Source: a bacterium A37T11 (lineage in GTDB: Bacteria; Bacteroidota; Bacteroidia; Sphingobacteriales; Sphingobacteriaceae). Taken from it: a stretch of DNA of 64,000 nucleotides. The notes beneath the pieces were generated by a model. That model saw nothing but the letters and a program-made list of their open reading frames with translations, had not been told where the DNA came from and did no database searches. Within the stretch, counting starts at the first letter, position 1, and each line of letters opens with the position of its first letter. This document shows positions 1-64,000 of the stretch, piece by piece. The translations under genes and the position numbers were made by a program. The stretch spans positions 1 to 64,000 of the forward strand of contig FOBR01000009.1 of assembly GCA_900109895.1 (NCBI GenBank), given 5' to 3'.

Positions 1-125
1 AGGAATAGAAAAAAATGCCCTGAATGGACAGATACGGGCTAATAAAAGAAAAAAATAAAATTTTAGCTTAAAAAATTTGGATTTCAACATAGAAGGTATT
101 TATTTAAAATTAAATTTCAACGGTT

Positions 126-641
126 ATGGCCGTCTTTACATCAATTACAACTATATTTACTTCACTCACGGCCAAGTTTTCATCAATTATGGCGGTAGTT
201 GCAGCAACAACGGTCATGAGGCGGACATTAATGGCCTTGTTTGCAGCAAACACAACCGTCAGTCAGTTCTTGACGGTTGTGTTAAACGTAAAGATGGCCA
301 TCATTGCAGTTGTCGTGGACAACATAACAGTAGTCGCAGCCATAGTTGTAGCAACTGCAAGTGTTATTACTACAATGACCACCGTACTTGCAACAATTAC
401 GGCCCTCATAAATCCTTTGACGGTATATTCAACCGCATTGATGTCCGTTTAGGCATACATGTCGTTCATCATTTCAGCGAAAACGGCTGTCTTGCAATCA
501 TGGATGGCCATCAACGCTGCAATGACAACCGTCTTTGCCTTACTATTATCCATATATGCAGGGATGATGGCCGTGTTTACTTCAAATGCAGATAACACAG
601 CAGTGATCTTGGGCATAGATGGTGTTAGAATGGTTGTTTAA
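126..641. repeat. degenerate 21-bp phased repeat tract, about 24 units
   Basis: From 126 the sequence divides into consecutive 21-base units that stay in phase to about 641. Unit starts at 126, 189, 231, 294, 504 and 567 all read as variants of ATGGCCNTN. Read on the plus strand, the units give heptads whose first three residues are mostly M/T, A/T, V/I/L. Read on the minus strand they give heptads ending in T-A-I or T-V-V with more charged residues. Individual units are very divergent, so only the phase and a few positions are conserved. In-frame stops interrupt every reading: plus at 450-452; minus at 449-451 and near 267. This looks like the relic of a heptad-repeat coding sequence or an old minisatellite. 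I recognise no protein family in it. Confidence 0.6.
449..616 (-). pseudogene. possible remnant of a heptad-repeat ORF in the 21-bp tract
   Basis: On the minus strand an ATG at 616 opens a 55-codon frame (starting MPKITAVLSAFEVN) with heptad spacing of K/N-T-A-V/I and several Lys, Glu and Asp residues. It ends with TAA at 449-451. The same frame then continues to about position 110, interrupted by one further stop near 267. The minus reading has a more protein-like residue mix than the plus reading, which is nearly free of charges. That is the only reason for preferring this strand. No homologue is recognised, and it may not be coding at all. Confidence 0.2.
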
Positions 642-857
642 AGTGTTACTTTGCCAGCGGATTTTCAATTTAGTGCTTTGAAAAAGACTCTGTAGGAAAA
701 TTGACTGTTATGTAAAAGCGGCCTGGTGCGGTATTATTTCAACAATGATGGCGAGGGAAAAACGAGCTATTTTAACTAGGCATGGCGAACGGTTAGGACG
801 AATATACGTAGGTAAAACAGTAGGAGTCTAATCATATGGAATTGCTTGCATCTTGGA
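642..857. other. gene-free stretch, nothing recognised
   Basis: Between the 21-bp repeat tract and the SusD terminator there are only short broken frames on both strands. I see no promoter box pair, RNA gene or mobile-element end here. Positions 1-125 are likewise AT-rich and hold nothing I can name. Confidence 0.5.
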
Positions 858-863
858 AAAAAA

Positions 864-885
864 GCCACCCGGATACCCGGGTGGC
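864..885 (-). terminator. rho-independent terminator of the susCD operon
   Basis: A 9-bp perfect GC-rich stem (GCCACCCGG at 864-872, CCGGGTGGC at 877-885) closes a 4-base loop. On the minus strand it is followed by a run of seven T (positions 863-857). It lies 15 bp past the stop codon of the SusD gene at 900, so it ends that transcript. Confidence 0.9.
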
Positions 886-899
886 TTTAGCCCTACAAA

Positions 900-2606
900 T
901 CAATATCCGTCGTTTTGTTTAATCAGGTTATTGGAAGACATGATCGTCTCATGAATCGGAAAATGATTTTCATTGGGATTATTAGAGGCAGTGTGATCCC
1001 ACCAGTTTTCTGTAACATAAGCGTCCCATCTTATAAGATCTGTTCTTCTCCGCCCCTCTCCTAAAAATTCTACCATCCATTCATCTAACATTCGATACTT
1101 ATCAAGGTTGGAAGCGCTCACGGGATTGGGATCAGCTCCACCAATAAAATACCTTTTCCGCACCTTATTAATTAAATTTGCTGCAGATTGTTTATCTCCT
1201 GCCCGCATCTTGCACTCAGCTAACATATAATAAATTTCACTCAATCGAATTATAGGTACATCTGGGTTATATCGCAATAAACGATCAGTAAAGGTAGGCA
1301 TAGGACTTCGCTTCATGATACGTATACCTGAGTTCTCTTCTGCGGTTGATATTTTGGATGGTAAACTGGCTACATTTGGATAATCGCTACCTACTTTTTT
1401 AAAGTAGGCAATTTGATCAACCATTGTAATTACCTGACCATTGTATTCCCTATTTCCAACACAAACACCACCGTCTAAGGGATTGACTAATTTTCCCGCT
1501 ATAAACATTCCCTGATACTTCCCGCTTCCTGAATAGACATATAATTGCTTCCGAACATCTGAATTATCAAACTTTGCATATGGTTTGCCTAGCTTAAATT
1601 CTGAATATAGACTTCCATCTGGTTTAAGGGAAGGAGTCAGGCAATATCCATTACTGGCACTTGCATCAATACCACCCAGAAAATTTTTCAGGTTATAGTG
1701 GTGCATGGTTGAATAATAACCCCCATCTGTTTCAAGTTTGGTATTTTCGCTAGGAACCGACCATAAAATTTCCGGACATAACTCATTTTTAAAACCAAAT
1801 ATATCTGTCCAATCAGTAGCTAATTCATATGAACCGTATTTTCCATCAATAATGTCCTGACATATTTCAGCACATGCTGCAAATTTATTTTCACCAATAT
1901 ACGACCCTGCATTGAAATAGAGTTGGGCTTTCAATGCAGCCCCAGTTGCCTGATTAATATTTCCTGTTTCCATCGCTCCTAAGGTACTCTTTACGGGAAG
2001 ATTGGGAATTGCCAAATCCAGGAGTGAGTCGATGAACTTAAATGTTTCTGCCGCAGTACTCCTTCCCTTAACTTCTGATTTGGTAGTCGTATATAAAGGA
2101 ACACCACCGAAAAAATCCAGACCATCCTTATAAAAGGAAGCAACAAGCGTCTGTTGCTGGGCTAACATGGATTCCCGTGTTCCTGCGGCAAATCCCAATG
2201 CATCAAAATTTACATTCTCTTCGATATCTTCCATGGTGTCCCAGGCAAGTGCAACTCCCATTGAAAACCCATACCACCCATTGTATAAATCTCCTAACTG
2301 TGGAGTAAATTGGTGATAATGATACTGCTGAAATACGCCACCATTATACCAATCACTCCCCCGGGTAGGCAGACACATTTCATCAGTACCCAGTTCCTGC
2401 ATATTCCATCTGGGGTTATTGCTAGCCAAATACCATCTCCAATGTGTAAATGGCCTGTTAAATCGCTGCCAAACACTTGTTTGCGAATCATAGAATGTTG
2501 TAGGTACTACTTGTGAATAATATGATGGATCTATACTGCAGCTCCCAATAATAAGAATTGTACAGAAAGTGAGGAAGCGAAAACCTATTATTTTAATTCT
2601 TTTCAT
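900..2606 (-). CDS. SusD/RagB-like outer-membrane lipoprotein
   Basis: 568 aa. Surface lipoprotein that captures a glycan or other nutrient and hands it to the SusC channel encoded just upstream. The N-terminus has a signal peptide with a lipobox (I-G-S-C, Cys at residue 23). The body has SusD family hallmarks: an aromatic-rich N-terminal TPR-like part, and a C-terminal segment around residues 455-535 with the typical R-L-S-E-I-Y-Y-M-L-A-E-C helix, followed by a V-R-K-R linker, an E-F-L-G-E-G-R-R-R-T-D-L-I-R-W-D motif and a closing P-I-H-E. It starts 3 bp after the SusC stop and is the last gene of its operon. The ligand cannot be told, as no glycosidase or protease is encoded beside it. Confidence 0.95.
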   Translation of the reverse strand: MKRIKIIGFRFLTFCTILIIGSCSIDPSYYSQVVPTTFYDSQTSVWQRFNRPFTHWRWYLASNNPRWNMQELGTDEMCLPTRGSDWYNGGVFQQYHYHQFTPQLGDLYNGWYGFSMGVALAWDTMEDIEENVNFDALGFAAGTRESMLAQQQTLVASFYKDGLDFFGGVPLYTTTKSEVKGRSTAAETFKFIDSLLDLAIPNLPVKSTLGAMETGNINQATGAALKAQLYFNAGSYIGENKFAACAEICQDIIDGKYGSYELATDWTDIFGFKNELCPEILWSVPSENTKLETDGGYYSTMHHYNLKNFLGGIDASASNGYCLTPSLKPDGSLYSEFKLGKPYAKFDNSDVRKQLYVYSGSGKYQGMFIAGKLVNPLDGGVCVGNREYNGQVITMVDQIAYFKKVGSDYPNVASLPSKISTAEENSGIRIMKRSPMPTFTDRLLRYNPDVPIIRLSEIYYMLAECKMRAGDKQSAANLINKVRKRYFIGGADPNPVSASNLDKYRMLDEWMVEFLGEGRRRTDLIRWDAYVTENWWDHTASNNPNENHFPIHETIMSSNNLIKQNDGY

Positions 2607-2609
2607 TTT

Positions 2610-5600
2610 TTAAAAACTAAGTTGAACACCAAGGGTATAAGTACGTGTTGGCGGATATAGACTATTAAACCACTCTATTCCGCCAGAAAGTCCGGTCACA
2701 TTTACTTCAGGGTCCAGACCACTGTACCCGGTTATGGTGGCCAAGTTGGTTACAGTACCATATATTCGGAGCTGATTAAAAGCTTTTATATATTTTTTAA
2801 GTGGGAGCGTATACCCCAGACTGAGGGCATCAATTTTTAAGAATGTCCCGTTTTCTAAAAAATAATTACTAAGTTGCTTTTCGCCTGTGATATTGTTAAA
2901 TTTAGTATACGCAGTTTTTAACACATTTAGATTATCTACATTCTTCAATCCGAAATACATATTGATCGTATTATATACATCAAAATCGATCCAGCTGCGC
3001 ATGTTTATTAACAGATCCCAATTTTTCCAGGTGAGATTGTTGCTCCAAGCAATAATAAGTTTCGGCATGTAGTTACCTAAATATTGTTTGTCAATATCGA
3101 GTTTTTGGCTGGCCGGAATTACTTTTCCATCTTTATTATATAACAAAAAATCCCCATTTTCATCAATACCGGCACTTTTCCAAAGATAAAATTTACCAAT
3201 TTCTGTTCCTTCTTCAATACGTATTGCATTTCCCGGATTTCCTGGAGATGGAAAACTAGCATAATCATAATACTTGTGGTTACCCCAAAGGGTAAGAATG
3301 CGACTTTTATTAGTACTGAAGTTCATACTGGTTCGATAGCCCCAGTTATCACTCTTCACCACAGTACCACCCAATTCTAATTCCCATCCTTTATTCTCCA
3401 GATTTCCGATATTTTCAAACATTGTTTGTTCAACGTAAGGTGGTTGAGGAACCTGAACATCGTAAATTAGCCCTACAACCTTCCGGCGATAAAGGTCAAA
3501 CCGGCCATATAGCCTATCATTTAACAACGAGAAATCGAGACCAAAGTTCCATTCATGCTTTTCTTCCCATTTCAAGTCATTATTGATGTTTTTGGTTTTA
3601 CCGTAAGAGTAAGCCCAGCTGCCATCCGGAAGCAACCAATATTGGTCTGATCCATATAAGGTGGCCGCATAGTCTGCACCAAAGTTATTATTTCCCGTAA
3701 TACCATAGGCTGCTCTGATCTTTAGGTCACTAATCCAGGATATATCCTTTAAAAAATTTTCTTTTGAAATGCGCCACCCACCAGATATAGACCAGAAATT
3801 TCCCCATCTGTTATTGATCGCAAATTTTGAAGATCCTTCATGCCTAATAGTCGCGGTTGCCAAGTATTTGTCATCATATGCATAATTTGCCCTGGCATAT
3901 AATGAAAAAAGTCGTTCAGTAATTGATTTGTTAGACGATATTTCTGCTTTTCCATCACTTAAAAAAGACCCCTCACCGATATTCCAGACACCAATTGCAT
4001 CGTTTGAAAAGTTGTAATTGGTAACTCCAAAATTTTCACCATTTCCTTCAAAATAACTATAGCCAGCTACAGCATTTATAGCATGTTTATCAAAGGTGCG
4101 ATCATAAGTGGCATATCCTTCGGCAGAAAAATTATCTGTTTTACTAAAGCCTAGGTGCGCCATGCCCTTACGATTATTTTCTAATTCGACACGATGATAT
4201 TTAGATTCAAATTCATGGAGCTCCCATTGCCGGTGGTCATATCCGAAGGTCTGGCTTAGGGAAAGACCTTGTACTGGCAAAATATTTAATTTAATGGTAG
4301 CATCTGGTTTAAGCCATTTATCCAATCCGTTATAATCATATAATTTTGAATCTGCTAAAACGTTGTAATCTAGTGATTCATTCAACCAAACATTATAGCC
4401 AGTTTGACTTGACGGGTCATAAGGAGATCGGGTTGGATTGTTACGAAGGGCCTGCTGAAAATTGGGTATATTATTATTCCTCCGCGCCTGACGATAATCA
4501 ACATGAGTAATAATGGATAGCCATCCTTCTAAAAAATCAAAATTGCCATTAATGCGTCCTCCAAAATCCTTTCTACTATCATCAACAGCGACACCCTGAT
4601 TATCATTATACATAAATGTTCCGTATATCTGTGCTGTTTTACCACCACCTTGCATATTAACGACGTGTTTTTGTGATATAGGGTTGTTTTTTAATAATGC
4701 GTCAAACCAGTCTGTTGATGTGCCATAATCTTGTCCTCTGTTATGTTCACGAAATTCGTCTGCCGAAAGTACTTCCGGACGTCTTGAAACCTGCTTAAAT
4801 GATGTTTCATCGCTATATGTTAACCTTGAGATGCCATCCTTGCTAGCCTGCTTCGTGGTAATAAGAATGACTCCGGCTGCTGCTCTTGTTCCGTAGATTG
4901 CTCCTGCAGAAGCGTCTTTGAGCACATCAATGGATTGAATGTCTTCCTGTACAACCGATCGTATATCTCCACCAGGCATCCCATCTATGACAACCAAAGG
5001 CGTTTGACCTGCATTAACGGAGGCTACCCCTCTTAATTGCAGCGTATTCCCTGAATTTGGGCTTGCGTTTCCTGAAATAACTAGGCCTGCTACTTTTCCT
5101 TGCATTGCTGTAGCAATACTAGCTCCGCCAACACCTATCGGCAAATCTTTGGCTGAAATAGATGTAATGGCACTTGTAACTTGTTTTTTCGCCATAGTGC
5201 CATAACCAACGACAACTACTTCGTCTAAATTATTTTTAAGGGATGTGAGTACTATATTAAGGATAGAATTATCGCCTACTTTCCTTTCAACTGTGCCATA
5301 TCCTACAAAACTAAAAACCAAGATGCTATTAGCGTCAGGTACCTTGACACTATAATTACCTTGACTGTCACTTACTACACCTATGTTGCTGCCTTTCAAT
5401 AGAACGCTCACATTTGAAAGTGCTGAACCAGCCTCATCTGTTATTTTTCCTGTAACTGTCCGTTGTTGAATAGGCTGCCTCATTGATTGAGGATTGCCTT
5501 TATCCATACCGTTTTTAATCAAAATGATGTTCTCTGAAATACTATAACTTAACGAATATGGTTTAAGTACCAATTTTAAAAAATTAGTAAGAGGTAAGTT

Positions 5601-5864
5601 TTTGGCATTTACCGTAACTGGCTTGCTTGCATCTACGGTTTGATCATTGTAAATAACACGATAATTTGTTTGCTTGATGATAGCATCAAAAATCTCTTCC
5701 AACGGTCTTTCGTTGGCCGTTAATGTTATCGTTTGTGATAGGGAAGCTGCACTTAGGTGCATACAACCTATTATTAAAAATAATGTAGTTATTTTCATAA
5801 CTAAATAGATATTTTTTATGTCAGTTAAATTTAAACCTAATAAATTTTTAATTTTTTTTATCAT
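2610..5864 (-). CDS. SusC/RagA-family TonB-dependent outer-membrane transporter with STN domain
   Basis: About 1084 aa from the ATG at 5864. The partner barrel of the downstream SusD. Order: signal peptide ending near ...LSAASLSQ; STN (secretin/TonB N-terminal) domain about residues 45-115, which is the part that signals to an anti-sigma factor; carboxypeptidase-regulatory-like domain about 136-205; a TonB-box-like L-D-E-V-V-V-V-G-Y-G-T; the plug with V-I-D-G-M-P-G-G and L-K-D-A-S-A-G-A-I-Y-G-T-R; then a barrel ending in aromatic V-Q-L-S-F. A longer frame opens with TTG at 5903, but that TTG lies inside a probable -7 promoter box, so the ATG at 5864 is preferred. The STN domain and the neighbouring FecR/sigma pair indicate trans-envelope induction by the substrate. 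Confidence 0.95.
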   Translation of the reverse strand: MIKKIKNLLGLNLTDIKNIYLVMKITTLFLIIGCMHLSAASLSQTITLTANERPLEEIFDAIIKQTNYRVIYNDQTVDASKPVTVNAKNLPLTNFLKLVLKPYSLSYSISENIILIKNGMDKGNPQSMRQPIQQRTVTGKITDEAGSALSNVSVLLKGSNIGVVSDSQGNYSVKVPDANSILVFSFVGYGTVERKVGDNSILNIVLTSLKNNLDEVVVVGYGTMAKKQVTSAITSISAKDLPIGVGGASIATAMQGKVAGLVISGNASPNSGNTLQLRGVASVNAGQTPLVVIDGMPGGDIRSVVQEDIQSIDVLKDASAGAIYGTRAAAGVILITTKQASKDGISRLTYSDETSFKQVSRRPEVLSADEFREHNRGQDYGTSTDWFDALLKNNPISQKHVVNMQGGGKTAQIYGTFMYNDNQGVAVDDSRKDFGGRINGNFDFLEGWLSIITHVDYRQARRNNNIPNFQQALRNNPTRSPYDPSSQTGYNVWLNESLDYNVLADSKLYDYNGLDKWLKPDATIKLNILPVQGLSLSQTFGYDHRQWELHEFESKYHRVELENNRKGMAHLGFSKTDNFSAEGYATYDRTFDKHAINAVAGYSYFEGNGENFGVTNYNFSNDAIGVWNIGEGSFLSDGKAEISSNKSITERLFSLYARANYAYDDKYLATATIRHEGSSKFAINNRWGNFWSISGGWRISKENFLKDISWISDLKIRAAYGITGNNNFGADYAATLYGSDQYWLLPDGSWAYSYGKTKNINNDLKWEEKHEWNFGLDFSLLNDRLYGRFDLYRRKVVGLIYDVQVPQPPYVEQTMFENIGNLENKGWELELGGTVVKSDNWGYRTSMNFSTNKSRILTLWGNHKYYDYASFPSPGNPGNAIRIEEGTEIGKFYLWKSAGIDENGDFLLYNKDGKVIPASQKLDIDKQYLGNYMPKLIIAWSNNLTWKNWDLLINMRSWIDFDVYNTINMYFGLKNVDNLNVLKTAYTKFNNITGEKQLSNYFLENGTFLKIDALSLGYTLPLKKYIKAFNQLRIYGTVTNLATITGYSGLDPEVNVTGLSGGIEWFNSLYPPTRTYTLGVQLSF

Positions 5865-5900
5865 AATTTTCTGTTTAAAACATATATTTAATGGCATTTG

Positions 5901-5908
5901 CAAACCTA
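5901..5908 (-). promoter_or_regulatory. -7 promoter box for susCD
   Basis: Minus strand TAGGTTTG matches the Bacteroidota -7 consensus TAnnTTTG. No convincing -33 TTTG is seen at the usual distance, which fits an ECF-dependent promoter. Transcription would start near 5894, leaving a leader of about 30 nt to the ATG at 5864. Confidence 0.4.
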
Positions 5909-6069
5909 TATGTTTGGATATTTAAAAATCCTATTTAAACTTTAATTAAAAAATTGTTGCATTCAAAATCCAACAATTATTCAATATACGATCTGGTTGT
6001 CTAATTGTTTTTAAGTGCTAGTCATAATTTATGATAAATTTTTGTTGCTAATTCTTGTTCATTCCCTTT

Positions 6070-7239
6070 TCATTCAATAATAATCTTCTTATCTTTTATT
6101 CGAACCTCAATACCAGATTCATCCAAAATTTTTAAAATTGTGGATAAATGCACATTCTTATCCATAGTTCCTGTAAAAGATTCTTGAGGAATCTTCCTTT
6201 TATAGATGATTTCGAGGTCATACCATCTTGCCAATTGTTTCATTATATCTTCAAATGAAGTCTTTTTAAATTGAAAAATACCCGATTTCCAAGCCAAGGC
6301 ACTTTGTACATCAGCGTTGCTGACGGTCATGCTATAATCTCCCACAACGGCTTGTTGACCTGGGATCAGCAATTGAGATTTACTATTAGTCTCCGTCGTA
6401 CCACCTATTGTAATTTTTACCATTCCGGATGACAAAACCGTTCTTTCATTTATTTCATCATCATATGCCTTTATACAAAAGGAAGTCCCAATGACATTGA
6501 TCTGTTGTTTCTTACTGATTACTATGAATGGCATGTTTTCAGATTTTGCAACTTCAAAGTAGGCTTCTCCGTTGATTTTTACCACTCTTTTGTTCCCAGT
6601 AAATTTGGTTGGATAAACGAACGTAGTAGCCGAATTTAACCAAACTTTTGTACCGTCTGAGAGGATTATTTGGTATTGTCCTCCGCGTGGAGTGATTAAA
6701 GAATGATAAGCGATAGAGGAATCTGAAGTGACCGGGATTTTTACAAGGCTTCCATCATTGTATGTTAATTTGCCATTAGATACTTGAACACTATTTTTAG
6801 AACCGTCAAGTTTTATTTTTGCTCCGTTTGCTAACTTCAATATGGCTTTATTTCCTCCAGGTGCTATATCAAGGTTATGCACAGCTAAAATGCCCACCAC
6901 TTTACTGGCATCAGCCCTCCCTTTATAATAATAAATACCTGAGATTAAAGTCATCACAAAGATCGAAGCCGCATACGGCAAATAATAATGCTTTTTTTTA
7001 GTCTTGGCTGTACTGCGGGTAATACTTGATATCTCTTCTTCGTGGATCCGCTTTATTAATTCGCGAAAGGCTATTTCAGTTATTTCATCCTGTTGTGCAC
7101 CTTTTATACTATTAACTTCCTGAAAACTGTCATCATGGCTATTATACCATTCCATGAGCACATGGGCCTCCTCTGGTGTGAGGTTTCCCTTCACCCATTT
7201 GTCAGCTAACTCTTCCAAATATGCCCGTGGATAACTCAT
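6070..7239 (-). CDS. FecR-family anti-sigma factor
   Basis: 389 aa inner-membrane regulator that holds the cognate ECF sigma factor until the STN domain of the SusC protein contacts it. A cytoplasmic N-terminal part (1-80) with the D-K-W-V-K-G-N-L-T-P-E-E motif typical of sigma-binding FecR domains is followed by one membrane segment (about 85-106). The periplasmic FecR domain starts at T-P-R-G-G-Q-Y (about 183-189) and contains N-G-E-A-Y-F-E-V and V-I-G-T-S-F. A C-terminal DUF4974 domain (about 310-389) closes it. It sits between the sigma gene and susC, all on one strand. Confidence 0.93.
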   Translation of the reverse strand: MSYPRAYLEELADKWVKGNLTPEEAHVLMEWYNSHDDSFQEVNSIKGAQQDEITEIAFRELIKRIHEEEISSITRSTAKTKKKHYYLPYAASIFVMTLISGIYYYKGRADASKVVGILAVHNLDIAPGGNKAILKLANGAKIKLDGSKNSVQVSNGKLTYNDGSLVKIPVTSDSSIAYHSLITPRGGQYQIILSDGTKVWLNSATTFVYPTKFTGNKRVVKINGEAYFEVAKSENMPFIVISKKQQINVIGTSFCIKAYDDEINERTVLSSGMVKITIGGTTETNSKSQLLIPGQQAVVGDYSMTVSNADVQSALAWKSGIFQFKKTSFEDIMKQLARWYDLEIIYKRKIPQESFTGTMDKNVHLSTILKILDESGIEVRIKDKKIIIE

Positions 7240-7309
7240 TCAATTGTCTCGCTTTTAATGATAGACACCAAAAGCAAGCTGAATGGTGAGTGGCTGTTTA
7301 TTTTTTTTT

Positions 7310-7891
7310 TTAGTGGCACATAAAATACAGTAGATGCAAAAGTATAGGTAAAGTAATGTCTAAATTTTTACGGATTAATTTTTTAGCTTTTTTTAAATGA
7401 CTATTAACAGTATTTTCTGAAATTGCTAGTTTCATGGAAATTTCTTTGGCCGAAAGTCCGTAGTCTTTATTCATACGAAATACCAACTGGCACTGAGATG
7501 GAAGATCATTGATTGAATTTTCAATCTGCTCATGAAATTCACGAAAAATTATCTGTCTTTCTGGAGTAATGTCCGTATGAAGTTCGGGTGAATAATCAGT
7601 TGAGTAGGTACGCCGACGGTGGTGTTGTGCCATCATGCGGAGTGACCGGTTCATCACTGCTTTAACTAAATAATACGAAAGACTTTCGGTTTGCAGGACC
7701 AAGGTGTACCGCTGTTTAAACAAATTGAACATTACATCCTGCACACACTCCTCTGCATCTTCCTGATTTTCCAAACGATTTAATGCCACAGCCAATAATT
7801 TACTGTAATAACGACGGTAAAGTTCTTGAAGTGCACGCTCAAAGTTATCTTTGAAATTTTCAAATATTACCTTATCTGATAGGCTTTGCAT
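7310..7891 (-). CDS. ECF RNA polymerase sigma factor (sigma-70 family)
   Basis: About 193 aa from the ATG at 7891; an ATG at 7900 is also possible. Region 2 shows E-L-Y-R-R-Y-Y and E-D-A-E-E-C-V-Q-D-V. Region 4 shows L-P-S-Q-C-Q-L-V-F followed by the helix-turn-helix L-S-A-K-E-I-S-M-K-L-A-I-S-E-N-T-V-N-S-H-L-K-K-A. It is the first gene of the sigma - FecR - SusC - SusD unit and should direct transcription of susCD. A longer frame starting with TTG at 7933 would read through the promoter at 7904-7934, so it was shortened. Confidence 0.92.
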   Translation of the reverse strand: MQSLSDKVIFENFKDNFERALQELYRRYYSKLLAVALNRLENQEDAEECVQDVMFNLFKQRYTLVLQTESLSYYLVKAVMNRSLRMMAQHHRRRTYSTDYSPELHTDITPERQIIFREFHEQIENSINDLPSQCQLVFRMNKDYGLSAKEISMKLAISENTVNSHLKKAKKLIRKNLDITLPILLHLLYFMCH

Positions 7892-7903
7892 ATTTGGCAT
7901 AAG

Positions 7904-7934
7904 CAAATGTAGGGGAAGTTTTGGAGATTGCAAT
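7904..7934 (-). promoter_or_regulatory. promoter of the ECF sigma gene
   Basis: Minus strand ATTG (7934-7931), a 19-bp spacer, then TACATTTG (7911-7904), a good match to TTTG-N19-TAnnTTTG. Transcription would begin near 7897, only a few bases before the ATG at 7891. It is back to back with the promoter of the receptor gene on the plus strand. Confidence 0.55.
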
Positions 7935-7948
7935 GATTTAAAATATAA

Positions 7949-7980
7949 TTTGCAAAAACAATTTTCTCTCTGTTAATTTG
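7949..7980 (+). promoter_or_regulatory. promoter of the first siderophore-type receptor
   Basis: TTTG (7949-7952), 20-bp spacer, TTAATTTG (7973-7980), one base off the -7 consensus. It predicts a start near 7987 and a leader of about 30 nt to the ATG at 8017. Confidence 0.5.
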
Positions 7981-8016
7981 CAACAAATTATAGTTAGTCT
8001 AAATAAGAATAAATAT

Positions 8017-10485
8017 ATGTATAAAAACTTAACGTATCAACGTTTTTTAGGAATTACCATTTTATTTACAACCTTTGCTTTTACTGTTTCAGCACAAAAA
8101 GGAATAGTATCTGGCAGGATTAGTTCTTCTGACGGAAAACCGGCAGGGTCGGTTTCTGTGCACCTGAAAGGAAAACCACAGGCTACGTTAACATCCGTTA
8201 ACGGTTTTTATAAATTAGAACATATACCTGAAGGTGAGGTTACTATTCAAGTTTCTTCCATTGGATTGAAAAACCAGGAAAAAATAGTTACCGTACAGGC
8301 AAACCAAACGGCTACTGTTAATTTTATTTTAGCAGAAAATGCCGAACAACTTAAGGAGATTGTCATTACAGGCAATAAGCAAAATAAATTTGCGCGTAAA
8401 TCTTCTGAATATGTAGCAAAAATGCCATTGAAAAATTTGGAAAATCCACAAGTTTATAACTCGGTAAGTAAGGAATTAATGACCGATCAGCTGGTGTATA
8501 CCGTCGATGATGCCATGCGTAATGCGACCGGTGTGCAAAAAATGTGGGAGCCCTCTGGACGTGCCGGAGATGGGGGGAGTTTTTATAGCTCCCGCGGATT
8601 TACCACTCAATGTACCTATAGGAACGGAGTCTTTGGTTCGGTAACCAGCACCATTGATGGAATAAACTTGGAAACGGTAGAAATATTAAAAGGGCCTTCT
8701 GCTACTTTATACGGCAGTTCTCAGGGAGGTTATGGAGCAATAATAAACCGTGTTACCAAAAAACCGTTTGACCATTTTGCAGGCGAAATAAACATTGCTG
8801 GAGGTACGGATAATTTTAAAAGGATAAGTTTAGACTTAAATACGCCTATAAATAAGGATAAAAAGTTCATGTTTCGCATCAATTCTTCCTACAACTACCA
8901 AAATGGTTTTCAGGAAAATATTTTTGCCCGCAATATTGTAGTAGATCCTTCTGTATTATATAAGCCTAATGATCGTTTATCTATTCAGCTGGATGCTGAA
9001 TTGAACTATGGACGAAATGTCATCAGTCCGACAATCTTTTTTTATTTCCCTGTATCTGTTCTGGGGGTTGATCGGGCTGATGAAACCAGCCTGGACTACC
9101 AAAATTCCTACACCGGAAAAGGTTTATATACTGACTCCCGAAGCATGAACTATTTCGGACAAATAAATTACAAATTGTCTGAACATTTCACCTCGGCAAC
9201 CATCCTGACCTATAGTTCAACCTTTTCCAATGGATTTGGGTCTTACTTTTATCTTGTTCCTGACAGTTTAGTAACAGGAAATGTTGCTGACGCGGATAAA
9301 AGCAATTACCTGGTCCGGGCAGATCAATCGACAAAAAATGCTAAAGGCCACACCTTACAGCTTCAAGAAAATGTAAATGGCGATTTTAACATTGGCAATT
9401 TGCGAAATCGCATGGTCGTTGGGCTTGATTTTAGGAGGGTTTCCCCAAACATAAATTTTTATGGAATTGATCCATTTGATGTGGTACCTACACAGGCCCA
9501 TGATTATGATTACAGCGGTTACAACCGCGATGCACTCTTGGCAATTTATGCCAACAATTCCCAAACGGCACCATATATTGCTAATGTAAAAACAAATACG
9601 TACAGTGCTTACGTTTCTGACATGCTCAATATTACTGAACAGCTTTTTGCCTTGGCCGCATTGCGGGTAGACCATTTTGATAATAAAGGTGGCACCAATT
9701 ACGCCCCGGTAGAATCGTACACGCAAACGGCACTCTCTCCAAAATTTGGATTAGTCTATCAACCGATGAAAGATCAGGTATCATTGTTTGCCAGTTATCA
9801 AAATGGATTTACTAACCTTGGTTATTTTCAGGCATATGATGAACAAGCAACAAATCCGGATTTTCCCGTTAAGACTACTCTCGCCAAACCTGAGCAGGCC
9901 AATCAATGGGAAGGAGGCGTCAAACTTAACTTGTTCGCGGGTAAATTGACCAGCACCATCAGTTACTACGACATCCATGTGAAAAATACCCTCCGTGCAG
10001 ATAGCCGCAATCCGGCACTGGCCCAGTTACAAGATGCGAATAAAGTAAGTCGCGGTTTAGAAGTTGAATTAATAGGCAATTTGTTTACCGGATTTAATGC
10101 TGCCGCAGGGTTTAGCTACAACCATAACAACTATGAGAACACGAATGCCGATGTAGATGGCCGTCGTGATATTTATTCGATGGCCCCAATAAGTGTTAAT
10201 TTATGGTTAAGCTACCGATTGCCAGAAAACCTGGTTAAAGGATTAGGATTTGGTTTTGGAGGAAACTATGCGAGCGATAATAAGATCATGAACAGCGTAT
10301 CGTATGGTGTGTTTACCTTACCCGCTTATACGATTATGAATGCTTCAGCGTTTTATGACATGAAAAAATTCAGATTGGGGATAAAAATGGATAACTTAAC
10401 GAATAAAAAATATTGGATAGGTTATGGAACGATGAATCCGCAACGACTACGCAATTTCGCAGCCAATATAGCCTATAAATTTTAG
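8017..10485 (+). CDS. TonB-dependent siderophore-type receptor
   Basis: About 822 aa from the ATG at 8017. The signal peptide ends near F-A-F-T-V-S-A-Q. A carboxypeptidase-regulatory-like domain follows (K-G-I-V-S-G-R-I to about residue 105), then a plug with D-A-M-R-N-A-T-G-V-Q, S-S-R-G-F-T-T, V-E-I-L-K-G-P-S-A-T-L-Y-G and I-N-R-V-T-K-K-P, the signature set of ferrichrome/FhuA-type receptors. The barrel ends with N-L-T-N-K-K-Y-W and a terminal aromatic F. It probably takes up a ferric siderophore, but the ligand is not deducible. It is followed by a second receptor of the same class with its own promoter. A frame opening with TTG at 7978 is disfavoured because that codon lies in the -7 box. 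Confidence 0.9.
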   Translation: MYKNLTYQRFLGITILFTTFAFTVSAQKGIVSGRISSSDGKPAGSVSVHLKGKPQATLTSVNGFYKLEHIPEGEVTIQVSSIGLKNQEKIVTVQANQTATVNFILAENAEQLKEIVITGNKQNKFARKSSEYVAKMPLKNLENPQVYNSVSKELMTDQLVYTVDDAMRNATGVQKMWEPSGRAGDGGSFYSSRGFTTQCTYRNGVFGSVTSTIDGINLETVEILKGPSATLYGSSQGGYGAIINRVTKKPFDHFAGEINIAGGTDNFKRISLDLNTPINKDKKFMFRINSSYNYQNGFQENIFARNIVVDPSVLYKPNDRLSIQLDAELNYGRNVISPTIFFYFPVSVLGVDRADETSLDYQNSYTGKGLYTDSRSMNYFGQINYKLSEHFTSATILTYSSTFSNGFGSYFYLVPDSLVTGNVADADKSNYLVRADQSTKNAKGHTLQLQENVNGDFNIGNLRNRMVVGLDFRRVSPNINFYGIDPFDVVPTQAHDYDYSGYNRDALLAIYANNSQTAPYIANVKTNTYSAYVSDMLNITEQLFALAALRVDHFDNKGGTNYAPVESYTQTALSPKFGLVYQPMKDQVSLFASYQNGFTNLGYFQAYDEQATNPDFPVKTTLAKPEQANQWEGGVKLNLFAGKLTSTISYYDIHVKNTLRADSRNPALAQLQDANKVSRGLEVELIGNLFTGFNAAAGFSYNHNNYENTNADVDGRRDIYSMAPISVNLWLSYRLPENLVKGLGFGFGGNYASDNKIMNSVSYGVFTLPAYTIMNASAFYDMKKFRLGIKMDNLTNKKYWIGYGTMNPQRLRNFAANIAYKF

Positions 10486-10579
10486 AGGCAGGTGTTATCC
10501 AACTCTAATTAATTACATCCAAAACTAAATAAACAGGCACTAACCTAGGTTTCTAAAATTTAATTAGATCCGTAAATAG

Positions 10580-10610
10580 TTTGGATTTATTCTAAATAAA
10601 GTTATTTTTG
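10580..10610 (+). promoter_or_regulatory. promoter of the second receptor, giving a near-leaderless mRNA
   Basis: TTTG (10580-10583), 19-bp spacer, TATTTTTG (10603-10610): a full match to the Bacteroidota consensus. The ATG of the gene begins only 5 bases after the -7 box (10616), so the transcript would start at or within a base or two of the start codon. Confidence 0.65.
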
Positions 10611-10615
10611 CCCCT

Positions 10616-13015
10616 ATGAAGAAAATACTAACTCTCCGATGGGTAAATATTACAATATTGTTTATAATCATATTCAAGGCTGGATATGGACAACAGGAAG
10701 GTGCTATCATTACAGGTAAAATAAGTACGGTAGACGGATTTCCCGCACTGGGTATATCCGTAAGCTTGAAAGGGACGTCATTGGGTTCTGTTTCTGCGGC
10801 TGATGGCACGTATACCATAAAACGGGTAAAGCAGGGGTCTTATACGCTGGTGGCAACAGCCGTTGGTCTGAAACCTTCAGTAAAAAAACTCCTGGTGGAT
10901 GGGGATGGTACATTTACGGTAGATTTTTCATTGGACCTGAACTCAGAGAAGTTAAAGGAGGTGGTAATTTCAGCGAATCAAAACCGCTATACGAAGGATG
11001 AAATTTCACCTTCCCTACATTTGAATGAACCCCTGGTAGAGATTCCGCAAAATATTCAAATTATATCTTCGCAAACCTTAAAGGATCAGCAGGTGTTATC
11101 GATGAGTGACGGAGTACTGCGCAATGTGAGTGGGGCCACGCGTATTGAACACTGGGCAGACCTATATGCGCGTGTCAATATGCGCGGTGCACGGGCGGGT
11201 GCTTTTCGTAATGGGGTCAATATTTCATCAGACTGGGGCCCGCTTACTGAAGATATGAGTTTTGTGGATCACATTGAGTTTGTCAAAGGGCCTGCCGGCT
11301 TTATGATGAGCAACGGAGAACCCAGTGGTATTTATAATGTAGTCACCAAGAAACCTACCGGCAAGGATTTTAATGGGGAGGCTGAGGTGACAGTGGGTAG
11401 CTATGATCTTTACCGTACTTCAGTGGATCTGGATGGCAAATTTAGTAAGGAAAGCAAGGTGTGGTACCGGCTTAACCTGATGGGTCAGAAAAAGAATTCT
11501 TTCCGACCAAATGAATACAATAACCGTTACAGCATTGCGCCCGTGCTCACTTTTAAGCTGGACGACAAAACAACACTGACTACGGAATATACATTTCAGT
11601 ATGCAAAGATGTCTGATCTGGGCTCGTCTTATTTGTTTGAGCCGAATGGCTATGGTCATTTGCCCCGCAAACTGACCACACTGATGCCGGGTATTGAACC
11701 GACCTACATCCATGATCATAGTGCTTTTGTCAATGTACAGCGAGAGCTATCTTCACAGTGGAAACTGACGGGTCAATTGGCTTACTTTAATTATACGCAG
11801 CAGGGCACCTACATGTGGCCGGATGCGGTAAATGCCGATGGTACCATGATCCGTGCGGTGGGTTTTTGGGATGCTAAGTCTTCGTATAAATTTGGCCAAC
11901 TCTACTTAAATGGTGATGTATCTACGGGTGTGGTACACCACCGTATTTTGGCAGGGCTTGATCTGGGTAATAAAAAATATGCAGCAGATTTTAGCCAAAG
12001 TCATACATTGGATAGTGTGGGTGCTGAGTTTGATCCCCGCAAGCCTTACTTTGGTGTGCCGGTAAATGGTTTTCCTGAATGGGATCTCAGCTTGCCAATA
12101 AAACAACGTCCTGATCCAACGATCAGCAATCAATCGTACACGGGTATATACCTGCAGGATGAACTGGGCTTCTTAGACAACCAGTTGCGCCTGACCGTGG
12201 CAGCCCGCTATACGTATGTGAAACAGCAAGAGTCTGAAGAGCCTTATGATGCCAACCATTTTACTCCGCGTTTTGGGCTCAGTTATTCAATAGATGGCCA
12301 AACGTCTGTTTATGCATTGCTTGACCAGTCATTTGTTCCGCAGACGGGTACGCTGCGGGATGGTGGAAATATCAAGCCAATCACGGGTAATAATAAAGAA
12401 GTGGGCATCAAACGAAGCTGGATGAATGGGAAGTGGAGTACGACCTTAACCCTATATCACATCTTGAAAAACAATGAACTCACGGCTGATCCAGCCAATA
12501 ATGGGAACGAGTCTTATTCTGTGGTATTGGGACAAACGGTGACCAAGGGTATTGAGTTTGATTTGAAGGGTGAGTTGCTGCCAGGCCTTAACCTGATAGC
12601 CAACTATGCGTATACGAATGATAAGGTAACAAAGGTGACTCCAGGAGTAACGGCTTATGAAGTAGGACAAAACATAGCAGGCTATGCCACCCATAATGCA
12701 AATGCTTGGCTGACGTATAAATTGCAGAATGGGCCGTTAAAAAACCTAGGATTTTCTTCCGGAGGTTCCTTCCAGGCTGACCGCGATGCCTGGGTGAAGA
12801 ACCTTGAAGGTGCCGCCAGACTACCAACCTATTTCCGGCTGGACGGAGGGCTGTTTTGGGAACGAAATAATCTACGCATCTCAGGAAATATATACAATAT
12901 ATTAGACAGATACCTCTACAGTGGCGGCTTTGAAAACTGGGCTGAACCCTCTTATTATTCCTATCAGGTAGAAGCCGGCACTAACCTTAGGGTGAGTGTG
13001 GGGTATAGGTTTTAG
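10616..13015 (+). CDS. TonB-dependent siderophore-type receptor (second copy type)
   Basis: 799 aa. Signal peptide to about residue 25 (...F-K-A-G-Y-G-Q), carboxypeptidase-regulatory-like domain (I-I-T-G-K-I-S to about 110), plug with P-Q-N-I-Q-I-I-S, L-R-N-V-S-G-A-T and V-K-G-P-A-G-F-M-M-S-N-G-E-P-S-G, followed by N-V-V-T-K-K-P, and a barrel ending V-S-V-G-Y-R-F. The plug motifs are those of ferric-siderophore receptors. It has the same domain order as the gene at 8017, but the two plugs and barrels read as clearly different sequences, so they probably have different ligands. It has its own promoter and is followed by a hairpin at 13128-13160. Confidence 0.9.
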   Translation: MKKILTLRWVNITILFIIIFKAGYGQQEGAIITGKISTVDGFPALGISVSLKGTSLGSVSAADGTYTIKRVKQGSYTLVATAVGLKPSVKKLLVDGDGTFTVDFSLDLNSEKLKEVVISANQNRYTKDEISPSLHLNEPLVEIPQNIQIISSQTLKDQQVLSMSDGVLRNVSGATRIEHWADLYARVNMRGARAGAFRNGVNISSDWGPLTEDMSFVDHIEFVKGPAGFMMSNGEPSGIYNVVTKKPTGKDFNGEAEVTVGSYDLYRTSVDLDGKFSKESKVWYRLNLMGQKKNSFRPNEYNNRYSIAPVLTFKLDDKTTLTTEYTFQYAKMSDLGSSYLFEPNGYGHLPRKLTTLMPGIEPTYIHDHSAFVNVQRELSSQWKLTGQLAYFNYTQQGTYMWPDAVNADGTMIRAVGFWDAKSSYKFGQLYLNGDVSTGVVHHRILAGLDLGNKKYAADFSQSHTLDSVGAEFDPRKPYFGVPVNGFPEWDLSLPIKQRPDPTISNQSYTGIYLQDELGFLDNQLRLTVAARYTYVKQQESEEPYDANHFTPRFGLSYSIDGQTSVYALLDQSFVPQTGTLRDGGNIKPITGNNKEVGIKRSWMNGKWSTTLTLYHILKNNELTADPANNGNESYSVVLGQTVTKGIEFDLKGELLPGLNLIANYAYTNDKVTKVTPGVTAYEVGQNIAGYATHNANAWLTYKLQNGPLKNLGFSSGGSFQADRDAWVKNLEGAARLPTYFRLDGGLFWERNNLRISGNIYNILDRYLYSGGFENWAEPSYYSYQVEAGTNLRVSVGYRF

Positions 13016-13127
13016 GGATAAGATGATGATCTCCTAAAAATATTAGAAGGAGAGTTAATCCGTGTACCGACTACCAAGCATTATTTCAGTTGACCATGAT
13101 CTTGGGTCAACTTCGGTAAGTTAACGG

Positions 13128-13160
13128 CAGCATTCTTGGTCATTATTCCCAAGAATGCTG
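13128..13160 (+). terminator. hairpin terminator between convergent genes
   Basis: A perfect 12-bp stem (CAGCATTCTTGG at 13128-13139 with its complement at 13149-13160) and a 9-base loop, followed on the plus strand by a T-rich stretch with CTTTTT. A smaller 6-bp hairpin (TTGACC/GGTCAA, 13090-13110) precedes it. It fits the end of the receptor transcript and could also serve the GH92 gene coming from the other side. Confidence 0.7.
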
Positions 13161-13170
13161 TCTTCACTTT

Positions 13171-15459
13171 TTATTCATTACTCAGTGAATACGGTAAATC
13201 TCCTTTCGATATCCCCCGTTGCTTGTTAGGCTGCGCACTCATATCAAAGTCAAGTTTAGCGCCTTTCAGCAATTCGCTATGCTGCAAATAATTTTTGGTT
13301 GAGCGGTTACCATTAATCTGCAAAGATTGTACATAACGATTGGTATCGCTGTTTTTCGCTGCGTTGATTTCAATTGTCTTGCCGTTAGCCAGTTTGATCG
13401 TTGCCTTTTTAAATAATGGCGCCCCAAGTACGTACTGGTCAGTGGCTGGCGTTACGGGGTAAAATCCCAGCGCGGAGAAAATATACCACGCGGATGTTTG
13501 CCCGTTATCTTCATCGCCGCAGTATCCGTCAGGACCGGCGTGGTACATCCGATTCATGGTTTCGCGCACCCAATACTGTGTTTTCCACGGCGCTGCTGCA
13601 TAATTATACAGGTAGATCATGTGCTGGATTGGTTGGTTTCCATGAGCATATTGCCCCATTCCAGCTACCTGCATTTCGCGGATCTCATGAATTACGCCAC
13701 CATAATAGCTATCATCAAATAGTGGTGGTTGTGAAAATACAGAATCAAGTTTCGCCACAAAAGCTTCATGGCCACCCATGAGCTGCGCCAACCCTTCAAT
13801 GTCTTGAAATACTGACCAGGTGTAATGCCAGCTGTTGCCTTCCGTAAACGCATCTCCCCATTTATATGGATTAAACGGCGACTGAAACTGTCCGTCTTTG
13901 TTCTTGCCTCGCATAAACCTTGTGGAAGGGTCAAATAATTTTTTATAATTAAAACTGCGCTGCCGGTACAGGTCGATCTCTGCCTGTGGGCGTTTCAGGG
14001 CTTTGGCCAATTGATAGATCGCAAAGTCATCATAGGCATATTCAAGCGTACGGGCTGCATTTTCATTAATTTGCACGTCATATGGTACATAGCCTAATTC
14101 CAAATAATAACCTGCGCCTTTTCGGCCCACTGCGCTGATAGGCCCTTCATTGTTGGCCCCATGGAGCAGTGCATCATATAAAGTATTAATATCATATCCT
14201 TTCAACCCTTTCATATACGCATCGGATACCACTGAGGCTGAGTTATTGCCCACCATGATATCTGCATAACCCGGACTGCTCCATTCGGGCAACCAGCCTC
14301 CTTCTTTATAATCATTCACGAGGCCTGCCTGCATTTCGGTATTGGTTTCAGGGTATAGTAAGTTGAGCAGTGGATAAAGGGCTCTGAAGGTGTCCCAAAA
14401 TCCAGTGCCACCATACAGATAGCCTGGCAGAACTTTCCCATTGTAAGGGCTATAGTGAACGGGCTGGTTGTTCTTATCCAGCTCATATAATTTATTGGGG
14501 AACAACACAGCCCTGTAGAGGCAGGAATAAAAGGTACGGAACTGATCGATGCTGCCTCCGGCTACCTGAACCCTTCCAAGTGTTTTATTCCACGCATTTT
14601 TGGCTTCTTCTTTTGTTTGATCAAAGGTTTTCTGGCCAATTTCCCGTTGCAGGTTGAGTTCTGCCTGTTCAGCACTGATAAAAGAAGATGCGATCCGCAT
14701 ATGCACTTGTTCGCCCTTCTGCGTGGCAAAACCGATCACCGCGACGGCATGGTCGCCTTGGGCATCTTTCTCATTATTATCCAGGTAGCGACCGTTTAGC
14801 GACAGTTTACTGAATGAAATAGCTTTATCAAAGTAAATGACAAAATAATTCTTAAAATTTATCAGCTTCCCACGGCTGTATTTGGACGAATAGCCAACTA
14901 CCTTTTTCTCTTCCGGGAACACCTGAATAGCCGACCCTTTATCAAAGGCATCTACCGTCACAAACGAGCTGTCGCTTTTTGGGAATGTGAACTGGAAGTT
15001 AGCAGCCCGTTCGGTAGGTGCGATCTCTGTGGTAACATCTGCATCGGCCAGGTACACCTTATAATAATAAGATTTGGACGTTTCTGCTTTGTGCGAGAAC
15101 CAACTAGCACGTTTATCTTCGTCTACCTCCGGGTGCCCACTTCCGGGCATAATTGAAAACTGGCCATAGTCATTCATCCAGGGTGAGGGTTGATGGGTCT
15201 GTTTAAATCCCCGGATTTTTTGGGCGTCATAGCGATACATCCAACCATCACCCATTTTACCCGTTTGTGGACTCCAAAAGTTCATGCCCCAAGGCAATGC
15301 AATGGCCGGATAGGTATTTCCATTGGAGAAACTGGGGTCTGAAAAAGAACCTACTAATGGGTTAACTAACTCCACTGGATCGCTAACTGGAGAAATTTCC
15401 TGGGCAGAAACTGCCAATGATAGACAGGAAAATAAACTTAAACAAATTTTTTTCATCAA
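13171..15459 (-). CDS. GH92 family alpha-mannosidase
   Basis: 762 aa, secreted: signal peptide to about residue 19 (...L-A-V-S-A-Q). Glycoside hydrolase family 92 enzymes are calcium-dependent exo-acting alpha-mannosidases. Visible family hallmarks: N-P-L-V-G near the N-terminus, Y-P-A-I-A-L-P-W-G-M, G-G-T-G-F-W-D-T-F-R in the middle, L-P-E-W followed by V-G-N-N-S-A-S-V, and G-D-E-D-N-G-Q-T-S-A-W-Y-I-F-S-A-L-G-F-Y-P-V starting at about residue 648, which carries acidic catalytic-site residues. Length is normal for the family. It stands alone, not inside a Sus locus, and the linkage specificity cannot be told from sequence. Confidence 0.95.
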   Translation of the reverse strand: MMKKICLSLFSCLSLAVSAQEISPVSDPVELVNPLVGSFSDPSFSNGNTYPAIALPWGMNFWSPQTGKMGDGWMYRYDAQKIRGFKQTHQPSPWMNDYGQFSIMPGSGHPEVDEDKRASWFSHKAETSKSYYYKVYLADADVTTEIAPTERAANFQFTFPKSDSSFVTVDAFDKGSAIQVFPEEKKVVGYSSKYSRGKLINFKNYFVIYFDKAISFSKLSLNGRYLDNNEKDAQGDHAVAVIGFATQKGEQVHMRIASSFISAEQAELNLQREIGQKTFDQTKEEAKNAWNKTLGRVQVAGGSIDQFRTFYSCLYRAVLFPNKLYELDKNNQPVHYSPYNGKVLPGYLYGGTGFWDTFRALYPLLNLLYPETNTEMQAGLVNDYKEGGWLPEWSSPGYADIMVGNNSASVVSDAYMKGLKGYDINTLYDALLHGANNEGPISAVGRKGAGYYLELGYVPYDVQINENAARTLEYAYDDFAIYQLAKALKRPQAEIDLYRQRSFNYKKLFDPSTRFMRGKNKDGQFQSPFNPYKWGDAFTEGNSWHYTWSVFQDIEGLAQLMGGHEAFVAKLDSVFSQPPLFDDSYYGGVIHEIREMQVAGMGQYAHGNQPIQHMIYLYNYAAAPWKTQYWVRETMNRMYHAGPDGYCGDEDNGQTSAWYIFSALGFYPVTPATDQYVLGAPLFKKATIKLANGKTIEINAAKNSDTNRYVQSLQINGNRSTKNYLQHSELLKGAKLDFDMSAQPNKQRGISKGDLPYSLSNE

Positions 15460-15569
15460 AAGGATTTCATTAATTAGTTTGAACGCTTGAATGTATCTAT
15501 TTTCAATTCGCTGGCAAGATAAAAAATTTGCAATTAATTAAAGAAGCTAAAAGTATTTAGCACGCTATA

Positions 15570-16544
15570 TTAACAACCAGTTAACAAGATCAGTTTGCCC
15601 GTAAATCCACCCTTTTCCATTAAAGTATGCGCCTTCTGGGCTTCTTCAAGTTTGAATTTCTGATGGATGGTAACTTTATATTTCCCGGCATCCAGCAGAG
15701 GCCACACGTATTTTTTAACTTCAGCGGCCAATGAACTTTTGAATGCGTTATCCCGGTTACGGAGGGTGCTACCCGTGATGGTAAGTCGCCTGGACATGAG
15801 TTTGACCAAAGGGAGTTGCACCTCGCTTCCGGAAACGGCATTGATCACTATCAGACGCCCATCATCCCGTAATAAACGGAAATGCCTTTCAAAATAGTCT
15901 GCTCCAAAAGAATCCAGGATAACATCGATGCCGGTTTCCTTTAACCCTTCATAAAAATCTTCTACACGGTAGTTAAAGCAACGTAGAGCACCAAGATCCA
16001 GGCAATATTGGCACTGCTCGCTGCTGCCTGCTGTGCTATACACTCTTGCACCAAAAAAATGAGCCAATTGAATGGCCGCAGTGCCTATACCCCCACTGCC
16101 ACCCTGCACCAGAATATGTTCGCCTTCCTTTAGCTGACCTCGCTGAAATACATTATGCCACACCGTAAAAATCGTTTCCGGCAAACTTGCCGCATCTGCA
16201 AAATCAAAATTTTTGGGAATGGGCAAACAATGGCCGGCGTTTACAACAGCATATTCAGCATATCCGCCTCCCGCTAATAAAGCACAAACATGATCTCCAG
16301 GCTTCCAACTACTTACTTGTTCACCACAGGCCGTAATAATTCCTGCCACTTCCAGGCCTGGTATGTTTGGTTCCACCCAGGAGGGTGCCGGATAATTTCC
16401 ACGTCGTTGAAAGATGTCCGGTCGGTTCACTCCCGCCGCTTTAACCTGAATTAATACCTGTTCGCGGCCTATTTTGGGCATGGGTCTTTCTTCGATACGT
16501 AATACCTCCGGACCTCCAGGTTCTGTATATGCAATAACCTTCAT
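15570..16544 (-). CDS. NAD(P)H:quinone oxidoreductase, zinc-free MDR family (PIG3-like)
   Basis: 324 aa cytoplasmic medium-chain dehydrogenase/reductase. It opens M-K-V-I-A-Y-T-E-P-G-G-P-E-V-L, has an N-terminal GroES-like fold with G-V-N-R-P-D-I-F-Q-R-R-G-N-Y-P, and a Rossmann NAD(P)-binding motif V-Q-G-G-S-G-G-I-G-T-A-A-I-Q-L-A at about residues 143-158. Structural zinc-binding cysteines are absent, as in quinone reductases of the TP53I3/PIG3 type. It starts 10 bp after the stop of the upstream barrel gene on the same strand, so the two may be cotranscribed, though no functional link is evident. Confidence 0.88.
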   Translation of the reverse strand: MKVIAYTEPGGPEVLRIEERPMPKIGREQVLIQVKAAGVNRPDIFQRRGNYPAPSWVEPNIPGLEVAGIITACGEQVSSWKPGDHVCALLAGGGYAEYAVVNAGHCLPIPKNFDFADAASLPETIFTVWHNVFQRGQLKEGEHILVQGGSGGIGTAAIQLAHFFGARVYSTAGSSEQCQYCLDLGALRCFNYRVEDFYEGLKETGIDVILDSFGADYFERHFRLLRDDGRLIVINAVSGSEVQLPLVKLMSRRLTITGSTLRNRDNAFKSSLAAEVKKYVWPLLDAGKYKVTIHQKFKLEEAQKAHTLMEKGGFTGKLILLTGC

Positions 16545-16553
16545 TTCGATTGC

Positions 16554-19283
16554 TTAAATTTTTGAGGGTTTTGAGGGATATTTCTGCAGTCGTATATTTA
16601 GTGTTATCATAAAATACCGGGCTAAACGATTGTTTCGTGTATCCAACACATCATTTCCGACTACTTCGCGGCTTATTCCTGTATTTTCGTTAAACAGGTC
16701 AAATCCCTGCAATCGAAGCAAGGCCCTATTATTTTTTAAAAAACTGCGTTCAATATAGGCGTTTAATAAGGTTGGGTTACTATTTACACTGCTGCTGAAG
16801 CCCGCATTTACCCGTTGTGAAAAATCAATCCCCAGTGTCCATTTTTCTCCCAAATAACCTTTGCCTCCAAAATTAACATTTAAAAAACTAGCGTCTACAT
16901 CAGCGGTATAAGGTAGTGAATTACGTGTCCGGGTTACGGCATAATTGGTGCTAAATTCTGCATCCACCATATCGGCCAGTTGAAATCCAAGTTGGGCTCC
17001 TTGGGAAAAGTCAAGAATACGTCCCAAATTTCGCTCTTCATTTATGTATGAAATGTTATTACTAAAGGTCGCGTTACCATTTAAAGTTAACTTAAGAGTT
17101 TCACCAACCAATGGGAAAGACCAGATATAATCTCCACGCATATCAAAATAGCCATCGGTGTTTAAATACCCGGTTTCCTGTTTCGTGCTATTGGGCACGA
17201 TACTTCGCTTGGTGACGATTTTATTTTGAATAAGGTTAAATGAAAGTGTTGTATTAAACATGCTGCCGGTTACCAAACTAAAGGTGTTGTATTTTATCTG
17301 AAAATTATTAATGAACTCAGCCTTTAAATGCGCATTGCCGTCAACTTCATTTTGGGGGTCGCTTACGTCGCGTACAGGTTGTATTTGAGAAAAATTTGGT
17401 TGGTTATTTCGCCCCAGGTAGTTAATGGAAAGGTCACTGTAGCGATTTATTTTATAATAAAATCCGGCGCTTGGGATAACATTCATGTGCTTGTAAGAGG
17501 TGACACTATCTTTATTGAGGGTATAACCGCTCAAGGTAGTTGGCTGCATGGCAAAACCAATGGTGTACTTATACCGATTGTTTTGGTTAAACTGATAGTT
17601 TAGCCCAAATTTACTGGTTTGGAACAGATAGGCATAGTCAATACTTAAGGAATCGATATAAACTGAATTTCCAATAGATCCTTCCGGGTCCGTATCCCAG
17701 GTATTGCGAATACTACTTATGGATGTATTTGAAAACTCATAGGCAAATTCCAGCAGGCTGCGATCATTTATGGGCTCCAGATAAGAAGCTTGTATGAATC
17801 CTACACGGTTCCGGTTACCATCATCCATCCTGCGTCCTATCTGCACGGTATCAATAAAAGGGTCATTGAAGGTGGATGAATCAATGTTTCTGGTAAGGTC
17901 ATTGATGTAATCTTTTTTATTTCGTTTATTATATTGCCCTTGTAAATTTAATATAAAATTACGGCCAGGTTTTTTAAAACGCCGGTTATAGAATATATCC
18001 AAATCCACATCGGGCGATGAGGCATGTGAGGTTGTATTGTATAAGCGATTGGTAGTGAGCCATTTATTACGGATATTACTTATGCTATTTGAAAGGTCGT
18101 CTGATTCTGAAAAGGTGACTGTTGGGGCTATTTTAAAATAGTTAAAGGTATCTATCTTAGCCTCGATTTCTGCTGAAATTTTATGTCGTGCATTTTCAGA
18201 ATTGGTTTTTCGTTCTTCATTGCTAAAAATCGAATTGTTCTGAAAGATACTCTGGAGCAGTGAGGTGCCTTCTGTTACGTTTTTCTTATCTACAAAATTA
18301 TACCCGGCAGCTATCGTGACTCCATTTCGATACTCATCCGCAAAATTCACTCCGAAAGAACCTGCGGTGTTAATACCATCTGTCTGATCAAACATACTGC
18401 CAAGGTCAAAACCTGAGCGATCACGTTCACTACCGCTACGAACATCCCCAAAACTAAAGATGCTGGTATTGGTATTATTCAAAGACCCAAGTAAAGAAAG
18501 TTCCTGCCCATTGTCAAATCGGTTAGCAGAAAAACTGCCAATATAACGTCCCGTAGTGCCTCCTCCTGCCGTGACTTGACCAAACATGCCTTTATTCCTG
18601 TCTTTTTTTAAAACAATGTTAATAATTTTTTCAGACTCTGTGTTTTTTATTCCGGTAATATTTGCCTCATCACCGTAGTCATTAATTACCTGTATATGGT
18701 CTACAATATTTGCTGGAAGATTACGCGTGGCTGTTAACACATCACCGCCAAAAAAAGGCCGCCCATTAACTTTAACATGAGCTACCGTTTGCCCTTGAGC
18801 GGTTACTTTTCCATCCCTGTTCACTTGCAGTCCGGGCAGCTGCCTCAAGAGTTCCTCTGTTAGCGCACCTGCCCGCACCGGAAAAGCCGATGCATTATAT
18901 TGAATGGTATCTTCCATCATCTGAACCGGAATATTATTGTAAACCACCACTTCCTTCAATAAATTGATTTGTGGTTTTAAGACTGATTTACCCATATCTA
19001 CGGCCCATTTCAATGGGTCAGTTATTTGGTGTCGTTCTGAAATCTGATAACCGAGCAAGCTAAAAATGACTCTGAATTCCAAACCGTATACTGATCTGAA
19101 TTGAAATTTTCCGCGTTCATCCGTTACGGTTAACAAGGTATCTATTACTGATACCAACCGCACGTTCACACCCACCAGCGGCAAACCGGTGGAGTCTTGG
19201 ACAACCCCATGAACAGCCCTGGTTTGATACTGAGCGGTGGCTTTTCCTGCCATCAACACCAATAAACAAACCAATAACTTTTG
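16554..19283 (-). CDS. large outer-membrane beta-barrel protein (TonB-receptor-like, OMP_b-brl_3 type)
   Basis: About 909 aa from the ATG at 19283. Signal peptide (M-Q-K-L-L-V-C-L-L-V to ...G-K-A-T-A-Q), carboxypeptidase-regulatory-like domain (V-H-G-V-V-Q-D-S-T-G-L-P-L-V-G-V-N), a degenerate plug with L-L-R-Q-L-P-G-L-Q-V-N-R-D-G-K-V and V-N-G-R-P-F-F-G-G-D-V, then a long barrel. Such proteins are common in Bacteroidota and mostly uncharacterised; a role in uptake or export across the outer membrane is inference. A frame reaching ATG 19328 exists, but that start would lie almost on the ferritin terminator stem (19341-19368), so the internal ATG just before the signal peptide was chosen. Confidence 0.85.
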   Translation of the reverse strand, partial: QKLLVCLLVLMAGKATAQYQTRAVHGVVQDSTGLPLVGVNVRLVSVIDTLLTVTDERGKFQFRSVYGLEFRVIFSLLGYQISERHQITDPLKWAVDMGKSVLKPQINLLKEVVVYNNIPVQMMEDTIQYNASAFPVRAGALTEELLRQLPGLQVNRDGKVTAQGQTVAHVKVNGRPFFGGDVLTATRNLPANIVDHIQVINDYGDEANITGIKNTESEKIINIVLKKDRNKGMFGQVTAGGGTTGRYIGSFSANRFDNGQELSLLGSLNNTNTSIFSFGDVRSGSERDRSGFDLGSMFDQTDGINTAGSFGVNFADEYRNGVTIAAGYNFVDKKNVTEGTSLLQSIFQNNSIFSNEERKTNSENARHKISAEIEAKIDTFNYFKIAPTVTFSESDDLSNSISNIRNKWLTTNRLYNTTSHASSPDVDLDIFYNRRFKKPGRNFILNLQGQYNKRNKKDYINDLTRNIDSSTFNDPFIDTVQIGRRMDDGNRNRVGFIQASYLEPINDRSLLEFAYEFSNTSISSIRNTWDTDPEGSIGNSVYIDSLSIDYAYLFQTSKFGLNYQFNQNNRYKYTIGFAMQPTTLSGYTLNKDSVTSYKHMNVIPSAGFYYKINRYSDLSINYLGRNNQPNFSQIQPVRDVSDPQNEVDGNAHLKAEFINNFQIKYNTFSLVTGSMFNTTLSFNLIQNKIVTKRSIVPNSTKQETGYLNTDGYFDMRGDYIWSFPLVGETLKLTLNGNATFSNNISYINEERNLGRILDFSQGAQLGFQLADMVDAEFSTNYAVTRTRNSLPYTADVDASFLNVNFGGKGYLGEKWTLGIDFSQRVNAGFSSSVNSNPTLLNAYIERSFLKNNRALLRLQGFDLFNENTGISREVVGNDVLDTRNNRLARYFMITLNIRLQKYPSKPSKI

Positions 19284-19340
19284 CATACGGATATAACGGT
19301 GTTTGTTACCTTCAAATTGCCTTGTCAAGTAAACGAAAAA

Positions 19341-19368
19341 GGGTTATCATTTGTTACAATGATAACCC
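19341..19368 (-). terminator. bidirectional-looking terminator after ferritin
   Basis: An 11-bp perfect stem (GGGTTATCATT at 19341-19351 and its complement at 19358-19368) with a 6-base loop, flanked by A5 on the left and T4 on the right. On the minus strand it is followed by TTTTT. It lies 24 bp past the ferritin stop. Confidence 0.85.
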
Positions 19369-19391
19369 TTTTCTATCAAAATTAAAAACAA

Positions 19392-19919
19392 TTATTCAGC
19401 GCTGTAGCTTACTTTGGGAATATGCTTGTCAATCTCCCATCTTCCGGTGCCTTCTTCGCCAATTACATCGAACATCTCCAGAATACGACGTGCGACATAC
19501 TCTTCTTCAATTTGTTCTTGCAGGAACCACTGAATAAACTGAAACGTTACAAAATCTTTCTGCTTAAAGCACTGGTCCGCAATGTTATTGAATTGCTGGG
19601 TTACATACATTTCTTGTTCCAATGCTTGCTCAAATACACTTCTGAACGATTCAAAATCAGCAGGGATATTAAAAATTTCAGGTGAAATCGCTTTTCCTCC
19701 CCGGTCATTGATGTATTTAAACAACTTAAGCATGTGTTTACGTTCCTCACCAGATTGTTTTTCAAAATATCCTGCGCTGAAGTCATAGCCCTGATTATCA
19801 CACCAGGATGACATGGCCAGGTAAATGGCTGAAGAATGTGCTTCCACCTTGATCTGATCATTCAGTAATTTTTCTATCTCTTCGTTTAAAGAGGTTTTTA
19901 AACGCAATAAATCTTTCAT
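19392..19919 (-). CDS. ftnA: ferritin (iron-storage protein)
   Basis: 175 aa non-haem ferritin subunit. It forms a 24-mer shell that oxidises and stores iron in the cytoplasm. Ferroxidase-centre residues are visible: Glu26 in V-E-A-H-S-S-A-I-Y, the E-x-x-H pair Glu59/His62 in E-E-R-K-H-M, a Glu in E-Q-E-M-Y, and Gln/Glu in F-L-Q-E-Q-I-E-E-E-Y. Length and four-helix layout match bacterial FtnA. It has its own -7 box (19978-19985) and terminator, so it is monocistronic. The siderophore-type receptors nearby make iron handling a theme, but they are not in the same operon. Confidence 0.95.
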   Translation of the reverse strand: MKDLLRLKTSLNEEIEKLLNDQIKVEAHSSAIYLAMSSWCDNQGYDFSAGYFEKQSGEERKHMLKLFKYINDRGGKAISPEIFNIPADFESFRSVFEQALEQEMYVTQQFNNIADQCFKQKDFVTFQFIQWFLQEQIEEEYVARRILEMFDVIGEEGTGRWEIDKHIPKVSYSAE

Positions 19920-19977
19920 AAACCTAAAATTTTACCTGTATTAATCTTAAACAAAAACCATTCCTGGCTTTGACATA

Positions 19978-19985
19978 CAAAAGTA
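19978..19985 (-). promoter_or_regulatory. -7 promoter box of ferritin
   Basis: Minus strand TACTTTTG matches TAnnTTTG. A -33 TTTG is not evident. It predicts a leader of about 50 nt. Confidence 0.4.
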
Positions 19986-20043
19986 AACAAAATGTTTGCT
20001 ATATTGTTAAGAATAAATGCAATAAGAAATGAGTCTAAATTAC

Positions 20044-20403
20044 TTAAGCCCTTGAAGGGGTGCTTTTAAGGCAGCTTTTTATCACACTGTTAAGTTCGAT
20101 CATGAATCGGGCTCCGTCCAAAAGTTCGCGGAGGTTCAATAAATCGTTGAGTGTGAGAGCAAAACAGCGTTCAGAACGGAAAGGCATTAGAATGGTATAG
20201 TCGGCATGACGGGATGAATCTATGATAAGAGAGGCAACGTCTATGCTGTCAACCTTCTTTTTAAAATGCAGAAAGTCAGCAACGCGAAATGCGGTTTTAT
20301 CCCCCGCAAAATCCAACCAATAACAATTTTGGTTGCTGCATTGATAAACAGCCCCATGTTGGGTTTGATACACTTCTTCTAATTTCGCAAATGGACAAGG
20401 CAT
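20044..20403 (-). CDS. small conserved Bacteroidota protein of unknown function
   Basis: 119 aa, no signal peptide or membrane segment. The N-terminal part has a Cys pattern (C3, then C-S-N-Q-N-C-Y-W-L-D-F) that could bind a metal. The remainder is helical, with L-T-L-N-D-L-L-N-L-R-E-L-L. It resembles a family of short proteins found in Bacteroidota (possibly DUF6686), but I am unsure of the assignment. It lies upstream of ferritin on the same strand, with the ferritin promoter between them. Confidence 0.65.
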   Translation of the reverse strand: MPCPFAKLEEVYQTQHGAVYQCSNQNCYWLDFAGDKTAFRVADFLHFKKKVDSIDVASLIIDSSRHADYTILMPFRSERCFALTLNDLLNLRELLDGARFMIELNSVIKSCLKSTPSRA

Positions 20404-20475
20404 CTTTTTATCGAATATTCCGTTGCGAAGATAGGAACTATTTATAATCAGTCCAAATCGTATGGTGATTTTTTT

Positions 20476-22314
20476 TTAAATAATTCCATGAAGGGGCTTG
20501 CCTTTTACTCCCAGGGAATCAACTATGCGTTCTATGGCAGGGTCCATGATCAGTTCAGGGGCATGGTGGGATTTCTTGCGGGCGTCAATAATGACAGGCC
20601 CCTGACAACTCCAATGTTTAAAATGTATTTCCTCGCCTACTCCATAAATATCATGCGAGGGATTGCTTCGGGTAAAGGCAACCCATATGAGGTTATTGAC
20701 CGTTTCAGCTGTAAAACTGGCATCATCGGCCAAAACAACTAGTGCAAGCCCGCTGAGTTGTACAGGGTCGAGAGCCACGGCAAACTTCCTGATTTTTTCA
20801 GACTCAGCTTCGTAATTAGTGAAGGCAGGGCCTTCCACAACCAGAATACCCGGTAGTGCTAGCCTAAATTGATTAAATGGCCTTGGTATGACAACTTGTG
20901 CTGGCACCTCTGTCCACAACTCCCGCTTTTTATCGCCAGCAGCAGCAAATATGACTTTTGATCCGGCATTAAGGCCATCTCCCGAATAATCCAGCGTATC
21001 AATGGTTGTCTGGGTATAAAAATGCAGGTCGCGCCTAAAATCGATCCGTTCCAATATATGCCTGAAAAATGCCGGTACATTGTGAATATTCAGTAACGGG
21101 TCATCTTCGTAAGCGGCAATAAATAAAAATTTGGCCAAGCTTAGCTGGTTTTTGCCTAACACCTGGCTGGCAATGGTCAGAATTTCTTGCGGACGATCAG
21201 TGTGCACATAGGGCGTATATCGTTCACTACCGATGGCAAATAATAAAGGGTGTACGCCCGCAGCATCTACGGCATGTATCGCATGGAGACCATTAATTTC
21301 TTTCGGAATAGCATCGCCGGTGATTTCATGGATAAGGGCGCCAAAACTGGTATCTTCCTGCGGAGGCCTTCCAACCACCGTGAATGACCATATCGCTTTT
21401 TTTCGGTGATACACCCGGTGAACCCGCAATAGCGGAAAGGGATGGGTAAGACTATAATAGCCCAAATGATCGCCGAAAGGGCCTTCGGGCTTTGTTTCCT
21501 GCGGAAATACGAGTCCGGTGATTACAAAATCGGCATCTGCAGAGATACAAAATCCCTCCTGATCGTAAAAATAACGGAAACGCCTATTCCCCATAGCCCC
21601 GGCAAAAGTTGCTTCTGACAGGCCTTCGGGCAATGGCATAACTGCTGCCAACGCATGTGAAGGAGGTCCACCCACAAAGATGCTAACTTTTAACGGTCGG
21701 CCAAGCGCATTTGCCTTCGCCTGGTGAATGCCAATTCCACGATGCAACTGATAGTGTAGACCAATTTCTTCATTTTGTTGGTAGTCATTCCCCGCCAATT
21801 GAATGCGATACATTCCCAGGTTCGATTGCATAATTCCGGGCTTGTTAACATCTTCGGTATATACCTGCGGCATGGTGATAAATGGCCCGCCATCCATGGG
21901 CCAATTTACAATTTGCGGCAGTTCGCTGATGCGTGTTTGGCCATAAAGCACCGGTGCACCCCTTTGTTTTTTATAAGGTAGGGCCGATAAGGCCGTCATT
22001 GCAACCCCAGCATATCTAAAGGGATGTTTCAGCGCTTTTAAAGGATCAGACTTTAGGTCAACCAGCACTTTAACTTTTTCAAGCGTATCCCGAAATAAAA
22101 AACGGGAGCGCTCGAGTGTACCAAACAGGTTGGAAACTGCCGGGAATTTACTGCCTTTAACGCGCTCAAATAATAAAGCCGGCCCCTGATTGGCATAGAC
22201 CCGTAAATGGATCGCAGCCATTTCCAAGTATGGATCAACCTCCTCTGGGATGCGTATGAGGTGTCCGTGATGTTCCAGGTCATTTATGCAATCGGCTAGG
22301 CTTTTATATCCCAT
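20476..22314 (-). CDS. UbiD-family prenylated-FMN-dependent decarboxylase
   Basis: 612 aa. UbiD enzymes decarboxylate aromatic or alpha,beta-unsaturated acids using prenylated FMN made by UbiX. The sequence shows family features in order: D-L-E-H-H-G-H-L-I-R-I at the N-terminus, N-L-F-G-T-L-E-R-S-R, N-L-G-M-Y-R-I-Q, G-P-P-S-H-A-L-A-A, and the E-G-P-F-G-D-H-L-G-Y-Y motif. It is longer than E. coli UbiD (about 500 aa), as many Bacteroidota members are. No ubiX or quinone-pathway gene is adjacent. A role in menaquinone or aromatic-acid metabolism is therefore open. Confidence 0.88.
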   Translation of the reverse strand: MGYKSLADCINDLEHHGHLIRIPEEVDPYLEMAAIHLRVYANQGPALLFERVKGSKFPAVSNLFGTLERSRFLFRDTLEKVKVLVDLKSDPLKALKHPFRYAGVAMTALSALPYKKQRGAPVLYGQTRISELPQIVNWPMDGGPFITMPQVYTEDVNKPGIMQSNLGMYRIQLAGNDYQQNEEIGLHYQLHRGIGIHQAKANALGRPLKVSIFVGGPPSHALAAVMPLPEGLSEATFAGAMGNRRFRYFYDQEGFCISADADFVITGLVFPQETKPEGPFGDHLGYYSLTHPFPLLRVHRVYHRKKAIWSFTVVGRPPQEDTSFGALIHEITGDAIPKEINGLHAIHAVDAAGVHPLLFAIGSERYTPYVHTDRPQEILTIASQVLGKNQLSLAKFLFIAAYEDDPLLNIHNVPAFFRHILERIDFRRDLHFYTQTTIDTLDYSGDGLNAGSKVIFAAAGDKKRELWTEVPAQVVIPRPFNQFRLALPGILVVEGPAFTNYEAESEKIRKFAVALDPVQLSGLALVVLADDASFTAETVNNLIWVAFTRSNPSHDIYGVGEEIHFKHWSCQGPVIIDARKKSHHAPELIMDPAIERIVDSLGVKGKPLHGII

Positions 22315-22357
22315 GGTCTTTGTTCGCTTGTCCTACGTATATTCTTTATGATTCTGG

Positions 22358-22365
22358 CAAAAATA
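22358..22365 (-). promoter_or_regulatory. -7 promoter box of the UbiD-type gene
   Basis: Minus strand TATTTTTG fits TAnnTTTG and lies about 44 bp upstream of the ATG at 22314. No clear -33 box is visible at the standard spacing. Confidence 0.35.
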
Positions 22366-22398
22366 CAGCAAAATAAAATTTAGTTGGGTAATTCAATT

Positions 22399-22497
22399 CA
22401 AATCTGGTTAGCCCGGAAGCGGCCTTGGAAAAATAACGGAGTGAGACTGAGGCTCACGCAGTGGTTTTTCCAGTCGCTGGAGGGATAATCAGATTTG
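22399..22497. repeat. 99-bp imperfect palindrome (long hairpin element)
   Basis: The outer 8 bases are perfectly inverted (CAAATCTG at 22399-22406, CAGATTTG at 22490-22497). The arms continue to pair inward with about 34 of 45 positions complementary, including GGAAAAA/TTTTTCC and an apical GTGAG/CTCAC stem (22441-22445 and 22453-22457) around a 7-base loop. It lies between the 3' end of the SGNH gene and the UbiD-type promoter. There is no U-tract, so it is not a standard terminator. It resembles a REP- or MITE-like element or the gene of a structured RNA. Confidence 0.6.
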
Positions 22498-22510
22498 TAT
22501 TCAAACATTC

Positions 22511-23725
22511 TTATTTAGAAATACAATTGATGAGGGCTTTAGCCAGCAAACGTCCCTGCAACTCATATCCTTCGGGCGAAAAATGGACCCCGTCACTGCC
22601 CATAAGTCCCCTTTTCTTCCAATCTGCAGCCCCGTCGGCACCACCGGCAATCTCATACAAGTCCCATACCGCATGGCCATTTTGTGCAGCGTATGAGAGA
22701 ATAGCCTCACGCACCTGCCCAACAACGGGATTGGGAAGAAGATACATACTGCGCCTGCGCCGCCTTTTAACCCGTCGGGTGCGGTAAGCCCGTTTGTAAG
22801 AAGCCATGGGTGTTGTAAAAAGAATGACCGCATTGGGATTATTTGCTATGATCTGTTTAACCAAAATATCAATTGTTTGCTGGAGGGCCGAAACCGAAAG
22901 TTCGTTGGTCTGCGCTTCGTTAGTACCCATGGACAAAATAATGATATCCGGATGCAGGTCGCTCGTTTGTCCGGCAAAAAAGCCATCACGGCTAAAATTT
23001 TCAAAGCGGCTGCCATTAACCCCAATATTATGATAAAGCACGCCCTGCTGACCATTTTCCAGGTTAACGCCGAATAAATAGCCCCTTCCCTGCCCGTTCA
23101 ACATACCATCCAGCCGAAAGGAAGCCACCTGTTGGGGCAATGTCCAGGTTAAACTTGAAGCCTGCATGACTGGGCTTTGAAAGATGAGGTTTTCAGCCTG
23201 TACTGATAATTTATAGGGATCATGAATGCCCCCCTGAAAAATTTGGATTCGATTAAACGAGTTCCGGTAGCGGGTGCTGTCCTGAGCAGAGGCCGTGATG
23301 GAAAACGAAGGGCTCTGCTGGGCAATGACCCAGCCGCCGATGCCCGCAGGAAATTGGGGATGAATGGCCGTGTTCCGGTCTACGGCCCATCGGTTTGGCG
23401 ATGACCAGCTGAAATCCTTATTGCCATTGGTCCTGGCCAGGCTATAAGGAAAAATAAATCCGGGGCCGGCATTTCCAAAATGTTGTTGGAGCGCTCTTTT
23501 CACGGTCTCACCAAAAAAACCACCCTGCACATGAGAATCTCCCACATGGATGATCCGGGTAACATGGCCCGGAACCTGTTGCTGATATGCTAGCAATAGC
23601 CCGATTCGTTCCCCGTTTTTGATACGGTTAAGTTGGCTATTATATTGCGCCTGTGAGATCTCTACCAGCAATAAGGCCAGTACCAGACACAAATAACGGG
23701 CACATGGAAAGGTATATCTGATCAT
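22511..23725 (-). CDS. SGNH/GDSL-family hydrolase or acyltransferase, secreted
   Basis: 404 aa with a signal peptide (...L-L-L-V-E-I-S-Q-A-Q). SGNH blocks are visible: G-D-S-H with the catalytic Ser near residue 64, S-M-G-T-N-E-A for the Asn of block III, and D-G-V-H-F-S-P-E-G-Y with the Asp/His pair near residues 378-381. Two-domain SGNH proteins of this kind add or remove O-acetyl groups on cell-surface polysaccharides. It diverges from the SGNH-MBOAT pair at 23815-26709, which suggests a shared pathway. A run of basic residues (R-T-R-R-V-K-R-R-R-R-R, about 315-325) sits in a loop between blocks and is unusual for the family. Confidence 0.85.
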   Translation of the reverse strand: MIRYTFPCARYLCLVLALLLVEISQAQYNSQLNRIKNGERIGLLLAYQQQVPGHVTRIIHVGDSHVQGGFFGETVKRALQQHFGNAGPGFIFPYSLARTNGNKDFSWSSPNRWAVDRNTAIHPQFPAGIGGWVIAQQSPSFSITASAQDSTRYRNSFNRIQIFQGGIHDPYKLSVQAENLIFQSPVMQASSLTWTLPQQVASFRLDGMLNGQGRGYLFGVNLENGQQGVLYHNIGVNGSRFENFSRDGFFAGQTSDLHPDIIILSMGTNEAQTNELSVSALQQTIDILVKQIIANNPNAVILFTTPMASYKRAYRTRRVKRRRRRSMYLLPNPVVGQVREAILSYAAQNGHAVWDLYEIAGGADGAADWKKRGLMGSDGVHFSPEGYELQGRLLAKALINCISK

Positions 23726-23814
23726 TCGCGGAGCAAGTATAGGATTTTTTAGATTAAAATACGTTATTTGCGCCGTCTTTCGTTTTAGTAAGCATGGGGA
23801 GTAATTCTTTTTAA

Positions 23815-25194
23815 ATGAACAATCAGTTGTTTAAGGTTTGGTTGTTGAGCGTAATATTGCTTTGCGCGCTATTCAGTTTATATTACGTACCTGAATTAAA
23901 AGTGGCCGGGTACACACTTAAGGAGATGGATATACTCCATGATGTGAAATCCAGAAAAGAGCTAATTGTTACAAATCTGCAAAATAAACAGACAAAAGAC
24001 AAAAAAAGTAAAAACCCTTCAAAAAAGTTTTCTGGGAAACCAGTAGTTAGCAATGAAGGCTTATCCATCCCTACGGAGCCGGTTCCCATTGAAGATTTTG
24101 GTCAGGAAACGCCGGCCATGCAGGCCTTCTATGATGCACTGCGTAACCTTCCCGAATCAGAAAAGTCCGTGCATATGGGATTTATGGGCGACTCCTTTAT
24201 TGAAGGCGATATCTTAACGGACAAATTACGTGACACCCTGCAGGGTATCTTTGGCGGTAGTGGCGTGGGTTATGTAGCCTTTGCCAACCCGTCTACCGAT
24301 TACAGGCTCAATATTCTTCAGCGAACCACGGGCTTCAAGTCCACATCTGCGGTGGATAGCGGCGTCCGGAAAAAAAGGTTTGACATTTCCGGGCATTTGG
24401 CCATTCCTGTAACTGATTCCAATGCCATTACTTATTATGGGGCTGGAAAAATCCCTAAATGCCGGTACTTTAAAAACATAACATTGTTTTATAGCACACC
24501 GCACCCCAGCCGAATCTCATTCAATTACCAGGGGGGAAAACGGCAAACCTATACGCTTGAAAGTGGCCGCAGGCTACATGCGCTGGCCTTGCAGGCTGAT
24601 TCCGCACGAAACCTAAGTTTTTATAGCCAAAAAGATTCGTTGCTCCAGCTGTTTGGGCTCAACTTTGAGAATGGGAAGGGCTTGTACCTCGATAATTTTT
24701 CGCTAAGGGGTAATGCAGGCACCGCCTTATTCCGTACAACGGCTGACATGTACCAGCAAACCGATTCCTTGCTTCATTATAAGCTAATCGTGTTGCAATA
24801 TGGCTTAAATGCCATGTCGCCAAAAATAAGTAACTATGATCCTTATAAAAGGATGCTTATTAAAGTTATCCAGCTCATCAAAGCGGGATTTCCGCACAGC
24901 AGCATCCTGGTGTTAGGCGTGGGCGACCGGTCACAGCGGGATATGGGCGAATACGTGACCATGGAAACTTTACCAAAAATGCTCGAAGCACAACGCGCTG
25001 CGGCCGAAGCGGAAAAGGTTGCCTTCTGGAATATGTTTGAGGCCATGGGTGGTGAAAACAGTATGGCGCAGTTTGTGAATCACGATCCACCCCTTGCCAA
25101 TAAAGATTATACGCACATTAACCGCAGGGGCGGCATCCTCATCGGCCGGCAACTGGCAAAAGCACTTTTATTGGGTTTTAACGGAAAAGACTAA
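23815..25194 (+). CDS. SGNH-family periplasmic acetylation protein, MBOAT partner
   Basis: 459 aa. One N-terminal membrane segment (about 5-22) followed by a Lys-rich linker (about 58-78), then an SGNH domain: G-D-S-F with catalytic Ser near residue 125, L-Q-Y-G-L-N-A-M as block III, and D-Y-T-H-I-N-R-R-G-G holding the Asp-x-x-His pair near residue 425. It is the likely periplasmic transferase (AlgX/AlgJ/PatB-like role) working with the MBOAT protein whose gene starts directly after its stop codon. The target polymer is not identifiable. Confidence 0.85.
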   Translation: MNNQLFKVWLLSVILLCALFSLYYVPELKVAGYTLKEMDILHDVKSRKELIVTNLQNKQTKDKKSKNPSKKFSGKPVVSNEGLSIPTEPVPIEDFGQETPAMQAFYDALRNLPESEKSVHMGFMGDSFIEGDILTDKLRDTLQGIFGGSGVGYVAFANPSTDYRLNILQRTTGFKSTSAVDSGVRKKRFDISGHLAIPVTDSNAITYYGAGKIPKCRYFKNITLFYSTPHPSRISFNYQGGKRQTYTLESGRRLHALALQADSARNLSFYSQKDSLLQLFGLNFENGKGLYLDNFSLRGNAGTALFRTTADMYQQTDSLLHYKLIVLQYGLNAMSPKISNYDPYKRMLIKVIQLIKAGFPHSSILVLGVGDRSQRDMGEYVTMETLPKMLEAQRAAAEAEKVAFWNMFEAMGGENSMAQFVNHDPPLANKDYTHINRRGGILIGRQLAKALLLGFNGKD

Positions 25195-26709
25195 GTGAAC
25201 AATTTTTTGGCTATTCAACTTCCAGACATTGATCTATCCCGTTTACTGGATCAGTTTATTTATCACAAGGAATCGCCGTTGATCTTCAACAGCGGAATTT
25301 TTCTGTTTATTTTCTTCGGTTTCATTAGCGTGTATGCCCTGCTCAGCAAAACTCACCATGCAAAATTTCTGTTTGTGGTGTTATTTTCGCTATACTTCTA
25401 CTACAAATCAAGCGGGTTTTACTTTTTACTACTCATCTTTAGCACCGTGGTAGATTACAACCTGGGCAAATGGATGCACCAGAGCGAAAATCAGGGCAAA
25501 CGCCGTTTTTTGCTCGTGTTCAGCATTGTACTGAATTTAGGTATCTTGTTATATTTTAAGTATACGAACTTTATCCTGCAGACCTACGATGACGTCATGG
25601 GCCGCCATTTTGAGCGGATGGATATTTTCTTGCCGATCGGCATTTCCTTTTTCACTTTTCAATCTCTTAGCTACTCCATTGATATTTACCGCAAGCAATT
25701 GGAACCGGCACCTCATATTCTGAACTATGCGTTTTTTGTATCTTTCTTTCCCTTTTTGGTGGCAGGGCCTATAGTTCGCGCCTCTTATTTTCTGCCCCAA
25801 TTACAGAAACCAACTTTTGTAAGCAAAGAGATGCTTGGGCGGGGGATTTTTCTGATCGTGTGCGGGCTGTTAAAAAAAGCAGTGATCGCAGATTATATCA
25901 GTATCAATTTTGTGGACCGCATTTTTGACAACCCTTCCCTGTATTCAGGTCTTGAAAACCTTTTTGGCCTGTATGGCTATGCACTTCAGATCTATTGTGA
26001 TTTTTCGGGCTATTCAGATATGGCCATTGGCATTGCACTACTTTTAGGTTTCCAATTTCCGGATCATTATAATTTTAACGCCCCTTACCGCTCCCTGAAC
26101 ATTACGGAATTTTGGAGGCGATGGCATATATCACTTTCCACTTGGCTGCGCGACTACCTATACATTTCCCTGGGTGGTAACAGAAAGGGCAAATTCAGGG
26201 CCTACCTCAACCAATTCATCACAATGGTTTTGGGAGGATTGTGGCACGGAGCATCTTTGCGGTTTTTGCTTTGGGGAGCTATGCATGGGCTGGCGCTGGC
26301 TATTAATAAGATTTGGCTAACAATTACTAAGCAAAAAGCTGTTGGCGGCCGAAGCTCTCTGATGGGAACAGTACTTGGCTGGTTCATTACATTTCATTTC
26401 GTGTGTTTCTGCTGGATATTTTTCCGTGCAGATAACATGGAAACTGCAGGAAAGATGCTGCACCAAATTTTTCACCAGTTCCACCCACAGCTGTTCTTTG
26501 AATTTGTGAAAGGATACCAAGTGGTAGTGGCCTTAATGGCTTTAGGCTACTTGCTGCACTTTGTTCCGGATACGATGGAAACTGCCACTCAACGCGCGGT
26601 GATCCGGATGCCATTACTTGGGAAAGCCCTTTTACTGGTTCTGACCATTGTTTGGGTCATTCAAATGAAATCATCCGAAATCCAGCCGTTTATCTATTTC
26701 CAATTTTAA
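25195..26709 (+). CDS. MBOAT-family O-acyltransferase (AlgI/DltB-like)
   Basis: 504 aa polytopic inner-membrane protein that passes an acyl group, usually acetyl, across the membrane for esterification of an exported polymer. MBOAT signatures: P-I-G-I-S-F-F-T-F-Q-S-L-S-Y-S-I-D-I-Y-R near residues 145-165, T-E-F-W-R-R-W-H-I-S-L-S-T-W-L-R-D-Y-L-Y near 305, and G-G-L-W-H-G-A-S with the catalytic-type His near residue 350. The start codon is GTG immediately after the TAA of the SGNH gene, so translation is coupled. Alternatives (alginate, cellulose, teichoic acid) are not supported by neighbours. Confidence 0.93.
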   Translation: MNNFLAIQLPDIDLSRLLDQFIYHKESPLIFNSGIFLFIFFGFISVYALLSKTHHAKFLFVVLFSLYFYYKSSGFYFLLLIFSTVVDYNLGKWMHQSENQGKRRFLLVFSIVLNLGILLYFKYTNFILQTYDDVMGRHFERMDIFLPIGISFFTFQSLSYSIDIYRKQLEPAPHILNYAFFVSFFPFLVAGPIVRASYFLPQLQKPTFVSKEMLGRGIFLIVCGLLKKAVIADYISINFVDRIFDNPSLYSGLENLFGLYGYALQIYCDFSGYSDMAIGIALLLGFQFPDHYNFNAPYRSLNITEFWRRWHISLSTWLRDYLYISLGGNRKGKFRAYLNQFITMVLGGLWHGASLRFLLWGAMHGLALAINKIWLTITKQKAVGGRSSLMGTVLGWFITFHFVCFCWIFFRADNMETAGKMLHQIFHQFHPQLFFEFVKGYQVVVALMALGYLLHFVPDTMETATQRAVIRMPLLGKALLLVLTIVWVIQMKSSEIQPFIYFQF

Positions 26710-26718
26710 GCAAATACG

Positions 26719-26726
26719 TATCTTTG
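26719..26726 (+). promoter_or_regulatory. -7 promoter box of riboflavin synthase
   Basis: TATCTTTG matches TAnnTTTG exactly and ends 20 bases before the ATG at 26747. The -33 region is weak. No FMN riboswitch-like structure fits in the 37-bp gap. Confidence 0.45.
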
Positions 26727-26746
26727 TTTAAATCAATAACACGCAT

Positions 26747-27358
26747 ATGTTTACTGGCATCATAGAAACCTTGGGCACCGTGAGCGCCTTGGAACGAGAG
26801 GGAGGAAACCTTCATATTTTTATAAATTCTGATTTGTCTGAAGAGTTAAAAATAGATCAGAGCGTTTCTCATAACGGTGTTTGCCTAACCGTAGTAGGCT
26901 TGCATGTTGGCGGATATCAAGTTACGGCTATTGATGAAACCCTGCAAAAAAGTAATATTGGTGACCTACGCGTTGGTGACTTGGTCAATTTGGAGCGTTG
27001 TACCCCGGCAAGCGGACGCTTGGATGGACATATTGTACAAGGACATGTGGATCAAACAGCTACTTGTATTGCCCGGGTTGATCAGGAAGGCAGTTGGGTC
27101 TATACCTTCCAATACGATTCAACCTTGGGAAATATGACCGTAGAAAAAGGATCCATTGCAGTAAACGGTATTAGCCTAACTGTATTTAACGCTGCTTATG
27201 ACAGCTTTTCGGTAGCAATTATTCCCTATACTTTTGATCATACCAATCTTCATCAAGTTAGCGCAGGCGATGTAGTCAACCTGGAATTTGATATCATTGG
27301 CAAATATGTCGCCGGCTGGTTAAGCCGGCAACAGCCTTCTTACCAGGCGCCGCTGTAA
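26747..27358 (+). CDS. ribE: riboflavin synthase alpha subunit
   Basis: 203 aa. Converts two 6,7-dimethyl-8-ribityllumazine molecules into riboflavin. It begins with the invariant M-F-T-G-I-I-E and contains two lumazine-binding repeats: the first with S-H-N-G-V-C-L-T-V and the second with I-A-V-N-G-I-S-L-T-V-F, plus G-H-I-V-Q-G-H-V-D between them. Length is standard. No other rib gene is adjacent. Its last 19 bases overlap the 3' end of the convergent TolC-like gene. Confidence 0.97.
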   Translation: MFTGIIETLGTVSALEREGGNLHIFINSDLSEELKIDQSVSHNGVCLTVVGLHVGGYQVTAIDETLQKSNIGDLRVGDLVNLERCTPASGRLDGHIVQGHVDQTATCIARVDQEGSWVYTFQYDSTLGNMTVEKGSIAVNGISLTVFNAAYDSFSVAIIPYTFDHTNLHQVSAGDVVNLEFDIIGKYVAGWLSRQQPSYQAPL

Positions 27359-28689
27359 TAATCAGTAAGCCGCTGCTGCAAATGCCACTGATAACGTGCG
27401 ATCACGAGGTTGGCCTTGGCATTATCCATCTTATTTTTGGCAATCAGGAAATCTACTGTGTTGATATCACCGGCGTTAAACCGGACTTCTGCAATACGAT
27501 AAGACTCTGAATAAGCCTTGGTTTGTTCGACCAGATTGTAATATTTTTCCTTAGCGATTTTTAGGTCCAACAACAATTGTTTCGTCTTTTGCTGAAGTTC
27601 ATTGCGACGGGTTTCGGCTTCAAAGGTTGCTTGTTCCAGATTTATTCGCGCTTTGGAAACGTTGTTGCGGGTAGAAAGGGCATCTAAAATAGGTATTTGC
27701 AAGCTAAAAGTCAGTCCCCGCCCCAATTTATTCTTAAACTGATCATAATACGAGCTCGGTTCATTTCCTGAATAATTACTGCTTAGGTATGCAGACACAC
27801 TAATAGATGGGAAATAGGCCGCCTTAGCCCTTTTAATTAAATAGCTCGCATTTTGTTTCCAGGCATCCGCAGCACGCAATGTGCCCAGTTTAGCAGAGGC
27901 GAGTGTGTATAGCTGAAATGCATCCTGCACCGAAGGATTTTCTGTAGGCGTTTCACCCAGGGGTTCAAGTTTCATCCCTTCATTATAAGGAATGTTCACT
28001 AAATTACACAGATTAATACGCGTATCGTTATACGATTTAATCGCATCTGCCAGCGTATTTTGGTCGGAGGCTAGTTGCCCTTTCAGGTCGTAAAAATCAC
28101 CAGGCGCAATAGCTCCGTCCTGCTGAAGCAATGAAGTCCGTTTTACCTGTTCGTTGGTAAGCATCAACTGCATCTTACTTTGTTTCATCACATCTTCAGC
28201 TGTCAAAACCTGAATATAAGCTGTCACTACATCCAGACTCAGCTCATCCTTCACTTGCTGTTCATCCAACTTGGCTGCCTGAAGTGCAGTCGACTTTTCG
28301 CGTACATTATATAGATTTGCCAATCCGTTGAACAGCATGAGGGAAGCCGATAAATTCTGACTGCCCGTAGTCAGATTGTCTTCTACAGGCAAGTTGGTTG
28401 CGGGGTCAATACTCCGTCCATGGCTTAAACCATGGTTGATTGATGCATTTAAAGAAGGAATCAGGTCCGTATTAGCCTGTTTCAGGTCGATTTTAGCAGA
28501 CCTGGAATTATACATTCCTTGCCGGGCTTGGCGATTTTTGGCCAAGGCTGTATCGATGCACTGTTGCAAGGTATAGATCTTGACCGTATCAGCTGAGTTT
28601 TTCTGTGCATTTGCATCGAAGACCATCAGGCAACTTACCAGAATTAGAAGAAATGGAATACTTGTTTTATACTTCACTGATCTGTCCAT
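27340..28689 (-). CDS. TolC-family outer-membrane efflux protein
   Basis: About 449 aa from the ATG at 28689. Signal peptide (...L-V-S-C-L-M-V-F-D-A-N-A-Q), then two outer-membrane-efflux repeats with long coiled-coil helices: T-L-Q-Q-C-I-D-T-A-L-A-K-N near the N-terminus and F-N-A-G-D-I-N-T-V-D-F-L near the C-terminus are typical. It forms the trimeric exit duct of a tripartite pump or type I system. The start overlaps the end of the ABC ATPase gene by 23 bp, so the two are translated together. No periplasmic adaptor or permease gene is present beside them. Confidence 0.92.
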   Translation of the reverse strand: MDRSVKYKTSIPFLLILVSCLMVFDANAQKNSADTVKIYTLQQCIDTALAKNRQARQGMYNSRSAKIDLKQANTDLIPSLNASINHGLSHGRSIDPATNLPVEDNLTTGSQNLSASLMLFNGLANLYNVREKSTALQAAKLDEQQVKDELSLDVVTAYIQVLTAEDVMKQSKMQLMLTNEQVKRTSLLQQDGAIAPGDFYDLKGQLASDQNTLADAIKSYNDTRINLCNLVNIPYNEGMKLEPLGETPTENPSVQDAFQLYTLASAKLGTLRAADAWKQNASYLIKRAKAAYFPSISVSAYLSSNYSGNEPSSYYDQFKNKLGRGLTFSLQIPILDALSTRNNVSKARINLEQATFEAETRRNELQQKTKQLLLDLKIAKEKYYNLVEQTKAYSESYRIAEVRFNAGDINTVDFLIAKNKMDNAKANLVIARYQWHLQQRLTDYYSGAW

Positions 28690-29335
28690 CCAATAAATTA
28701 ATGATCCGGTTGCCATAGGCGGCATTTTTTTCGGAGTGAGTAACTTGTATGATCGTGACCCCGTCTTCCTTATTCAGCCTCAGAAAGGTTTCCATGATCT
28801 CTTGCCCTTGTTTTGAGTTGAGATTGCCGGTAGGTTCATCGGCCAATAACAGAGTCGGTTTGGCAGCCAAAGCACGGGCTATGCCTACTAATTGCTGTTG
28901 TCCGCCGGACAATTGTACAGGAAACAAATCTTTTTTGCCCACTATTCCAAAACGGTCCAGCAAGTCGGCAACAATGGCCTTGCGTTCGCTACTTTTCAGA
29001 TCCTGATAAATTAACGGTGTTTCAATATTTTCATAAACGGTCAATTCATCGATGAGGTGATAGGCCTGGAACACAAACCCGATGTGTTTTTTATAGAGCG
29101 CAGAACGTTGTTTTTCTTTTAATTTCAACACCTCGTTACCCTGAAATAGATAATCGCCTTCGTCTGGCTCATCCAGTAAGCCTATTATATGCAAAAGTGT
29201 TGATTTTCCGGAACCGGATGGGCCCATAATGGATATAAATTCCCCTTCCTGAATATTTAGGCTGACGTCTTTTAGTACAAATGAACGGCTGCCGCCCACC
29301 TGGTACCATTTAAAGATATTTTTTAATTCAATCAT
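28667..29335 (-). CDS. ABC transporter ATP-binding protein (MacB/LolD class)
   Basis: About 222 aa from M-I-E-L-K-N-I at 29335; in-frame ATGs at 29353 and 29365 are alternatives. Walker A G-P-S-G-S-G-K-S-T, Q-loop V-F-Q-A-Y-H-L, signature L-S-G-G-Q-Q-Q (one base change from the usual L-S-G-G-Q-Q-Q-R, here followed by L-V), Walker B L-L-L-A-D-E-P-T-G-N-L, switch His in V-T-H-S. This class energises FtsX/MacB-type permeases. The permease is not adjacent; the nearest such protein is encoded at 35194-37608. It is paired with the TolC-like gene. Confidence 0.92.
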   Translation of the reverse strand: MIELKNIFKWYQVGGSRSFVLKDVSLNIQEGEFISIMGPSGSGKSTLLHIIGLLDEPDEGDYLFQGNEVLKLKEKQRSALYKKHIGFVFQAYHLIDELTVYENIETPLIYQDLKSSERKAIVADLLDRFGIVGKKDLFPVQLSGGQQQLVGIARALAAKPTLLLADEPTGNLNSKQGQEIMETFLRLNKEDGVTIIQVTHSEKNAAYGNRIINLLDGQISEV

Positions 29336-29538
29336 TTCGTAGCCAAATTGCATGTTTTCGGCCAAAAATACAAATTAATATAAATGAGACACTTAATAAA
29401 TAAAAATCACAACACCTGTACGATAACGCACACCCAGTTGTTTCAAAAACGTACAGCCACAAATTTATTTTGTAAATATGTGCCAGAAACTAATAATACA
29501 TTTTACCAGGATTATACAAATAATCAACGAATGTCACC

Positions 29539-29546
29539 TACCTTTG
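29539..29546 (+). promoter_or_regulatory. -7 promoter box of the MFS exporter gene
   Basis: TACCTTTG matches TAnnTTTG and ends 23 bases before the ATG at 29570. No TTTG at the -33 position. Confidence 0.35.
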
Positions 29547-29569
29547 TGTATTGTTAACACTATGATTGA

Positions 29570-30799
29570 ATGAAGAAGAGTTTACTTAGCCTTACTTTTG
29601 GCGGATTAGGTATTGGCATCACTGAGTTCGTTATGATGGGGTTATTGCCCGATATTGCTAAGGACTTAGGTGTAACTATCCCCGAGGCTGGCCATCTCAT
29701 TTCTGCCTATGCGCTTGGTGTAGTAATTGGCGCTCCGTTATTAGTGGCAATTGCAGGGAAATATCCGCCAAAACAAATTCTAATAGCTTTAATGGTGATG
29801 TTTACTCTCTTTAATTCATTGTCAGCATTTGCACCCAATTTTCAGATATTATTTATCACACGGCTGCTATCTGGTTTGCCCCATGGAGCATTCTTTGGCG
29901 TTGGGTCTGTAGTTGCCAGCCGCCTTGCGCAAAAGGGAAAAGAAGCACAAGCCGTATCGATGATGTTTGCAGGGTTGACCATTGCCAATATTGCAGGGGT
30001 CCCCTTGGGCACTTATATTGGACATCACTTTTCCTGGCGCTACAGTTTTGCAATTGTAGCTTTTGTTGGCATTATTACACTCGTCAGCTTGAAAAGTTGG
30101 CTTCCGACGATCCCCGCCAACAAAAACAGCAACTTAAAAAAAGAGTTGAGTTTTTTTAAAGGCGTCAATGCCTGGTTGATTATTGGAATGATAGCTATAG
30201 GAACTGGAGGCTTATTTTCCTGGTATAGTTACATAGCTCCTTTGATGACGAAGGTTTCTGGATTTTCTGAAGATTCCGTGACCTATGTATTAATATTAGC
30301 TGGAACAGGAATGTTTATTGGAAATTTGATTGGAGGTAAATTAGCCGATTTATTCTCCCCGGCAAAGGCCGCTGTTTTTATGTTGCTAACCATGGTGATC
30401 TCATTAATTATCGTTCATTTTGTGTCAACCAATCCACTCCTTTCCCTGATTATGACGTTTATTACTGGCGCCATCGCATTTGCATTAACTTCTCCAATCC
30501 AAATGTTGATGATCAATACGGCTAAAGGATCAGAAATGTTGGCTGCAGCGGTAAGCCAGGGTAGTTTCAATATTGGTAATGCGCTGGGTGCATATTTTGG
30601 AGGCCTGCCTTTGGTGTTTCATATGGACTACAGTTGGCCAGCAATGGTGGGGGCTGTTATGGCACTGACAGGTGCTTTATTTGCAGGGATTTTTATCCGG
30701 CTGAATAAGCACGATACTTATCCTAAAGTCTCCTCTCAGGGAACTACCATTAAAACACCTCACCCAGCGACAACTGAAACCCGGAATAACCCTTGCTGA
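29570..30799 (+). CDS. MFS transporter, AraJ/drug-proton antiporter-1 type
   Basis: 409 aa with about 12 membrane segments. Family motifs: G-I-T-E-F-V-M-M-G-L-L-P at the N-terminus (the G-x-T-E-F of AraJ/YdhP-type pumps), A-Y-A-L-G-V-V-I-G-A-P-L, R-L-L-S-G-L-P-H-G-A-F-F-G-V, and N-I-A-G-V-P-L-G-T-Y-I-G in segment 5 (antiporter motif C region). It probably exports a small molecule with proton exchange; the substrate is unknown. Its last 50 bases overlap the 3' end of the convergent outer-membrane barrel gene. Confidence 0.92.
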   Translation: MKKSLLSLTFGGLGIGITEFVMMGLLPDIAKDLGVTIPEAGHLISAYALGVVIGAPLLVAIAGKYPPKQILIALMVMFTLFNSLSAFAPNFQILFITRLLSGLPHGAFFGVGSVVASRLAQKGKEAQAVSMMFAGLTIANIAGVPLGTYIGHHFSWRYSFAIVAFVGIITLVSLKSWLPTIPANKNSNLKKELSFFKGVNAWLIIGMIAIGTGGLFSWYSYIAPLMTKVSGFSEDSVTYVLILAGTGMFIGNLIGGKLADLFSPAKAAVFMLLTMVISLIIVHFVSTNPLLSLIMTFITGAIAFALTSPIQMLMINTAKGSEMLAAAVSQGSFNIGNALGAYFGGLPLVFHMDYSWPAMVGAVMALTGALFAGIFIRLNKHDTYPKVSSQGTTIKTPHPATTETRNNPC

Positions 30800-32009
30800 T
30801 TCCATAGTCTACGGCAAAATTGGTTCCGGAATTTTTATTGAACTTGATACGTAGTCCTGTGCCAATTGCTGGATTCCATGACCAAAAGAAAGTACTTTTT
30901 GGGCCACTCACCGTGTTTGCATTGGCAAATACTACAAATCCAAACAAGCCGTTTGAGGTAAGGTCGCGCCTGTACTCAGCCTCTACATAAGCCAGATGCC
31001 GGCCCCTGTATCTATTTTGGTCTTGTCCCCTCCCTGAGCGGGTATCCGGATCCCAACCTACACTTGGTAGATCCAGATAAGGCACGTTCCGGTTTAGGAC
31101 GGTCCAAAAATAGGTCCATACGGCCAGCATATTTTGCTTGTTGGGGTTATCGGTATACCGAAAGTAGCGGCGCACATCTACATATAACGATTGCCAGTTT
31201 TGATCGCTGCCCAGAGCCTTTGAGTTAATACGGTATTGTAAATTGGTATAATAACCATCTAATGGATTGATGGAGTTAGCCCTGGTATCATACAAGAGAT
31301 TCAGACTTATCCCCGAGGAGATACTATTGCCCCCCGCTTCCGTACCATACTTATATTTTGAATATTCAGCTAGTGGCATTTTATCTTCGTCGGTATTAAT
31401 CTTCATACGATCATCCAGATTATATCCAATACCGGCAAACATACCATCTTTAATGCGTCTTAATAATTGCTGATAAAAACGGATGTAGGTATAATTCACT
31501 TTTATCTCTTCCCCATTTCCATATTGCCTGCCCAGACCCCACGTATTTTGAGGATATTTTAAAATGCGCGTATCGCCTTTAATAACCCATTGATTGTTTT
31601 TTAACCATAAATAGGAAGTTATGGGTAAACCAAAACGTCCTGAAAAGTTAAAATAAGGAGTAAATGTGGCTTTTGACATGAAGGTCGTTTTCCGATCACC
31701 CAAATAAAATCCTGCCGTTGTACTCGTGATCAGTGCGTTGCCGCCACCAGGTACAGAAGTGGAAAAAGGTAATATTGAAAAATAAACTTTTTCTCCGGTG
31801 CTGTCCCGATCTTTTGGAGGGCTAATATGAAATAACTTTTTCCCCAAATCAATCAAATCCCGTTGCTTGCTTGTATCAGCATGTATCCTTGATTTGACAA
31901 TCTCATTAGGGGGTTGCTGTCCAAAACAGCATACACCTTTAACTATACCAAATACTACAAGAAGTATTTGGCGAATATAACCCAGCAATAGCTCTTTCCT
32001 CATTTTCAT
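30750..32009 (-). CDS. BamA/TamA-family outer-membrane beta-barrel protein without POTRA domains
   Basis: 419 aa. Signal peptide (...V-K-G-V-C-C-F-G-Q) then an Omp85-like barrel: repeated aromatic strands, G-L-G-R-Q-Y-G-N-G, L-L-Y-D-T-R-A-N-S-I-N-P-L-D-G-Y-Y (the bacterial surface antigen motif), a late A-I-G-T-G-L-R-I-K-F-N, and a terminal G-E-V-F. It is much shorter than BamA and has no room for POTRA repeats, as in the short surface-antigen proteins common in Bacteroidota. Function not known; lipid or protein handling at the outer membrane is inference. Confidence 0.82.
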   Translation of the reverse strand: MKMRKELLLGYIRQILLVVFGIVKGVCCFGQQPPNEIVKSRIHADTSKQRDLIDLGKKLFHISPPKDRDSTGEKVYFSILPFSTSVPGGGNALITSTTAGFYLGDRKTTFMSKATFTPYFNFSGRFGLPITSYLWLKNNQWVIKGDTRILKYPQNTWGLGRQYGNGEEIKVNYTYIRFYQQLLRRIKDGMFAGIGYNLDDRMKINTDEDKMPLAEYSKYKYGTEAGGNSISSGISLNLLYDTRANSINPLDGYYTNLQYRINSKALGSDQNWQSLYVDVRRYFRYTDNPNKQNMLAVWTYFWTVLNRNVPYLDLPSVGWDPDTRSGRGQDQNRYRGRHLAYVEAEYRRDLTSNGLFGFVVFANANTVSGPKSTFFWSWNPAIGTGLRIKFNKNSGTNFAVDYGISKGYSGFQLSLGEVF

Positions 32010-32141
32010 CCACTAGACTAACAATCTATATTATAATCCTTATCAGAATGACTGCCACCAACGGGTAAAATGTGGTGCGCAATAGTTAGATATAAGGCAT
32101 TAATCGCGCCATATATTCATTAGCGATATTTAAATGGGATC

Positions 32142-32360
32142 TTACTCCTTTCCAGTGGATACTAACAAAAGGCGCACGTCTACCTCCAATGCTTCGGCGA
32201 TTTCAAAAAGTGACTCTACAGTTGGCTGCATTTTGTTGGTGCACCATTTGGATACAGTGTTAATATTCCTGTCAAGGGTTTCGGCTAACCAGTTATTAGA
32301 TTTACCTTTTTCGGCTAAAACAGCCTTAATACGATTGTATACTTTTTTTTCCATAATCAA
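32142..32360 (-). CDS. small XRE-family helix-turn-helix regulator
   Basis: 72 aa, little more than one HTH_3 domain: R-I-K-A-V-L-A-E-K-G-K-S-N-N-W-L-A-E-T-L, the recognition helix N-I-N-T-V-S-K-W-C-T-N, and L-F-E-I-A-E-A-L-E-V-D-V-R-L-L-L. It belongs to the solitary XRE proteins abundant in Bacteroidota. It diverges from the VWA/AAA gene pair at 32494-35181; a regulatory link to them is possible but unproven. An internal ATG two codons in is an equally good start. Confidence 0.85.
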   Translation of the reverse strand: MIMEKKVYNRIKAVLAEKGKSNNWLAETLDRNINTVSKWCTNKMQPTVESLFEIAEALEVDVRLLLVSTGKE

Positions 32361-32493
32361 CGTTCATCGCTTAATTTTGTGCAAATTACTAACAATATTT
32401 CATATTATAAAAATAAAAATTTTTTATATTAGTTCGTTTCATAGCGTAAATGTCAATAAAAACAGCTATCTTCGATGAAAAGTACTTAAGTGT

Positions 32494-33591
32494 ATGAGAG
32501 GTTTCCGTTTTTCAGATTTTAAGCCAAATGAAATGCCCAAGGGAGGTTTTGAAGACTTGCTCAAGCTTTTCACCCAGTTACTTAATTATACCTCCGGCGA
32601 TGCTGGTGAAGCGCTGGCGTGGCTAAATGAGTTGGATAAGCAGTATAACATTACCAACAACGAATACGGTATGGGAGATTTTATGGATGACCTGAAACAA
32701 AAAGGGTACATAAGGGATGACCCGGACGATGGTAGCATTAAAATTACAGCCAAAACAGAGCAAACCATCCGTAAATCTGCCCTGGAAGAAATATTTGGTA
32801 AACTAAAGAAATCGGGAAAAGGAAACCATAACAGCAACAGGTCGGGCATTGGCGAAGAGAAAAACGCAGACCGCCGGGAGTATCAGTTTGGGGACAGCCT
32901 TGACCAGATCGATTTGACCACATCCATTCATAATGCCCAGATTAACCATGGCATTAGCGATTTCAGATTGACCGAACGGGACCTGGAGGTAGAGGAAAAG
33001 GACTTTAAGACGCTTACCTCCACAGTCCTTATGATCGATATTTCCCATAGCATGATCTTATACGGGGAGGACCGCATTACCCCTGCCAAAAAGGTAGCGA
33101 TGGCACTTGCCGAATTGATCAGCACCAAATATCCAAAAGACACATTGGATATCGTTGTTTTCGGCAATGATGCCTGGCCAATCAGCATTAAAGACCTTCC
33201 TTATTTACAGGTAGGACCGTACCATACTAATACCTATGCAGGCCTGGAATTGGCTGCCGACATATTAAGGCGCCGCAAAACACACAACAAGCAGATCTTT
33301 ATGATCACTGATGGGAAACCCACCTGTCTCAAAGAAAACGGCCGGTATTATAAAAACAGCATTGGCCTGGACCGGAAAGTAATTAATAAAACCCTCAACA
33401 TGGCTGCCCAATGTAAACGACTACACATCCCGATCACGACATTTATGATCGCCAAGGACCCTTACCTTCAGCAATTCGTCCGACAGTTCACCCAAACCAA
33501 CGGAGGCAAAGCCTTCTACAGTTCACTAAACGGACTGGGAGAATACATTTTTGAAGACTATATTAAAAATAGAAGGAAAACTTTTAGGTGA
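32494..33591 (+). CDS. VWA-domain protein, partner of MoxR-type ATPase
   Basis: 365 aa, cytoplasmic. The N-terminal half (1-165) is helical and unassigned. From about 175 a von Willebrand A domain has a complete metal-ion adhesion site: D-I-S-H-S (182-186), a Thr in H-T-N-T-Y-A-G (244-250) and I-T-D-G (271-274). It is followed 96 bp later by a Mg-chelatase-like AAA gene. Such VWA + AAA pairs (CbbQ/CbbO, MoxR/VWA, RavA/ViaA) act as remodelling or metal-insertion chaperones. The client here is unknown. Confidence 0.88.
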   Translation: MRGFRFSDFKPNEMPKGGFEDLLKLFTQLLNYTSGDAGEALAWLNELDKQYNITNNEYGMGDFMDDLKQKGYIRDDPDDGSIKITAKTEQTIRKSALEEIFGKLKKSGKGNHNSNRSGIGEEKNADRREYQFGDSLDQIDLTTSIHNAQINHGISDFRLTERDLEVEEKDFKTLTSTVLMIDISHSMILYGEDRITPAKKVAMALAELISTKYPKDTLDIVVFGNDAWPISIKDLPYLQVGPYHTNTYAGLELAADILRRRKTHNKQIFMITDGKPTCLKENGRYYKNSIGLDRKVINKTLNMAAQCKRLHIPITTFMIAKDPYLQQFVRQFTQTNGGKAFYSSLNGLGEYIFEDYIKNRRKTFR

Positions 33592-33664
33592 TTAAAAATG
33601 TTGGATGATGAATGCCCTTACAAGTATCATACCTCATCTCTCAAATCAAATATCACAAGTCAAT

Positions 33665-33682
33665 AATCGTAAATCGTAAATC
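33665..33682 (+). repeat. short 7-bp tandem repeat between VWA and AAA genes
   Basis: AATCGTA occurs twice in tandem followed by a partial third copy, 6 bp before the ATG of the AAA gene. It could be a leftover simple repeat or a slippage-prone spot; no function is assigned. Confidence 0.4.
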
Positions 33683-33687
33683 AATTA

Positions 33688-35181
33688 ATGTTAAATATAA
33701 AAACACTCGGCCAACTAAAGGCCACTAATTACACCCCCAGAAGCGTTAAAGATGAATTAAGGGCTAACCTGATATCCCGGTTGCAACAAGACAAGGCTGA
33801 TTTTGATGGTATATTGGGTTATGATGATACCGTTATACCTGAGTTGCATACTGCAATCCTGTCACGGCACAATGTGCTGTTGCTGGGGTTGCGTGGGCAG
33901 GCTAAGACCCGGATTGCGCGGCTTATGGTAAACTTGTTGGATGAATATGTGCCTTATGTGGCTGGCAGCGAGATTTTTGATGATCCGCTGTTACCGATAT
34001 CCTGGTATGCCAAAAATGAGATCGCTAACAAAGGTGATGACACACCCATTGGTTGGCTTCACCGTAGTGAACGATATACCGAAAAGCTGGCTACACCTGA
34101 TGTGACCGTAGCTGACCTTGTTGGCGACGTGGATCCCATTAAGGCTGCCACCCTAAAACTGACTTATAATGATGAACGGGTTATCCATTTTGGGTTGATC
34201 CCAAGGGCACACAGGGGCATCTTTGTGATTAATGAACTTCCCGACCTGCAAGCACGTATCCAAGTGGCTTTGTTTAATATGTTGCAGGAAAAAGACATTC
34301 AGATTCGTGGTTTTAAACTCCGGTTGCCGTTGGATATCCAGTTTGTTTTTACGGCTAATCCCGAAGATTACACCAACCGGGGTTCAATTGTAACTCCACT
34401 AAAGGACCGGATCGAAAGCCAGATCCTCACCCATTACCCAAAAACGATAGATATCTCCCGTACCATCACGTTTCAGGAAGCCAAGCTGACCCCCGAACAA
34501 AAACTAATTGAGGTGGATGGTTTGCTGAAAGACCTTGTTGAACAGGTAGCCTTTGAAGCGCGTAAAAGCGAATTTATTGACCAGAAATCGGGCGTTTCGG
34601 CCCGTCTGACCATCTCGGCTTTTGAGAATCTGGTTAGCACCGCCGAACGGCGAATGCTGATAAACAAAGAAAAAAAAGGCGCTGCGCGCATTGCAGACCT
34701 GGTGGGCATCATCCCGGCTATTACAGGTAAGATAGAACTGGTGTATGAAGGGGAGCTTGAGGGACCAGTTCATATTGCTATAAAGCTCATCAGCAGCGCC
34801 ATCAAGACGCTATTTACGGAATATTTCCCCGACCCGGTAAAGGCCAAGAAAAGTAAAAAGGTGAACATTTACCGGGAAGTTATCGATTGGTTTACAAACG
34901 GTCACAAACTGGATATAACAGACGGCATGACCCAAGCTCAATATAAAAAAGACCTTCAATTGGTGCCGGGACTTCGGGATGTGGTTAAAACCCTTCATCC
35001 TAAACTTAGCGAAAACCAAACATTGCTGCTTATGGAGTTTGTGTTGCATGGCCTGGCCGAATACTCCCAGTTGGGTAAAAATTACCTAAACGGTGGTTTT
35101 GGCTTTTCAGATATGCTGGGCAGTCTTTTTAGCGGCGATTTTGATGACGACGACGATAACGACGATGTGGATTTCCGATAG
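33688..35181 (+). CDS. AAA+ ATPase, MoxR / magnesium-chelatase-subunit-I-like
   Basis: 497 aa. Walker A G-L-R-G-Q-A-K-T (67-74), Walker B-like F-V-I-N-E-L-P-D-L near 185-195, and sensor 1 F-V-F-T-A-N-P-E-D-Y in the 220s, typical of ChlI/BchI and MoxR proteins. The N in place of D in the Walker B V-I-N-E is seen in this clade. The C-terminus ends in a very acidic tail (8 Asp in the last 13 residues). It is cotranscribed with the VWA gene, and the two are expected to form a complex. The process served is unknown. Confidence 0.88.
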   Translation: MLNIKTLGQLKATNYTPRSVKDELRANLISRLQQDKADFDGILGYDDTVIPELHTAILSRHNVLLLGLRGQAKTRIARLMVNLLDEYVPYVAGSEIFDDPLLPISWYAKNEIANKGDDTPIGWLHRSERYTEKLATPDVTVADLVGDVDPIKAATLKLTYNDERVIHFGLIPRAHRGIFVINELPDLQARIQVALFNMLQEKDIQIRGFKLRLPLDIQFVFTANPEDYTNRGSIVTPLKDRIESQILTHYPKTIDISRTITFQEAKLTPEQKLIEVDGLLKDLVEQVAFEARKSEFIDQKSGVSARLTISAFENLVSTAERRMLINKEKKGAARIADLVGIIPAITGKIELVYEGELEGPVHIAIKLISSAIKTLFTEYFPDPVKAKKSKKVNIYREVIDWFTNGHKLDITDGMTQAQYKKDLQLVPGLRDVVKTLHPKLSENQTLLLMEFVLHGLAEYSQLGKNYLNGGFGFSDMLGSLFSGDFDDDDDNDDVDFR

Positions 35182-35193
35182 GTGTTTCCAGGT

Positions 35194-37608
35194 TTATTCA
35201 TCCCTAAGGCTGTTAACCGGGTTCGCCAGGGCAGCTTTTAGGGCTTTAAAACCAACTGTTAACGCCATCAGCAACAACGACAACCCTAGTGACAGCAAAA
35301 AGATAAGCCCGGAAATGGGGGCTTTGTGGGCAAAATCAGCCAGCCATTGCTGCATAAGGTAATAGGCCAATGGGCTGGCAATGATGAAGGCCAGCAATAC
35401 CATCCAGACAAACTCCCTGGACAACAGGAACACAATGCCTTGTACGGAGGCCCCCAGTACCTTCCGGATACCGATCTCCTTCACCTTTTGTTCTGTCATG
35501 AATGAAATGAGCCCATATAGTCCGATGGCGGAGATCACAATAGCCAGCACCGCAAATATCTTATACACCAGGGCTAACTGATTATCCTGCCGGTAGAATT
35601 CAGCGATGCTTTCATCCAGAAAATTACCGGCGTACAGATCGTCGGGGTATAAGCGGTCGTATATTCCCTTTATTTTATCCATCGTTTGGGATCCTGCGCC
35701 TGCGGCCAGTTTAAGCCCCACCAGGTAATAGTCTTCTTTCCTGCTGCACAGAATAAGCGGCTTGCTTTCATCACGGAGGGAATTGGCAGAAAAATCCTTA
35801 ACGACGCCGGTAATGGGCATCCATGGTCCACTAGCACCGATCCGAACCGTTTTTCCCAGGGCTTCCTGTGCGGATTTAAGACCTAGCTTTTTCCGCATGG
35901 TCTCGTTGATCACCGCCTCATACATCGTATCCCTGGGGACATACCCTCTCCCGGCTGCAAAATTCATCCCATAGTTGCCAAAGTAATCAGCATCGGCAAA
36001 TTTGAGGGATGTAGCAAAAGGGACGTCTTCCTCGCTGTGGTTGAAATAGAAATTAGAAGACCAGTTATTGGCAGATGACGGTACATCGGCCGATAAGCTG
36101 GCCGAACGGACGTCCGGAAGCCGGAGCAGTTCTTCTTTAAAGGCGACCATGCGCTGGTGTACGCTGTCGTCGGAAGGTACCTGCACATAATAAAGGGCAT
36201 CCTTGCTAAATCCCAGGTCGGCCGACCGTACAAAATCCATTTGCCGCACTGCTATAAACGTGCCTACCATCAGCAACTGGGCGATCGCGAACTGCAATAC
36301 CACCAGTACACGCCGAAGAGACACCCCTCCTACCTGGCTCACCTGGATCTTATTTTTCAATGCGGCGATCGGCTTGAAACCCGAGGTTACGAGAGCGGGG
36401 TATGTACCTGCCAGTACAGTTGCGATGATCCATACGGCTGCAAGGAAAAGTCCCGTCCGGGTATTCAGTAGGGGCATATCGGCCGGCACATTGGCGATGT
36501 GTTCCATAAAGGGCATGCACGCATAGGCCAGCATCAAGGCTACAACCAATGAAAAACACACCGTGATGGCCGTTTCGGCAAAGGAGAGGCCCAGCAATTG
36601 GCCCCGGCTGCTGCCCAATACTTTGCGCACGCCGATCTCCTTGCTTTTTCCAATGGCCTGGGCCGTGCTCATGTTGACGAAATTGATGCAAGCCATCAGC
36701 ACGATGATGACTGCGATGAGGCTTAAGGTACGCAACGTAGACATCCGTACCTGGTGCTGGTTAAAGGTGGCATACCGCTGATCAAAATGGATCTCTTTCA
36801 GCGGTTGGAAATGCAGCATTTTTTTCGATATCCCCAGCCCTTCAAAATGCTTTTTGGTAAACTGACCCAATTGCGCTGTCAGTTTCGGCAGGTCTTCCTG
36901 CGGGTCAAGCAGCACATAGGTTTGAAAACTGCTGCTTGTGGAGTTCCAGTCGTTAGGATCGTGGTTAAAAAGCCTTCCATAGCGCTGCAGGCTTGCAAAG
37001 GGGATCAATACCTTCATTGGAAAATTACTGTTGTCAGGGGCATCTTCGACGATTCCGGCCACTTTCAGGCTGATCTCCTTGCTGAACGTGAGGCGTTGGT
37101 TCATCGCTTTTTTCCAGCTGCCATAATATTTTTCTGCCGTGCTGCGACCGAGCACAACATTGCCGGGTGCATCCAGCAAAGCCGCGCTGCCGGCCAGCCA
37201 TTTGGCATCAAAGAGCTCAAAAAAATCGGGGCTTATAAAAAAGACGTTGCTGGCCGTGAATTTAGCAGGCCTGGCATCGCCCTGACGGTAAACATCCATT
37301 TGCCCTTCTGCTTCCAGCACGGCAGCAACTTTTTTCAAACCGGGCAGGTCCAGTTTTAGGGCTTCGGGTACGGCATCGGGTACCCCAGGATTGTAATCGA
37401 CGGCTGTTTCATACCGGTCTTCCTTGACCACGCGATAGATCCGGTCATAGTTTCGCTGAAAACGGTCGAAGCCCCATTCAAATTGCACGACCAGGAATAG
37501 CAACAGCGACGCTGCAATCCCGATGGACAGCCCTCCCATGTTGATCAGCGAAACCCGCTTATGCCGCAGCAGGTTCCGCCAGGCGGTCTTGAAATAATTT
37601 TTGATCAT
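35194..37608 (-). CDS. FtsX/MacB-type ABC transporter permease, two FtsX units
   Basis: About 804 aa from M-I-K-N-Y-F-K-T-A-W-R-N-L at 37608; an ATG at 37644 adds 12 residues. Order: first membrane segment, MacB periplasmic core domain (about 45-270), FtsX domain with K-E-I-G-V-R-K-V-L-G-S-S-R (about 330), a second periplasmic domain, second FtsX domain with K-E-I-G-I-R-K-V-L-G-A-S near the C-terminus. These large permeases are typical of Bacteroidota and pair with separately encoded LolD-like ATPases; the one at 28667-29335 is a candidate. The gene is GC-rich compared with most of the window. Several TGTYCGTTTT sites lie upstream. Confidence 0.92.
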   Translation of the reverse strand: MIKNYFKTAWRNLLRHKRVSLINMGGLSIGIAASLLLFLVVQFEWGFDRFQRNYDRIYRVVKEDRYETAVDYNPGVPDAVPEALKLDLPGLKKVAAVLEAEGQMDVYRQGDARPAKFTASNVFFISPDFFELFDAKWLAGSAALLDAPGNVVLGRSTAEKYYGSWKKAMNQRLTFSKEISLKVAGIVEDAPDNSNFPMKVLIPFASLQRYGRLFNHDPNDWNSTSSSFQTYVLLDPQEDLPKLTAQLGQFTKKHFEGLGISKKMLHFQPLKEIHFDQRYATFNQHQVRMSTLRTLSLIAVIIVLMACINFVNMSTAQAIGKSKEIGVRKVLGSSRGQLLGLSFAETAITVCFSLVVALMLAYACMPFMEHIANVPADMPLLNTRTGLFLAAVWIIATVLAGTYPALVTSGFKPIAALKNKIQVSQVGGVSLRRVLVVLQFAIAQLLMVGTFIAVRQMDFVRSADLGFSKDALYYVQVPSDDSVHQRMVAFKEELLRLPDVRSASLSADVPSSANNWSSNFYFNHSEEDVPFATSLKFADADYFGNYGMNFAAGRGYVPRDTMYEAVINETMRKKLGLKSAQEALGKTVRIGASGPWMPITGVVKDFSANSLRDESKPLILCSRKEDYYLVGLKLAAGAGSQTMDKIKGIYDRLYPDDLYAGNFLDESIAEFYRQDNQLALVYKIFAVLAIVISAIGLYGLISFMTEQKVKEIGIRKVLGASVQGIVFLLSREFVWMVLLAFIIASPLAYYLMQQWLADFAHKAPISGLIFLLSLGLSLLLMALTVGFKALKAALANPVNSLRDE

Positions 37609-37688
37609 ACCGGCAAACCCGCTTAAACCACGCCAGAAATACAAGTCACTGTTTTAAAATATGTTAAAACAATTGAAAAGAATCCTAC

Positions 37689-37773
37689 TGTTCGTTTTCG
37701 TACAATATGGATCTTAAAAACGAACAATTACCCGTACCTCATTAAAAGCAACGCCGCTTTTATAAAACGGACA
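37689..37773. promoter_or_regulatory. cluster of TGTYCGTTTT operator-like sites
   Basis: A 16-bp palindrome TGTTCGTTTTCGTACA at 37689-37704 (TGTnCG-N4-CGnACA), an inverted copy AAAACGAACA at 37717-37726, and a further inverted copy AAAACGGACA at 37764-37773. All lie in the 165-bp gap between the FtsX-type permease start (37608) and the end of the methyltransferase gene. They look like binding sites for a dimeric regulator of the permease gene. Which protein binds is not known. Confidence 0.5.
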
Positions 37774-38496
37774 CTATTTAATCCCGCCAAAAGCCGCGAC
37801 ATTCCCGTTCTTATGTAATACTTCGGTGTATCGGAAGCCCCCCTTTTTCATCAGGTCCAGTTGAAAATTCAGTGAACGCGGCGTATCTTCATGTGCTACA
37901 TAATCCAGCACTTTCTTCCGCAACTCAGCACCACCCAGTTTTTCCAGATGATCGGCAAAGCGTTGCTGGAAGAGGGCTTCCAGTAGAGGCGCATCGTGCT
38001 GTACAATGTCAGAGATCCAAAAGCTTCCGCCCGGTTTCAGCAATTTATAGATTTTGCCGAAGACCGCTTCCCAGTCTGCGTCATCGCGCAGATGATGGAG
38101 TGTCGCCGCAGCCAGCACGATATCAAACTGCCCATCCGGTAGTTCCAGGCCACGCATATCCCCCTGGATGGTTTCCACGCTGCCGGATGTTTGGGCCGAG
38201 ACCCTTTCCCTGGCCCGCTCCAACATGGGTTGGCTCAGATCATTCAGTGTACAGTTCAGGTTCGGCACCTTCTCCAGCATCTTCAGCGTATAGTTTCCGG
38301 CTCCGCATCCGATATCCAATAGTTGGGTAGCGTCCGGATTGGCGTATTTAGCAGCCTCTGTGCATAGATCCATCGTGATCGGTGCATCTATCGTAGTGGC
38401 CTGGCCGGTATCGAGGTTGGAAAAACGCTCTACATCCCGGTCAAAACGAGCTCTGATCTCTTCGTTGGTGGCCTTATTGGAATAATCTGTATTCAT
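37774..38496 (-). CDS. class I SAM-dependent methyltransferase
   Basis: About 240 aa from the ATG at 38496. Rossmann-type motif I D-I-G-C-G-A-G-N-Y-T-L-K (about 65-76), motif II region L-N-D-L-S-Q-P-M-L-E-R-A, and I-V-L-A-A-A-T-L-H-H-L as motif IV/post-II. Closest in style to UbiE/arsenite-type small-molecule methyltransferases, but the substrate is not readable. A TTG at 38514 lies inside a -7 box (TAGCTTTG, minus strand, 38519-38512), so the ATG was chosen. It diverges from a LysR gene that may control it. Confidence 0.88.
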   Translation of the reverse strand: MNTDYSNKATNEEIRARFDRDVERFSNLDTGQATTIDAPITMDLCTEAAKYANPDATQLLDIGCGAGNYTLKMLEKVPNLNCTLNDLSQPMLERARERVSAQTSGSVETIQGDMRGLELPDGQFDIVLAAATLHHLRDDADWEAVFGKIYKLLKPGGSFWISDIVQHDAPLLEALFQQRFADHLEKLGGAELRKKVLDYVAHEDTPRSLNFQLDLMKKGGFRYTEVLHKNGNVAAFGGIK

Positions 38497-38511
38497 CTCC
38501 TTGATTTTTTT

Positions 38512-38519
38512 CAAAGCTA
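38512..38519 (-). promoter_or_regulatory. -7 promoter box of the methyltransferase gene
   Basis: Minus strand TAGCTTTG, consensus TAnnTTTG, 15 bases before the ATG at 38496. A purine-rich AAGGAG also precedes the start, which is unusual in this window. No clear -33. Confidence 0.4.
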
Positions 38520-38565
38520 AGGGCTTAAATCGATACTTTAAAATACCAATTTTGGCAATTATTGA

Positions 38566-38573
38566 TACCTTTG
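38566..38573 (+). promoter_or_regulatory. -7 promoter box of the LysR gene
   Basis: TACCTTTG ends 4 bases before the ATG at 38578, so the message would be leaderless. The short intergenic region also holds the inverted repeat CCAATTTTGG (38546-38555) and CAATTATTG, which could be LysR sites. Confidence 0.45.
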
Positions 38574-38577
38574 AGAT

Positions 38578-39450
38578 ATGGAACTAAGGCACCTTCTTTA
38601 TTTTAAGACCGTGGCAGATGAATTGCATTTCCGCAAAGCTGCTGAAAAGCTTTTTATCTCACAACCGCCCTTGAGCAGGCAAATCAGGGAGTTAGAGGAA
38701 GAGCTTGGGGTACGGCTATTTTCAAGGGAACACAAACAGGTGAGGCTCACCGAAGCGGGGAAATATTTCAAAACCGAGGTAGACTCGCTGCTTGCACACT
38801 TACAGGAAACCAAGACCATCGTGAAGCAGATCAATGGCCACGACAGTGGGGAACTTCGCATAGGTTATATCAGTTCGGTATACCAACCGCGCCTTGCCGA
38901 AGTACTGATACTAATGCGCGAGGTATATCCGTTTGTGAAGACCAGTCTTTTTGAAGTCCCAACGCGGAGCCAGACCGAGGCGCTGGAGAACGGCAGCCTC
39001 GACGTGGGAATCCTGCGCGCGCCCGTGCCCTCCAAAAACCTGGCCGTCAAATCTTTGTTTTTTGACCCGTTTACTGTAGTAGTCCCGGCGGGCGTCGGTT
39101 TTGATTCGCAAATCTCTATGGCCACATATCTCAGCGGCAGCCCTTTTATCTTTTTCAACAAAAGCTTTGCACCGCATTATACGGACAAGTTGCTGGATAT
39201 TTGCAACCGGCTGGGATTTCAGCCGTCAATTATGCATGAAGCTAACAACGTCCATTCGATCCTCCAGCTTGTGGAAGCCGGCATGGGAGTATCTATCCTT
39301 CCCGCTTCCCTGGAAAAGCAGTATGCCTATCTTAAGCTAAACTTCGTCCCGCTGCAAGGTATCCCTATTAACACGGAGGTTGTGTTAGCCTATAAGACTT
39401 CCAGGCTGAGACCTGCTTTGAAATGGTTTATTGAACATTATCCGCTATAG
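38578..39450 (+). CDS. LysR-family transcriptional regulator
   Basis: 290 aa. N-terminal winged helix with M-E-L-R-H-L-L-Y-F-K-T-V-A and F-I-S-Q-P-P-L-S-R-Q-I-R-E-L-E-E-E-L-G-V-R-L-F, then the periplasmic-binding-protein-like sensor (about 90-290) starting G-E-L-R-I-G-Y-I. It is divergent from the methyltransferase gene, the usual arrangement for LysR control of the neighbour. The effector is unknown; an effect on the phenylalanine hydroxylase pseudogene just downstream is possible but unsupported. Confidence 0.93.
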   Translation: MELRHLLYFKTVADELHFRKAAEKLFISQPPLSRQIRELEEELGVRLFSREHKQVRLTEAGKYFKTEVDSLLAHLQETKTIVKQINGHDSGELRIGYISSVYQPRLAEVLILMREVYPFVKTSLFEVPTRSQTEALENGSLDVGILRAPVPSKNLAVKSLFFDPFTVVVPAGVGFDSQISMATYLSGSPFIFFNKSFAPHYTDKLLDICNRLGFQPSIMHEANNVHSILQLVEAGMGVSILPASLEKQYAYLKLNFVPLQGIPINTEVVLAYKTSRLRPALKWFIEHYPL

Positions 39451-39527
39451 CGTATATTCTTTTCGGCCGGCCAGTAATTTATTCCGGAAAAATAAATATT
39501 TTCGACAAAATATAGAATAATTTCCCG

Positions 39528-39562
39528 TTTGCACACCAATATATTCCTTTTATGTAAGTTTG
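39528..39562 (+). promoter_or_regulatory. promoter of the phenylalanine hydroxylase pseudogene
   Basis: TTTG (39528-39531), 23-bp spacer, TAAGTTTG (39555-39562). The -7 box is perfect and lies 17 bases before the ATG, so the promoter seems to have outlived the gene. Confidence 0.45.
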
Positions 39563-39579
39563 TTCCATAAAGCAATCCA

Positions 39580-41341
39580 ATGAACACCTATAATAATCCA
39601 GTGCTTGAAAAACTGCCGCTGCACCTCAAGCAATACCTGGTTGAACAACAGTATGAACGTTACACGCCCATCGACCAAGCCGTATGGCGGTATGTGATGC
39701 GCCAGAACTACAGTTACCTGAAAGACGTGGCATACTACCCTTTACATTCCCGGCATAAAAAAAGCAGGACTTAGTATTGAGTTTATCCCCGATCTGCAGT
39801 CGATGAATGACAGTTTGAAGCAAATTGGCTGGGGTGCTGCTACGGTGGACGGTTTTATCCCGCCGGTAGCTTTTATGGAATTCCAGGCGCACAAGGTACT
39901 GGTTATTGCAGCCGACATTCGTCAGATAGAACATATGGAATATACTCCGGCGCCCGATATCATACACGAGTCCTCCGGCCATGCCCCAATCATTGCTGAG
40001 CCGGAATATGCCACATACCTAAGCTATTTTGGAGAGATCGGCTCCAAAGCTATGTTTTCTTATAAAGACTTTGAATTATACGAGGCCATTCGGCATCTGT
40101 CTATCCTGAAAGAACAAGCACACGTGTCGCCTCATGAATTGGCCGCCGCAGAAGAAAAGCTCCAACATATCTAGCACAACATGGGCTATCCCTCTGAAAT
40201 GGCCTTGTTGAGCCGCCTACATTGGTGGACCGTGGAATACGGACTCATAGGCACGTTGGATCATCCCAAAATATATGGCGCCGGACTTCTGTCATCGATT
40301 GGCGAGAGTGCCAGCTGCATGCAACCCAATGTGCCTAAACTGCCCTACTCGTTGGATGCCGTCAACTTTGCCTACGATATCACCAAGCCACAACCGCAGC
40401 TATTTGTGACCCCCACTTTTGAACACTTGCTAAGTGTTTTAAACTCCTTTGCCGATAGCATGGCTTTCCGCAAAGGTGGCAAGGAAAGCCTGGAAAAAGC
40501 CATCGAATGCCAGAATGTATGTACAGCTGTGTATAGTTCCGGCCTGCAAGTGTCGGGTGTGTTTACTGGCAGCGGCGATGAGGGGCTGGTGTACCTGAAA
40601 ACCGTTGGCCCTTCTGCCCTGGCCTATGAAGGAATACAGTTGGAAGGGCATGGTAAGGCCGGCCACAGCGATGGCTTTGGTTCGCCTGTCGGGAAACTTC
40701 AGCAGGCGGGCAAGTCTCTGGAAAATTTCAAAGATGCGGATCTAGCCGCATTCCGGCTCATGCCCGGAGAAGAGGTACAGTTGCTTTTTGAATCGCGTAT
40801 CTGTGTTTCGGGTACGGTTGATAAGATCATCCGCAGACACGATAAGATCATCCTGATCCGTTTTACAGATTGTACAGTAACCCGCGCGGATACCGGGAAA
40901 ATCTATTTTCAACCTCAATGGGGTGCCTATGACATGGCTGTCGGAGAACAGATTGTTTCGGTCTTTTGCGGGGCTGCCGACAAAGATGCCTTTGAACAGG
41001 TGGCATTGATCTCGACAGAGCAAACGTTTAAGGTACAGGATAACCCAGAGAAAAAAAGATTGTATGATTTTTACGCATTGGTTCGTAAGATCAGGGAAAC
41101 AACTCAAGATACGGAAAAGTTGGAGGAAATATGGAATGGTTTGCGGCAAGCGTATCCTGATGATTGGTTATGTGCCTTGGAAATTCTGGAGATTCTGCGG
41201 CCTAATGAAAATTACTCTTCGCTGGCAAATACCATTGAATCGTTTTTGACAAACAAACAGAACACTCATCCAGATTCTAACAAGTTGATTGAGGATGGAT
41301 TGCTACTCAGTAAAGCCAGTGATAAAAGTCAACTGTACTGA
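39580..41341 (+). pseudogene. phhA: phenylalanine 4-monooxygenase, long Bacteroidota form, broken by frameshift and nonsense codon
   Basis: The whole reading is about 587 codons. Codons from 39580 give L-P-L-H-L-K-Q-Y-L-V-E-Q-Q-Y and A-V-W-R-Y-V-M-R-Q-N-Y, the family N-terminus. A one-base insertion in the CCCTTT run at 39738-39743 shifts the frame: without it the text continues Y-I-P-G-I-K-K-A-G-L-S-I into D-G-F-I-P-P-V-A-F-M-E-F-Q. The iron site H-E-S-S-G-H-A-P and R-L-H-W-W-T-V-E-Y-G-L-I-G are intact. In the same second frame a TAG at 40172-40174 interrupts E-K-L-Q-H-I / H-N-M-G-Y-P-S-E-M-A. The long C-terminal part (to 41341) is otherwise open. Two independent lesions argue against a sequencing error. 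The enzyme would convert phenylalanine to tyrosine. Confidence 0.9.
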
Positions 41342-41422
41342 ACTGTGCTGTATCCTATTATTTGGATATTTAATAATTTGTTTCTAATTTAACAAGCTGA
41401 ATAGATAAATTTGCATGAAATT

Positions 41423-41971
41423 ATGAACCTAACTTCAGATGACATATTGTTGATTGAGCTCAGAAAAGGGAACAATGGGGCCTATGATCAGTTATTTCTG
41501 AAATATTATAATGCTTTGTGCCTTCATGCTTATTTTCTGTTGAAAAACGAAGAAGAAGCAAGGGAATTGGTGCAACTTTTTTTTGTAGACCTCTGGGAAA
41601 AAAAGAAATTTTTCCTGCTTGAGGGTTCAGTCAAAAATTATTTCTATCAATCCATTAAGAATAGGTGCATGAACCACATGCGAGATGAGGCCCGTAAACG
41701 GAGGAAACAACTGGAGTGGGAACAGCATTTTTCTGAATACGAAGATGATTTAGAAACTTCACCTTCAGAGGACTTATTTCTCCTCATTGATAAGGCTGTT
41801 GAACAGCTTCCTATACAGCGAAGGGAAGCACTAAGGCTGGTATATTTACAAAATAAAAAATATCAGGAAGCTGCAAAGATAATGGGTATTAGTGTCAATT
41901 CGCTTAAGACACATCTTAAACTTGGTCTAAAAAATTTACGGGAAGGGCTAAATATTACGAAAGAAGCTTAA
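41423..41971 (+). CDS. ECF RNA polymerase sigma factor (sigma-70 family)
   Basis: 182 aa from ATG 41423; TTG 41411 gives four more residues but lies in a TAAATTTG promoter-like box (41406-41413). Region 2: A-Y-D-Q-L-F-L-K-Y-Y and E-E-A-R-E-L-V-Q-L-F-F-V-D-L-W. Region 4: L-P-I-Q-R-R-E-A-L-R-L-V-Y and the HTH Y-Q-E-A-A-K-I-M-G-I-S-V-N-S-L-K-T-H-L-K. First gene of a sigma - FecR - SusC - SusD unit and expected to activate it on receipt of the SusC signal. Confidence 0.92.
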   Translation: MNLTSDDILLIELRKGNNGAYDQLFLKYYNALCLHAYFLLKNEEEARELVQLFFVDLWEKKKFFLLEGSVKNYFYQSIKNRCMNHMRDEARKRRKQLEWEQHFSEYEDDLETSPSEDLFLLIDKAVEQLPIQRREALRLVYLQNKKYQEAAKIMGISVNSLKTHLKLGLKNLREGLNITKEA

Positions 41972-42003
41972 CCCAATTCTTTCATTTGCGTGTATAATTT
42001 TAT

Positions 42004-43152
42004 ATGACTTCCAAAAACGATCACATACGCAGTCTTTATTTTGAAAAGCTTGCAGGTATTATTTCGGCGGAGGATGAATCCGATTTGGAGGTACTGCTTG
42101 CCACTGACGCTATGGCAAAGCAGATTTGGGAGTCTTTAGAAGAACAGGCAATTAATTTACGTACTGAAGAATTTCTTCGGTGCACTGATTCCCGTAAGGC
42201 GCTGGACCAAGTTTATTCCCGAAGGGTAAATAAAAAATTCCGCCTGCCTATATATATATATTGGACTGCAGCCGCAATTATGTTACTCATATCGGGTTCA
42301 GGAATTTTATTCTTGTTGCGTCAACTACATACTATCACCGTTGACCCGAAACTTGCAACACAACAGCTCCTGGATATCCATAAAAACCAAAGTATCCAGC
42401 TTATTACTAATAACGGCACTATTGTCAAGTTGAGCGATCACACTTCAGGGATAATATCCATGGGTGGGATCGATCTGCAAACGCAACCTGGCGAACTGAC
42501 TTCTATGCATACTGGCGCCCAAATCGTCATGAGCACATTAATAGTTCCGCCCGGAAAAACCTATAAAATAATTTTGGCAGATGGCACAGCTGTCTGGGTC
42601 AATTCCGGTTCCAGCATCCGATTTCCGTCCCGTTTTGAAAGTGATACACGAGATGTATTTTTAGATGGTGAAGCTTACTTTGAAATAAGCCCGCATGCGA
42701 CTTCCCGTTTCCTTGTACATACCAAAGAAGTAACGGTTCAGGTATTAGGTACTAGCTTTAACCTGCGTGCGTATCGGGGAGAAAGTACTCAAACCGCATT
42801 AATAAGTGGGAGTGTACAGGTCGATGCAAAAGATGGATCCAGTATGCGGCTTAGTCCAGGTAAAATAGCTAACATGGGAATAAACGGTTTTTTCAGTCAG
42901 CTTTTCGATCCTGATGAATTGCTAGCTTGGCGTGAGGGAATTTATTATTTCCATCACATTCCTCTGCGTGAACTAGCTCCAGTGATGGAGCGTTGGTACG
43001 ACATTGCCGTTATTTTTGATCATCCGGAACTTTCAGGCCAGGCCGTAACGGGCCTCATGGAAAAAGAAGATTTACAACATTTCCTTTCTGATCTTAAAAC
43101 ATCTATGGGGGTAGATTATGAAGTCAGGAATGGTCAACTTCATTTTAAATAG
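42004..43152 (+). CDS. FecR-family anti-sigma factor
   Basis: 382 aa. Cytoplasmic sigma-binding part with L-A-G-I-I-S-A-E-D-E-S-D-L (about 17-29), one membrane segment (I-Y-I-Y-W-T-A-A-A-I-M-L-L-I-S-G, about 81-103), periplasmic FecR domain from V-P-P-G-K-T-Y-K (about 182) with D-G-E-A-Y-F-E-I and V-L-G-T-S-F-N-L, and a C-terminal DUF4974 region with M-E-R-W-Y-D-I-A-V. It lies 32 bp after the sigma gene and controls it in answer to the STN domain of the downstream SusC. Confidence 0.93.
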   Translation: MTSKNDHIRSLYFEKLAGIISAEDESDLEVLLATDAMAKQIWESLEEQAINLRTEEFLRCTDSRKALDQVYSRRVNKKFRLPIYIYWTAAAIMLLISGSGILFLLRQLHTITVDPKLATQQLLDIHKNQSIQLITNNGTIVKLSDHTSGIISMGGIDLQTQPGELTSMHTGAQIVMSTLIVPPGKTYKIILADGTAVWVNSGSSIRFPSRFESDTRDVFLDGEAYFEISPHATSRFLVHTKEVTVQVLGTSFNLRAYRGESTQTALISGSVQVDAKDGSSMRLSPGKIANMGINGFFSQLFDPDELLAWREGIYYFHHIPLRELAPVMERWYDIAVIFDHPELSGQAVTGLMEKEDLQHFLSDLKTSMGVDYEVRNGQLHFK

Positions 43153-43303
43153 CATCTGTCGCAATACAGCCTGACAGGAAACTCGACATAAAATATTTTT
43201 CGTATCCTTCACCCGATGTGGACTTTCTTGTGTATTAACTATACCAAATATAAACTGACTTGTTTTGAAGAACTTTTTTAAAACCATTTTCCAAATGCTT
43301 CTA

Positions 43304-43327
43304 GTTAACCAATTATTTTTAACCAAT
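43304..43327 (+). repeat. 9-bp direct repeat before susC
   Basis: TTAACCAAT occurs at 43304-43312 and again at 43319-43327, 15 bp apart, just 11 bp upstream of the SusC start. The 185-bp gap before susC has no TAnnTTTG box, so an ECF-type promoter or operator is plausible here, but this is a guess. Confidence 0.3.
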
Positions 43328-43337
43328 CATTAAAGGA

Positions 43338-46300
43338 ATGCATACCATTAAATTTTACCGAAAGTTCCGCGTTGCTTTTACCGCTGTCATTTGCCTATTG
43401 AACCTTGGCTTGTCTATGGCGTCTGCTACCGGGCAGACGGGTTTAATAAAAACAGTTACCATTAAAGGTGATCATTTGTCTATTTCGGACATTTTTGACT
43501 ACATCAAAAAAGAAACCGGACTTACCGTCTTTTACGGCGACCAGCTCCTAAATGATCAGGAACAAATAAGTGTTAATTTCAAAAGTACGCCACTGAATGA
43601 AGTGTTAAATTTTTTGCTGCGAAATAAAGGGATTGGCTACAGTCTTCGCCGGGACCGTGTCATCGTATTAGAACGAATACAACGGTCTCAGGATATTCAG
43701 ATTCAAAAGCCGATAAGCCAGGCCAAAACTCAGCAGGTAATTAGCGGCAAGGTAAGTGACATGAATGGTCCTTTGGCTGGAGTATCTATTATAGTTAAAG
43801 GTACCACCAGGGGCACCACAACAAATGGAGGAGGCAACTATAGCATTCGGGCATCGGCCAACGAAATCTTAGTCTTTAATATCATGGGTTATACCAGCCA
43901 GGAGATCAATGTAGGGCCAAACCGTGATATTAACGTTACTTTACAAGCAACTGCCCAAGATTTAAACGAGATTGTGGTTATTGGTTATGGTACAGTTCGC
44001 AAACGTGATTTGACTGGATCTGTATCACAAGTTAAAGCCAAAGAAGTCAATGCGTTTCCAAATGCTAATATCATCCAGTCGCTTTCAGGTCGGGCTGCTG
44101 GTGTGCAGATCAGGCAAAGTTCTGGTGCGCCTGGACCTTCGATGAGTATGCGGATACGCGGTGGCAACTCGATTTTAGGAAGCAATGAACCCTTGTATGT
44201 CATTGATGGCTTTCCCATTTCAGGCAATAGCCCAAACCCTTCCCACATTAACGTTACTGAAGTTGAAAGCGTAGAGGTATTGAAAGATGCGTCTGCCACA
44301 GCTATTTATGGTTCACGGGGTGCAAATGGTGTAGTATTGATCACCACCAAGCGGGGTAAGGCCGGCCAAACAGGTGTCAATTTTGAAACTAGTTTTAGCA
44401 ACCAAAAGCTAATACGCAAGCTTAATTTGATGGACGCCAAAGAGTATGCCTTATTTTATAATGAACAACGCAAAAACGATGGAGAATCTTCCTATTTCTC
44501 ACAAACTGATATAGATGGTTTCGGAAAGGGATTTGATTGGCAAGATTTTGTATTTCAAAATGCACCAATGAGCAATTCTGCCATTAATGTAAATGGTGGT
44601 AATGAACGAACCCAGTTTTCAGTTTCAGGAAGTATCTTTGACCAGGATGGCATTATTAAAGGCAGCGACTATAAACGTTATTCACTTCAATCAAGTCTCA
44701 ACCACAAAATAAGCAATAAATTTAGTTTTGAGTTGACCTCCACCCTTTCCCGCCTGATCACAGAACGTAAAGACAGCGGAGGTGGAAGCAGAGGCAATTC
44801 CATGATCGCTGCAGCGATATCTGCCCCTCCTACTCTTTCACCTTACAATGATGATGGAAGCTACCGGGTACTAAGCACTGCCTACCCATTTATTGCCACA
44901 GATATCATCAATCCTATTAATTTTATTAACGAGCGCTCTAATAAAATTATTGCCAATTCATACCTGATTAATGGTGCGGTTAATTACCGTATAACGACTG
45001 ACTTGACTTTGAAAGTAGCAGGTGGAATAGAAAACCGCGATGAACGTACCGATAGCTATATAACACGTGAATACTTTAATTCTACAGGTGTAGCAGGGGT
45101 GTCATCCACCCAATTAACTAGTTTGCTAAATGAGAATACCCTTAATTATAATAAAATATTTCATGAGAAACACAGCGTGTCAGCCGTGTTGGGATTTTCT
45201 TACCAGAACTTCGTTAATACATCATTTAGTGCTGGGGGGATTGGATATCTCAGCGATATCTTCCAAAGCTATAAGTTGCAGGTGGCAGAAACACCCAATG
45301 TCCCAACATCCAGTTATAATAAGTCGGTAATTTTATCCTTTTTGGGAAGATTAAATTATAGTTATGACGACCGTTACCTAGCTACCGTCAGCCTTCGCAG
45401 GGATGGGTCATCGAGGTATAGCAAAGGGGACCAGTGGGGATATTTTCCTTCTGGCGCATTGGCATGGAGGATTTCTTCTGAAAAATTCCTTAAAGGTAAC
45501 CCGATAATTTCCGACTTGAAAATACGAACTAGTTGGGGGCTCACTGGCAGCCAAGCCATTGATCCTTACAAGACACTGAACATTCTAGATCCCGGCAAGA
45601 TCATCTTAGATAACGATTACGCAAATACTTTCGCTCCCGGGACGGATCTTCCAGGCAAGCTTAAATGGGAAAAAACAGAGCAATTAAATGCCGGATTTGA
45701 TTTGGGATTATTTAAAAACCGATTTATACTGACAGCTGACTATTATATTAAAAATACTCGCGATCTGTTAAGTGTCGTAACTTTGCCTTCATCCATGGGC
45801 TATACTAGTACCATGCAAAACGTTGGGAAAATAAGAAATAAGGGGGTTGAATTGAGTTTGGATTCGCGCATATTTGATAAGGCTTTTACCTGGAACCTTA
45901 GTGGTAATATTGCTTTTAATCGAAGTAAGGTAATTGATCTTTATAATGATGCCGATCTGTTGCGTGATCAAGTGGGCGCAATTATAGTCAATGATGTTAC
46001 TAGCATCCTTCGAGTGGGTCAGCCAGTAGGTCGTTTCTGGGGATATCAGGAGTATGGGTACGACGAAAAAGGTAACATTATCTTTAAAGACATCAGTGGA
46101 GATGGATCTGTTTCGGCTGTAGATAAAACCTATATAGGCGATCCAAATCCGAATTTTATCTATGGTTTAAACTCAACTATGACCTATAAAAATTTTGAAT
46201 TTAGTTTCTTTTTTCAAGGTATGCAAGGTAATGACATATTCAATGCTAGCGCCATTAGTAATACCATGGATTATGGCTTTGGACTCAATATGACAAAGGA

Positions 46301-46622
46301 TGTTTACAATAACCATTGGACACCTGAAATTAAGAATCCGGACTATCCGCGCATAAGTAAGAGTACCCCTGTCAGGATTTCCAATCGTTTTATTGAAGAT
46401 GGTTCTTATCTCCGTCTTAAAAACATTATGCTAGCTTATCACCTACCTATACAGTCTTTTGGATGGAATTGGGTCAAAAGTCTGCAGGTGTATGCTAGCG
46501 GTCAGAACTTATGGACCGTTACAGACTATTCATGGTGGGATCCTGAGGCAAATTTTAGGTTGGATAATAACAGTTATCCCCTGGCAAAATCTATTACCTT
46601 TGGTCTGAAAGCAGATTTTTAA
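43338..46622 (+). CDS. SusC/RagA-family TonB-dependent transporter with STN domain
   Basis: 1094 aa. Signal peptide (...L-G-L-S-M-A-S-A-T-G-Q), STN domain about 40-115, carboxypeptidase-regulatory-like domain (V-I-S-G-K-V-S-D-M-N-G-P-L-A-G-V, about 133-205), L-N-E-I-V-V-I-G-Y-G-T, plug with V-I-D-G-F-P-I-S-G, V-E-S-V-E-V-L-K-D-A-S-A-T-A-I-Y-G-S-R-G-A-N-G-V, and a barrel ending in a terminal F. It forms the import complex with the SusD encoded 29 bp downstream. The STN domain links it to the upstream FecR/sigma pair. Confidence 0.95.
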   Translation: MHTIKFYRKFRVAFTAVICLLNLGLSMASATGQTGLIKTVTIKGDHLSISDIFDYIKKETGLTVFYGDQLLNDQEQISVNFKSTPLNEVLNFLLRNKGIGYSLRRDRVIVLERIQRSQDIQIQKPISQAKTQQVISGKVSDMNGPLAGVSIIVKGTTRGTTTNGGGNYSIRASANEILVFNIMGYTSQEINVGPNRDINVTLQATAQDLNEIVVIGYGTVRKRDLTGSVSQVKAKEVNAFPNANIIQSLSGRAAGVQIRQSSGAPGPSMSMRIRGGNSILGSNEPLYVIDGFPISGNSPNPSHINVTEVESVEVLKDASATAIYGSRGANGVVLITTKRGKAGQTGVNFETSFSNQKLIRKLNLMDAKEYALFYNEQRKNDGESSYFSQTDIDGFGKGFDWQDFVFQNAPMSNSAINVNGGNERTQFSVSGSIFDQDGIIKGSDYKRYSLQSSLNHKISNKFSFELTSTLSRLITERKDSGGGSRGNSMIAAAISAPPTLSPYNDDGSYRVLSTAYPFIATDIINPINFINERSNKIIANSYLINGAVNYRITTDLTLKVAGGIENRDERTDSYITREYFNSTGVAGVSSTQLTSLLNENTLNYNKIFHEKHSVSAVLGFSYQNFVNTSFSAGGIGYLSDIFQSYKLQVAETPNVPTSSYNKSVILSFLGRLNYSYDDRYLATVSLRRDGSSRYSKGDQWGYFPSGALAWRISSEKFLKGNPIISDLKIRTSWGLTGSQAIDPYKTLNILDPGKIILDNDYANTFAPGTDLPGKLKWEKTEQLNAGFDLGLFKNRFILTADYYIKNTRDLLSVVTLPSSMGYTSTMQNVGKIRNKGVELSLDSRIFDKAFTWNLSGNIAFNRSKVIDLYNDADLLRDQVGAIIVNDVTSILRVGQPVGRFWGYQEYGYDEKGNIIFKDISGDGSVSAVDKTYIGDPNPNFIYGLNSTMTYKNFEFSFFFQGMQGNDIFNASAISNTMDYGFGLNMTKDVYNNHWTPEIKNPDYPRISKSTPVRISNRFIEDGSYLRLKNIMLAYHLPIQSFGWNWVKSLQVYASGQNLWTVTDYSWWDPEANFRLDNNSYPLAKSITFGLKADF

Positions 46623-46651
46623 TTATATAATTACTGAATAAAGATAATAAA

Positions 46652-48100
46652 ATGAAAAGATTAGTAATCATTTTAATAGCAGGCATTTTCCTTTCTTCCT
46701 GTAATAAATGGCTCGAAGAAAATCCAAAGGAAGTGGTGGAAGAATTATTTTATAACACACCCGAAGAATTAAAAGCAGCGGTCAATGCCATTTTTCTTCC
46801 TTTGCGAGGGAGCGGGGCACAATATGCTAACTACATAGCCACCTTGGAATGTCAGTCTGACTGGATGTATGGTAGAGGTAGCTGGTCACCATTAAGCGAT
46901 TATCAGGGGCTGAATGATGTAAATATTACGAGGGTTTCCGGATTTTGGAATGCGTTCTATCTCGCAATCCGCAATGCAAATCTGGTTATTTTTAATGCTC
47001 CTCATGGTAGTGGTTCAAGTCAAGAAGAAAAAAATTTGTATATAGCCCAAGCACGTTTTCTTCGTGCTTTTATATATTTTCAGCTGGTACGTAATTGGGG
47101 AGCAGTTCCATTACGTACCGAAAACAACATGGATGAAAACAACCTAGCCAAAAGTAGTATTGAATCCATTTACGCTTTAATACTTAGTGATCTTTCTGAA
47201 GCCGAACAGGTTCTGCCAAGTGTTCCGGAAGCTGATGGACTGCCCTCCAAATGGGCGGCAAAGATTCTTCTGGCAGATGTTTTCCTGCAATTGGCCAGGT
47301 ATGATGATGCTGTTGTCAGAGTTCAGGAAGTTATGGATCAGGGTGGTTTTTCATTGGTAAAGGTGACTTCTGTCCATGACATCCAATATAATATTTTTGG
47401 CCCTGATATTTTGCATAGCAGTGAAGAAATATTTTCATTCAAGTATGCCCGTCTGGATGGACAAAGTAACTACATTCTCTGGATATCCAACCATCCCAGC
47501 ACTAAATTATTTACACCACAAGGAACGGGGGCTTATGCCGTAAATAGCGATGCCACTAATCCAAATTATGTTCACTGGGATACCAATGATCTTAGACAGA
47601 AAATGTGGAATAAAATAAACGTTGGAAATGGCCCTAATACGTTGGTAAGTTCAAAATACGTTGATCCAGCTGCATTAGATAAGAACGGTGGAGGCAATGA
47701 CCAACCAGTATACCGCTATCCTGATGCCCTGCTGATCTATGCCGAAGCTTCAGTTCGATCTTCAAATACCATTAGCGAAGCTGCGATGGAAGCTTTAAAT
47801 AAAGTTCGTCGCCGTTCCTACGGCTATGACCCTTCAGCCCCTTCTATAGTGGATTTAAAAACGAGAGACTTTACCCAAGAGACATTTATAAATCGAGTCA
47901 TTCAAGAGCGGGGATATGAATTTATTTATGAAGGAAAGCGCTGGCTGGAACTAAAAAGGACGGCTAAGCTAAATGATTTAATTCAATATGGAAAGGGTAA
48001 AACAGTGGTGGAAAAACACTTATTATGGCCTATCCCGCTATCTGAATTAAATTATAATAGTGCGATTGATCCAATTTCCGACCAAAACCCAGGGTATTGA
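46652..48100 (+). CDS. SusD/RagB-like outer-membrane lipoprotein
   Basis: 482 aa. Signal peptide with lipobox L-S-S-C (Cys17). SusD features: N-K-W-L-E-E-N-P-K-E-V at the start, A-R-F-L-R-A-F-I-Y-F-Q-L-V-R-N-W-G (about 130-146), Y-R-Y-P-D-A-L-L-I-Y-A-E-A and V-I-Q-E-R-G-Y-E-F-I-Y-E-G-K-R-W-L-E-L near the C-terminus, ending in a D-Q-N-P-G-Y. Surface ligand capture for the SusC at 43338. The next genes encode redox proteins, not glycosidases. Confidence 0.95.
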   Translation: MKRLVIILIAGIFLSSCNKWLEENPKEVVEELFYNTPEELKAAVNAIFLPLRGSGAQYANYIATLECQSDWMYGRGSWSPLSDYQGLNDVNITRVSGFWNAFYLAIRNANLVIFNAPHGSGSSQEEKNLYIAQARFLRAFIYFQLVRNWGAVPLRTENNMDENNLAKSSIESIYALILSDLSEAEQVLPSVPEADGLPSKWAAKILLADVFLQLARYDDAVVRVQEVMDQGGFSLVKVTSVHDIQYNIFGPDILHSSEEIFSFKYARLDGQSNYILWISNHPSTKLFTPQGTGAYAVNSDATNPNYVHWDTNDLRQKMWNKINVGNGPNTLVSSKYVDPAALDKNGGGNDQPVYRYPDALLIYAEASVRSSNTISEAAMEALNKVRRRSYGYDPSAPSIVDLKTRDFTQETFINRVIQERGYEFIYEGKRWLELKRTAKLNDLIQYGKGKTVVEKHLLWPIPLSELNYNSAIDPISDQNPGY

Positions 48101-48135
48101 AAAAGCTTTAACTATTGGATAAAAAGCATATTGTT

Positions 48136-49506
48136 ATGAAACGAAGAGAAGCATTAACCGCACTTGGAGCAGTTTCGCTCGGCATTACTTCCCCGTCACT
48201 TCTTCATGGAGAAGTAATGGGAGTTCCATACTCCTTAAAAAAGGGAAAAATCGATACAGATATACTTGTTATCGGAGGCGGGACTGCGGGAGTTATCGCC
48301 GCCATTCAAGCAGGACGGGCTGGAGCACGAACAGTATTAATAGAGAACGGTAGTATGCTCGGCGGTACGACCACTACTGGCGGAGTAAACTTTCCAGGTA
48401 TATTTTTTGCCTGGGGCAAGCAGGTGATCAGTGGAATTGGTTGGGAATTGGTACAGGATGCAGTATCTCTTGCGGATGGCATGCTCCCCGATTTTTCCAT
48501 TCCTCATGGTCGGCAGCATTGGAAACACCAGGTTCGCGTAAATCCAGCAGTCTACGCATTGTTGGCTGAAGAAAAATGTATACAGGCGGGTGTTCACATT
48601 CGCTTTTATGAAACCCCTATTCAAATTCGATTTCATAATAATCGCTGGATTGTGTTAACTGCGGGTAAAGGGATTGAAATGGAGATCACTTGTCATCAAC
48701 TCATCGACTGTACAGGAAATGCCTACGCGGCTTCAATAGCCGGACTATCTGTTATCCGTGAAGCAGAAACCCAGCCAGGCACGCTTCAATTTCGAATAGG
48801 TGGGTATGATCTCAAATCGCTCGACCTTGATCGCATCGCAGTTAATTATAGAAGGGCTACAGATAGCGGCGAGCTCAATCCACATGAATTTATGAATGTC
48901 AGATCTCTACTTGCCAACGCCGGCGACAATGTGCAGCATATTGCCGGGGCAGACTCAACCACATCTGAAACCCACACGTTTGCCAACTTGGCCGGAAGGA
49001 CATCTTTATTAAAAATGGTACGTTTTCTTCGAACCCAACCAGGGCTTAAATACCTAAAGATTGAAGATATGTGCAATGAAACTGCTGTCAGGGAAACATA
49101 TCGGATAGATGGAGAGTACAAGATAACTTACGACGATTACACAAGCGGACACGTGTTTGATGATGCTGTTTCCTATTCATATTATCCCATTGATCTCCAT
49201 GACGCTTATGGCGTTCAACCGAAACAGCTGGAACCTGGCAAAGTAGCAACGGTTCCGTTAAGGGCATTGATCCCACGAAATAGTAAAAACTTTCTGGTAG
49301 CAGGGCGATGCGTTTCCAGTGATCGCTTAGCTAACTCGGCCTTGCGAGTACAAGGTTCATGCATGGGAATGGGTCAGGCGGCCGCTGCTGCTGCAGTGAT
49401 AGCCTTTAAACAAGGAAAAACACCTTTAGACATTTCATTAGTAGATCTCGGCACACTATTAAAAGAACATGGGGCAATCGTGCCTGCTTCGCAAAAAGCA
49501 GTATAA
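48136..49506 (+). CDS. FAD-dependent oxidoreductase, exported (FAD_oxidored family)
   Basis: About 456 aa from the ATG at 48136; a TTG at 48115 adds seven residues. The N-terminus M-K-R-R-E-A-L-T-A-L-G-A-V is Tat-like (twin Arg). The FAD-binding Rossmann motif I-G-G-G-T-A-G-V-I-A-A-I-Q-A-G follows at about 44-58, then G-G-T-T-T-T-G-G-V and a C-terminal A-G-R-C-V-S-S-D with G-S-C-M-G-M-G-Q-A-A-A-A-A, typical of the pfam12831 group. Members are frequent in Bacteroidota nutrient-uptake loci, but their substrates are mostly unknown. It starts 35 bp after susD and is followed, with a possible overlap, by a probable flavoprotein gene. Confidence 0.87.
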   Translation: MKRREALTALGAVSLGITSPSLLHGEVMGVPYSLKKGKIDTDILVIGGGTAGVIAAIQAGRAGARTVLIENGSMLGGTTTTGGVNFPGIFFAWGKQVISGIGWELVQDAVSLADGMLPDFSIPHGRQHWKHQVRVNPAVYALLAEEKCIQAGVHIRFYETPIQIRFHNNRWIVLTAGKGIEMEITCHQLIDCTGNAYAASIAGLSVIREAETQPGTLQFRIGGYDLKSLDLDRIAVNYRRATDSGELNPHEFMNVRSLLANAGDNVQHIAGADSTTSETHTFANLAGRTSLLKMVRFLRTQPGLKYLKIEDMCNETAVRETYRIDGEYKITYDDYTSGHVFDDAVSYSYYPIDLHDAYGVQPKQLEPGKVATVPLRALIPRNSKNFLVAGRCVSSDRLANSALRVQGSCMGMGQAAAAAAVIAFKQGKTPLDISLVDLGTLLKEHGAIVPASQKAV

Positions 49507-49531
49507 AAGGATGCTATGGCTATCAACATAC

Positions 49532-50653
49532 ATGAAATACACATTGGTTTTCATTTTGTATTTAGGTTGCAGCATAAATACGGTTTTTTCACAAGGGGAA
49601 ACAAAGACTACAAGATATTTTGTTCAAGCTAGCGTTGTTCAACAACCTGCTTTCGTCAGGAGCATTAAAGTGAAACAACAAAGTGGTTTTTATCCAGATA
49701 CGCTATTTCAAGTTTTGGATAAAGATAGCCTGTCAATCGCTTATTACCGGAACATTGCTCAAGAAGTTTGCTATGATAAAAAATGCCGATTATTGCGGTT
49801 GAATTTGTATTGGAACATAACAGGACGGTATTTGGGCATAGAGTTACCAACTGGTGAATACCTTAGTAAAACAGATCATGTGCCTTTTACCCAAACAGAA
49901 TACAAAAGACTGAATGAAATATTGTCTGACCCGTCTTCCCCATTGGCAGGAATTTCATATGATGCCCTAGCAACTCCAGATAGCGCTGTTTTTGATAATC
50001 TGGACGGCATTACTGGTGCTACCACTAAAAGTATGGTTCGCTATATTATTCCTGGAGCAGCGTATACTACTTATACATTATGGCACTTAGTATATAGCCA
50101 AACTCAAAAGCAGATTCAGCAAATCACTGAACGCACCATTTCTTCCGATCAATTGATACGTATTATGAGTAGTCCTTCACCAACAGATCAACAGTGGGCT
50201 TTGGCGCACGTGCATCTTGTGCCACTATCCACGTTCTTGCGAGAAAAGGTATTGAAACTTATCAATGATGATAATTATCATCTAGCGATTCTGGCCTTGA
50301 ATAGTTTCAGTAATCGTCAGCTGAAAAGTGACACTGTGAAACAGAATCTTGTAAATCTGTTCATCAAATCCGGATACAGTATCAGGTTATTGATCATCGA
50401 GAAACTATTCAGTTTAGATAAATTTTCACAACCCACGCTGCTCTCTTTGGCAAGAGAGTTGCCACAATTAAATGGCGAGCCTTTGCTGGGCGTCTTTCGT
50501 ATATTTCGAAGGCAAAAGGTGAAAGACGACCAAATCATTGCAATAATAAGGAGTTTGATAAACCATTCAAATCCATTTATAGCTAGGCAAGCAGAGGATT
50601 ATCTAAAATTTATTGGGAAAATTTCGACGACCACTACCGCCTCCGGAACTTGA
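49532..50653 (+). CDS. exported FMN-binding-like protein with HEAT-like C-terminus (candidate covalent flavoprotein)
   Basis: 373 aa from ATG 49532 (signal peptide M-K-Y-T-L-V-F-I-L-Y-L to ...N-T-V-F-S-Q); ATG 49511 is an alternative. The middle has D-G-I-T-G-A-T-T-K-S (DNA 50003-50032), matching the D-x-x-(S/T)-G-A-T motif at which ApbE attaches FMN to Thr in NqrC/RnfG-type domains; the candidate Thr codon is 50021-50023. The stretch before it (Y-L-G-I-E-L-P-T-G-E-Y-L onward) could be a divergent FMN-binding domain. Residues beyond it form repeated helix pairs that look like HEAT repeats. It is last in the sigma-FecR-SusCD-FAD oxidoreductase operon. Function is unknown; electron transfer to the FAD protein is inference. 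Confidence 0.6.
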   Translation: MKYTLVFILYLGCSINTVFSQGETKTTRYFVQASVVQQPAFVRSIKVKQQSGFYPDTLFQVLDKDSLSIAYYRNIAQEVCYDKKCRLLRLNLYWNITGRYLGIELPTGEYLSKTDHVPFTQTEYKRLNEILSDPSSPLAGISYDALATPDSAVFDNLDGITGATTKSMVRYIIPGAAYTTYTLWHLVYSQTQKQIQQITERTISSDQLIRIMSSPSPTDQQWALAHVHLVPLSTFLREKVLKLINDDNYHLAILALNSFSNRQLKSDTVKQNLVNLFIKSGYSIRLLIIEKLFSLDKFSQPTLLSLARELPQLNGEPLLGVFRIFRRQKVKDDQIIAIIRSLINHSNPFIARQAEDYLKFIGKISTTTTASGT

Positions 50654-51851
50654 TCACCCGCTTAAAAGTACCCCAGGCATCTTTTAAAATAAGGTGTTTT
50701 TTAGTTAGCCAAAGTGTTTCATATAACCGAAGGTTACGAAAGTTTAACTTAACTCCAGTTGCTAAAAAGAAAGCAAATCTACGTGAAGCAGCTCTTGTTC
50801 GACGGGTATACTGATATGGTTGCATTAATCGCAGACTTTGAATTTTTTGCGGTACGAAACTCATTTTCCTCATTTTTTCCGATTCTGAAAGCAAATCTTT
50901 GCCGCGTAAAGTGCGTGCAATAACTAAACTAACCCCTTCTTTTTCAGTAAAATCCGGATATCCGTCCTTTGTTTCCCAGGCATCTCCTACCGCAATATCT
51001 GCTTGTATACCAATGCCTTCTGGACACACTTTACACCGAAAATGAAGATGTTGATTTAACGTTTTCCCCCAAGAATCGTTATATGTTCGCTTAAAGGTTT
51101 TTTTTAAACTATCGGTAAATGTAAAATATCCTGGCCATCCACCTCCACGGTAGGATAGGTTATGAACCGGCTCTTTAGCATGGAAGTCAGTAATTATTGC
51201 TTTTGTTCCAATAAATGATGGTATACCAGCACACATAATAGAAACAGTCAATACAATACGGGCTGAATATTGCGGATATTCGGCCAAAATATTTTTAAGT
51301 GCAGAAATATCACAAGGCTTACCAATAAAACAATACCTATCCTCGTTTTCTTCAAATAATTTGAGAATATTATTAAATACCAAGGCGGGTGCATACTTCG
51401 ACGAAGCACAACGGAGAACTTCTTCCCTAGTTTTAGAAACTTGAAGTTGGTTCCGTAAATAGTCTGCAGCATCTCCACCAATTTGTAATACAGCATCTGC
51501 CTTTCCGCTTTCCAACATAAAAATTCCAATTGCACTTACGATACCTCCTGAGGATCCTTTCGTACGAATCTCTTGATCCAGAGAATACCCAGCGCTTAAT
51601 TGTTCGATATGTCCCCAAACCATTTCATTTTTTTCAAACGGAATATCGTTTATAATATTTAACCCTGGACAGGTTTTCTGAATAATTTTTTCCTTTTCTT
51701 CATCGTGATTCTTAATTTTAGGGTGAAAAAATCCATCTTCACCCAACCTCATTTCCAAGTTTTCTTTACCAAAAACACTTTCGCACAGACCACATCCCAA
51801 ACAAAGTCCATATTTATCTATTTTCTCGATAACAGAAAGGTTCATAAGCAT
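50634..51851 (-). CDS. coenzyme F420 hydrogenase/dehydrogenase beta-subunit-like (FrhB family) protein
   Basis: 405 aa, cytoplasmic. N-terminal Fe-S cluster motif G-L-C-L-G-C-G-L-C-E-S-V-F-G (about 15-28), then F-I-G-K-P-C-D-I-S-A-L and S-I-M-C-A-G, L-S-Y-R-G-G-G-W-P-G, and a second Cys set C-K-V-C-P-E-G. The family covers flavin/Fe-S proteins; Bacteroidota members typically lie in polysaccharide clusters beside polysaccharide pyruvyl transferases, as here (5 bp from 51856). True F420 use is unlikely in this phylum. Its 3' end overlaps the convergent flavoprotein gene by 20 bp. Confidence 0.85.
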   Translation of the reverse strand: MLMNLSVIEKIDKYGLCLGCGLCESVFGKENLEMRLGEDGFFHPKIKNHDEEKEKIIQKTCPGLNIINDIPFEKNEMVWGHIEQLSAGYSLDQEIRTKGSSGGIVSAIGIFMLESGKADAVLQIGGDAADYLRNQLQVSKTREEVLRCASSKYAPALVFNNILKLFEENEDRYCFIGKPCDISALKNILAEYPQYSARIVLTVSIMCAGIPSFIGTKAIITDFHAKEPVHNLSYRGGGWPGYFTFTDSLKKTFKRTYNDSWGKTLNQHLHFRCKVCPEGIGIQADIAVGDAWETKDGYPDFTEKEGVSLVIARTLRGKDLLSESEKMRKMSFVPQKIQSLRLMQPYQYTRRTRAASRRFAFFLATGVKLNFRNLRLYETLWLTKKHLILKDAWGTFKRVIKFRRR

Positions 51852-51855
51852 TCCT

Positions 51856-53064
51856 TTACTTGGTTAATATATGATATAGAAGTTCTTTTAAATAGTCTAA
51901 CCGTGGTTTGACTATTTCTTGGTTACTCTGGGATATTTTCGCTTTTAACTGATTCTTGTTATCAAAAGCCTTCCTAAGTCCCTGAAAAACCACACTTTCT
52001 TCTTGTTTTACACAATCACCCAACCAAGGGTATTGTAATGTATCAGCAAACAGACCATTAAATTTACGACTATAAGCCATTGGGTAAACAGGTACTCCAG
52101 TAGAAAAAGCTGCAATACATGCATGCATTCGAGCACCTGTAAAAAAATCCATTCCGCTGATATAGCTCTTCGCTTCAATTGGTGTGGTAAACTTAGGAAT
52201 GACATCTACCTTCGGAAATTCTTCTTTCAATGCTATTGCTGCAGCATAGTCGTCTTCTACTGCTTGTTCATCAGGTATCACATGCGATATAATATGTACT
52301 TTAACCGATACTTGTGAACAAAAATATTTAATGACCTCCCTAATCAATTTTTTGTAGTCTGTATGCATTTCAAATTGGTTATTGCGGGAGTATCCTCCAT
52401 TCCACAATAGTCCGGAAACATTTATTCCTACATGTACAAAATCAGTTGGTAGGTATATTTTAGTATAAGGCATATAAAAAGCGACATCAATAGTCTCTGC
52501 TATTTTATCGGAAGGTAATTTCCTTGCAGTATAGGCATAGCTTTGCTGATCTCGGCTTATGACTATATCTGCCTGATCCATCGCTTTAAATGCTTCGACT
52601 TCATTTTTCGGGTTATTAAACGGACCTATGGTTTGTGGTAGAAGTGCCAATTTTTTTGCCTTTTTGCCAAAATAGAACTTGCTATTTAAAATTTTTCGAA
52701 AGCGCACATCTCCATAGATATCCGTAAAGCTATCTCCTTCGGCAATATCAAACGCGTATTCAATACGGCGAATATCGACTAGATGATGTTTTTTAGGAAA
52801 TAGCCACAGTTTTATCCGCCATTTCCAATCGTAGAAATTAAGTCCGGGAATGTTGGTAAAGTGTAGCGTTCTTTCCCCAATCCGCAACTGGTCTTGTCCA
52901 CTCCGTTCACTCCCGAAAAATGAAAATTCAACCGATAATTGATGCTCAGCTGCGACATCATTTAGGATAGCAAGAGCTGAATAAGCCAATGCAGCAACTC
53001 CCAAGTTCTTATTATATGGGTTAGCCCAGATAATACCTATCTGTAGTTTTTTATTTTTTTTCAT
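51856..53064 (-). CDS. polysaccharide pyruvyl transferase family protein
   Basis: 402 aa. Begins I-G-I-I-W-A-N-P-Y-N-K-N-L-G-V-A-A-L, typical of the WcaK/CsaB fold, has D-I-A-E-G-D-S-F-T-D-I-Y-G, L-P-Q-T-I-G-P-F and, near the C-terminus, F-F-T-G-A-R-M-H-A-C-I-A-A-F-S-T-G-V-P-V with the conserved R-x-H. The enzyme transfers pyruvyl groups onto surface sugars from phosphoenolpyruvate. Only its FrhB-like partner is next to it; no glycosyltransferase, flippase or polymerase is in reach, so this is an isolated two-gene module. Confidence 0.88.
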   Translation of the reverse strand: MKKNKKLQIGIIWANPYNKNLGVAALAYSALAILNDVAAEHQLSVEFSFFGSERSGQDQLRIGERTLHFTNIPGLNFYDWKWRIKLWLFPKKHHLVDIRRIEYAFDIAEGDSFTDIYGDVRFRKILNSKFYFGKKAKKLALLPQTIGPFNNPKNEVEAFKAMDQADIVISRDQQSYAYTARKLPSDKIAETIDVAFYMPYTKIYLPTDFVHVGINVSGLLWNGGYSRNNQFEMHTDYKKLIREVIKYFCSQVSVKVHIISHVIPDEQAVEDDYAAAIALKEEFPKVDVIPKFTTPIEAKSYISGMDFFTGARMHACIAAFSTGVPVYPMAYSRKFNGLFADTLQYPWLGDCVKQEESVVFQGLRKAFDNKNQLKAKISQSNQEIVKPRLDYLKELLYHILTK

Positions 53065-53120
53065 GTAGTTGGGATGTTTTCACTTTGGCAAACATGCAAA
53101 TTAATTGCCAGAATATAAAC

Positions 53121-54018
53121 CTACCCCAACAACAAAACCTTCCAGGCCTTATAAACCTCTCCCCTATCCAGCATTTCTGCTGCTTTCCGATGAAGTTGAA
53201 TCCGAAGGCTAGTTTTATCGCCAATAAAGGCATCCAGCAATTCTTTGATTTCCGGCTCAAGGGATAGGGCAGCTACTTCCTCCTCCTCAGGCAATTTTTC
53301 CACATTTCCCAACTGCCCCAGATGATTTCCCGTTAGGATCGAAGAAAGGCGAATGTGTTGCGGGAGCTGGTCAACACCAATTCCCATCTTTCGGAGTGGT
53401 TTTTCCACTTGGAACAGGTTGTCACGGTTTACGCGGCAATACCAGTCGCCGCCTAATCGGGCTACCAAATCCATGGAGGCCTGATCTATATGCTGGTTTT
53501 CGTCGAGTAAATTTTCCTGAATATGCATGCGAACAATCTCTGCCAGTACTAAATTACCTGCACCAGGAATGCTGGCCAAACTAATTACCTCCCTAACTAC
53601 ACATTCCAATTGTATCGGCGATTCTGATACGCGTGGCGGTCGAACAAGTTCAGAAGCAATGGGAGTAAATCCCGATTTATCAAATTCGTTGACCCCTTTT
53701 GGATATTCGGTACTGGCCAAAGACTGTTGTTGAACCATTGCATAGTTCACAATGTTGATCACCACCTCGGGAATTTCCCGGATATTATCAAGGCTGTGCT
53801 TGCTACTGCCGTCGCGCATTCTGAACAACGGTGAAAACACACATATGGGTGGTTGATGCGACATCAGATTAAAATAGCTGAAGGGGCTTAAATTTACTTG
53901 TCCATTTCTATCTATAGTACTGGCAAAGCAGATTGGACGGGGTACAATGGCATATTTAATAAGATTATCAAACAGGGCCGTTTGGGATGGATCTATTGTC
54001 TTTGTCTGGAACAAAATG

Positions 54019-54032
<14 letters not shown>
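53121..54032 (-). CDS. flavin reductase family protein (FMN split barrel)
   Basis: 303 aa with GTG start at 54032. The flavin reductase-like domain occupies about residues 20-200: A-I-V-P-R-P-I-C-F-A-S-T-I-D-R-N-G, N-L-S-P-F-S-Y-F-N, and an H-x-D-N-I-like stretch. An extra helical C-terminus (200-303) follows. The start codon overlaps the stop of a truncated fumarylacetoacetate-hydrolase-family gene by 14 bases, showing that both were once one operon. In Bacteroidota this flavin reductase type is often found with tyrosine-degradation genes. It appears intact, but its pathway neighbours are gone. Confidence 0.85.
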
Positions 54033-54253
<221 letters not shown>

Positions 54254-54272
54254 TATTATTTAGTAACGAGTT

Positions 54273-54320
54273 GAGTATTGAGACCGCTTTTAAGACGTTC
54301 TCAATACTCTATACTCAATA
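54273..54320. repeat. three-copy CTCAATACT repeat with 11-bp hairpin
   Basis: GAGTATTGAGA (54273-54283) and its complement TCTCAATACTC (54299-54309) form an 11-bp stem around a 15-base loop; a third copy ACTCAATACT follows at 54313-54322, ending inside the stop of the next minus gene. It lies between the 3' ends of the HPPD remnant and the sugar-oxidation operon and could act as their shared terminator or be a small intergenic repeat. Confidence 0.5.
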
Positions 54321-54893
54321 CTATGAAAGCGCCCAGGCCTTATCCCCTTTCTTATACGGATAATTTCCGTCGTATTTACCAGGAATAAACACATAACGTA
54401 AAGCCTTGGTGGCTCCAACCTCTGAAGTAAAGAAACCGAGCAACGTCAATTCCTTCACAATACTGAAGTAATGATTCGGGTCTTCCGGTTTTTTTGTTGT
54501 TTGATATTCTTTGGCTTCCTTGTCAATGGTTGTGATCAGTTCTGTACGCTGTTCTGCAGTCAGATCCTGAAATACTTTGCTGTATTTATCTTTGGCAGCA
54601 TTATCCAATTTGACCAGGCCATCCAAAAACACCTTCTGATCTTCCGGAGTATAACAATCACGGATCATCACCGGGATAAATGAACCAACCCCGGCCTCTT
54701 TGGCTCCAGGGGTAGCTGTTTTGGGTAGAATAGTCTCTGCGATATTACCCAGAAAATCGATACTACTTTCCTCAAAAAGCCCATCAACCCCCGTAATTGC
54801 TTTTCTGGAACAGCCTTCCAGAAAAAGGTTGGTACCTATAATGGTACCTCCCATGATCCAGGCTACCCTGCTTAATGCTTCCCTTCTATTCAT
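54321..54893 (-). CDS. gluconate 2-dehydrogenase subunit 3 family protein (LacB-like)
   Basis: 190 aa small subunit of a membrane-associated sugar dehydrogenase. The N-terminus has a twin-Arg signal (M-N-R-R-E-A-L-S-R-V) and a possible lipobox (L-E-G-C, Cys28), so it should carry the signal-less GMC subunit out through Tat and anchor the complex. The body has I-A-E-T-I-L-P-K-T-A-T-P-G-A-K-E-A-G-V and ends in Y-P-Y-K-K-G-D-K-A-W-A, both typical of the family. It is the last gene of the operon. A cytochrome c subunit to take the electrons is not encoded in this window. Confidence 0.92.
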   Translation of the reverse strand: MNRREALSRVAWIMGGTIIGTNLFLEGCSRKAITGVDGLFEESSIDFLGNIAETILPKTATPGAKEAGVGSFIPVMIRDCYTPEDQKVFLDGLVKLDNAAKDKYSKVFQDLTAEQRTELITTIDKEAKEYQTTKKPEDPNHYFSIVKELTLLGFFTSEVGATKALRYVFIPGKYDGNYPYKKGDKAWALS

Positions 54894-54904
54894 TTCATCT
54901 GAAA

Positions 54905-56359
54905 TTAAAATTGATAGTTCACTTCGTGGCCGGCCCTGTAATTCCGTTTGACGAATTGGTTAACCACATCAAAATTTGTTACCTTCATTTGGGCATTATC
55001 CCAAAGTAATTTAAGATTACGTCCGGGATATCCATTATCTATACGCAGGTCAGAACCGCGAATGGCCAGGTTGGCCATCAACAACGCCTCAGTTAAAGGG
55101 CCTGCTATCTCAAAAGGCGAACTCACTGCTTTTTTTCCGTATCCAGCTAAACAAGCCTCCACCCACTGCGCGTAATGTCCTGAATCACCACCTGGTACGC
55201 GATCATATTTTTGTGGAACTGATAGGCCTTGCATTTTTGAGGTAGGAAGCAGGCGTGCATTCTTACCATAAGTATCTGCCAATGCTTTCCCTTTGGTACC
55301 TATTAATAAAATACCGTTTCCACCATCACCAAATGCTTCATTAGCCCCCAATTCTTCCGGCCGTTCTGGTTGTATTCCGCCGTCCATCCAATGCAGTTTA
55401 ACTGGTCCTGCGGTTCTTTCCGTTTTTGGGAAGGTCAATGTGGCATGGCTTGACGGAGGGCAACTTTCCGGGAAATAACCCCTTTTAAATTCATCCACAT
55501 ATACGGTGCCCACACTGGCCTGTACGTCCTGAACATATTTTAATCCCAGGGTACTAAAAGGTACCTCTAGCAAATGGCATCCCATATCTCCAAGTGCACC
55601 TGTACCATAATCCCACCATCCCCGCCAGTTAAAAGGCACTAATTTCTCTACATAATCTTTTTGAGGTGCCGTTCCCAACCACAAATCCCAGTCAAGTTCT
55701 GCGGGCACGCTAGCAGGCTGTGTTGGCCAGGGAATTCCAGAGGGCCATACAGGCCGGTCAGTCCAACAATACACGGTATGCACGTCGCCAAGCAAACCTG
55801 CCTCAAACCATTCACGGATTTGCCTCGGCCCGTCATTGGAAGCACCCTGATTACCCATTTGAGTGACAACTTTGTATTTTTTTGCCGCATCGGTCAATAC
55901 CCGTGCCTCCCATACATCATGGGTAAGAGGCTTTTGAACATATACATGTTTTCCAAGCTGCATAGCAGCCAAAGCGATGATCGTATGGTTATGATCTGGG
56001 GTCGATACAGAAACCGCATCAATATTTTTTTGTTCCTTATCCAGCAACTCCCTGTAATTCTTGTAATATTTTGCCTTTGGAAACCGTTTAACTGAATTTG
56101 CAGCACGGCGATCATCCACATCGCAAAGGAAAGCGATGTCGGCCTTTCCACTGTCTGCAAAATTTTTAATGTCCGATTCGCCTTTCCCGCCGGCACCAAT
56201 TCCTGCCACCTGCAATTTATCGCTGGGAGCTAAAAAACCTTTTCCACCCAGCACATGCCTGGGAACAATCATAAATCCGGCTGCCGCGGTCGCACCACTC
56301 TTCAAAAAAGTTCTTCGCGAAGCGTTGGTACCTACGTTATTTTCCTTTTGGTTATCCAT
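54905..56359 (-). CDS. Gfo/Idh/MocA family oxidoreductase, Tat-exported
   Basis: 484 aa. Tat signal S-R-R-T-F-L-K-S-G-A-T-A-A-A-G-F (about 14-29). NAD-binding Rossmann start V-A-G-I-G-A-G-G-K-G (about 51-60), then the family's V-S-V-S-T-P-D-H-N-H and the Q-K-P-L-T-H-D motif (E-K-P in most members, Gln here). Bacteroidota secreted members with this layout use tightly bound NAD and act on oxidised sugars. It precedes the small dehydrogenase subunit by 11 bp. The Gln in place of Glu is often seen in this subgroup. Confidence 0.9.
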   Translation of the reverse strand: MDNQKENNVGTNASRRTFLKSGATAAAGFMIVPRHVLGGKGFLAPSDKLQVAGIGAGGKGESDIKNFADSGKADIAFLCDVDDRRAANSVKRFPKAKYYKNYRELLDKEQKNIDAVSVSTPDHNHTIIALAAMQLGKHVYVQKPLTHDVWEARVLTDAAKKYKVVTQMGNQGASNDGPRQIREWFEAGLLGDVHTVYCWTDRPVWPSGIPWPTQPASVPAELDWDLWLGTAPQKDYVEKLVPFNWRGWWDYGTGALGDMGCHLLEVPFSTLGLKYVQDVQASVGTVYVDEFKRGYFPESCPPSSHATLTFPKTERTAGPVKLHWMDGGIQPERPEELGANEAFGDGGNGILLIGTKGKALADTYGKNARLLPTSKMQGLSVPQKYDRVPGGDSGHYAQWVEACLAGYGKKAVSSPFEIAGPLTEALLMANLAIRGSDLRIDNGYPGRNLKLLWDNAQMKVTNFDVVNQFVKRNYRAGHEVNYQF

Positions 56360-56387
56360 TTGTTAAAAATTAATAGCTGATATAAGT

Positions 56388-58067
56388 TTACAAATTTTGT
56401 TTTTTTAATTCTTTCACAGCGAAATCGACCGCCCTTGCCGTTAATGCCATATAGGTGAGCGAGGGGTTAACACATGCCGCCGAAGTCATGCAGGCCCCAT
56501 CGGTTACGAATACGTTCAGGGCATCCCAAACCTGGTTATTGCCGTTGAGCACTGATGATTTTGGGTCTCTACCCATCCTTGCTGTTCCCATCTCATGAAT
56601 TCCCTGGCCAAACCCATACACATTATCATAACTTTTTACATCCTTTACACCTGCAGCTTCTAATATTTCTAATCCGTCTTGCATCATGTCCTTGCGCATC
56701 TTCAGTTCATTTTCCTTGATCTCCATATCCATAGAAAGTACAGGAAGGCCCCATTTATCTTTCTTTTCTTTATCCAGAAAAATGCGATTTTCATGATACG
56801 GCAGGATCTCCCCAAAGGCTCCAAGTCCTATGCTCCAATCACCGGGTTCACATAATTCATCCTTAAAATCACCACCAATACTTAATTCTGCCACGTCCCG
56901 TCTCCAATTGCTGCGGCTGGCACCACCCTGATAACCAAATCCGCGCAGATAATCGCGTTTGTCATTACCTACATTCCTGAAACGTGGTACATAGACCCCG
57001 TTGGCCCTGCGGCCAAAATAATATTTATCATTATAACCTTCTACGCGGCCACTTGCCCCACAGCGAAAATGATGGTCCATGGCATTGTGGCCCAATTCGC
57101 CGCTACTGCTACCCAAACCTTCAGGCCAGATATCGGTAGCAGAATTCATCAATACCCATGTTGAATTAAAAGAGGAAGCGCATACAAAAACAACCTTTGC
57201 AAAATACTCATAGGTCTTGTTGGTCTCCGCATCCACAATCTCAACCCCTTTAGCTTTTTTTGTATCCTTATCATATATGATTTTGGTGACAATTGAAAAA
57301 GGACGTAAAGTGAGATTTCCTGTTGCCCGGGCTACTGGAAGCGTAGCTGATTGTGTACTAAAATAAGCCCCAAAATTACAACCTAGCCAGCATTTATTTT
57401 GATATTGACAATTCACGCGGTCATTATGCGGTACTGTAATATTCGCTGTGCGGCCGATGATCACATTTCGCAACCCTTTATAATGCTCCTTAACCCGCGC
57501 AGCCACATCCTTTTCTACAATGTTCATATCCATCGGGGGCATATAATCCCCATCTGGCAATACGGCCAAACCGTCCCGATTACCGCTAATACCAGCAAAC
57601 TTTTCTGCATAACTGTACCAAGGGGCAATATCTTTATACCGAATTGGCCAGTCCACTGCAATCCCTTCTTTCAAATTTGCTTCAAAATCAAGGTCTGAAT
57701 GGCGATAGCTTTGCCTGCCCCACATGAGCGAGCGCCCCCCCGTATGATATCCACGATACCAATCAAAACGTTTTACTTCCGTATATGGACTTTCTTTTTC
57801 ATTGACCCAGTAATCCAAATTCATCTCATTTAACGGATAATCCCGCTTTAAAACGGGGTAATCTTCAATCATTTTCTGTGTTCGGCCACCTCTATGTGGA
57901 AATTCCCAGATATTCTTGGTAGGGCTGGGATAATCCTTGACATGTTCTATGTGTCTCCCACGTTCCAACATTATAGTTTTAAGGCCTTTTTCAGTTAGCT
58001 CTTTGGCTGCCCAGCCCCCGCTGATACCTGACCCGATCACGATCGCGTCATACACATTATTTGCCAT
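56388..58067 (-). CDS. GMC family sugar dehydrogenase, FAD subunit (LacA-like)
   Basis: 559 aa, catalytic subunit of the sugar-oxidising complex. FAD motif I-V-I-G-S-G-I-S-G-G-W-A-A (about 9-21), E-R-G at the end of the second strand, H-T-G-G-R-S-L-M-W-G-R-Q (about 110-121), a Cys pair region Q-N-K-C-W-L-G-C-N-F-G, G-I-H-E-M-G-T-A-R-M-G with active-site His, and N-P-S-L-T-Y-M-A-L-T-A-R-A at the C-terminus. It has no signal peptide; export with the Tat-bearing subunit is expected. It is most like dehydrogenases that oxidise C3 of glycosides or C2 of gluconate. Confidence 0.92.
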   Translation of the reverse strand: MANNVYDAIVIGSGISGGWAAKELTEKGLKTIMLERGRHIEHVKDYPSPTKNIWEFPHRGGRTQKMIEDYPVLKRDYPLNEMNLDYWVNEKESPYTEVKRFDWYRGYHTGGRSLMWGRQSYRHSDLDFEANLKEGIAVDWPIRYKDIAPWYSYAEKFAGISGNRDGLAVLPDGDYMPPMDMNIVEKDVAARVKEHYKGLRNVIIGRTANITVPHNDRVNCQYQNKCWLGCNFGAYFSTQSATLPVARATGNLTLRPFSIVTKIIYDKDTKKAKGVEIVDAETNKTYEYFAKVVFVCASSFNSTWVLMNSATDIWPEGLGSSSGELGHNAMDHHFRCGASGRVEGYNDKYYFGRRANGVYVPRFRNVGNDKRDYLRGFGYQGGASRSNWRRDVAELSIGGDFKDELCEPGDWSIGLGAFGEILPYHENRIFLDKEKKDKWGLPVLSMDMEIKENELKMRKDMMQDGLEILEAAGVKDVKSYDNVYGFGQGIHEMGTARMGRDPKSSVLNGNNQVWDALNVFVTDGACMTSAACVNPSLTYMALTARAVDFAVKELKKQNL

Positions 58068-58126
58068 AATATGATTGTTATATAAATTAGTTTTAGTTTA
58101 TTAGTTAACTTAATTAAAGTTATGCC

Positions 58127-58891
58127 TTACACATCACAAATACTAATTGCTTGCTTAAGTGAATTTAATTTATTTGCATTTGCCGGCACGAATTCCTGTG
58201 CTACAAATCCTGAAAATCCAGTATCGCGTATCGCACGCATAATTGCCGGATAGTTTAATTCTTGGGTTTCGTCAATCTCGTGGCGGCCTGGTACTCCTGC
58301 TGTATGATAATGTCCAATATAATCCTTATACTTTCGGATGGTGCTGATCACGTTCCCTTCGTCTACCTGCATATGATAAATATCATATAACAATTTCAAA
58401 TGGGATGACGAACAAGCATCAATAAGCGCCACACCCCAAGCTGAAGAGTTGCAATGATAGTCAGGGTGATCCACCCGGGCATTCAACAATTCCATCACCA
58501 GGGTTACCCCATACTTTTCCGCCAACGAAAGCAATGGCTTGAGTCCAAGTGCACAATTTTTAAGACCTGTTTCATCATCCATTTCATTTCTGTTACCACT
58601 GAAACAGATAAGGTTTTTATATCCAGCTTTAGCTACCAACGGTATCATTTCTGTATAACGCTTGATCAGCTCATTATGGTATTCCACATGATTAAAACCT
58701 TCTGTTAAACTAATTTCTGCGCCGTTACACATGGATGAATATAAACCATACTGTTTAAGTGTGGCCCAATCAGCCGGTCCTACCAGATCAATAGCACTAA
58801 TACCAATCGTTAAAGCTTCCCGGCACAATTCATCCAAAGAAAGCTCAGAAAAGCACCAACGGCATACCGAATGCCTGATATTTCCTTTCAT
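58127..58891 (-). CDS. TIM-barrel sugar isomerase/epimerase (hydroxypyruvate-isomerase-like), cytoplasmic
   Basis: 254 aa from ATG 58891; a GTG at 58909 next to the upstream stop codon adds six residues. AP-endonuclease-2-type TIM barrel with metal ligands visible as Glu in V-M-E-L-L-N, Asp in L-L-Y-D-I-Y-H-M-Q, His in I-G-H-Y-H-T-A-G and Glu in A-Q-E-F-V-P. The opening I-R-H-S-V-C-R-W-C-F is typical of the hydroxypyruvate isomerase group. It lacks a signal peptide, unlike the paralogue at 60222, so the two act in different compartments. Confidence 0.88.
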   Translation of the reverse strand: MKGNIRHSVCRWCFSELSLDELCREALTIGISAIDLVGPADWATLKQYGLYSSMCNGAEISLTEGFNHVEYHNELIKRYTEMIPLVAKAGYKNLICFSGNRNEMDDETGLKNCALGLKPLLSLAEKYGVTLVMELLNARVDHPDYHCNSSAWGVALIDACSSSHLKLLYDIYHMQVDEGNVISTIRKYKDYIGHYHTAGVPGRHEIDETQELNYPAIMRAIRDTGFSGFVAQEFVPANANKLNSLKQAISICDV

Positions 58892-58909
58892 AATGGATTG
58901 ACCAACCAC

Positions 58910-60130
58910 TTATGCTTCTTTAAAAACTGGGCTATTCTGTTTACGATCCTTGAAGAATAATAGAAATAAAATGGTTACTAATAAAGCAATCCCTGAGGGA
59001 ATGAGCCAAATCGTTTTCCAATCATGCCCACCACCTACCGTCGCATAAGCATCCACTATAGGACCCGAAACAAAAGCACCAATCAGCATACCCACCCCAT
59101 ACGTACCCAAGGTAACAAGCCCTTGTGCTGCAGATTTAAATTTTTCGCCAGCCAGGTTGTCTGTATAGATCTGCCCTGTGACAAAGAAAAAGTCGTAACA
59201 TACCCCGTGAAGTGCAATGCCTACGATCAGCATCCAATACCCGCTGCCAGCATCTCCATATGCAAAAAACACATAACGCAGCACCCAGGCAATCATCCCA
59301 ATCGCCAGCATTTTTTTCACGCCTAAGCGAATAAAAAATACAGGGATCAACAACATAAATAACGTTTCTGATACCTGACCAAGCGCCTGCACTCCAGCTG
59401 CCGCTTTCATACCAGCCTCATTGAAATACTGGTTGGCAAATGTGTAATAAAATTGCAGCGGAATGCAAATAGCAATGGAAGATAAGAAAAATAATAAATA
59501 AGATTTGTGCGTTAAAAGACGTAAAGCATCGAGGCCTAAAATTTCACTTACCGAGGTTTTCTCTCCTTTCTTAAGTGGAGGTGTTGCTGGAAGTACAAAA
59601 CTAAAAACCCCTAATATCCAAGAAGCTATCGCGGCCATTTTAAAAGTAAGGTGCAGCTGATTGTTTTGTTCCCAAGCCAGCCAGCCAATGGTCAATCCAG
59701 CAATGATCCAGCCAATTGTGCCTAGTACCCGGATGCCCGAAAACTCCTTGCTGGGGTCTTTCATCTGACGAAATGATACCGAATTGACTAAAGCCAAAGT
59801 AGGCATATATAATATCATATAAACCACGATTAACGGAAATAGGCTATCAAAACTTGTGGATGATGCAGCAAACCATAATAACAAGCCCCCCGCCAAATGC
59901 AGTACCCCCAGGATCTTTTGAGCTGAAAAAAACTTGTCAGCAATTAACCCAATAATAAAAGGGGCAATAATCGCTCCGATAGATTGGGTTAAAAAGGCCA
60001 GGCTGGTTTGAAAACCTGTGGTTCCTAAGCCCTTGCTTAAAAAGGTACCAAGCGTTACAAACCAGGCGCCCCAAACAAAGAATTCAAGGAACATCATTAT
60101 GGATAATTTCGTGCGTGTGACGACGTTCAT
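58910..60130 (-). CDS. MFS permease of the nucleoside:H+ symporter (NupG/XapB-like) family
   Basis: 406 aa, 12 predicted membrane segments. M-N-V-V-T-R-T-K-L-S-I-M-M-F-L-E-F-F-V-W-G-A-W-F-V-T-L-G-like opening (split here: the motif is F-F-V-W-G-A-W), G-I-R-V-L-G-T-I-G-W-I, and C-Y-D-F-F-F-V-T-G-Q-I-Y near segment 9 identify the family. In this operon it probably brings sugars or keto-sugars into the cytoplasm rather than nucleosides. Its stop directly abuts the next gene. Confidence 0.9.
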   Translation of the reverse strand: MNVVTRTKLSIMMFLEFFVWGAWFVTLGTFLSKGLGTTGFQTSLAFLTQSIGAIIAPFIIGLIADKFFSAQKILGVLHLAGGLLLWFAASSTSFDSLFPLIVVYMILYMPTLALVNSVSFRQMKDPSKEFSGIRVLGTIGWIIAGLTIGWLAWEQNNQLHLTFKMAAIASWILGVFSFVLPATPPLKKGEKTSVSEILGLDALRLLTHKSYLLFFLSSIAICIPLQFYYTFANQYFNEAGMKAAAGVQALGQVSETLFMLLIPVFFIRLGVKKMLAIGMIAWVLRYVFFAYGDAGSGYWMLIVGIALHGVCYDFFFVTGQIYTDNLAGEKFKSAAQGLVTLGTYGVGMLIGAFVSGPIVDAYATVGGGHDWKTIWLIPSGIALLVTILFLLFFKDRKQNSPVFKEA

Positions 60131-60221
60131 AAAAGGATATTTAAAATGTGATATAATTTTTAATGGGCTAAAAATGCCATTTATTTATGAATAGTACAAA
60201 TAATTACCGCTATTTAACAGA

Positions 60222-61151
60222 TTACTTGTTTCTAGCCAAAAAGTCATCGACCTCCCGGTAAGCACCAATCAGCCTCAATTCACCCTCTTTGCCTTCTATC
60301 GATTTACCATGTTCCATTCCCACTACGCCCTTATATCCTTTTTCATAAAGGTGCTTAAAAATATTTTTATAATTGATTTCACCTGTGGTCGGCTCCTTCC
60401 TTCCCGGATTGTCGCCAATCTGAAAATATCCGATTTCCTCCCAGCACTTGTCCATGGTGGCAATCAGGTCACCCCTGTTTCGCTGCATATGGTAAAAATC
60501 GTATAAAATTTTACAGGAAGGGCTGTTAACCCCTTTACATATCAAATATGTCTGCTCAGCAGTACGCAAAAATAAATTTGGCGTATCACTCAATGGCTCC
60601 AGCACTATAACAATTCCATGTGGTTCCAGGATCTCCATCCCCCGTCGCAACGCCTCAATCACATGAGCTGTTTGAATATCAACCGGAATATCCCTCGCAA
60701 AATCCCCCGGAACTACGGTAGCCAGTTTTCCACCACAACGTTTGGACACCTCTACCGCCTGGCGGCAGCCTTTTAAAAAAATATCCACGTATTCAGGTTT
60801 TCCGGCAGCGAGCGTATTGGCTCCGTTTCCTCCTTTATCAAGTACAAACACTCCCATCGCCATATTTAGCTTGGCCAGCAGATTGCCTATTTGCTCTTGC
60901 TCCTGTTCTGGCCGGCCAGCCATACCATTATCTTCAATCCCCCGAAAGCCCCGATCGTAAATAAATTGAATTTCATCAAGGAACGATTTACCGGCATGGT
61001 TAGAAAACATCCCCTGGTGCGGCCCATAGTTTAAATGGAATGGCTGATCTGCTACCGGAGCAAAATTTGTCGCAAATCCCTTGGCAGTTGTACCGATTGC
61101 CACAGATCCTGCTGCTAAAACGGTGCCTTTTATAAAATCACTTCTATTCAT
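60222..61151 (-). CDS. TIM-barrel sugar isomerase/epimerase, exported
   Basis: 309 aa. N-terminal signal M-N-R-S-D-F-I-K-G-T-V-L-A-A-G-S-V-A (single Arg, Tat-like in layout), then an AP-endonuclease-2-type barrel. Ligand positions: Glu in V-I-V-L-E-P-L, Asp in I-L-Y-D-F-Y-H-M-Q, Gln/His region in I-G-Y-F-Q-I-G-D-N-P-G-R, and Glu in V-G-M-E-H-G. The same H-M-Q-R-N-R-G-D-L core occurs in hydroxypyruvate-isomerase-like proteins. It pairs functionally with the secreted Gfo/Idh/MocA proteins of the operon. Confidence 0.88.
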   Translation of the reverse strand: MNRSDFIKGTVLAAGSVAIGTTAKGFATNFAPVADQPFHLNYGPHQGMFSNHAGKSFLDEIQFIYDRGFRGIEDNGMAGRPEQEQEQIGNLLAKLNMAMGVFVLDKGGNGANTLAAGKPEYVDIFLKGCRQAVEVSKRCGGKLATVVPGDFARDIPVDIQTAHVIEALRRGMEILEPHGIVIVLEPLSDTPNLFLRTAEQTYLICKGVNSPSCKILYDFYHMQRNRGDLIATMDKCWEEIGYFQIGDNPGRKEPTTGEINYKNIFKHLYEKGYKGVVGMEHGKSIEGKEGELRLIGAYREVDDFLARNK

Positions 61152-61173
61152 GTAATTTTCTAATTCTGTCTAT

Positions 61174-62214
61174 TTATTGTATAATTAATTTCCTGAATCC
61201 TCGTGTCATGGTGTCTGCAATAACCCCATTTTTATCCCGATAAATCAGGTATGCCTCCATATTTTTGTGATTTTCCATAAATGCAAGTGCATGCCCAGCA
61301 TCCATTCCCATCAGCACATTATCATAACCATCGGCAGTGATGGCGTCTTGAGCGTAAATCGTCGCGCTGATCATTCCGGTATCCATCGGATAACCAGTAA
61401 TGGGATTAATAAGATGTGAATAACGCTTTCCGTTCATTTCAGCATATTTGCGGTAATTGCCTGAGGTTGTAAGGGCACCATTATTCAGGCCTATTACATG
61501 GCGTATCACGGGAGTACTGTTTGCGGACTTGGCCGGACCTTCAATACCCACACTGAATGACTTACCCGTGGGTTTCGGTCCTTTTATCCGCAATTCGCCG
61601 CCAAGTTCTATCAAATAACACGTTATTCCTTTATCTGTTAATAATTCAGCAAGGACATCCACACTGTAACCTTGGGCAATTCCGTTTACGTCCAATTGCA
61701 AGCAGGGTTTGGATTTCTTAAGAACATATTTATCCAGATGCAAATACTGCATTCCGGTACAACCTAACAATTGGTGTATACGAACACTATCAGGCCCGGC
61801 AGCCGGATGCTTTACACCAAATCCCCATGCACTGACCAAAGGCCCTACTGTAATATCAAAAAGACCTTGCGAATCGCGGTTAATGGTAAACGAACGTTTG
61901 ATCACCTTAGAAAAATGTTCATCAATAATCAGTTCCCCTGGAGCCTGGTTAAATTGACTTATAAGTGACTGTGGTTTATAAATTGACATCGATTGATCCA
62001 ATACATTCAACACGCTGTCAACTTGGCCCCTTTTAACCAAGCTATCAAGCGCATAGTATTTAATTGTATAATTAGTTCCTTGCGCATATCCACTGATCTT
62101 ATAGGTATTTAAATGCTCACCTAAAGTAAAACTTGAGTTTAAAAACCCAACTAGGATTATTAATGACAAACCTAACCATTTTAGTTTCGCTCTAATCCAT
62201 TCTTCCACCATCAT
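61174..62214 (-). CDS. apbE: ApbE-family FAD:protein FMN transferase
   Basis: 346 aa. Extracytoplasmic enzyme that moves FMN from FAD onto Thr of a D-x-x-(S/T)-G-A-T motif. The N-terminal hydrophobic segment (about 14-32) targets it to the periplasm. Family motifs: G-Y-A-Q-G-T-N-Y, V-N-G-I-A-Q-G-Y-S-V-D, I-E-L-G-G-E-L-R, Y-S-H-L-I-N-P-I-T-G-Y-P and A-I-T-A-D-G-Y-D-N-V with metal-binding acidic residues. It lies 23 bp from the adjacent Gfo/Idh/MocA gene. No NqrC/RnfG gene is in this operon; the nearest motif-bearing protein is encoded at 49532-50653. Confidence 0.93.
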   Translation of the reverse strand: MMVEEWIRAKLKWLGLSLIILVGFLNSSFTLGEHLNTYKISGYAQGTNYTIKYYALDSLVKRGQVDSVLNVLDQSMSIYKPQSLISQFNQAPGELIIDEHFSKVIKRSFTINRDSQGLFDITVGPLVSAWGFGVKHPAAGPDSVRIHQLLGCTGMQYLHLDKYVLKKSKPCLQLDVNGIAQGYSVDVLAELLTDKGITCYLIELGGELRIKGPKPTGKSFSVGIEGPAKSANSTPVIRHVIGLNNGALTTSGNYRKYAEMNGKRYSHLINPITGYPMDTGMISATIYAQDAITADGYDNVLMGMDAGHALAFMENHKNMEAYLIYRDKNGVIADTMTRGFRKLIIQ

Positions 62215-62237
62215 AAATTTTTTATGTTTTCCTCTTA

Positions 62238-63554
62238 CTAAAGTACTTTCGTCTGCCCCGGTACAGCTACCGGATAAAGTCCATCAGTCCCCGGAAGTAT
62301 TTTTGGATCCGCATCCCAAGCATAGCGTTCAGGATGCAAGTCCACGTTTGAAGCCAATGCATCCTCCCATTTGATCACTTGCCCAGAATAAGTGGCAAGT
62401 CGCCCAATGATACCTGTCATCGTGCTTTTAGCGCCATACTCAGCGTTATCAAATTTATATTCACCTTTACTTACGGCATCATAAAATTCTATATGCTCTT
62501 GTTGGTAGGGATTAACATTTCCCTTTCCGGGATGATCATAAAGCACACCGCCCTTATGGTCCCATAGGGTGGCCTTATTAGACCCAGCTCCCAAATATAC
62601 ACGGCCTTTGGATCCCTGGAAACTTTCATCCACACGGTTAGATGTACCCTCAAAATGCCTGCATTGCGAATAGATGACCGCACCGTCGGCATACGTCAGT
62701 TCCACCGCATGATTATCATAAATCTCCCCATAATCTTTTCCAGTTCTCCACGCTCTGCTTCCCGTTCCCTGAATGGAAACCGGATAAGCATCCTTTATCC
62801 AGTTGGCAACGTCAATATTATGCACATGCTGCTCCACAATATGGTCACCACATAGCCAGTTGAAATAATACCAATTTCGCATCTGGTATTCCATTTCTGT
62901 TTGTTCGGGTTTTCGGGGCCTTACCCACACGCCACCACTGTTCCAATATACCTGCCCGGATACAATGTCGCCAATAGCCCCTTCCTGAATACGTTTTAGG
63001 GCTTCGCGATATGACGATTGATAGCGGCGCTGCAAACCCACCACCACATTCAATTTTTTACGTTTGGCTTCCTGCGCAGCCGCCAGCACCTTGCGTACAC
63101 CAGGAATATCAGTAGCTACCGGTTTTTCCATAAATATTTGCTTTCCCTGCTTAACGGCTTCCTCAAAATGGATGGGCCTGAAACCCGGCGGAGTTGCTAG
63201 GATAACCACATCGGCCAGTGGCATCGCCTTTAGGTAGGCATCAAAGCCAATAAATTTATGATCTTCCGGTATATCAACTTTGTCCGCATGGCGTTCCTTC
63301 AATTTGGTATAGCTTTCATCCAGCCGATCTTTAAAAGCATCCGCCATAGCTACAAACCGAATGTTAGCACCACTCGCCAGTGCATCAAAAGCTGCGCCTG
63401 TTCCCCGACCACCACAACCAATTAAAGCAACCTTAATCACATCATCTCCAGCAGCATAAGCACCAACAAGTGGAATATTACTTAACATAGCTCCTCCCGC
63501 AAGCATCACAGAGGTTTTTAGAAAATCCCTGCGTTGTTCATTTTTACTTTTCAT
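62238..63554 (-). CDS. Gfo/Idh/MocA family oxidoreductase, Tat-exported (second)
   Basis: 438 aa. Tat signal Q-R-R-D-F-L-K-T-S-V-M-L-A-G-G (about 7-21). NAD motif V-A-L-I-G-C-G-G-R-G-T-G (about 41-52), V-I-L-A-T-P-P-G-F-R-P, F-M-E-K-P-V-A-T-D (the E-K-P motif intact), and a late C-R-H-F-E-G-T-S. It differs clearly from the one at 54905 and is closer to the Bacteroidota glycosyl-hydrolase-like or keto-sugar group. Probably reduces or oxidises sugar C3 in the periplasm. Confidence 0.9.
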   Translation of the reverse strand: MKSKNEQRRDFLKTSVMLAGGAMLSNIPLVGAYAAGDDVIKVALIGCGGRGTGAAFDALASGANIRFVAMADAFKDRLDESYTKLKERHADKVDIPEDHKFIGFDAYLKAMPLADVVILATPPGFRPIHFEEAVKQGKQIFMEKPVATDIPGVRKVLAAAQEAKRKKLNVVVGLQRRYQSSYREALKRIQEGAIGDIVSGQVYWNSGGVWVRPRKPEQTEMEYQMRNWYYFNWLCGDHIVEQHVHNIDVANWIKDAYPVSIQGTGSRAWRTGKDYGEIYDNHAVELTYADGAVIYSQCRHFEGTSNRVDESFQGSKGRVYLGAGSNKATLWDHKGGVLYDHPGKGNVNPYQQEHIEFYDAVSKGEYKFDNAEYGAKSTMTGIIGRLATYSGQVIKWEDALASNVDLHPERYAWDADPKILPGTDGLYPVAVPGQTKVL

Positions 63555-63619
63555 AATTTTATTCTGTCAGATTTAATTAAATTTTTTTTTGTTTAGTAAA
63601 TGGTCTGTAAAAATCCATC

Positions 63620-64000
63620 TCAATAGTCTTCGATGGGCGGCTCATTATAATAAGCATTGATCTCTGCCCTTGACGGTAGTTTTACAGGTCTTACCAAGCG
63701 GATCCCGATGAAAGGAGCTTCAGGAAACCACCAGTTACTTTTAGGGATCTGGGGATCCATCTGTTTCCAGGCCGGATCAGAAGCTGATCTGGCTGCAGCT
63801 CTTAAGCTAGCCGCATCATCGGCATATGATCCTCCACGAATGCTGTGCGGATACAGCTTATCAGGAACTGCCACAGGATTATCGGCTGTTTTACCCGCAA
63901 ATTGCTGATAAAAATTAGGCAAATATTGGTCAAATGTCCATTCTGCTACATTACCATGCATATCATAAAGTCCCCAAGCATTCGGCTTTTTCTTCCCAAC
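63620..64000 (-). CDS. SUMF1/formylglycine-generating-enzyme family protein, C-terminal part (runs off the window)
   Basis: 127 codons are visible; the gene continues past the right edge. It reads P-N-A-W-G-L-Y-D-M-H-G-N-V-A-E-W-T, then S-I-R-G-G-S-Y near the middle and F-I-G-I-R-L-V-R, the standard end of the FGE-sulfatase/SUMF1 fold. In Bacteroidota such proteins are often GldJ/GldK-type or of unknown role and not true formylglycine-generating enzymes; the active-site Cys pair would be C-terminal and is not seen, so a lost-catalysis member is likely. Confidence 0.85.
   Translation of the reverse strand, partial: VGKKKPNAWGLYDMHGNVAEWTFDQYLPNFYQQFAGKTADNPVAVPDKLYPHSIRGGSYADDAASLRAAARSASDPAWKQMDPQIPKSNWWFPEAPFIGIRLVRPVKLPSRAEINAYYNEPPIEDY

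Follow-up and report, generated by a model that had tools for sequence, protein, structure and literature searches.

Does the biopterin-dependent phenylalanine hydroxylase (PAH) gene at positions 39580-41341 (forward strand) of the window, i.e., the whole 64,000-nucleotide stretch of DNA analysed here, still yield an enzyme, or is it a gene that was lost so lately that most of its frame is still legible? Profile matches assign it to the long type of PAH (NF010657; PRK14056.1). Its 5' part (39580..39774) opens with the ATG at 39580, reads MNTYNNPVLEKLP...DVAYYP and falls out of frame at the CCCTTT run at 39738..39743; translation gives a first product of 64 residues, made up of 54 homologous codons (residues 1-54, 89% identical to the PAH of Parapedobacter tibetensis) followed by 10 out-of-frame codons and the stop TAG at 39772-39774. 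The homologous frame restarts one base on as (L)YIPGIKKAGLSIEF... and stays open until a second, in-frame TAG at 40172..40174, thereby encoding the first part of the catalytic domain (39744..40171; NF010657 and PF00351 matches), with the iron ligands His-130 and His-135 in an HESSGHAP motif that is conserved in 110 homologues. Past this TAG the frame continues as HNMGYPSEM... and is open to the TGA ending at 41341; this remainder (40175..41341; 61% identity to P. tibetensis) comprises HWWTVEYG, with the ligand Glu-220, and the long C-terminal domain. The open reading frame (ORF) that it contains (ATG 40181, 386 aa) alone scores 422 bits against NF010657, whose curated cut-off is 346 bits; reading the shifted frame on past the TAG raises the score to 682 bits. 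The 2-His-1-Glu iron site (HExxGHAP and WWTVEYG; His-130, His-135, and Glu-220 of the read-through frame) is thus kept in full, and its three ligands are invariant in the 110 homologues. The gene nevertheless lacks one continuous open frame from which a functional enzyme could be made, given the stop after 64 codons and the second, in-frame TAG, and it is the sole PF00351 locus in the genome (5.09 Mb, 97.5% complete).

The initial annotation had described these two lesions, a +1 insertion and an in-frame amber codon in a gene with preserved catalytic motifs and C-terminal part, and all of these features are borne out at the positions given above. It had also held that the promoter is still present, plausibly so: at 39555-39562 lies a perfect Bacteroidota -7 element (TAAGTTTG), with a possible -33 TTTG (39528-39531) at a spacing of 23 nt upstream, both on the forward strand, although these are consensus matches from a pattern search that returns 83 such -7 elements in the window.

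The relatives of this Parapedobacter-like bacterium (genomes of its family, referred to by G numbers) show what the intact gene looks like. The closest PAH genes are those of two genomes of one genus (G115, 69% identity; G109, 65%), and the nearest named one is that of P. tibetensis (68-69%). The catalytic core, iron ligands, and C-terminal extension are common to the window gene and the long-type PAHs of Sphingobacteriaceae, from which it differs in being split by the frameshift and the amber codon. Where the window has the frameshift, all 12 relatives inspected encode Tyr-Tyr-Pro-Tyr-Ile with one base fewer, and the CCCTTTA of the window occurs in none of them; at the position of the in-frame TAG, the 110 homologues mostly have Gln (65), and otherwise Ser (25), Ala (11), Asn (8), or Leu (1). 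Both disabling lesions are therefore absent from the relatives inspected, as is expected of a pseudogene. A PAH match is present in 287 of 400 family genomes, and nearly all of the matches listed are free of internal stops, indicating that the double break is not a trait of the family; a search for a second genome of the organism's own genus found none. We also considered pterin-4a-carbinolamine dehydratase (PF01329) as a cofactor gene lost together with PAH and rejected it as uninformative: it is absent here and equally missing from six genomes with an intact long-type PAH (G001, G005, G006, G012, G013, and G016). The long-type PAH may need no such dehydratase or may rely on another recycling enzyme.

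The age of the damage can be gauged from how little else has changed. The window PAH differs at only 2 of 165 near-invariant sites (alignment columns at least 98% identical among the 110 intact homologues), and both replacements are conservative (L to I, I to M); the intact homologues themselves have a mean of 1.0 and a maximum of 16 changed sites, placing the window gene within their range, with no excess of change at conserved sites. Its root-to-tip distance is the second lowest of the 25 sequences on the tree, and its codon-position patterns resemble those of intact pairs, with no shift. Since synonymous sites are saturated against the nearest relatives (pS about 0.85), pairwise dN/dS on the two halves of the gene was dropped in favor of the codon-position patterns and the invariant-site test; the halves differ only as the slower N-terminal domain predicts. 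The conserved near-invariant sites, the short branch, and the unchanged codon-position pattern together argue that the gene was under normal selection until very recently. As far as sequence can tell, the absence of a relaxed-selection signal would be consistent only with a very recent inactivation, such a signal not being required of a young pseudogene. By a rough estimate from the Poisson upper limit (6.3 changes in 165-180 sites), neutral nucleotide change since then would amount to at most about 1.6-1.7%. These results, taken with the lesions themselves, support the earlier proposal of a recent, twofold inactivation.

A second, independent disruption lies about 13 kb away, where the initial annotation had pointed to a scar in the tyrosine pathway near 54 kb. 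The scar is real: the 3' ends of the genes for fumarylacetoacetase (FAH) and 4-hydroxyphenylpyruvate dioxygenase (HPPD) are fused on opposite strands at about 54030-54250, beside an intact flavin reductase-like gene (53121..54032, reverse strand; PF01613). The FAH stub comprises the last ~36 codons (54029..54133, reverse strand; tblastn to the FAH 3' ends of six relatives), and the HPPD stub the last 39 codons plus the stop (54134..54253, forward strand; TIGR01263, E = 3.3e-12, profile positions 315-353), with the exact breakpoint uncertain within about 54110-54147. Judging from the coordinates of G109 and G013, one deletion of ~3.2-3.6 kb between FAH and HPPD removed the homogentisate dioxygenase gene (HmgA), which is absent from the genome; the other two FAA-hydrolase genes of the genome belong to shorter types present in nearly all relatives. 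The ancestral arrangement is seen uninterrupted in G109 as PAH(+)-flavin reductase(-)-FAH(-)-HmgA(+)-HPPD(+); the positions in G188 agree with it, as do those in G013, there with a spacer. The surviving pieces in the window keep the order and strands of this Phe/Tyr homogentisate cluster, from which the window departs in lacking HmgA and most of FAH and HPPD and in having an inserted 11.7 kb block (41411..53064) coding for an ECF sigma factor, FecR, SusC, SusD, an FAD oxidoreductase, an FrhB-like protein, and a polysaccharide pyruvyl transferase. PAH and the flavin reductase, direct convergent neighbors in G109 and G188, thus come to lie 11.7 kb apart; a search of the PAH end of the block for repeats, as would mark the end of an insertion sequence, found none. 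This shared ancestral order shows that the initial annotation was right to link PAH with the scar, both being parts of one ancestral cluster. The flavin reductase (64-66% identity to its counterparts, with the same neighbors, in G109 and G188) has 3 of 79 near-invariant sites changed (R to F, V to I, V to I); selection on it may have begun to relax, or it may serve a separate role. The gap that follows the HPPD stub contains a 14-nt inverted repeat (GAGTATTGAGACCG / CGTTCTCAATACTC; 54273-54309), which could be a terminator or a small repetitive element. Our literature search on the loss of the homogentisate cluster in Sphingobacteriaceae returned nothing.

The two disruptions appear to differ in age. 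In the HPPD stub, 4 of 26 near-invariant sites are changed (P to S, F to L, G to V, F to L), whereas none of 38 intact HPPD homologues has more than one such change; against 2 of 165 or 2 of 180 sites in PAH the difference gives a Fisher p of about 0.003. Since the stub is more decayed than PAH, the FAH-HPPD deletion probably preceded the PAH lesions, an order read from a stub of 39 aa in which two of the four changes adjoin the breakpoint and might be artefacts of the junction; setting these aside leaves 2 of about 22 to 24, which is no longer clearly significant. The genome also has a TyrA gene (PF02153) with an open frame of 287 aa, and thus tyrosine can still be made independently of PAH. 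The suggestion of a recent loss of the route from Phe through Tyr to homogentisate accordingly stands for the catabolic use of these amino acids, with the amendments that the events look sequential and that tyrosine synthesis is kept.

Taken together, we consider the locus to be, very probably, an extremely young pseudogene of a catabolic long-type PAH that became useless once the homogentisate branch was lost. The deletion would have been the initial event and put an end to homogentisate catabolism; as TyrA provides tyrosine, PAH would have been left without a role, and it would then have been struck by the one-base insertion and the nonsense mutation too lately for missense decay to become visible. 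The 64-aa product cannot be an enzyme, and the 386-aa C-terminal ORF would at best be translated as a by-product. This is ordinary gene decay, an event of a known kind that is unusually well documented here, and involves no new mechanism or system. It shares the stepwise inactivation of functionally linked genes with other bacterial pseudogenes that arise by pathway loss under relaxed selection, and differs from them in having been caught at an unusually early stage with the order of events inferable. It is thus a clear case from nature of a pathway decaying step by step, with a deletion probably followed by loss of the upstream enzyme.

The near-absence of missense decay and the lack of acceleration on the tree would equally be seen if both lesions were sequencing or assembly errors in a genome with an intact PAH, and the frameshift, as a singleton with a good homologue, belongs to a class that is often erroneous (PMC3711429). 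Such errors would, however, have had to place two independent lesions of different kinds, one a single-base insertion into a three-base run and the other a substitution, in a single gene, with no other such lesion obvious in the 64 kb window, and to have done so in the very pathway that an unrelated deletion of 3 kb interrupts 13 kb away. Moreover, the 99.8 kb examined is 94% coding, with just three gaps longer than 250 bp, the FAH/HPPD scar among them, and hence shows little sign of assembly indel noise. That two types of lesion coincide in a single gene whose pathway also carries a real deletion nearby makes error unlikely, and we leave it only a small chance.

The intactness of the C-terminal part raises the question of whether it has become a gene in its own right, translated by termination-reinitiation from the ATG at 40181, 7 nt after the TAG. 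Its length, the closeness of its start to the stop, and the conservation of the domain would favor this, but the ORF retains only one of the three iron ligands, the frameshift upstream prevents ribosomes from arriving at the TAG in the proper frame, and none of the relatives listed has the split arrangement. We thus regard a new functional gene as highly improbable, and independent use of the ORF as unsupported. Less probable still is a full-length PAH made by a programmed +1 frameshift at CCCTTTA combined with amber readthrough. The intact frame and catalytic residues would be accounted for, but a single message would have to undergo two rare events, the heptamer C-CCT-TTA would favor a -1 shift where +1 is needed, and the shift site is not conserved, being missing from the 12 relatives inspected. 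Further, TAG is a normal stop here, ending 10 of the 44 window genes, and no amber-suppressor tRNA (anticodon CTA, reading UAG) is found among the 42 tRNA genes detected. Recoding was rejected on these grounds, leaving decay of a catabolic PAH as the preferred reading.

This reading suggests a testable rule for when bacteria can afford to lose PAH. Among the 10 TyrA-positive relatives with high completeness, counted as independent despite their relatedness, PAH and HPPD are either both present (six: G004, G007, G016, G109, G115, and G188) or both absent (four: G003, G015, G017, and G027), without exception. The pairing is broken in some genomes without a convincing TyrA match, with PAH occurring without HPPD in G006 and HPPD without PAH in G010 and G022. 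We tentatively propose, with more doubt than conviction, that in Sphingobacteriaceae the fate of PAH hinges on the presence of TyrA: where TyrA occurs, PAH would be purely catabolic and lost whenever the homogentisate branch goes, and where it does not, PAH would perhaps make tyrosine and be decoupled from HPPD, the window genome being a snapshot of the first fate. Twelve sampled family genomes have PAH and no convincing TyrA (PF02153) match (e.g., G001, G005, G011-G014, G020, G034, and G035), and 13 others have neither. In such PAH-positive genomes PAH may be the only tyrosine-making enzyme; tyrosine-making PAHs are known from Dyella, Legionella, and, in addition to prephenate dehydrogenase, Echinicola (PMC7311316). 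Apparently broken PAH genes also occur in three other family genomes, with a frame change near codon 448 in G336 (L196), a TAG near the C-terminus in G323 (L191), and an early stop near codon 129 in G266 (L192), possibly representing independent breaks in other lineages.
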